Virus record (IMG/VR): IMGVR_UViG_3300030104_005222
Span: 49,133-73,173 of that record
From: a virus
Strand: one strand, 5' to 3'
DNA: 24,041 bases
Positions within the stretch are counted from its first letter, which is position 1; the number at the start of each line of letters is the position of its first letter. This document shows, piece by piece, positions 1-24,041 of the stretch. The notes below the pieces were generated by a model. It ran no database searches. It was given only the letters and a program-made list of their open reading frames with translations, and was not told where the DNA came from. The position numbers were made by a program, and so were the translations under genes.

Positions 1-517
1 ACAAGGCAGCATCACCAATGGTGGAAAACGGCTCTGCCATGCCCTCAGAAGCCTCTGTAGCCGCCGTCCGGATTGCTTCCCGGTCTCCAGACATTACCTT
101 TTTAGCAAACTCAAGAGACCCCTTAGGGTCCGCCTGAATCGCCGCTTTAGTTCGTGGGACCACCGTAGCGGCGTCAATCAAAGCACCACCAACCGTCTTA
201 CCTAACTCAGGTAAAACTTCGGCTTCTTTAAACATCTCTTTCGCCGTATCCTTAACTGATTTTTTAACGCCCCTATAAGTGTCTCCGATAACGTCGTCCG
301 CATAGCGAGGGAACTTCCGCTGAAATGACGGAGCAAAATCTTCACGCTCATCAATTGCTTTCTTAAAGGCTCGCCGTTGCGGCAAACTCATACCACGAGG
401 CATCTTGTAGCCACGGTAATCTTCACGAGACTCAAACTCTTTTCGTGCATCAGGATCGGGAGCCGCAATCTCGTCGTCAGGCTTAGGGGGAAGATCGCTG
501 CGGATTTCGTCGGACAT
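1..517 (-). CDS. Hypothetical, possibly virion-associated protein (C-terminus cut off by window edge)
   Basis: The reading frame opens at an ATG complementary to 515-517 and stays open for about 172 codons to the window edge, so only the N-terminal part is visible. An AGGGG-like ribosome site sits 6-7 bases upstream, overlapping the end of the preceding gene. The protein begins MSDEIRSDLPPKPDDE, is proline- and acid-rich for about 30 residues, then strongly charged and basic (YKMPRGMSLPQRRAFKKAI). It continues with alanine/glycine-rich helical stretches such as LPELGKTVGGALIDAATVVP near residues 100-120. No transmembrane segment or catalytic motif is seen. The amphipathic Ala/Gly helices after a charged head resemble the start of large internal virion or polyvalent phage proteins, but that is inference from style only. 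It is the last visible gene of the leftward operon led by the XRE gene. Confidence 0.72.
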   Translation of the reverse strand, partial: MSDEIRSDLPPKPDDEIAAPDPDARKEFESREDYRGYKMPRGMSLPQRRAFKKAIDEREDFAPSFQRKFPRYADDVIGDTYRGVKKSVKDTAKEMFKEAEVLPELGKTVGGALIDAATVVPRTKAAIQADPKGSLEFAKKVMSGDREAIRTAATEASEGMAEPFSTIGDAAL

Positions 518-525
518 GACTACCC

Positions 526-1122
526 CTACTTTGTAGGTGCGGCTGGTGTAGGTGCGATTGCATCATTCAGCATATCGAGAACCTTCATAAGCCCTTCTGG
601 TGGGCCGTCATCACGAGCTACTACCTTTACGTCGTACTTGGCACTGTTGTCTGATGCGCGGGTATTCTCGCTGTGATTGGCTACAGATCCGTGCACCGTC
701 ACTTCACAACTAAACAGCCCAGCATTGTACTTGGCTTTAGCTGTGAGGTCAGCCTTGCTGTCTGAAGTGGTCTTGGTTGAAGTAGAAGACTTCACTTCCA
801 TGGTGAAGTTGACATCTACTTCTTTCACAGACAAAGCGGGTGGATTCAACAGCGCAAGTGACGGAACCTTGAGGTTTGTCTTTTGCATTGTTGTGTTGCC
901 CGCAGCATCCTGTACCGGCTTCTCAAAGCTGAAGTCTACGGTGCGTGCCGTAAGGTTGCCCTTACCATCATCGTTCATTCCGACGTCGTTAATGAAGTCG
1001 GCTGATGCCTTAGCAAGAAGCACTTGAGCGTTACACGCAGCTTTGAGTGGTCCACCAATGAGTTGTTCCATCGGAAGGCCACCAAACTGTGATGACATTT
1101 GTACAAGGCCGGAATCCGCCAT
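526..1122 (-). CDS. DUF2589 family protein
   Basis: 198 residues. I recognise the DUF2589 family from its characteristic sections. The N-terminal helix reads LPMEQLIGGPLKAACNAQVL (about residues 16-35), followed by LLAKASADFINDVGM. A strand section TARTVDFSFEKPVQD (about 58-72) comes next, then the central VPSLALLNPPALSVKEVDV block, a Ser/Thr/Lys-rich middle, and the C-terminal SDNSAKYDVKV...GPPEGLMKVLDMLNDAIAP. DUF2589 has no established biochemical role that I can name. There is no signal peptide or membrane segment, so it is probably cytoplasmic or packaged. The start is set by a strong AGGAGAACATC-ATG. It lies 19 bases after a Lys-rich gene and 8 bases before the edge gene. A second protein with a related architecture lies two genes upstream (1403-1897). 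Family call is confident, function unknown. Confidence 0.88.
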   Translation of the reverse strand: MADSGLVQMSSQFGGLPMEQLIGGPLKAACNAQVLLAKASADFINDVGMNDDGKGNLTARTVDFSFEKPVQDAAGNTTMQKTNLKVPSLALLNPPALSVKEVDVNFTMEVKSSTSTKTTSDSKADLTAKAKYNAGLFSCEVTVHGSVANHSENTRASDNSAKYDVKVVARDDGPPEGLMKVLDMLNDAIAPTPAAPTK

Positions 1123-1141
1123 GATGTTCTCCTAAGCGTAT

Positions 1142-1393
1142 TTAAGCTTGATTAGGTTTTATTGAGCCTTTTTGTATGTTGTCTTCTTGCGCAGCTTTCG
1201 CGGCATCTTTCGCGGCCTCACGCTTCTTTTTTGTAGAAATGCCTTTGTCTTGAGGGCGGGCTTTACGTTGTAATTGACGTTTTTTACGTGCGATTACTTT
1301 TTCTGCCGTCTCACCCTTGGGTGGCACAGCTTGACCTGCGGCCATAATAGTGCTGATGGTTTCTCCAGCCGTTTTTTTCGGGGGGTAAGCCAT
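1142..1393 (-). CDS. Small lysine/alanine-rich basic protein
   Basis: 83 residues, very basic and low in complexity. Residues about 28-65 contain runs such as EKVIARKKRQLQRKARPQ and STKKKREAAKDAAKAAQ, which would form a charged amphipathic helix. The start is supported by AGGAGTGCATC-ATG. No known domain is recognised. It lies between the two DUF2589-type genes with gaps of 9 and 19 bases, so it is part of the same transcript and may act with them. A nucleic-acid or scaffold-binding role would fit the charge, but nothing in the sequence proves it. Confidence 0.7.
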   Translation of the reverse strand: MAYPPKKTAGETISTIMAAGQAVPPKGETAEKVIARKKRQLQRKARPQDKGISTKKKREAAKDAAKAAQEDNIQKGSIKPNQA

Positions 1394-1402
1394 GATGCAC
1401 TC

Positions 1403-1897
1403 CTATGGAAGCAGTTTGATTAGTTGATCGTCGATTCTTGCATAACCTTCTGGGGGCTCGCTGCCTTTGAAGATCAGCTTTAGTTTAGCAGCATTGTTTT
1501 CTTTTTTGAACCATGATGGTGTATTAGCGCATGGCCTCACCATTAACTTACCTTTTTTCTTGTCCGCAGTGAGGCCAGAAATCTCAACAGACATTTCAAC
1601 TTCAAGTGTATCAACACGCAAACTTTGACCCGTCGTAAGCGACTGGAGCGGGACCTGAATTCTTTTTTGTACCAGTACTCCATCTTCCCATGTTGGGAGT
1701 TCCATGACGACCATACGAGGTGCATATATGTGTCTTCCGTCGTCATCTGTAATCGGGTCACCTTTTTCATCGACCTTTAGCTCCCAAAACTCTTGACTCG
1801 TAATTGAGTCAAGCTCATGCCTTTCAGCGATATCGGTCGCAGCTATAACCGCTGATTGTATGGAATGAACGATGTCGTCTAAAGAATGATCCGCCAT
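1403..1897 (-). CDS. DUF2589-like partner protein
   Basis: 164 residues. The layout parallels the DUF2589 protein two genes downstream. An N-terminal helical part (MADHSLDDIVHSIQSAVIAA, then TDIAERHELD) is followed by beta-rich sections: MVVMELPTWEDGVLVQKRIQ, VPLQSLTTGQSLRVDTLEVE and MSVEISGL. The C-terminus, LIFKGSEPPEGYARIDDQLI, carries the same PPEG...hinge as the DUF2589 protein (PPEGLMKVLDML). In bacterial genomes DUF2589 genes often sit beside a second protein of this shape; I recall this from the family rather than from a search. The ATG follows directly on the TAG of the upstream gene (TAG|ATG) with GAGG 5 bases before it, so the two are coupled. Function unknown; homology to DUF2589 is likely but distant. 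Confidence 0.75.
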   Translation of the reverse strand: MADHSLDDIVHSIQSAVIAATDIAERHELDSITSQEFWELKVDEKGDPITDDDGRHIYAPRMVVMELPTWEDGVLVQKRIQVPLQSLTTGQSLRVDTLEVEMSVEISGLTADKKKGKLMVRPCANTPSWFKKENNAAKLKLIFKGSEPPEGYARIDDQLIKLLP

Positions 1898-2170
1898 CTA
1901 AGCCTCAGGTGTTTCGGCAAAGAATAAATCAGCGGCTCTATCGAGTAATTCATTCGCAGCTTCAAACTCGTCATCACCTACGCCGATTGCAATTCGGGCA
2001 TTCATTAACCAAAGAGACATGACAACATCAGACTCGCATTCGATCTTTTCTATTTGAATATCGTCTTCTACAAAGCCAATTTCCATCAACCCCTCAAATA
2101 GTTTATCGAGGTAGATTTCGGCAGCTTCATCTGAAGTAATTCCAAATCCCATGTCCAAAGCGTAACTCAT
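1898..2170 (-). CDS. Small acidic hypothetical protein
   Basis: 90 residues from the ATG at 2170, reading MSYALDMGFGITSDEAAEIY. That ATG overlaps the stop of the XRE gene as ATGA, a typical coupled junction. A GTG four codons further upstream (2182) is the alternative start. The protein is strongly acidic, with DEAAEIYLDKLFEGLMEIGF, EDDIQIEKIECESD and DDEFEAANELLDRAADLFFAE. It looks all-helical, with no cysteine pairs, membrane segment or catalytic motif. Being coupled to a repressor-like gene and acidic, it could modulate that repressor or mimic DNA, but this is only a guess. No family is recognised. Confidence 0.72.
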   Translation of the reverse strand: MSYALDMGFGITSDEAAEIYLDKLFEGLMEIGFVEDDIQIEKIECESDVVMSLWLMNARIAIGVGDDEFEAANELLDRAADLFFAETPEA

Positions 2171-2466
2171 CGTTTTGACCACCGTCCTGGCCCACTGCGC
2201 GCATCGATTCGAGCACGCTCACCGAGGTCAACTAAATGCGCCACCCAACTTTCGTATCGGACAGGCTCAGGTGTACCGACTTTAGGTGACGACGAAAATG
2301 CTTCAGCTAAACCCTTGACGTGACGCATCGTGGGTAGTCGAGAACCTGACTCGATTCGACTTACTTCAGACTGACTTAGGCCCGACGACCGCGCCAAATC
2401 AGCCAAAGTCCATCGCCGACTTTCTCTCGCCTGCCGCATAAATCTTGAGAATGCACTTGAACTCAT
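2167..2466 (-). CDS. XRE-family helix-turn-helix transcriptional regulator
   Basis: 99 residues. Residues about 7-52 form a Cro/C1-type HTH: FMRQARESRRWTLADLARSS, then GLSQSEVSRIESGSRLP, with the SQSEVSRIESG recognition-helix pattern typical of XRE proteins. The C-terminal 45 residues (VRYESWVAHLVDLGERARID) are a short unknown tail, too small for a peptidase or full dimerisation domain. The start is fixed by AAGGAG 5 bases before the ATG. It is the first gene of a leftward operon and is divergent from the helicase operon. The intergenic region contains a palindrome and repeats overlapping promoters in both directions, so it probably acts there as an autoregulator and switch. The HTH call is secure; the repressor role is inferred from context. 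Confidence 0.88.
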   Translation of the reverse strand: MSSSAFSRFMRQARESRRWTLADLARSSGLSQSEVSRIESGSRLPTMRHVKGLAEAFSSSPKVGTPEPVRYESWVAHLVDLGERARIDARSGPGRWSKR

Positions 2467-2501
2467 ACCAACTCCTTGACCGCAACGGTAACGTAAAAAT
2501 A

Positions 2502-2529
2502 ACTATACGTCAAATAATGTCCTTGACAC
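2502..2529 (-). promoter_or_regulatory. Candidate leftward promoter for the XRE operon
   Basis: On the minus strand a -10 hexamer TATAGT (2502-2507) lies 16 bases from a weak -35 GTGTCA (2524-2529). The -35 is one arm of the palindrome described at 2524-2545. The XRE ATG at 2466 has its own ribosome site, so a leader of about 25-30 bases is implied. Confidence 0.45.
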
Positions 2530-2551
2530 GGTGTCATGGTGTCATTAAGCT
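2523..2551 (+). promoter_or_regulatory. Candidate rightward promoter giving a leaderless helicase transcript
   Basis: A perfect TTGACA (2523-2528) is followed after 17 bases by TAAGCT (2546-2551), which fits TAnnnT. The ATG at 2559 begins 7 bases later, exactly where transcription should start. No Shine-Dalgarno sequence precedes this ATG, which is consistent with a leaderless message. Confidence 0.6.
2524..2545. promoter_or_regulatory. Candidate operator: palindrome plus tandem half-sites
   Basis: TGACACGGTGTCA (2524-2536) is a perfect palindrome with 6-base arms around one base. It runs into a tandem duplication of GGTGTCAT (2530-2537 and 2538-2545), and a further TGACAT lies at 2555-2560. 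The cluster covers the -35 and spacer of the rightward promoter and the -35 of the leftward one. That is the expected position for the XRE protein's binding site. Confidence 0.5.
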
Positions 2552-2558
2552 GCGTGAC

Positions 2559-4481
2559 ATGACCCCACAACCACACATTAGATTTTTTGTCGTACCTGAA
2601 GACAACTTTGATTTTCTCATCTCAATCGAGACGTTGGTTCCTGGTACGCTTGTCTACGGAAAGAAAAGTCACGGACGAAAGGCACGACTAAAAAACGTAG
2701 CGTTTGACGTCCGAGAGGAATTAGTGTCATGCGAAATTTACGTGCCTCTGCACGCGGGGTGGCTCGTCGAGTCTTTGTTCATACACAACTCGGTGCGCTA
2801 CACATTGTCTCCATCGGGCATCGATGGCATCAACGGATGGTCGAACGAAACAAGCGTAAGAAAGTCACTCGAAGAAAGCGGAAAACTTATCGCACAAAGT
2901 CTCGTACAAAGAGGTGAGTTGAGAGAGCACGTGATGGACCTGGCTACTCCCTATCAGTTTATGGGTATCGAATGGGCTCGAACACGCCCTTGGGTAATGA
3001 ACGTATGGGCTTGTGGGTCAGGTAAAACGCTCGGTGCAATTATGTCTTCTATGACACGTTCCGGTGCGATACTTGTCGTTTGCCCCGCTAAAGCACGTCA
3101 TGTATGGTGGAGCCAAGTACAGGAGTACACAAACCTGAAGCCTTACCGGGTGAAGCCCGTATCCGAAGTCAGGAAAAAAGATCAGTCATTCTCAGATTAC
3201 TTAGAGGAATGCGGTCAAAATCGACAACGTCCGTTTGTCGTTATCGGGTCAGAGTCATTGGCCGACAACATTCAAATTGCTCGCCAGCTTCAGCCCAAGG
3301 TCATCATCTTAGACGAGATTCATACTCACGGAAGTCGCAAACGTTGGACTGCTATTCAGGAGGCTGACGGTTCTGTGTCGTTCGAAAAACGCAAAACTGC
3401 GGCAAGCAGTCGCTCTAACTCTGCAATCAATCGCGAGAATCGGGCGGTGGCTGCGATGGACCTGAGTCGTATGAGTAGTGTTGAGTTGCGAATCGGGCTG
3501 ACAGCCACGCCATTGGATGACGGCAGGCCCCGAAGGTTGTGGTCCCAGCTTGACTTGCTGGCTCCTGGCGGCTTCTCCCACAGCTATTCTAATTTTGCGC
3601 ATCGTTATTGTGCGGCACGGCCCGGCACATTTGGTGGGCTCGATGACACTGGCTCCAGCAACATTGACGAATTGAAGGCGCGATGTTCTTTTCTGGTGCA
3701 CGAAGTACCGTATTCGGAGTCACATGCAGAGTTGCCTGACACTCGTGTGCAGGTTGCCTACCTTAGCTCAACAGAACTGAACCGACCTGAGCGTTGGAGT
3801 GACGACGAAACATTTGGTCAAGCCATGAGAGGTTTTGTTCGTGAGGCACGAGTGAATCCTCTGGCACGAGAAAGGGTTGTTGAGGCCCGGTTATCCGAGG
3901 CGTGTAGTCGGAAACGTAAGTATGTAGTTGGAGAGGCGATAGAAGGTTTGAAGGGCGGGGGTAAGGTAGTAATCTTTACGTCGCGTCGACGTGAGACAGA
4001 GTTGTGGGAGCATGACTTGCGTCGGGCGTTGAAACGTGGGGATGAAGCCTTAGGCGAGGTCTCAGTTTGGATGGCACACGGGGGTGTTCCCGAATCCGAG
4101 CGGGATGCAATGGTCGATGCGTTTAGGGACTCGAACGGTCCCTGCTGTCTTATCGCAACAGGACAGAGCGTCGGCACAGGTGTGGATGGTATGCAGACTG
4201 CGGACCTCGCCATTTTCGCTATGTTGCCCTGGAAACCTGGAGACTTTGTCCAGTGGAAGGGTAGGTTTGACCGACTTGGTGGTAGCCCTACGCTACTAAA
4301 AGTCGTGGTTGCTCAGGGTACATACGACGAAAGGGTCGTTGAGATTTTAGTCGAGAAGTTTGGTCCCATTGAGACGTTCTTAAAGGCGGATGAGCTTGAA
4401 GGTTTGGGCGACAAATTGCTTGGTATGGAAGATGAACAAGCTCTTGTAAGCAGCATTATCAGCAAATTGGAGGTCGCGTAA
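2559..4481 (+). CDS. SNF2/DEAD-like superfamily II helicase
   Basis: 640 residues from the ATG at 2559. Motif I is GSGKT at residues 153-157, preceded by the Q-motif-like ATPYQFMGIEWA. Motif II is DEIH at 252-255 (VIILDEIHTHG), motif III is TATP at 315-318. A C-terminal RecA fold has KVVIFTSRRRETELWEH, motif V ATGQSVGTGVDG and motif VI QWKGRFDR at 565-572. This is the phage SNF2-type layout; such enzymes translocate on DNA and act in replication, recombination or branch processing. The first 140 residues are an extension of unknown role. The start is chosen because it sits 7 bases after a TTGACA-N17-TAAGCT promoter. Earlier TTG/ATG codons in frame lie inside the divergent XRE gene, and ATG 2933 is a shorter option. 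It is the first gene of the rightward replication operon. Confidence 0.9.
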   Translation: MTPQPHIRFFVVPEDNFDFLISIETLVPGTLVYGKKSHGRKARLKNVAFDVREELVSCEIYVPLHAGWLVESLFIHNSVRYTLSPSGIDGINGWSNETSVRKSLEESGKLIAQSLVQRGELREHVMDLATPYQFMGIEWARTRPWVMNVWACGSGKTLGAIMSSMTRSGAILVVCPAKARHVWWSQVQEYTNLKPYRVKPVSEVRKKDQSFSDYLEECGQNRQRPFVVIGSESLADNIQIARQLQPKVIILDEIHTHGSRKRWTAIQEADGSVSFEKRKTAASSRSNSAINRENRAVAAMDLSRMSSVELRIGLTATPLDDGRPRRLWSQLDLLAPGGFSHSYSNFAHRYCAARPGTFGGLDDTGSSNIDELKARCSFLVHEVPYSESHAELPDTRVQVAYLSSTELNRPERWSDDETFGQAMRGFVREARVNPLARERVVEARLSEACSRKRKYVVGEAIEGLKGGGKVVIFTSRRRETELWEHDLRRALKRGDEALGEVSVWMAHGGVPESERDAMVDAFRDSNGPCCLIATGQSVGTGVDGMQTADLAIFAMLPWKPGDFVQWKGRFDRLGGSPTLLKVVVAQGTYDERVVEILVEKFGPIETFLKADELEGLGDKLLGMEDEQALVSSIISKLEVA

Positions 4482-4654
4482 TGGATTTAAGTGACGAAAG
4501 GTTTCACCGTAAACGTGTACCGTGGAAAGCCTTGACCCGAGAGGGTGTTCAACCGCGAGAAGTTTTAGTCGAAGCGCAGAAGAAGGGTTTGTGGAAACTG
4601 GCAATAAGTGCCAAGCAAAGGCTCGACAATGAAAAGCGAGGCTCCAGCCTGTGA
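4481..4654 (+). CDS. Small basic hypothetical protein
   Basis: 57 residues, beginning MDLSDERFHRKRVPWKAL and ending EKRGSSL. It overlaps the helicase stop by one base (TAATG) and the next gene's GTG by four bases (GTGA). GGAGG lies 7 bases before the ATG. Both junctions and the strong ribosome site argue that it is a real, translationally coupled gene despite its size. It is basic and probably helical, with one region VLVEAQKKGLWKLAISAKQR that could be a small helix-turn-helix-like or protein-binding segment. No family recognised. Its place between a helicase and a Cas4-like nuclease suggests an accessory of that pair. Confidence 0.75.
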   Translation: MDLSDERFHRKRVPWKALTREGVQPREVLVEAQKKGLWKLAISAKQRLDNEKRGSSL

Positions 4655-5637
4655 AAAAGTTACTTATTGATGCGGGGCGAAGTAGTCGAGGGTGGTCGCG
4701 GATTGGTTCATTCTTCCGTTGTCCTCAGTTGTTTGCCTATCAAAACAGGCTCGACATGAGTTTGATTCCTGCCGATGCCTTGACTCGTGGAAGCATGGGT
4801 CACGTTATCCAAGCGCATCAGCATGCAATCTGGGGAGCCTCTACCTCTTCCGGTGTGTGGGTCGATGAGACATGGCACGATGATCCCAGCGTCTTTTTGG
4901 AACCTGAAGAGGCCATACAAATGTGGTGCGACACCAATGGTGGGCATCAGCACCTTGATAGAATGATTGAAACGTTTCATCAGTACATGGAAAGGTACCC
5001 AGAGTGTCCAGGTGATGTGATTGCCGTAGAGTACCCAATCACAGCCGTGCTGGGTGAGCGTGACAATCAATGGGGTTTGTGGGTTGTACACCCAGAAGAG
5101 CAAGACTTCAACCGTAAAGCGTACACTGTGAAGGCGTGGGATGGGTCTGTGATAAAACCATCGCCTCTCAACTGTCCTGGTCATCCTAACGCAGGTGAGG
5201 CTGTTGTGCTGACTCGAAGGCTCGACATGGTGATTCGTGACCGAGGCGGCAAGATTTTTATCTGGGATCATAAACATCAGGCTCGTGTTCAAGCCAACAA
5301 AAGTGTCGACGGGTACGCAATCGACGGTGGTTTTGCCGCGTTTAGAATCATGGGTAAACAACTTTACGGTAGTGACTTTGGTGGAGTTGCGTTGAATCTG
5401 ATTCAAACTCAAGCGCCGTGGACTGTGGCTCGACCTATCGTACCGTCAACACCACACCGAGACAGTCACTTTGCTGACATGCTTTGGCGAGCCGAGCACT
5501 CACTTGCTCGATTAGATTTAGAGCTTCCAAACTTTTGGGACTGGCCAAAGGTTCAACACGAGACAATGTGTGTCGGTAGATACGGCACATGCCCCGCGAT
5601 CAAAATGTGCTTTTACGGTGAAGCAGCCAAAAATTGA
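4651..5637 (+). CDS. Cas4/RecB-like PD-(D/E)XK nuclease with probable 4Fe-4S cluster
   Basis: 328 residues from a GTG that overlaps the previous stop. The nuclease motifs are in order. RCPQLFAYQ carries C24. TRGSMGHVIQAHQHA (45-59) is the helix with the conserved histidine (H51). E127 lies in VEYPI. RRLDMVIRD provides D192, and IWDHKHQ provides D206 and K208 (the DxK core). Three cysteines near the C-terminus (C307, C314, C320, in MCVGRYGTCPAIKMCF), together with C24, match the split Fe-S cluster of Cas4/AddB-type nucleases. Such proteins resect DNA ends for recombination or replication. Length is typical of phage Cas4-like exonucleases. No CRISPR array or cas1/cas2 is seen here, so a phage recombination role is more likely than spacer acquisition. 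Confidence 0.85.
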   Translation: MKKLLIDAGRSSRGWSRIGSFFRCPQLFAYQNRLDMSLIPADALTRGSMGHVIQAHQHAIWGASTSSGVWVDETWHDDPSVFLEPEEAIQMWCDTNGGHQHLDRMIETFHQYMERYPECPGDVIAVEYPITAVLGERDNQWGLWVVHPEEQDFNRKAYTVKAWDGSVIKPSPLNCPGHPNAGEAVVLTRRLDMVIRDRGGKIFIWDHKHQARVQANKSVDGYAIDGGFAAFRIMGKQLYGSDFGGVALNLIQTQAPWTVARPIVPSTPHRDSHFADMLWRAEHSLARLDLELPNFWDWPKVQHETMCVGRYGTCPAIKMCFYGEAAKN

Positions 5638-5701
5638 CCGACAAATCGAATCACTTTTTGTTACCCTTCTTTACCCAAAGCCAAATCAACCTGGAGAATC
5701 C

Positions 5702-6682
5702 ATGACATCTAAGAATGTTTTGCCGACCGTAATGGTTACGGTTTACGGCAAACCGAAACAAAAGAAAACGAGTGACGCACTGGCAGCGTTTCCTACTGCA
5801 TTGTTTTGCGGTGTACCTTCTGCGATCACGTTGGTCGCACAAAACGAGTTGGGATTTACCCCAACGGTTCATCCTGATTCACCGAGAAACTTGGGTCAGC
5901 TTTCTGCAATGCTCCGCGCTCTTGGTCAGTCGGATAAAGCTAAACAGTACGGCGCTGTCGTTATCGACGACTTTAGCCATCTCTGCCAGCAGTCAATGTC
6001 TGAATGGACTGAAGAGGCTCCGACGGGCCGTAGTGGTAAGAAGGACCGTTTCTACCCCTATCAGCAACTTAATCAGCACTTATTAGAAATTGCGCAGGCT
6101 TCCCGTCATTTGGGTGTACACCTTTTGATGAACTTTCATGAACGCACGCCAGGCACAAATGCTGACGGTCGGTTCTGTCCTGGTGGTCCTGACGTGCCGT
6201 CACGTAATCAGGTAGAAACATTACCTTCATGGTGCGACATAAATGTACGCGCAATGATTGATCCTAATTATCCAGACCCTTGGTTCCCCAGTATTTACTA
6301 CTGCGATCCAACTGACCCTGAATGGGTAACGGGTGATCGTACCGGCGTGTGTACCAAGAAAACACCTGGAAACATTAGAGAGATCTTGCGCGCTAGCGAA
6401 AGCAACTATCAGCTTGAACGACTGCCAGGACTTGAATGGCAAGATGATGTTGCAGAGTCTGTGGCACAAGATATGTTGAACGGCGTTGCTGTTCAGGATG
6501 CAATCCAATCAGCAATTTCAGGTCGGACTGAACACCAATTACATTTACGTTGGGCGTGCCAAGATGGCATTGCTCGTGGTGTTTTGTTGCAGCAAGCAAA
6601 GCGTTCGTTGTTTGAGTTCCAAGAAAAGGAACAGAACACAAGCAACTCGCCAAGTCTTCCTCCACCGCCCCCATCAAAGTAG
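5702..6682 (+). CDS. RecA/Sak4-like ATPase with atypical P-loop
   Basis: 326 residues. The start ATG at 5702 has GGAGA about 5 bases upstream; in-frame codons upstream lie in the previous gene. The N-terminal strand VMVTVYGKPKQKKTSDALAA occupies the Walker A position (residues 16-23), but the invariant glycine before lysine is replaced by lysine (GKPKQKKT). Walker B is AVVIDDFSHL (86-94). Later LGVHLLMNFHERTPG resembles the sensor strand of RecA-fold phage ATPases. The middle has RFCPGGPDVPSRNQVETLPS and a cysteine at WCDINVRA. The C-terminus ends in a proline tail, PSLPPPPPSK. Sak4-like proteins assist single-strand annealing in phages; the neighbours (Cas4-like nuclease, ssDNA-binding protein) fit that. 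Whether this one hydrolyses ATP is doubtful. Confidence 0.75.
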   Translation: MTSKNVLPTVMVTVYGKPKQKKTSDALAAFPTALFCGVPSAITLVAQNELGFTPTVHPDSPRNLGQLSAMLRALGQSDKAKQYGAVVIDDFSHLCQQSMSEWTEEAPTGRSGKKDRFYPYQQLNQHLLEIAQASRHLGVHLLMNFHERTPGTNADGRFCPGGPDVPSRNQVETLPSWCDINVRAMIDPNYPDPWFPSIYYCDPTDPEWVTGDRTGVCTKKTPGNIREILRASESNYQLERLPGLEWQDDVAESVAQDMLNGVAVQDAIQSAISGRTEHQLHLRWACQDGIARGVLLQQAKRSLFEFQEKEQNTSNSPSLPPPPPSK

Positions 6683-6731
6683 ATTCAACCCCCGGTCATA
6701 CTGACCATCAACACAAAAAACGGAGCCAATA

Positions 6732-7325
6732 ATGGGCATCAAAATTTCAGGTAACGCATTTCAAGGTATTAGTTCTTTGGGGTCATCGGTCCCAGAGCCG
6801 GGCGTTTACCCTGTATCAATCGTAAAGATTGAGACTGGCGCAAATGACAAGCCAGGTACTCGTCGTATCCACGTACAATTTGAGGGTGGTTTCAAGATGT
6901 TTACCTTCTTGAGTATTCCTTACGACGACAACGGAAACATTCTTCCTGGTCTTACTGACAAGCAAGTGCGTGGTCGCATGGCGGCTTTGCGCACAATCCT
7001 TGAGTCGCTTGGTTACACCAAGGAGAACATTGAGACTGCCACTGAGATCAATGACTCATGGTTCCTTTCGAGCATGAACAATGGTCGCGTTGCTTATGTC
7101 GAGTTTGAGCCAGGCCAAAAAGGTGTGCCCGGTTCATACAACGAGATTCGACGATTCCTCAACAAGTCTCAGTTTGATCACCTCAATGAGGTTCTGGAGT
7201 CTGAAGCTCCAGCGCCCGCCAAGGTTGAAACTGCACAAGCGGCACCGACTAACGGCGCACCAGTACCTCCCGCAGGTGTTGCTCTGCCCCCTCCTGTTAG
7301 CTCAGCACAAGGTATCGTAAGCTAA
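6732..7325 (+). CDS. Probable ssDNA-binding/replication accessory protein
   Basis: 197 residues. GGAG stands 8 bases before the ATG. Residues about 20-135 look like a single beta-rich domain: EPGVYPVSIVKIETGANDKP, RRIHVQFEGGFKMFTFLSIP, and NNGRVAYVEFEPGQ. It is followed by a proline/alanine-rich disordered tail ending APVPPAGVALPPPVSSAQ. A compact OB-like domain with a flexible tail directly after a Sak4-like ATPase and directly before DNA polymerase is the usual place for a phage single-strand-binding protein. DUF669-type proteins have a similar layout and position. A second SSB of the bacterial type occurs at 23143-23532. The role is inferred mainly from context. Confidence 0.6.
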   Translation: MGIKISGNAFQGISSLGSSVPEPGVYPVSIVKIETGANDKPGTRRIHVQFEGGFKMFTFLSIPYDDNGNILPGLTDKQVRGRMAALRTILESLGYTKENIETATEINDSWFLSSMNNGRVAYVEFEPGQKGVPGSYNEIRRFLNKSQFDHLNEVLESEAPAPAKVETAQAAPTNGAPVPPAGVALPPPVSSAQGIVS

Positions 7326-7327
7326 AG

Positions 7328-10105
7328 ATGGCGGCTTTTAACCCCAAGAGTTGTGGCGCTCAGTGCGACATTTGTCCCTTGGGGCCAGAAGGTCCGTTGC
7401 GTAAGGATGAGTGGAAGCCCGTCGGTGGAGAGTTTCATCGGGGGGCTTCCGTCATCGCAATAGCAGAGGCTCCTGGCGCTGATGAAACACGTCATGGTAG
7501 GCCTTTAGTGGGTCGTGCCGGTGGTGAGTGGGTCACCGCACTGACCGGAGCCGGTAAGCGTCGAGTGGACGTTGACTTAGACCATGTCATATCGTGCAGG
7601 CCATCGGGACAAGACTCAGGTGCTTGGCGTCGAATGGACAAAGAACTTGACCGACTCAACAGAAAGCGTGTCAAGAATGGTGACGACCCGTATCCACATC
7701 CAGCCACCTGTTGTCGTCCACGACTGCTCGACGTTGTGTCAAAGTATCAAAGTGTCATTACACTGGGTAAAACTGCAACGTCGGCCATAACGGGTCAATC
7801 ATCGAGCATTCAATCGATGCGTGGTGGGCCGATGTTGGTGAACGACGATTGGGACTGGGTGCCCGACAATGGCGTTCGCAAAGTACTCGCGACCCTACAC
7901 CCCTCGTTTATTTTACGATCACCAAGTTGGCGGCACGTACTTCACTCGGACATTGCAAAGGCATTTCGTTGGTTCAACGGATGCCTACGTTGGGCTCAGC
8001 CAGACTCAATAATTAATCCAACACCAGATGAGCTTAGGGCATGGCTATCGCAGCCTGCACCATTCTGGGCATATGATGTCGAGACTGATGGCATTGAACC
8101 GTTAGAATGCAACCTACGCACAATCGCGATTGCGATTCCGGACTTGGATGAAAACAATCGTGCGGCCACAACTGTTGTATCTCAGAACGCAAGAGCCATT
8201 GGTGTCGGGTTGCTATCCACTGACGGAATGACCCGACTGTATCCGCCGCACCAGGAGCAAGAGATCCTGGATATTTTGAGGGCTGCTTTTACGGATGGTC
8301 GTGTGTGGGTGGGTCACAATGCCGGATACTACGACAGGATGGTGATTGAGACTCAGCTTGGAGTCACACCTAAGCCGTTGGTTGACACGCTGTTTCATGC
8401 ACGATTCCGTGCACCAGACTTACCTAAAGGTCTCAAAACGATTGGCTCCGTCCTTACCGACGTTGAGCGTTGGGAGACAACAGAGAAGGGTACAAAGATT
8501 TCGACGGGTAGCCAGGATGACTTGGAGTTGCTGAAGTACAACATCGTGGACTCTACAGTCAATGCGCGTATCGTCGTGCCCCTGATTCATGCATCAACAG
8601 AAGTTGGTGCGTTTGAGCCCGCAAACGAACACCTTAGACCAAACGGTTGGGACGAAACCCGTCCATGGAATTTGAATGAAGTCGATCACGCAACGCAAGA
8701 AATGTGCGTGGGTATGCACAAGTCAGGTGTATGGGTTGACCAAAAGCTTAGGAGCGAGCTTGAATTTGAGTACGACATCTCAGTACGTAAGCGGTACAAA
8801 AACCTGCAGAAGTTGGCTCAAGATGTAGGGGTTAAAACTCTGGACCCTGACTCTGTGAACGAACTGAACCCCGGTAGCGCCGACCAAATACGGAACCTTT
8901 TATACGAGAAGTGGGGTTTAGGGATTCCAGCTTCGATGGATGCCCGTGAGTTTTATACGGAGACGGGTGCGCCTGGGACCGGTGATGCGGTGATTCGCGC
9001 TCATCTTGCGTCAGGTAGATTGGACCAAAATCAAGAGTCATTTTTAAAAGAGCTTCGTTTATATCGGAGAGAGAAAAATAAAATATTGGGCACAGTCCTG
9101 ATCCCTTTGAGGCGTAGGGACATGGACGAAAAGAAAGGGTTGGTCCATGAAGATGGTCGAGTCCGATCTACATGGAACGCTCATGTAACCAGTGTGGGTA
9201 GGCTATCAAGCAGTGGTCCAAACCTACAGAACATTGGTAATCGAAAAGGGCAGGGGCGACTCAAAAAGATATTTGCAGCACCGCCCGGCAGAATTTTAGT
9301 TGGCGCTGACTTAGACCAAGCTCACCTTCGAATCACAGCCTGCTACTGGCAGATACCCCGGCTTCTCGAATGCTTCGATACCGGCAAAGATCCGCACAAT
9401 CTCTTGGCTTATGACGTATTTGGTAACGACTTTAAGAATGCGTCGGGGTGGGGTCCTGACGGATTCAGCCTCGACCGTAAGCCAGGTGGCGGCGAGGCCA
9501 AGGCGATGCGTGACGTCATGAAAACATTTCGCTACGCTTCGATCTATTGGGCCGACCCCACAACGGTTTGGCAAGTGTTGACCAGTACCGAGACTGATGA
9601 CGGACGTATGCCTTACCTGAAGTTTGAAACCCGAGAGGTCCGTCACTTCCACAACAAATGGTTGGAGGCGGAGCCTGAGTGGGAGGTTGCCTGGAAAAAC
9701 ATGATGCAGATGTATGACCATCAAGGATTCATGGTAGAGCCTGTGCTGGGTCGAAGGTCCGGCCCCCTATCTGATGGCAAGAAAAACGAGGTGGTCAACT
9801 TCCCTATCCTTGCAGCAGAGTCATCGATCATGAGGTTGGCAGAGCAAGCAATCATCAATGAGTTTCCATTTCATTATGCGGGCAAGGGTACGGGAATGAT
9901 CCATCAATGCCACGATTCAATTGCGGTTGAAGTACCGCTGCCCGATGGCGTCGACCCCAATTGGGCTCCTGGTGATGGCGAAATGCACCCTGAGATTAAA
10001 CGAATTCAAGAAACTGTAGAAGAATGTATGACCGTAACTATTCCCGGTTGGGAAGTAACCATGACTGCTGAAGCCGATGTTGGTCGCAGTCTAAAGGATG
10101 TGTAG
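7328..10105 (+). CDS. Uracil-DNA glycosylase / 3'-5' exonuclease / DNA polymerase I fusion
   Basis: 925 residues with three modules. Residues 1-215 are a family-4-type uracil-DNA glycosylase: cysteines C9/C13/C16 and C90/C128/C129 could hold an Fe-S cluster, AEAPGADE (46-53) and GRPLVGRAG (57-65) form the active-site loops, and HPSFILR (191-197) is the C-terminal loop. Residues about 245-430 are a DnaQ-like exonuclease: YDVETDG (D250, E252), GHNAGYYD (D336) and YNIVD (Y404, D408). The rest is a family A polymerase: motif A ADLDQAHLR with D661, motif B RDVMKTFRYASIY (R728, K732, Y736), motif C QCHDSIAVEV with D863. Usual HDE is HDS here, and the usual FG of motif B is YA. It begins 3 bases after the previous stop. 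This is the likely replicative polymerase. Confidence 0.92.
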   Translation: MAAFNPKSCGAQCDICPLGPEGPLRKDEWKPVGGEFHRGASVIAIAEAPGADETRHGRPLVGRAGGEWVTALTGAGKRRVDVDLDHVISCRPSGQDSGAWRRMDKELDRLNRKRVKNGDDPYPHPATCCRPRLLDVVSKYQSVITLGKTATSAITGQSSSIQSMRGGPMLVNDDWDWVPDNGVRKVLATLHPSFILRSPSWRHVLHSDIAKAFRWFNGCLRWAQPDSIINPTPDELRAWLSQPAPFWAYDVETDGIEPLECNLRTIAIAIPDLDENNRAATTVVSQNARAIGVGLLSTDGMTRLYPPHQEQEILDILRAAFTDGRVWVGHNAGYYDRMVIETQLGVTPKPLVDTLFHARFRAPDLPKGLKTIGSVLTDVERWETTEKGTKISTGSQDDLELLKYNIVDSTVNARIVVPLIHASTEVGAFEPANEHLRPNGWDETRPWNLNEVDHATQEMCVGMHKSGVWVDQKLRSELEFEYDISVRKRYKNLQKLAQDVGVKTLDPDSVNELNPGSADQIRNLLYEKWGLGIPASMDAREFYTETGAPGTGDAVIRAHLASGRLDQNQESFLKELRLYRREKNKILGTVLIPLRRRDMDEKKGLVHEDGRVRSTWNAHVTSVGRLSSSGPNLQNIGNRKGQGRLKKIFAAPPGRILVGADLDQAHLRITACYWQIPRLLECFDTGKDPHNLLAYDVFGNDFKNASGWGPDGFSLDRKPGGGEAKAMRDVMKTFRYASIYWADPTTVWQVLTSTETDDGRMPYLKFETREVRHFHNKWLEAEPEWEVAWKNMMQMYDHQGFMVEPVLGRRSGPLSDGKKNEVVNFPILAAESSIMRLAEQAIINEFPFHYAGKGTGMIHQCHDSIAVEVPLPDGVDPNWAPGDGEMHPEIKRIQETVEECMTVTIPGWEVTMTAEADVGRSLKDV

Positions 10106-10107
10106 GA

Positions 10108-10539
10108 ATGAATAGAGCACAATGGTTTTTAGCGCACTCGAAACAAGATGAACCAACGGACATCGAAACGTGGTGCAGTCAACTCGGTGAGAAGTTGAGT
10201 GATGACGAATGGGATGCGACCGTGATCGCTGGTCGAGACGACTATGAGAACAGGTCGGCTGCATTGGGTGGGTGGAAAGCCTGGTGTCGAGATATCCCCT
10301 GTGGTGTAGACTATACAGGAGCACCACTATACCACGGTGTCATCGTTCCTATAGATTCTTTACTTGACGCTCCAACGGTGGGTAAGGCTACGGCTCAGAT
10401 ACTCCAAGGATTTTTGTCAGAAAGCAAACACGTCTTTGCATGGTGCCCAGATTCAAAGGCGTTTAGACAAGTCTCAGAAGTCACACAATTACCTGAGGAC
10501 GACTGGACTTCATGGGCACGGTTAGAGTTTAGCGATTGA
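10108..10539 (+). CDS. Hypothetical acidic protein
   Basis: 143 residues starting 3 bases after the polymerase stop, with AGGA just before the ATG and an additional AAAGGA upstream. It is acidic and tryptophan-rich: WFLAHSKQDEPTDIETWCSQ near the start, EWDATVIAGRDDY, WKAWCRDIPCGVDYTG, and a C-terminal EDDWTSWARLEF. The middle contains YHGVIVPIDSLLDAPTVGKA, suggesting a mixed alpha/beta fold. No catalytic motif or known family is recognised. Its position between the polymerase and the Rad50-like ATPase puts it in the replication/repair transcript. Confidence 0.78.
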   Translation: MNRAQWFLAHSKQDEPTDIETWCSQLGEKLSDDEWDATVIAGRDDYENRSAALGGWKAWCRDIPCGVDYTGAPLYHGVIVPIDSLLDAPTVGKATAQILQGFLSESKHVFAWCPDSKAFRQVSEVTQLPEDDWTSWARLEFSD

Positions 10540-10601
10540 CAGTGTGGTAACTAACCGATACATTTTTAAGCCAACCCAAAGCACGAACGCATGGAGGATT
10601 T

Positions 10602-12602
10602 ATGCGACCGTATGTGAATAGTATTTTTAGTAATCTTAAGACGCCCAGAGCCAACGGAGAAGCATGGAATGTTGAGTTAGGTCAACACACTTTGCTCGTG
10701 GGCTCGAACACCAGTCACAAAAGCAGCGTCATTCAATCAGTAGAACTTGCGATTGCAGGATCTGCAGACGACATCTTTGGTCGTAGTGCTGTATCGGATG
10801 CAGCGCTGTTGCTGACGTTAGCCCCTGGAGATGAACTTGGGATTACCGCAAACCTGAACGACAGTAAGGGGAACACTACATCTAGTTTTAACCTGCGTCG
10901 TGAAGACGGAAAGTTGAAGCGCCCTACGATGGACGTTCCTGGTGCCGAGTGCTTAGTTCATCGATCGGTCAAGGCCGCACTCTCAGGCTCATCAACTACG
11001 GCACGCAAGGCTTTCCTGGGATGGTCAAGCGGCAACACAGGATTAGATGATGTGCTTGAGTACATTCCAGATGATCTGCAGTCGAAGTACACCGACATCG
11101 TGAAGTTTAAGGGTCGTGGAAAGTCAGCGGTTGAGGGACTGTTAGAGGTGACAAACTATGCAGGACAGCGTCAACGCGAAGCATCGAAAGAAGCGAAGGG
11201 TGCTGAGATCATCATGGAAAACCTTGGCGACAAGGTAGATGCTCGGCCTACAGATGCGGAAATGGATAAGATGCGGTTTGCTGTGGCTGAAGCAAAGAAT
11301 GTTCTTGATAAGTCTATTAGGAACCCGACTAATCGAAAGACTCAGGCAGAATTAGATCAAGAGATCCAGGCGGAAGTAAACAAGATTAATCATTACGAAA
11401 GCCAGAAACTTGGTTTGCAGAAGGAGATCGAATCGCTCAAAGCTACGATGCCCCATCTGGGTGACAACGTATCGCTCGCGGCGCAGATCATTGACGTCGC
11501 TGTAAGTCATAATCTTGACGCATGCCCCGTGTGCAGTAGTCAAGTTGGTCTTGATCACCTGAAAAACTGCCAGTCTTTTTATCTCAAACAAGAGAGTGAC
11601 TGGAAGGTACAGGTAAAATCTACGCTGGATCTTGTGAACAAGAAGACAGGTGAGATTGAATTTTTTGATCGCCAAATCGCAGATAGCAACTTCACATTAG
11701 AGAAGTTGAAGCAAATGCCTGTTCAGGTTTCCAACTCTGATGCTATCCCCCTGGCCGACGCACAATCACGATTCGAGGCAGCGATGGCTGCACTGACAAA
11801 GCTTGACCAGATTCGAGACGAGTGGGATCGATTGGCATCGGCTCGTGACAAGATGATGTCGATGAAGCAAGACGTTGAGACCTACAAGCGGTTGAAGGTT
11901 TCTTGTGAGATTGCAGTCGGCAAGCTTCTCGAAACTCGTGCGATTGAGTTTTCTGCGCGGGTGCAGAAGTATTTGCCTGATGACTGGACGTTCAACATTC
12001 AACTCATGGATGGCAACAAGGAGGTCTTTCGCATGGGCATCATGCGTAACGGTAGACTTCACTCGGCTTTGTCAGGCGCAGAATGGACGTCAGTTGTAAC
12101 TTCAATTGCTATGGCAGTAGCTGAAGGTCTCGATGATCGTCTGCCCGCCGTATTGATTCCTGACGATCGTGCGTGGGATGGGAAGACTCTTAGCTCTGTC
12201 ATGCGTGGCTTCTCTCAGTTTGATGGTCAAGTCATTATGGCGAGCACCATTCGACCCACGGGGCGTCCACCAAAAGGTTGGACTATTATTGACATGGACG
12301 AAACGAGTGCGTCTTGGGACTCAGTCGACGTTGTAGAAACACCAAAAGTCGAGGAAGGCACAGTCAAGAAGACCAGTATTAATCATGCAAGTGGTGGCTT
12401 TCGGGTGACCACTCGTAGTGCTTTGATTCTGGAAGAGGCTGGGTTTGATGCTACGGTGATTCAATCTATGTCGAGAGAGACGGTGGCATCAATCATCAAA
12501 GATGGTCTTGCACCGGAAAACATTTCAGTGAACGAAGACGGCAGTTATCAGATTATACGTAGCGCAAAGGTGTTGCCTATGCCGCCCGCACCAAAAGTGT
12601 AG
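10602..12602 (+). CDS. Rad50/SMC-like ATPase with zinc-hook-like motif and atypical Walker A
   Basis: 666 residues; GGAGG is 5 bases before the ATG. The N-terminal ATPase half has LLVGSNTSHKSSVIQSVELA; at residues 34-42 the P-loop GSNTSHKSS has histidine where glycine should precede lysine. Residues about 210-440 are heptad-rich and likely coiled coil, interrupted by ACPVCSS (C308, C311), a Rad50-type zinc-hook motif, with C323 nearby. The C-terminal half has an ABC signature LSGAE (490-494) and a Walker B VLIPDD (D521-D522), where D replaces the usual catalytic E. After about residue 590 an extra small domain follows (FRVTTRSALILEEAGF...). Rad50/SbcC-like proteins hold and process DNA ends with a nuclease partner; no SbcD-like nuclease is seen in the window. 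The Cas4-like protein could serve instead. Confidence 0.82.
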   Translation: MRPYVNSIFSNLKTPRANGEAWNVELGQHTLLVGSNTSHKSSVIQSVELAIAGSADDIFGRSAVSDAALLLTLAPGDELGITANLNDSKGNTTSSFNLRREDGKLKRPTMDVPGAECLVHRSVKAALSGSSTTARKAFLGWSSGNTGLDDVLEYIPDDLQSKYTDIVKFKGRGKSAVEGLLEVTNYAGQRQREASKEAKGAEIIMENLGDKVDARPTDAEMDKMRFAVAEAKNVLDKSIRNPTNRKTQAELDQEIQAEVNKINHYESQKLGLQKEIESLKATMPHLGDNVSLAAQIIDVAVSHNLDACPVCSSQVGLDHLKNCQSFYLKQESDWKVQVKSTLDLVNKKTGEIEFFDRQIADSNFTLEKLKQMPVQVSNSDAIPLADAQSRFEAAMAALTKLDQIRDEWDRLASARDKMMSMKQDVETYKRLKVSCEIAVGKLLETRAIEFSARVQKYLPDDWTFNIQLMDGNKEVFRMGIMRNGRLHSALSGAEWTSVVTSIAMAVAEGLDDRLPAVLIPDDRAWDGKTLSSVMRGFSQFDGQVIMASTIRPTGRPPKGWTIIDMDETSASWDSVDVVETPKVEEGTVKKTSINHASGGFRVTTRSALILEEAGFDATVIQSMSRETVASIIKDGLAPENISVNEDGSYQIIRSAKVLPMPPAPKV

Positions 12603-12609
12603 GCAGCGA

Positions 12610-12840
12610 ATGAACTGCCCTAAGTGTGGAAAGAAAACGAAAGTCGTGGACTCGAGAACCAGCGACTCTCAAACCAACTTCGGTGGCCAGAAGCGGATAC
12701 ACGAATCCGTCTCCTGGTACACCGGAGATTGGGTGTGTCGCAAGAGACGGTGTCGTGCGTGCCAAGAGTTTTATCTTACGGTTGAAATTTTACTGGACGA
12801 CCTCGAAGAGGGATGGAGTCCGAAAGATCACAACTCGTAA
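12610..12840 (+). CDS. NrdR-like zinc-ribbon protein (no ATP-cone)
   Basis: 76 residues, 7 bases after the previous stop. It begins MNCPKCGKKTKVVDSRTSD and later has VCRKRRCRACQEFYLTVEI. The two cysteine pairs (CPKC, then CRACQ, with an extra C just before), the VVDSR section and the F-L-T-V-E end closely follow the zinc ribbon of NrdR, the ribonucleotide-reductase repressor, whose ribbon has CPxC...VxDSR...RRRxCxxC..RFTTxE. The ATP-cone domain that makes up the rest of NrdR is missing; instead the protein ends with the acidic LLDDLEEGWSPKDHNS. It could be a DNA-binding regulator or a small subunit in the transcription takeover. Its last 13 bases overlap the convergent gene at 12828-13178. 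Confidence 0.75.
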   Translation: MNCPKCGKKTKVVDSRTSDSQTNFGGQKRIHESVSWYTGDWVCRKRRCRACQEFYLTVEILLDDLEEGWSPKDHNS

Positions 12841-13178
12841 GTAGAAACAATATGCACACAACGGAAAACAATCTCAGCACCATAATCGTTTGAGATCTTA
12901 TACATGGTCGGTGAACGCTGACCTCTGACCGATGACGGAGCCGATTGAACAATTTTCAAAGCTGCGTCGTAGTTATCTTTATCCCGAAAAGGAATTTGAT
13001 AATTACCGAAGTCAGTACTTAAGTTGATCACGTACGTTTTTGGTTGAGGTTCAGGTGCCTTTGGTGCCTCTTTTTTAGGTGCAGCTTTCTTAGGTGCAGC
13101 TTTTTTCGGTGCAGCTTTTTTTGGTGCTGACGTTTTTGCTGGTGTCTTCTTTGTTGTTGGTTTTTTTGCCGTAGGCAT
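12828..13178 (-). CDS. Histone-H1-like protein with Lys/Ala/Pro tail
   Basis: 116 residues read against the surrounding operon. Residues 1-47 are a lysine/alanine/proline tail with 5-residue repeats KKAAP, resembling bacterial histone-H1-like and AlgP-type tails that bind DNA. Residues 48-116 form a small mixed domain, TYVINLSTDFGNYQIPFRDK...YDAALKIVQSAPSS, ending FRCVHIVSTYEL, that I do not recognise. AAGGAG lies 5 bases before the ATG, and an extended -10 promoter lies at 13204-13212. It converges tail-to-tail with the zinc-ribbon gene. A DNA-compaction or nucleoid-like role is suggested by the tail; the C-terminal domain could bind a partner or sense something. Confidence 0.8.
   Translation of the reverse strand: MPTAKKPTTKKTPAKTSAPKKAAPKKAAPKKAAPKKEAPKAPEPQPKTYVINLSTDFGNYQIPFRDKDNYDAALKIVQSAPSSVRGQRSPTMYKISNDYGAEIVFRCVHIVSTYEL
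13063..13137. repeat. 15-base tandem repeats coding the KKAAP tail
   Basis: Five consecutive 15-base units, GGTGCAGCTTTYTTN and variants, are read on the minus strand as repeated AAPKK pentapeptides. The three central units (13078-13122) are nearly identical; the outer two are degenerate. They are part of the histone-like gene and could change copy number by slippage. Confidence 0.8.
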
Positions 13179-13203
13179 GGAAGCTCCTTACTTCAATAAA
13201 ATT

Positions 13204-13212
13204 ACTATAACA
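13204..13212 (-). promoter_or_regulatory. Candidate extended -10 promoter for the histone-like gene
   Basis: The minus strand reads TGTTATAGT, an extended -10 (TGn plus TATAGT), 26 bases before the ATG of the histone-like gene. No good -35 is seen. This would give the lone minus-strand gene a private promoter. Confidence 0.45.
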
Positions 13213-13231
13213 GAATGTAGGTTTTGGTGGT

Positions 13232-13261
13232 TTGACAGATCGGTCGTAGTGCCGATAGAGT
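13232..13261 (+). promoter_or_regulatory. Candidate promoter upstream of the DUF927 gene
   Basis: TTGACA (13232-13237) and TAGAGT (13256-13261) are separated by 18 bases. Transcription from here would give a leader of about 100 bases to the DUF927 gene, containing the two hairpins at 13318-13355. A second -10-like TAATAT (13361-13366) lies 5 bases before the ATG and could give a leaderless message instead. Confidence 0.4.
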
Positions 13262-13317
13262 TGTCGGGTCTGATTCAAAACTCCCCAGGTAATGGTTCAG
13301 GCTTTGGGTTGCATCGT

Positions 13318-13355
13318 CCAGATTTGTCATCTGGGCGGTGCGTTCCCGTGGAACG
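13318..13355 (+). other. Two adjacent hairpins in the DUF927 leader
   Basis: CCAGAT-TTGTC-ATCTGG (13318-13334) forms a 6-base stem. CGTTCC-CGT-GGAACG (13341-13355) forms another 6-base stem 6 bases later. Neither is followed by a T run, so they are not simple terminators. They lie 17 to 54 bases before the DUF927 start and may affect its translation or be protein-binding sites. Confidence 0.4.
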
Positions 13356-13371
13356 GACTTTAATATAACGG

Positions 13372-15501
13372 ATGGTGAAAATGGAAAGTGATGGCTCAGC
13401 GACGGTAGAAGAACCTCGCAGTGCAGAACAGGCTGAGCCCAGTCGAACAGCAGGAGAACAGGCTGAAGAGATTATTCAGTCTTTATTGTCTTCGTTGCAA
13501 GAGGGTAATCGAGTAGAACAACGTGCTGCTTGGGCAGAGTTGCATGACCCAGACATCATGGCCACGTTGGCCGATGGGTGGAGACAATCGGAAGGCACGT
13601 TGAGTGCGGCGCTTTCGATCATTGAAACAATACCAGGACAGGTGCAAAGGTCTCGTACGTTTCGATCTGCGGTTAGGCGCTTGGCAGAAGAGCGTAGTCG
13701 TCGAGACGCCGAGGCTATGCTGGATCAACTTGAGGAAGAGTTGGGTCAACCACAAACGTTGGCTTTGGCGTTTGGTCCTGGTGCACCACCACCCTCTGTT
13801 GTTGAGCACCAAACGTTGGAGACGCTTCATGTCCCAAGGGGATACGAGATTGATCTGACTGGTGTGTATCGTTTAGCCGCATCAGTAGACGGAACGATCA
13901 ACAGAACAAAGATTGCTGCCGCACCGATTTTTATCGGGGGCCGGACGATTGATGTGTACACGGGCGAGGCAAAGCGTCAGGTCATCTGGCGTGGTCCAAG
14001 CGGCTGGTGCTCACGTGTTATAGAGAGACGAACAATTTTAGACGCTTCAAAGATCGTCGCATTGACGAACCTGGAAGCACCAATCAATTCAAACACAGCC
14101 GGTCAGATGGTTTCGTACCTGTCTGATTTCGAAGCTGAGAACAGTCATAGGTTTCCTGTGGTACGTTCTGCGGCTCGGATGGGTTGGCAACCTGACGGTG
14201 GGTTTTTATTACCCGATGTGTTTTACGCTGCGAATGATGAGGCAAGTTCCAATTTTGCTTTGACTCCACCAAGCGGGCTAGAAACTTTATCATCTGGGTG
14301 GACTACCGCTGGATCCTGGGACGACTGGATCGAAGCGATGGAGCTTGTCTCATCATTCCCTTACATGTACATCGCTACATACGCGGGTGCTGCTGCACCA
14401 TTGCTTTCGATACTGAAGATCCCTGGCTTTGTTGTGGACTTTAGTGGAGAGACAAGTGGTGGTAAGACTACTGCGTTGCGATTTGCTGCTTCTGTTTGGG
14501 GTCGTCCCGCTGAGTCATATCCAACAGCCATGTATTCCTGGGACGCTACGAAGGTTTGGATTGAACGAACCAGTGGGTTCCTCAGTAATCTACCGTTGAT
14601 TCTCGACGAGACGAAACGTGCGCGTCATCCTCGTATTGTGCGTGATGTGATCTATGACTTTTGTCAGGGGCAGGGTCGTGGTCGTGGATCGGTCGAAGGT
14701 ACACGGCACACTGAGTCGTGGCGTTCTGTGTTGATCAGTAGTGGTGAGGGTGCAGCGACATCGTTTTCTCAAGATGCAGGGACACGGGCACGCGTGTTGA
14801 GCCTGAAGGGTAAACCTTTGGGATCAGATGTAACCATCGGTTCACGAGTCAGTGAGGAAGCGCAGGTAATACTTGCGAGTAACTATGGGCATCTGGGTAG
14901 GCGTGTAGCTCAGTACCTTGTGTCTAATCACGAAAGGCATAACGACATACGGCAGATCTTCCAGCGGGCTCGCGAGAAGTACGCAGGTGTTGCCCGCACA
15001 GCCGTGGCTCGTAGACACGCAGGACACCTGGCGGTATTAGAAGTGACAGCAGCAATCGTGCATTTACTTGGAGTACCAAAGCCTGATGTCGATCCATTTT
15101 CCTACCTGATGGAGTCACAGGAGATGGCAGGGCTGGATGCCGATCGTCCCTTGGCGGCACTACAGGACTTGTTGTCGTGGTGCGCCACTCATCAGCAACG
15201 GTTCTGGGGTCGAGCAGAAACTGATTTCCACGGCCACGCCAAGGCTCCGCAACGTGGATGGGCAGGCAGTTGGGGTGGTGGTGATGACTGGGAGTACATT
15301 GCGATTGCAGTCATTACTTTCAAAGAAGTAATCAGAGAGATCGGCCATGACCCTGATGAGATCATCCAACGTTGGACTGCACGGGGATGGTTGAACACAG
15401 GAAACGGTCGACATCGTAGTCGTGTAGTCAGAGTCGATGGTGCGCCCACGCGTTGTTACTGCATCGACAGAAGCGCATCCGACTTTGCGTTGGGTAATTA
15501 G
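13372..15501 (+). CDS. DUF927 domain ATPase (replication helicase-like)
   Basis: 709 residues. Residues about 155-500 match the DUF927 pattern: a domain starting HVPRGYEIDLTGVYRL, then VYTGEAKRQVIWRG, SYLSDFEAENSHRFPVVRSA and GWQ. The RecA-like part follows with Walker A DFSGETSGGKTTALRFA (G359-K365-T366) and Walker B LPLILDETKRARHP (D412-E413). DUF927 proteins occur in phages and mobile elements as primase/helicase-type replication ATPases. No separate primase or DnaB-type helicase is seen here, so this may be the replicative helicase. Residues 1-125 are an acidic, Gln/Glu-rich helical extension. The start is uncertain: ATG 13372 follows a -10-like TAATAT (possible leaderless start), while ATG 13381 follows a weak GGTGA. 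Confidence 0.85.
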   Translation: MVKMESDGSATVEEPRSAEQAEPSRTAGEQAEEIIQSLLSSLQEGNRVEQRAAWAELHDPDIMATLADGWRQSEGTLSAALSIIETIPGQVQRSRTFRSAVRRLAEERSRRDAEAMLDQLEEELGQPQTLALAFGPGAPPPSVVEHQTLETLHVPRGYEIDLTGVYRLAASVDGTINRTKIAAAPIFIGGRTIDVYTGEAKRQVIWRGPSGWCSRVIERRTILDASKIVALTNLEAPINSNTAGQMVSYLSDFEAENSHRFPVVRSAARMGWQPDGGFLLPDVFYAANDEASSNFALTPPSGLETLSSGWTTAGSWDDWIEAMELVSSFPYMYIATYAGAAAPLLSILKIPGFVVDFSGETSGGKTTALRFAASVWGRPAESYPTAMYSWDATKVWIERTSGFLSNLPLILDETKRARHPRIVRDVIYDFCQGQGRGRGSVEGTRHTESWRSVLISSGEGAATSFSQDAGTRARVLSLKGKPLGSDVTIGSRVSEEAQVILASNYGHLGRRVAQYLVSNHERHNDIRQIFQRAREKYAGVARTAVARRHAGHLAVLEVTAAIVHLLGVPKPDVDPFSYLMESQEMAGLDADRPLAALQDLLSWCATHQQRFWGRAETDFHGHAKAPQRGWAGSWGGGDDWEYIAIAVITFKEVIREIGHDPDEIIQRWTARGWLNTGNGRHRSRVVRVDGAPTRCYCIDRSASDFALGN

Positions 15502-15553
15502 GGCGACACGTTGCACTGTGGTATTGCAAATATTAATCGGGTAGACTGAAGCC

Positions 15554-16117
15554 ATGAGTGATGACGTGCAAGACGAACTACCTGACGCTCCAAACGTGGA
15601 CGCGGCCCCAGCAAACCAACCTCTACATATTGTGCCGACATCTGTCGTACCGGCTGGAGAACAAGAGGTAGCAGCAATGCTGGCAGAACAGGCCAGATTC
15701 AATGACGAACCTGAAATGAAAGCTGTTGCAACAAGGCTGTTGGAAGCTGGATATACAGTACACAGTGCGGCACGTCGTCTGGGTCTGCGGTCGTCGACAG
15801 TCTGGTCCTGGTCGAAAGAACCTGCAGTTGCTGCTGCAATCACAAGTGGTGCGGCACGTCGCCGTACGGTGCTTGGACAGGGATTAGAAGAGGCTGCAGA
15901 GCAGGCGTTAGGTACGTTGCTTGAAGTAGCGAACGATGTGGGAGCGCAGCCACGAGATAGGGTGAAGGCGTCAGAGGCAATCTTGGATAGGTGCGGGATT
16001 ACTCCGACCGCTAATGGGCAGAGTGCGGCGGTGGGCGTGACTATTGATGTCGACTTCGATGAACGGTTGGCTCGTATTGTAGCGGGCGCTGGTGTCAAAG
16101 CCGAGACGGAAACCTGA
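15554..16117 (+). CDS. Helix-turn-helix protein, terminase small subunit-like
   Basis: 187 residues. After an acidic, disordered N-terminus of about 45 residues comes an HTH: MKAVATRLLEAGYTVHSAAR then RLGLRSSTVWSWSKEPAVAA (about residues 54-95). A helical region (EEAAEQALGTLLEVANDVGA, then RDRVKASEAILDRCGITPTA) leads to a short beta-like tail, VGVTIDVDFDERLARIV. This order (HTH, helical bundle with kASEAILDR, short tail) is that of phage terminase small subunits and phBC6A51-type HTH proteins, which recognise the packaging site. No large terminase gene follows within the window, so a regulator is also possible. There is only a poor ribosome site; a TAGACT sits 6 bases before the ATG, which would again suit a leaderless start. 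Confidence 0.6.
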   Translation: MSDDVQDELPDAPNVDAAPANQPLHIVPTSVVPAGEQEVAAMLAEQARFNDEPEMKAVATRLLEAGYTVHSAARRLGLRSSTVWSWSKEPAVAAAITSGAARRRTVLGQGLEEAAEQALGTLLEVANDVGAQPRDRVKASEAILDRCGITPTANGQSAAVGVTIDVDFDERLARIVAGAGVKAETET

Positions 16118-16152
16118 AATTAGGATATGATGTTTGGGCACGTGGAGGCATC

Positions 16153-16470
16153 ATGCACGGATCGGGACCGAAGTTAGTCATCATCGCGAAGAAAGAAATG
16201 TTGGGTGAAGAGATGCCGGATTATGACGGCGATTCGTTTCACGAAGCGAAAAAGAAGATGATGAAGGACAAGCCAACAGAAAGTAAGTACCCTGATGAGC
16301 CTCACGCTGCGATGAAGGCGATGGCAGAGGAATTGTACAAGGCTTCTAAACTGCACGCAGGGCAAGCAGATAAGTTGATTGAACTGTGCGAAGAGATGTA
16401 TGGCAAAGATGAAGAGCCATTCGTTGCGTCGGGCCACAATCCTCATGGTAACAAGTCGTCGATGTATTGA
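16153..16470 (+). CDS. Small charged hypothetical protein
   Basis: 105 residues. GTGGAGG lies 5 bases before the ATG, a strong ribosome site. The protein is rich in Lys, Glu and Met: a short strand GPKLVIIAKKEMLGEEM, an acidic patch DYDGDSFHEAKKKMMKDKP, and a helical pair EPHAAMKAMAEELYKASKLH with QADKLIELCEEMYGKDEE. No family recognised. It is the last gene of the rightward operon before the convergent terminator region, 35 bases after the terminase-like gene. Confidence 0.75.
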   Translation: MHGSGPKLVIIAKKEMLGEEMPDYDGDSFHEAKKKMMKDKPTESKYPDEPHAAMKAMAEELYKASKLHAGQADKLIELCEEMYGKDEEPFVASGHNPHGNKSSMY

Positions 16471-16479
16471 TGCGACGGC

Positions 16480-16510
16480 AAAAAAACGCCGGTACAGTAC
16501 CGTGGCCGTT
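16480..16510 (-). terminator. Intrinsic terminator for leftward transcription (distal)
   Basis: On the minus strand the hairpin CGGTAC-T-GTACCG, extended by AACGGCC pairing with GGCGTT, is followed directly by seven T residues (plus-strand A run at 16480-16486). It terminates read-through from the leftward block and lies just after the end of the rightward gene at 16470. Confidence 0.7.
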
Positions 16511-16546
16511 AGTTGAAGACTGAAGACAGAGACTGGAAGTGTGCAT

Positions 16547-16586
16547 AAAAAAAGCCCGCCAGGTAGGAAAGTGACCTGACGAGCTT
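16547..16586 (-). terminator. Intrinsic terminator for leftward transcription (proximal)
   Basis: On the minus strand AAGC-TCG-TCAGGT pairs with ACCTGGCGGGCTT across a 9-base loop, followed by a run of seven T residues (plus-strand A run 16547-16553). It is the first of two tandem terminators after the last leftward gene (ends at 16643). Confidence 0.75.
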
Positions 16587-16609
16587 GGTCCCGAGGGACA
16601 GGAAATCGG

Positions 16610-16627
16610 ACTGACTGTGAAGTCAGT
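16610..16627. repeat. Short perfect hairpin in the convergent junction
   Basis: ACTGACT-GTGA-AGTCAGT is a perfect 7-base stem with a four-base loop. It is not followed by a T run on either strand. A smaller palindrome GTCCC-GA-GGGAC lies at 16588-16599. Together with the two terminators they make 16471-16642 a gene-free, hairpin-rich junction. Confidence 0.5.
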
Positions 16628-16642
16628 TGTATGGTAACGCGA

Positions 16643-16825
16643 TTAACACATGTCGGCTAAATTCATCAGGACAATGTGGTCAGTATCTAAAACGTCATCA
16701 TCAACGGCAACGCCGATATGATTGATTGGTAGGTACTCGTGCTCATAAAGGAAGGTCACGTTTTGGGTTAGCTGCTCTGGTGTTAATGACTGTGAAAGGT
16801 TGTCGATGAGTTCATGGTAGGTCAT
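16643..16825 (-). CDS. Small acidic hypothetical protein
   Basis: 60 residues, MTYHELIDNLSQSLTPEQLT... ending VLMNLADMC. Acidic, with a hydrophobic mid-section YLPINHIGVAVDDDVLDTDH. AGGT stands about 6 bases before the ATG. It is the last leftward gene before the tandem terminators and 16 bases after the cysteine-rich gene. The pattern HELIDNLSQSLTPEQL recalls small helical phage proteins, but no family can be named. Confidence 0.65.
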   Translation of the reverse strand: MTYHELIDNLSQSLTPEQLTQNVTFLYEHEYLPINHIGVAVDDDVLDTDHIVLMNLADMC

Positions 16826-16841
16826 GTGTTACCTGGTTCGT

Positions 16842-17540
16842 TTAGTGGATTAGGAAGCCGACGATGGGTGGTGCGTTTTCGTCTTTGGGATTGCACCAAC
16901 CGCATGTGTTGCAGTCTTTGTCGGAAACTTGTGCGGGGCACAAATGGACTGTGCGACCCTCGGGAGTGGTGTAGCGTTCGCCGTTCCACTCAGGGATTGA
17001 AGATAGTGATGCGCGTTTTGACCCTGGTGTCTTGCGGTCTGTGATAGTTACGGCGGCGTGCCATCCGGAAGATACGGCCTTGTCGGCGCGAGCGAGGGTG
17101 TCGACGGATGCCATTGCCAGGTACTTGAGGTGACGTGCGCGTGTGTCGAAGAAGTGGGTGTAGATTAGTAGGCCGCGCATTCCTGCGCGGCGCACTTTTT
17201 TGTGCCAGGATTCGACCGTGTCTCGGGGGAAGATACATGGGTCACCACCGACGGCGGCACGGACATAGCGTGCAGTGTTGCGAGAATGCTGTAGAGCGTA
17301 GTCAAGCGTGTATTGGGTGGGGTGTTGTGCGGCACGGCGTTGCATGGATGCTTGGGCACCGGTTGCCTGGCCGTTCCAGAAGTAGCAACCACCACCTTTG
17401 CCTGTGCGTTTGTTTCGTCGACGTAGTGGGCATCCTTTGCAGGAAGACTCTGTCTCGTCGCGAGTTGCACCGACGTATCCTTGAGGTATGGGGCCGGTCT
17501 TCGTGTTGCGTGAGTCGGGACGCCATAGCATTGTTGGCAT
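16842..17540 (-). CDS. Cysteine-rich phage protein of the CxxCPLxxx...CY type
   Basis: 232 residues. The N-terminus NTKTGPIPQGYVGATRDETE is followed by SSCKGCPLRRRNKRTGKGGG and CYFWNGQATG. The C-terminus has HLCPAQVSDKDCNTCGWCNP. Phages carry a recurring family with this beginning (NxKTGxIPxxY...C..CPL...CY...G), usually called a hypothetical protein; I recognise the pattern but not a function. Cysteines at both ends could bind zinc or an Fe-S cluster across the fold. The middle has a histidine/tryptophan-rich stretch (FPRDTVESWHKKVRRAG) and GLLIYTHFFDTRARHLKYLA. The ATG follows AGGAGCCCACC closely. It lies 9 bases after the gene at 17550. Confidence 0.75.
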   Translation of the reverse strand: MPTMLWRPDSRNTKTGPIPQGYVGATRDETESSCKGCPLRRRNKRTGKGGGCYFWNGQATGAQASMQRRAAQHPTQYTLDYALQHSRNTARYVRAAVGGDPCIFPRDTVESWHKKVRRAGMRGLLIYTHFFDTRARHLKYLAMASVDTLARADKAVSSGWHAAVTITDRKTPGSKRASLSSIPEWNGERYTTPEGRTVHLCPAQVSDKDCNTCGWCNPKDENAPPIVGFLIH

Positions 17541-17549
17541 GGTGGGCTC

Positions 17550-17882
17550 CTATATGTCTTCGCGTGGTGGGGGGCCGTTGTGTATGGTGCGTATTTGGGG
17601 ATCATCGTTGAGGGCTTGAGCCAGGCGGGATTGTGGTTCGACTGGAGGTTGGTTGACGTCACCGTTGATGCTGAAAGGATTGAACGGTTGTCGTGTTGCG
17701 TAGTCTTGTAGCACCATGCCAATGACACTCTTCAAACCATCAAGGCGTAGTTGTTCTTCTTCAAGGCATGAGCGAACCTCGTCGTAGGTAGCGTCGGCTG
17801 TGTCACAATAGACCTGGGTTTTGGTGCGAGATTCGACTGCGATTCGGTAGGCTTGGATTTGGTCGTGGATCATGTGGAGCAT
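17550..17882 (-). CDS. Hypothetical helical protein
   Basis: 110 residues from the ATG at 17882, MLHMIHDQIQAYRIAVESRT. This start lies 4 bases after the stop of the upstream gene; a longer frame upstream would overlap that gene entirely, so I reject it. The protein has a long amphipathic helix (DEVRSCLEEEQLRLDGLKSV) and a proline-rich tail QPPVEPQSRLAQALNDD...GPPPREDI. The ribosome site is weak (GGTAA), suggesting coupling to the upstream gene. No family recognised. Confidence 0.65.
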   Translation of the reverse strand: MLHMIHDQIQAYRIAVESRTKTQVYCDTADATYDEVRSCLEEEQLRLDGLKSVIGMVLQDYATRQPFNPFSINGDVNQPPVEPQSRLAQALNDDPQIRTIHNGPPPREDI

Positions 17883-17886
17883 TGGG

Positions 17887-18141
17887 TTACCAGATAGTTT
17901 TGTAGGTTGGCATTGGAAGATGGTCGTCACCCAGTGCTTCTCGAGTGACGTCGTAGTAGGTGTTTTCCCAGTCGTCGGGAAGTGAGCCGGCACCTTTTGG
18001 CATGATTAGTTGTATGACTTGGATAGCGTCGGAGAACCACATACCGGCGCGCATTAGGCGGGCGACGGCGTATTGGTAGAAGAATACGTGGTTCGGTTGC
18101 AGGTCACGGGTTCGGCCCTTGAGCAGGTCATTGCGTTGCAT
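17887..18141 (-). CDS. Hypothetical protein
   Basis: 84 residues, MQRNDLLKGRTRDLQPNHVF...YKTIW. The hydrophobic central part, FFYQYAVARLMRAGMWFSDA then IQVIQLIMPKGAG, is amphipathic rather than a clear membrane segment. The C-terminus WENTYYDVTREALGDDHLP is acidic. GAGG lies 5 bases before the ATG. Its first 14 bases overlap the end of the gene upstream (18128-18481), consistent with a coupled leftward operon. No family recognised. Confidence 0.7.
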   Translation of the reverse strand: MQRNDLLKGRTRDLQPNHVFFYQYAVARLMRAGMWFSDAIQVIQLIMPKGAGSLPDDWENTYYDVTREALGDDHLPMPTYKTIW

Positions 18142-18481
18142 CGGAGCCTCGGTTGATTGGGTGGATGTAGATCATGACGTCCTCGATGGTGCACAGTTCT
18201 TTGTCGATTGCGGCCTGCATTATTTGCTGATGGCTTAGGGTTTCGTCGTACGTGGGGAAGTCGCGTATATCGAAGTTGTGTACGCTGGTTGGGTCACCCC
18301 ATGAATCAAGGCCGTCTCCAAGCGTGTACCAGTAGGTGAGGCGGTTGTTTGGGTCGTCGTCTTTGTAGCAGTGATAGACCTTGATGTACTGTAGGTGTTT
18401 GTACAGAGCGCGTTTGAACTGTACGAAGTGGTGACATTTGAAGGCCAACTCGGGTGGTATCCATTTTGTTTCCCACGGCAT
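18128..18481 (-). CDS. Hypothetical aromatic-rich protein
   Basis: 117 residues, MPWETKWIPPELAFKCHHFV... Rich in Tyr, His and Trp: FKRALYKHLQYIKVYHCYKD, RLTYWYTLGDGLDSWGDP, then a C-terminal helix SHQQIMQAAIDKELCTIEDV. It starts with a one-base overlap (TAATG) with the stop of the upstream gene. Cysteines at CHH and HCY could bind a metal, but the spacing does not match a known finger. No family recognised. Confidence 0.72.
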   Translation of the reverse strand: MPWETKWIPPELAFKCHHFVQFKRALYKHLQYIKVYHCYKDDDPNNRLTYWYTLGDGLDSWGDPTSVHNFDIRDFPTYDETLSHQQIMQAAIDKELCTIEDVMIYIHPINRGSDATQ

Positions 18482-18702
18482 TAGGACAAACGCTTTTGCA
18501 GTTCAAGTTCGCAGCATGTAAGTAACCACTGAAGCTGCTCGTTTGTAAACATAGTCAGTTGATCCTGGTAAATCGTTACTTCAGCTTCGGCATCGAAGTC
18601 TGTAATTTCGACATGGGCTATATCGTTTTCGATGGAGAGTTCTACGTCGGCGCTGGAGATGAATACGCCGTGGGTGAATGTGATGCTGGATGGTTTGGTC
18701 AC
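18481..18702 (-). CDS. Small acidic hypothetical protein (GTG start)
   Basis: 73 residues from a GTG at 18702, MTKPSSITFTHGVFISSADV. It is beta-rich and acidic in the first two thirds (VELSIENDIAHVEITDFDAE, then AEVTIYQDQLTMF) and helical at the end (NEQLQWLLTCCELELQKRLS). AAGG lies about 8 bases upstream inside the preceding gene's end. It is 4 bases after that gene and overlaps the next by one base. No family recognised. Confidence 0.7.
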   Translation of the reverse strand: MTKPSSITFTHGVFISSADVELSIENDIAHVEITDFDAEAEVTIYQDQLTMFTNEQLQWLLTCCELELQKRLS

Positions 18703-18706
18703 TGGA

Positions 18707-19150
18707 TCAGCCTTGGGTGATTACGCGTAGGCCGCGTGTTGTTTCTGGGATGGCGGTTGTAGTTGTGTCGTAGTCTTCGATGATTAGTTCACCGTCGAAC
18801 TGTGTGCTGCCGGTACGTGGGATCTCACGGTAGGGCATGATTTGTTCGATACGGTGGTCAAACCATCCGTGGTCGGCGTGTTCGAAACGGCCCTTGCGAA
18901 TGTCGGTGAGGTTGTCTAAGAGTGCTGTGTATTGGGAGGGGGTGAGGCGGTCGAGCAGGTAACGTACGATGTGTGCACTGCCGCTGTCGTTGCGGCGTTT
19001 GGTGACACCGGCCTTGCCTCGACGTACTACGCCGAGAAGGGTGCATGTCACCTCGACTGGGTAGGTGCCTGCGTCGAGGTCGGCCTTGAAGTGGGAGGCG
19101 TTTTTACCTTGGTTGAATTTTTGTAGGGCGATGGTGGTAATCGGGTCCAT
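18707..19150 (-). CDS. Hypothetical protein
   Basis: 147 residues from the ATG at 19150, MDPITTIALQKFNQGKNASH. TAGGA stands about 6 bases upstream, and the frame further upstream is proline/threonine-rich and overlaps the next gene, so I take this start. A beta-like section reads FKADLDAGTYPVEVTCTLLG then VVRRGKAGVTKRRND. It is followed by a helical part (YLLDRLTPSQYTALLDNLTD) and a C-terminal section ELIIEDYDTTTTAIPETTRG. The early KADLDAGTYPVEVTCTLLGV resembles the start of OB-like phage accessory proteins, but the match is not strong. Confidence 0.68.
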   Translation of the reverse strand: MDPITTIALQKFNQGKNASHFKADLDAGTYPVEVTCTLLGVVRRGKAGVTKRRNDSGSAHIVRYLLDRLTPSQYTALLDNLTDIRKGRFEHADHGWFDHRIEQIMPYREIPRTGSTQFDGELIIEDYDTTTTAIPETTRGLRVITQG

Positions 19151-19157
19151 GGGAATC

Positions 19158-19535
19158 CTATAGTACTGCGACTCGAGGGCCGTAGAAGTTGTGGGTTGCG
19201 TGGTAGGTTGTTGATAAGCGGGCGAAGTCGGACTCGTACACGGGAGTTTTAGTGCCGAGGGTGACGAAGGAATCGTATTCGTATGGGTCATAGATGATAC
19301 GTTTGTAGTCGTGGTCGTTTGGGTGAGGTGTCGACTGGTCGGAGGTCAGTAGTGTTCCGCGTGCGAAAGCGTGTACGTTCTTGCGGCGGGTTTTTAGTAC
19401 GCGAGCACGACCGCCTGGTTGAACGACCCACTTGATGTCACGTAATAAAACAAACTGTGTGTGGTCGATGACCTTGCCTTTGTGGCGTACACTGAAGCAG
19501 TTTTTGTTTAGGTTCCAATAGACTTCAACTTTCAT
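19158..19535 (-). CDS. Hypothetical basic protein
   Basis: 125 residues from the ATG at 19535, MKVEVYWNLNKNCFSVRHKG. GGAG lies 5 bases upstream, and the ATG overlaps the previous stop as ATGA. The start KVEVYWNLNKNCFSVRHKGK and the block VLLRDIKWVVQPGGRARVLK resemble a recurrent small phage family (K-VYWNLHKxxxSVR..GKV), known only as hypothetical. The latter half is Tyr/Thr-rich (KRIIYDPYEYDSFVTLGTK, STTYHATHNFYGPRVAVL). Family recognition is moderate; no function can be given. Confidence 0.72.
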   Translation of the reverse strand: MKVEVYWNLNKNCFSVRHKGKVIDHTQFVLLRDIKWVVQPGGRARVLKTRRKNVHAFARGTLLTSDQSTPHPNDHDYKRIIYDPYEYDSFVTLGTKTPVYESDFARLSTTYHATHNFYGPRVAVL

Positions 19536-19702
19536 TTCAACTCCAGTATTGATTCGATCCATTGTTTTTGTTGGGTGTCGATGATTAGCGAGCAGAGTGT
19601 GTCGACCTCGGTCTGGATCAATTCGGTGTGACGTTTGCCTATTTCTTCGTCTATGGTTTTTACGTGAGTTAGCATGGCATCGAGTATTGCTTCGTAGTTC
19701 AT
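19532..19702 (-). CDS. Small helical hypothetical protein
   Basis: 56 residues, MNYEAILDAMLTHVKTIDEE... ending WIESILELK. Entirely helical and acidic. Both ends use ATGA four-base overlaps with the neighbouring genes (19535 and 19702), which is the main reason to accept it. It has no clear ribosome site of its own, so it is probably translated by coupling. No family recognised. Confidence 0.65.
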   Translation of the reverse strand: MNYEAILDAMLTHVKTIDEEIGKRHTELIQTEVDTLCSLIIDTQQKQWIESILELK

Positions 19703-19833
19703 GGTTTCGTCGTGCGAAAGGCGTCACGTAGAAGATCCCAATCGATATCATTCATGGTTCCTCCGTCTTCGGATGCAATCAGTACGTGCTCGATTACAGA
19801 ACGTAGGTATGAAATAGTTTGTTGTGGTGTCAT
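19699..19833 (-). CDS. Very small hypothetical protein
   Basis: 44 residues from the ATG at 19833, MTPQQTISYLRSVIEHVLIA. AAGGAG lies 6 bases upstream, a strong site. It starts in an ATGA overlap with the zinc-finger gene and ends in an ATGA overlap with the next gene. The sequence is helical and acidic, ending WDLLRDAFRTTKP. The frame upstream of this ATG lies antisense to nothing but overlaps the zinc-finger gene, so the short form is preferred. Confidence 0.62.
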   Translation of the reverse strand: MTPQQTISYLRSVIEHVLIASEDGGTMNDIDWDLLRDAFRTTKP

Positions 19834-20030
19834 GATTGATCTCCTTCGTAGCATTCGGCGCATACAATTTCGTCGTCGAGTGGTGGGTGGGTTTCGCATA
19901 GGTGACACAACTCAGAGTACATGCATTCGCGGCACAGCCAGCCGTTGCCTGTTTCGGTACGGTTGATGAACAAGCCGCTTCCAGGTGTGGTGTTTTGTTT
20001 GCATTCTACGCATAGGTCGATGGTGGCCAT
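19830..20030 (-). CDS. Small zinc-finger-like protein
   Basis: 66 residues with four CxxC pairs: CVEC (7-10), CREC, CHLC and CAEC. The order is MATIDLCVECKQNTT, GWLCRECMYSELCHLCETHP and EIVCAECYEGDQS. This suggests two treble-clef or RING-like zinc sites. GGAG is about 6 bases before the ATG. It is the first protein gene after the tRNA in the direction of transcription and is coupled by ATGA to the gene at 19699. A protein- or nucleic-acid-binding adaptor role is plausible; no family is assigned. Confidence 0.78.
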   Translation of the reverse strand: MATIDLCVECKQNTTPGSGLFINRTETGNGWLCRECMYSELCHLCETHPPLDDEIVCAECYEGDQS

Positions 20031-20043
20031 GGATGCTCCAGGA

Positions 20044-20130
20044 TGGTGCTTGAGGCGGGACTCGAACCCGCATGGCTGTGATGCCGGGAGATTTTAAGTC
20101 TCCTGTGTCTACCGGTTCCACCACTCAAGC
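20044..20130 (-). tRNA. tRNA-Leu (anticodon UAA), CCA encoded
   Basis: The minus strand folds as a type II tRNA. The acceptor arms are GCTTGAG and CTCAAGC (7 pairs), and the D-arm region includes GGTGGAACCGGTAGACAC. The anticodon stem GGAGA/TCTCC encloses loop CTTAAAA (anticodon TAA). A long variable arm has a GGC/GCC stem, and the T arm is GCGGGTTCGAGTCCCGC. The discriminator A is followed by an encoded CCA (20044-20046). It reads TTA and TTG leucine codons. It is transcribed with the leftward small-gene block, between a repeat-rich gap and the zinc-finger gene. Confidence 0.95.
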
Positions 20131-20132
20131 AT

Positions 20133-20240
20133 GTGAAGGGGAGTGGGTTGGTCTGGCAAGGCGAGGTTGGGGTTGAGGTGAAAGAAGAAAAGTGTGGGGT
20201 GAAGGGGAATGGCCTGGGTTGGTCTGGCGAGTCGAGGAAT
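20133..20240 (-). repeat. Direct repeats in a C-rich, G-poor untranslated gap
   Basis: The gap 20131-20301 between the RAMP-like gene and the tRNA holds two direct repeat units, given as plus strand. GTGAAGGGGA occurs at 20133-20142 and 20199-20208, and GGGTTGGTCTGGC at 20145-20157 and 20216-20228. AAAGTGTGG lies between them. On the transcribed minus strand this is rich in C and U and very poor in G. A related pair lies at 21473-21602. An inverted pair GCCAGG/CCTGGC lies at 20268-20290, just after the RAMP-like gene. No open frame of value is seen in the gap. Confidence 0.65.
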
Positions 20241-20301
20241 GTTACGGTAGGGTGCGGGCCGAGAGGTGCCAGGTTGTTATGGTGCCTGGCTCACCGAAAG
20301 T

Positions 20302-20922
20302 TTATGCAGCCTTGCGTTTGGGGTACTTGCCTTTGGCGTCTTGGACCTCAACGCTGAAGCGACCGAAGCCGTAGCCACGACTTGCTCCAATGCCACAGAA
20401 GTTTCCTGACTGGGTGATGAAGTGGATGATGTCATCGCGGTTCATCTTGTCGTTGCCGGAGTAGTTGATTGTAAATTCGCAGGACCATTCGGGTACGATT
20501 GCACGAGTGGTGGGCACTTGTACCATGCCGCTCTTCATGATCGAATCGTATCGATAACGAGGATCGTTTGCGATTTCGTCGAGGTCGTCGGAACCACCGT
20601 GGATGAGCTTGGCTGGACCGGCGATGATGGCGTAACGTTTACAGTTAGCTCCCATGCGGTCAAGCTTTGCACCGTCAATAAAGGCGGCGCGCAAGTTAGC
20701 GGCGGGGATATAAAGACCGAGTTCCTTATTCCAATAAAGACCGGCTTTGACACGTAGGATGGACTGTTTTTCAAGGATTGCGTCGACGTCTGCGCCTTTG
20801 CGCTTGGAGGCCTTGTGCAATTCCTTGAGCCGCTTGGCGTATTCGTTGCGGGGATCGGCAGTCTGGTTGTTGTCCATCATGAGAGGCCCGCGTCCGGTGA
20901 TACGAAATGTAATTGATTTCAT
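20302..20922 (-). CDS. RAMP/Cas7-like phage protein
   Basis: 206 residues. The N-terminal strand and loop ITFRITGRGPLMMDNNQTAD (4-23) is followed by NEYAKRLKELHKASKRKG. Then come LYWNKELGLYIPAANLRAAF (62-81), RTRAIVPEWSCEF-like strands around 138-150, and a C-terminal glycine-rich loop GIGASRGYGFGRFSVEV (177-193). IPAANLRAAF recalls the IPGSSLKGAlR of CRISPR RAMP proteins, and the G.G..RGYGFGRF loop recalls the RAMP glycine-rich loop. A family of phage proteins with this plan (PLxM.N..ADP...Y.P..NL..A...GAK...GlG..R..fGrF) is widespread and unnamed. No cas gene or repeat array is nearby. GGAG lies 7 bases before the ATG. An RNA- or DNA-binding role is an inference from the fold resemblance. 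Confidence 0.75.
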   Translation of the reverse strand: MKSITFRITGRGPLMMDNNQTADPRNEYAKRLKELHKASKRKGADVDAILEKQSILRVKAGLYWNKELGLYIPAANLRAAFIDGAKLDRMGANCKRYAIIAGPAKLIHGGSDDLDEIANDPRYRYDSIMKSGMVQVPTTRAIVPEWSCEFTINYSGNDKMNRDDIIHFITQSGNFCGIGASRGYGFGRFSVEVQDAKGKYPKRKAA

Positions 20923-20925
20923 GGG

Positions 20926-21462
20926 TTACTCCGAGAAAGTTTGGTCGGGGATGATGATGTTGGGTTTGGTCTCGAGTGTGATCCGTTCGCGTGCGGCGTC
21001 ACGCATTGCCTGTTGGGCGGACCCCTCAAGTGCACCGAGGCGAACCTGGTGATTGATTTTGCGGCGACGTTCCTGCATGTCGAGGTCGGAGTCGCGAGTC
21101 TTTTCGAGGATGCGGGAGCTTTTGCGGATCGCTTTGACGATGTCACGGGTAGCGGTGGTTGAAGCGTAGTCAATGTTCTCGGCGGGGCGAAGGATCTCAA
21201 AGCCATAGCCGTAGACGGTGCGAGGGAAACGTCCGGTCTCTTCGAGGATGCGTTCGCGCCATGTCTCGCGCAGGTACATTAGGTTTAGGGACCATGACTG
21301 ATGATCGGCGACTGGTTGGTCGTCAGTTGGTGGAGTCAACTGGGACATTGCGATGAGGTCATCGCTGCTGAGTGTGTAGCTGTCGGGTTGTGATTGTAAG
21401 AGTTCGGTGGTTGCCGATACGGCAAGCTCGATAGCGGTGGTTACTTGGCTTTGGGTGTACAT
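20926..21462 (-). CDS. Hypothetical regulator-like helical protein
   Basis: 178 residues from the ATG at 21462, MYTQSQVTTAIELAVSATTE. A middle section, WRERILEETGRFPRTVYGYG then FEILRPAENIDYASTTATRD, is followed by basic helices IVKAIRKSSRILEKTRDSDL and ERRRKINHQVRLGALEGSAQ. The GYGFEILRPAEN...IVKAIRK section matches a recurrent phage family, usually next to regulators, whose function I cannot name. The ribosome site is weak (GGA 6 bases upstream). The upstream in-frame extension is a proline/serine-rich translation of the repeat gap, so I reject it. It ends 3 bases before the RAMP-like gene; the two are almost certainly co-expressed. Confidence 0.7.
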   Translation of the reverse strand: MYTQSQVTTAIELAVSATTELLQSQPDSYTLSSDDLIAMSQLTPPTDDQPVADHQSWSLNLMYLRETWRERILEETGRFPRTVYGYGFEILRPAENIDYASTTATRDIVKAIRKSSRILEKTRDSDLDMQERRRKINHQVRLGALEGSAQQAMRDAARERITLETKPNIIIPDQTFSE

Positions 21463-21472
21463 GAGTATCCAT

Positions 21473-21602
21473 GGTTGGGGTGATAAAAAGTGTGGTAGGG
21501 AAAGGTCTGAGCTGAGTAGGACAGGATAGGTGTGTGCTGGTTCGAGGCGGAGAGAAAGAAAGTGTGGGTGGGTGTGGGAAGGTCTGGGCTGGCACGAGGT
21601 GG
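21473..21602 (-). repeat. Second C-rich, G-poor repeat pair in an untranslated gap
   Basis: The gap 21463-21651 holds two diverged units, given as plus strand: AAAAGTGTGG (21486-21495) followed by GGTCTGAGCTG (21504-21514), and AAAGAAAGTGTGGG (21555-21568) followed by GGTCTGGGCTGGC (21581-21593). The same order, AAAGTGTGG then GGTCTGG, occurs at 20181-20228. An inverted pair GCAGGGT/ACCCTGC surrounds 21608-21639. On the transcribed strand the gap is C/U-rich and G-poor, like the gap at 20131-20301. No protein frame is credible. Confidence 0.6.
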
Positions 21603-21651
21603 AGAGTTGCAGGGTTTTGGTGCGTCTGGATGACCCTGCGAACCACAAGGA

Positions 21652-22584
21652 TTATTTGGCTTCGCCAACGTCGATGTACTCACGGATGCTGAGGTCGAAC
21701 GCTGGAATGTGGGCGTCGGTTACTGAACCACCAGCGGCAGCGATAGCCTTGGTGGCGTGGTCGATACCGGCGAAGTGACGGAATGCCTGGTTGGGTGGAG
21801 TGCGTTGACCTGCTGCGGTGACAGCCTGGTATGCACTGAACAGGTCATTGCCACCGTGTTCGTCATGCAACTCACCGTTGTGGCAGGCGTTCCAGTAACG
21901 GAAAGCTGCGTTGAATGAGTTGGGTTTGATGAGTCCACGGCTGAACAGGACGCCCATGTATGCACCGAATAAATCGTTTTGTACTGGGATGTCTTTCCAG
22001 CCCTGTACCATACGGATGCGTTCGAGCACTGGCGTTACAGCAGTGTCGGTGATGTCATCGATCATGTTACTGAGCGTTGAGAATACGTTGGTTGTGTGCT
22101 TGGCACTGACCATGTGCTCGCCCGAGAAACAACCGTTGGCACACACGAATGGTGCACTGCCGATTGCAATCTGGTTAGAGATGGACTTGTCATAGCTTGA
22201 ACGCAGTGCAACGGTGAGAGCCTGGCCGGTGAGACCGGAACCGAAACCAATCATACCGAAGAGTTGACTGCCTTTCTGGTTGAGAGCATAGGTCTCGAAC
22301 AGTGGGTCAGCATCAAGGACGTTGGCCATTGCATCGCGAGCACCGTTGATCAAAGATGCGTACGGTACAGGTTGGTAAGATGCGTTGCCGGAACGTGGAT
22401 GGTATTCCGTTTCAGGTACGGGGATGGCACATACCGTTTCGTAGTTGACTCGATATGCCTCGGGCGCACCGACGGTGCAGATCTGTTGAGACTTGAGGGC
22501 GGGAGGTGGTGCAACACGCGCGCGATTGAGATTATCGTTTAGGCGAGGTGCGTCGACAGGTTTGTGATTGTGGTTTTGAAACAT
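21652..22584 (-). CDS. DUF932-like phage protein
   Basis: 310 residues from the ATG at 22584, MFQNHNHKPVDAPRLNDNLN. GAGG lies 5 bases upstream; a longer frame upstream overlaps the next gene and is rejected. The core LTVALRSSYDKSISNQIAIG then SAPFVCANGCFSGEHMVSAK matches the DUF932 pattern in phages and plasmids (RNSYDKS...G..VFVC.N..FSGE...kHT). DUF932 proteins are often near ssDNA-binding or anti-restriction genes; their role is not established. The N-terminal 60 residues are proline- and asparagine-rich. The C-terminus has NDLFSAYQAVTAAGQRTPPN and ends in an Ala/Gly-rich section. It lies 7 bases after the gene at 22592. Confidence 0.78.
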   Translation of the reverse strand: MFQNHNHKPVDAPRLNDNLNRARVAPPPALKSQQICTVGAPEAYRVNYETVCAIPVPETEYHPRSGNASYQPVPYASLINGARDAMANVLDADPLFETYALNQKGSQLFGMIGFGSGLTGQALTVALRSSYDKSISNQIAIGSAPFVCANGCFSGEHMVSAKHTTNVFSTLSNMIDDITDTAVTPVLERIRMVQGWKDIPVQNDLFGAYMGVLFSRGLIKPNSFNAAFRYWNACHNGELHDEHGGNDLFSAYQAVTAAGQRTPPNQAFRHFAGIDHATKAIAAAGGSVTDAHIPAFDLSIREYIDVGEAK

Positions 22585-22591
22585 CGGTTCC

Positions 22592-22879
22592 TCATCGGTA
22601 GATGTAATGTTGGGGGTGGTTGTCGAGAGACAGTATGTAAACGTTTTCCTGCTTAGCAGTAGATGGGTGATAGTAGTGACGGAAGTGGTGGTGCCAGGTA
22701 GTACTGGTTGTGGTTGGGCGTGTGGTGCCCATGTAGGACCACTTCTCACCGCACTCGTGGTATCGCTTGGCGGGTGGGCCGAAGTCGATGGAAGTTAGAT
22801 GGGTCCAGACCCGAGTCCATTCGGGACTCTCGGTGCGTAGCCAACGTAGGTTGGGGGCTATGAGATAGGTATCGTCCAT
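22592..22879 (-). CDS. Hypothetical protein rich in His, Thr and Tyr
   Basis: 95 residues, MDDTYLIAPNLRWLRTESPE... The first half has WTRVWTHLTSIDFGPPAKRY and HECGEKWSYMGTTRP; the second half is HYYHP- and Asn/Tyr-rich, ending DNHPQHYIYR. The ATG lies in the tail of the upstream gene (22-base overlap), with AGGA about 10 bases upstream. No family recognised. Composition of the second half is unusual but the frame is uninterrupted. Confidence 0.65.
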   Translation of the reverse strand: MDDTYLIAPNLRWLRTESPEWTRVWTHLTSIDFGPPAKRYHECGEKWSYMGTTRPTTTSTTWHHHFRHYYHPSTAKQENVYILSLDNHPQHYIYR

Positions 22880-23142
22880 TGGGCAGTGTTTCCTTTGCGT
22901 GGGTTACGCGGTAAATCCTGAAGAAGAATGTGCAGATGAATGCAGTCATTCGTCGGTAGGATGCCGTCGTATACAGCAAGGTAAAGCGCAGCAGTTTGTT
23001 CAAGTAGTGGTAGTACTTCGTGACTGTTTTTGTTTGCCTTCTTGACGAGAATCCGATTGGGGTTCTGTAATGTTTCGAGCCAGTTGATAAATGCTTGGCG
23101 TTTTTCCTCTGGGGTTGTGGGGGTTTTTTTACGTGGTGGCAT
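22858..23142 (-). CDS. Small basic/helical hypothetical protein
   Basis: 94 residues, MPPRKKTPTTPEEKRQAFIN... The N-terminus is basic, followed by helices (WLETLQNPNRILVKKANKNS, EVLPLLEQTAALYLAVYDGI) and a C-terminal HLHILLQDLPRNPRKG. The ATG follows the SSB stop with no gap (TAA|ATG), so it is translationally linked to SSB. Position and charge suggest an SSB-associated function; no family recognised. Confidence 0.7.
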   Translation of the reverse strand: MPPRKKTPTTPEEKRQAFINWLETLQNPNRILVKKANKNSHEVLPLLEQTAALYLAVYDGILPTNDCIHLHILLQDLPRNPRKGNTAQWTIPIS

Positions 23143-23532
23143 TTAGAATGGGATCCCGTCGTCGTTTTGCCATTGGTTACCTGCAGGAGCGGGCGGAGCA
23201 CTGGACTTGTTGGATGCACGAGAACCAAACTCGACACGGTCAGCGATGACTTCGAGACTTTTGCGTTCGATACCGGTCTTGTCAGTGTACGTACGTTTAC
23301 GAATCTTGCCTTCGACAAGGATACGGGAACCCTTGGAAAGGTTTTGCGCGCAGACCTCGCCTTGACGTCCGAAGACTACGATGTTGTGCCACTCGGTGTG
23401 GTCGACCCATTCGCCGTCAACCTTGTCGCGTTCGTTAGTGGCAAGGCTGAGGTTGCAAACGGGCGTACCTTTTTTGGAGTGACGTAGTTCTGGATTGGCA
23501 CCGAGGTTGCCAAATAGGATGGTGATGTTCAT
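23143..23532 (-). CDS. ssb: Single-stranded DNA-binding protein (bacterial SSB type)
   Basis: 129 residues. The OB fold is clear: MNITILFGNLGANPELRHSK, PVCNLSLATNERDK, TEWHNIVVFGRQGEVCAQNL, KGSRILVEGKIRKRTYTDKT and ERKSLEVIADRVEF. The disordered linker after about residue 105 ends in DDGIPF, close to the DDDIPF tip with which bacterial SSB recruits repair and replication partners. It binds ssDNA as a tetramer in this family. GAGG lies 8 bases before the ATG. It heads a coupled pair with 22858-23142. That this SSB keeps the host-type acidic tip suggests it can engage host partners. Confidence 0.95.
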   Translation of the reverse strand: MNITILFGNLGANPELRHSKKGTPVCNLSLATNERDKVDGEWVDHTEWHNIVVFGRQGEVCAQNLSKGSRILVEGKIRKRTYTDKTGIERKSLEVIADRVEFGSRASNKSSAPPAPAGNQWQNDDGIPF

Positions 23533-23562
23533 GAGTTGTCCTCGTTTAAAGATTAGTAGGGT

Positions 23563-23612
23563 GCTGGTTTTTGACCCTGCTAGTTAGTTGATTCGCGGCT
23601 TTCGAAACCAGC
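23563..23612. repeat. Inverted repeat in the gap upstream of ssb
   Basis: The 99-base gap 23533-23631 contains inverted arms GCTGGTTT (23563-23570) and AAACCAGC (23605-23612). The left arm is nested in a further pair AGGGT/ACCCT (23558-23578). There is no T run after the stem, so it may be a regulatory or processing structure rather than a terminator. No frame is seen. Confidence 0.4.
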
Positions 23613-23631
23613 AAAAGGGGTGGCCACTTTG

Positions 23632-24027
23632 TTAAGATGTTTGGTTGGAGTGCAAACGCGCAACGACCATGTTCAGATGACATATGAACATGTTGTCATC
23701 CATGATGTTGCCGAAGGAGATGGTCGCATCTCGTTCGATAAGAGAGTCGATCGTGTGGGTGATGTCTTTGATAAGCTCGTCCTGGTTGTCAGGTAGACGT
23801 TCCTTGTTGGCGTAAAGTACCAATCCGTTGACATCACTTATCGTAAGGGTGAGCCCTGTGCCTGCGCCAAGCCGGACAGAATTTGCGTAGGCAATCCATG
23901 GTGCGCCCATTAGAATGTCGCGTCCGTAAAGGTAACCAGCGTACATGATCAGATCCAGTGGTGTACCTTTCCAAAAGGGCCAGTCAGCTACGCGCACCTG
24001 GTTGTCGGTGTTGTGGTCATTGATCAT
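23632..24027 (-). CDS. Hypothetical protein
   Basis: 131 residues, MINDHNTDNQVRVADWPFWK... GGAG stands about 8 bases before the ATG. Mixed alpha/beta: FWKGTPLDLIMYAGYLYGRD, ILMGAPWIAYANSVRLGAGT, then LTLTISDVNGLVLYANKERL and a helical DELIKDITHTIDSLIERDAT. No catalytic motif or membrane segment stands out, and no family is recognised. It is the first gene of the leftward block within the window, 99 bases ahead of ssb. Confidence 0.75.
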   Translation of the reverse strand: MINDHNTDNQVRVADWPFWKGTPLDLIMYAGYLYGRDILMGAPWIAYANSVRLGAGTGLTLTISDVNGLVLYANKERLPDNQDELIKDITHTIDSLIERDATISFGNIMDDNMFICHLNMVVARLHSNQTS

Positions 24028-24041
24028 TGGCGGGCTCCTTA

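What the first reader, a model, noticed from the sequence alone, without database searches (positions are those of the whole stretch)
20302..21462. RAMP/Cas7-like protein with a coupled partner, outside any CRISPR locus
The protein at 20302-20922 combines GRGPLMMDN, YIPAANLRAA and GIGASRGYGFGRF, which in order resemble the N-terminal strand, the IPGSSLKGAlR segment and the glycine-rich loop of CRISPR RAMP proteins. There is no array, cas1/2 or effector around it. A regulator-like protein begins the same transcript 3 bases upstream, and both genes are flanked by unusual repeat gaps. It may be a phage RNA-binding, anti-CRISPR or RNA-processing device built from a Cas7-type fold. The resemblance is by motif only.
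Basis: partly seen in the sequence, partly recalled or inferred. Interest (0 to 1): 0.7.

Follow-up and report, generated by a model that had tools for sequence, protein, structure and literature searches.

The report
Phage VIPR system with variant guide repeats
A virus of bacteria carries a small CRISPR-like protein, its helper gene and stretches of five-base-repeat DNA that probably make guide RNAs; together they match the VIPR phage-versus-phage weapon reported in 2026, but with a different repeat spelling.

Summary
It is a Vipr protein. It matches the solved SUSP1 Vipr (PDB 36pp) at E=7e-19. Its AlphaFold model (pLDDT 93.7) matches Csm3/Cmr/type VII Cas7 chains. The partner (20926-21462) is homologous to the Vipr-accessory protein next to SUSP1 vipr (hhalign 97%). 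The "unusual repeat gaps" are arrays of 5-nt repeats, the mark of VIPR guide RNAs (period 5 only, z=22). So this is a VIPR locus (preprint PMC13142463): RNA-guided, non-contiguous DNA recognition used in conflict between phages, not an anti-CRISPR or RNA-processing device. What differs here: gene order is vap then vipr; on the coding strand the repeats read C-C-(A/T/G)-N-N, not GGY-NN (78 of 80 loci of another clade have GGY in sense, none in antisense); the last tract ends 1 nt from a tRNA-Leu. Tract-to-3'-tail polarity favours a sense-strand, C-based code, but an antisense GG array is not excluded. A related phage lacks the module at the same site. No target was found. The preprint allows "related consensus" types that I could not inspect, so novelty is moderate.

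The parts
20302..20922 (-). vipr: Cas7/RAMP-like protein, 206 aa (phrog_4652)
   Evidence: phmmer vs PDB 36pp SUSP1 Vipr 7e-19; profile 2e-65; AF2 pLDDT 93.7, Foldseek top hits Cas7-type; dN/dS about 0.07-0.1
20926..21462 (-). vap: accessory protein, 178 aa (phrog_5926), upstream of vipr
   Evidence: phrog_5926 1e-10, all 25 aligned partners match it; hhalign with an alignment containing the SUSP1 partner 97.2%, E 4e-11; AF2 pLDDT 90.2
21563..21602 (-). vrRNA repeat tract D (8 units of 5 nt, sense strand C-C-D-N-N)
21491..21555 (-). vrRNA repeat tract C (13 units), ends CCACA then tail CTTTTTATC, directly upstream of vap
20193..20262 (-). vrRNA repeat tract B (14 units), ends CCACA then tail CTTTTCTTC
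20132..20181 (-). vrRNA repeat tract A (10 units), ends TCACA, 1 nt before the tRNA
20044..20130 (-). tRNA-Leu(TAA) abutting the 3' end (sense) of the last tract; candidate RNase P-defined guide end
   Evidence: ARAGORN, Rfam tRNA 57.3 bits
21608..21648 (-). hairpin/pseudoknot-like intergenic element between the DUF932-like gene and the array; also in phages without VIPR
   Evidence: no Rfam match
20266..20300 (-). second, divergent hairpin element after the vipr stop codon

Best explanation
This is a phage VIPR system. Shown here: a Vipr-family RAMP protein, a vap partner and four flanking 5-nt-repeat tracts. Inferred from the SUSP1 work: the tracts are transcribed and processed to short guide RNAs (vrRNAs). 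Vipr subunits polymerise on the RNA, one per 5-nt unit. They hold the conserved bases and expose the two variable bases (NN) of each unit, which pair with double-stranded DNA at NN-x-NN-x-NN and block transcription of competing phages or satellites, helped by the DNA-binding-like vap. Also inferred, with less certainty (about 0.7): in this clade the guides are on the same strand as the genes and the protein-read bases are C-C-(A/T/G) instead of GGY; the last guide's 3' end is set by RNase P cutting at the adjoining tRNA-Leu.
For: P0001 matches SUSP1 Vipr, PDB 36pp, at 7e-19, and the family profile at 2e-65; 29% identity to the SUSP1 gene product. Fold is Cas7-type. Partner is homologous to the SUSP1 partner. 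The six gaps of window, L001 and L002 together show period 5 and no other period (z=22.3 against z of at most 1.9 for the other periods from 3 to 9); the second C is 99% conserved over 148 units and the last two positions are near-random (entropy 1.96 and 1.90 bits). My tract finder recovers one upstream and three downstream tracts in SUSP1, as the preprint reports, and tracts in 78 of 80 loci of the LESphi2 clade. Polarity: in the sense reading, tracts end with a conserved unit (last-unit identity 0.71 vs 0.48 for random units) and a conserved 3' flank (0.40 vs 0.32 +/- 0.014 shuffled); the 5' flank is not conserved (0.27 vs 0.28). SUSP1 and LESphi2-clade tracts show the same order. Strong purifying selection on vipr.
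Against: No transcript data. GGY/NN, the hallmark of the characterised types, is absent on the sense strand. No natural target was found in the own genome or, by exact nine-unit patterns, in viral contigs (the single hit is at the level I expect by chance). Strand and register of the guide rest on analogy and on only three loci.
Confidence: 0.92

Rival explanations
1. Same VIPR system, but the guide RNAs are transcribed antisense to the vipr operon and keep the GG-type consensus (GG-N-N-N on the + strand).
For: G-rich units read on the + strand: G 98%, G 75%. Arg140, invariant in GGY-clade Viprs and lost in the GCA clade, is kept in the window clade.
Against: None of the 80 LESphi2-clade loci has an antisense array. 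The conserved flank and the conserved end unit would then sit at the 5' end, opposite to SUSP1. No promoter-like site on the + strand near the arrays. The third position is not clearly Y.
Confidence: 0.22
2. An orphan Cas7-like protein co-opted as an anti-CRISPR, with the repeats serving as a decoy or being unrelated.
For: Phages are known to carry solitary cas homologues acting as anti-CRISPRs (own knowledge, not checked here). No CRISPR locus nearby.
Against: Direct homology to Vipr rather than to any Cas family above its cut-off. Conserved vap partner and 5-nt arrays across many phages.
Confidence: 0.03
3. A decaying VIPR remnant whose repeats have drifted from GGY.
For: Looser first position (C 68%, T 22%) than GGY clades. 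No target found.
Against: vipr dN about 0.13-0.16 against dS above 1.2. One position 99% conserved over 148 units in three diverged phages.
Confidence: 0.05

Closest known systems
VIPR system of Escherichia phage SUSP1 (type II; PMC13142463; PDB 36pp)
   Same: Homologous Vipr (29% identity), homologous partner, 5-nt repeat tracts in both flanking gaps, tract then conserved 3' end, phage genome, no CRISPR genes
   Different: vap precedes vipr; repeat reads CC(A/T/G)NN on the sense strand instead of GGYNN; short pyrimidine-rich tails instead of a pseudoknot tail; a tRNA closes the last array; His17 of GGY-clade Viprs is replaced
VIPR-like loci of phiHSIC and Vibrio phage 1.266.O
   Same: Vipr homologue plus partner plus 5-nt arrays, and a non-GGY consensus (GCA-NN)
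   Different: Consensus GCA-NN in sense; gene order vipr then partner
VIPR-like loci of actinophages Trine, MakoManhole, LittleE, prophiBWHA-1
   Same: Vipr homologue plus arrays; tRNA-type structure adjoining tracts
   Different: Sense GGC/GGY-NN repeats; truncated tRNA-like elements rather than a whole tRNA
Class 1 CRISPR Cas7 (Csm3, Cmr4, type VII Cas7)
   Same: Fold and glycine-rich loop
   Different: No CRISPR array, Cas1 or other effector subunits; sequence below family cut-offs

Membership tests
VIPR | Vipr protein: RAMP/RRM-type fold with G-loop, in the Vipr clade | tested here: met
   PDB 36pp 7e-19, AF2/Foldseek
VIPR | Adjacent vap gene | tested here: met
   hhalign 97.2%, E 4e-11 with an alignment holding the SUSP1 partner
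VIPR | Tandem pentanucleotide repeats with alternating conserved and variable bases in long flanking gaps | tested here: met
   Period 5 z=22.3; 148 units, 8-14 per tract
VIPR | GGY/NN motif or a related consensus | tested here: inconclusive
   Sense strand CC(A/T/G)NN, antisense GG-NNN; the preprint allows a related consensus (fig. S17, not readable here)
VIPR | Invariable 3' tail after the tract | tested here: met
   Conserved CCACA + CTTTC/CAGTGTCTCTCC on the 3' side in the sense reading, 5' side not conserved; no pseudoknot tail seen
VIPR | No CRISPR array or cas genes; virus-encoded | tested here: met
   IMG/VR virus record of 73,173 bases
VIPR | vrRNA expressed and bound by Vipr | not testable with these tools
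   needs sRNA-seq and pull-down
VIPR | Targets match under the 1-nt skip rule | tested here: inconclusive
   No match above shuffles in the own genome; four exact nine-unit scans of viral contigs gave one chance-level hit
CRISPR class 1 RAMP (Cas5/6/7) | Score above a Cas family cut-off | tested here: not met
   Pfam RAMPs 14.9 of 22.1 bits; NCBIfam Csm4 14.2 of 55
CRISPR class 1 RAMP (Cas5/6/7) | CRISPR locus context | tested here: not met
CRISPR class 1 RAMP (Cas5/6/7) | Cas7-type fold | tested here: met
   Foldseek E 3e-5 to 4e-4, probability about 1.00
Anti-CRISPR | Inhibits a CRISPR-Cas system | not testable with these tools
   needs a plaque or interference assay

The most novel reading that the evidence does not exclude
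A VIPR variant whose guide RNAs use a C-based spacing code (CC(A/T/G)/NN) read by a Vipr with altered base-reading residues, with the last guide released by tRNA processing: the protein-read half of the guide code can be rewritten (GGY, GCA, CCD) while the 5-nt step stays fixed.
Probability: 0.6. Interest if true: 0.72.

Novelty: new variant of a known kind. Interest (0 to 1): 0.62.

Why it matters
VIPR is the proposed ancestor of CRISPR effector backbones and is known experimentally from very few systems. A clade that keeps the 5-nt step but changes the bases gripped by the protein would show that the scaffold half of the code is evolvable. It would also offer a natural set (GGY, GCA, CCD) for finding the residues that read it. 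A related phage lacks the module at the same site, so gain or loss of the weapon can be studied.

Tried and rejected
The hairpin after each stop codon looked at first like the 3' tail of an antisense guide. A scan of viral contigs showed it is an intergenic element also present in phages with no VIPR at that place, so it was dropped as a tail. Rfam found nothing for the gaps. The whole-family alignment could not be used for collection scans. The window clade was not found in genome contigs and only twice in viral contigs. P0002 had no tblastn hit in phages although profiles find it. Guide-target searches gave nothing convincing. A possible change of thumb residues (K38-D43) was discarded as a likely alignment slip of one residue. 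The tRNA-like elements could not be aligned cleanly across all four actinophages.

Full report
What is there. The window is positions 49133-73173 of a 73,173-base IMG/VR virus record. The finding's two ORFs are real and on the minus strand. With ordinary libraries the 206-aa protein looks like a hint of a RAMP: Pfam RAMPs E=0.037, confined to the C-terminal glycine-loop part, and Csm4/Cas6 at E 0.02-0.03 or 0.001-0.02 in PADLOC. It belongs to phrog_4652, function unknown. 128 phage records encode a homologue, among them Felixounavirus and Suspvirus, P. aeruginosa LESphi2, Medea1, phiHSIC, Vibrio 1.266.O and actinophages.

The gaps. In every relative inspected the vipr homologue has a partner gene beside it or nearby, and the gaps hold strings with a 5-nt period. 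A literature search for pentanucleotide repeats in phages led to PMC13142463. It describes VIPR: a phage-encoded ancestral RAMP (Vipr), an accessory gene (vap) and guide RNAs made of 9-16 YNNGG units followed by a 3' tail. These recognise double-stranded DNA with a 1-nt skip. The reference phage, SUSP1, is one of our hits, and the PDB copy holds its Vipr (36pp), which P0001 matches at 7e-19 and the family profile at 2e-65.

Fold. The AlphaFold model has mean pLDDT 93.7, pTM 0.86. Its best PDB matches are Cmr, Csm3, type VII and type IV Cas7-type chains (Foldseek probability about 1.00, E 3e-5 to 4e-4; that library ends in April 2026 and no Vipr entry is among the 50 matches listed). The partner model (pLDDT 90.2) only weakly resembles winged-helix regulators (best E 0.13), so 'DNA-binding' is a lean, not a result. 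The partner is homologous to the SUSP1-type partner by profile comparison.

Repeat arrays, tested. A GGY tract scan recovers one upstream and three downstream tracts in SUSP1, as the preprint says. In 80 viral contigs of the LESphi2 clade (not all independent), 78 carry sense-strand tracts and none antisense; shuffled loci gave one tract in all. Their profile is G93 G81 Y90 N N over 167 distinct tracts; phiHSIC and Vibrio 1.266.O give GCA-NN. For the window and its two 80%-identical relatives (L001, L002), an unbiased period model finds period 5 at z=22.3 and nothing comparable at 3, 4 or 6-9. Read on the gene strand, 148 units give C68/T22, C99, A47/T26/G18, N, N. GGY scans see these tracts only on the opposite strand.

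Which strand? In the sense reading the tract ends in a conserved unit (CCACA) and runs straight into a conserved stretch (CTTTC... or CAGTGTCTCTCC), while the 5' side is not conserved. This is the tract-then-tail order of SUSP1. It also preserves the order strong-strong-weaker-N-N seen in GGY and GCA arrays, and places a tRNA-Leu 1 nt after the last tract, where RNase P would make the guide's end. The antisense reading keeps GG but reverses polarity. I favour sense (about 0.7). His17, invariant in 23 GGY-clade Viprs, is D/D/C in the window clade and N in the GCA clade, a lead to a base-reading residue, not a proof.

Context. vipr is under strong purifying selection (dN 0.13-0.16, dS above 1.2; dS is near saturation). 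Contig L098, a syntenic relative (DUF932-like protein 78% identical, neighbouring genes 30-48%), has the same intergenic element at this site but a different 126-aa ORF and no vipr or vap hit in the 9.6 kb examined, so VIPR looks like replaceable cargo. A neighbouring gene matches mycobacteriophage L5 gp82, which suggests, weakly, an actinobacterial host.

Targets. Under the skip rule no tract matches the own genome or the other loci searched clearly better than shuffled guides. Four nine-unit exact scans of viral contigs gave one hit; beyond the 18 bases selected for, it matches 3 of the 6 remaining guide bases, as chance would give. About one chance hit per scan is my own estimate, as the collection's total size was not given.

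Verdict. A real VIPR locus: the kind has been known since 2026. The altered repeat consensus, gene order and tRNA end make it a variant; I could not read the preprint's supplement to see whether it is already among the seven types.

Noticed in passing
L007:5579-5852, L120:1600-3510, L121:1800-2000, L122:1635-3240 (Gordonia phages Trine and MakoManhole, Mycobacterium phages LittleE and prophiBWHA-1): VIPR tracts are flanked by short tRNA-like elements (acceptor-like stem plus GTTCGAxT T-arm; weak match to mascRNA, E 0.04-0.3, in Trine), whose stems differ in sequence but still pair. They may be RNase P processing points for guide arrays; not mentioned in the preprint's main text.
   Followed up: partly
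window 21608-21648 and 20266-20300 (minus); L096, L098, L105, L107, L114, L117: A hairpin, possibly pseudoknotted, intergenic element (TTGTGGTTCGCMGGGTCATCC..AAAACCCKGC) recurs in several viral contigs between a stop codon or tRNA and the next start codon; no Rfam family matches.
   Followed up: partly
L098:3188-3805: Related phage with an unrelated 126-aa ORF where the window has the VIPR module; a natural VIPR-free site for comparison.
   Followed up: partly
L006:5584-5928, L008:4766-5836: phiHSIC and Vibrio phage 1.266.O arrays use GCA-NN rather than GGY-NN (G96 C87 A94).
   Followed up: partly
window 20193-20262, 20132-20181 and the first tract after vipr in L001: Tract B of the window and the first L001 tract share five consecutive variable dinucleotides (CG CG GA AC GG), and tract A shares part of them; they may have a common conserved target.
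   Followed up: partly
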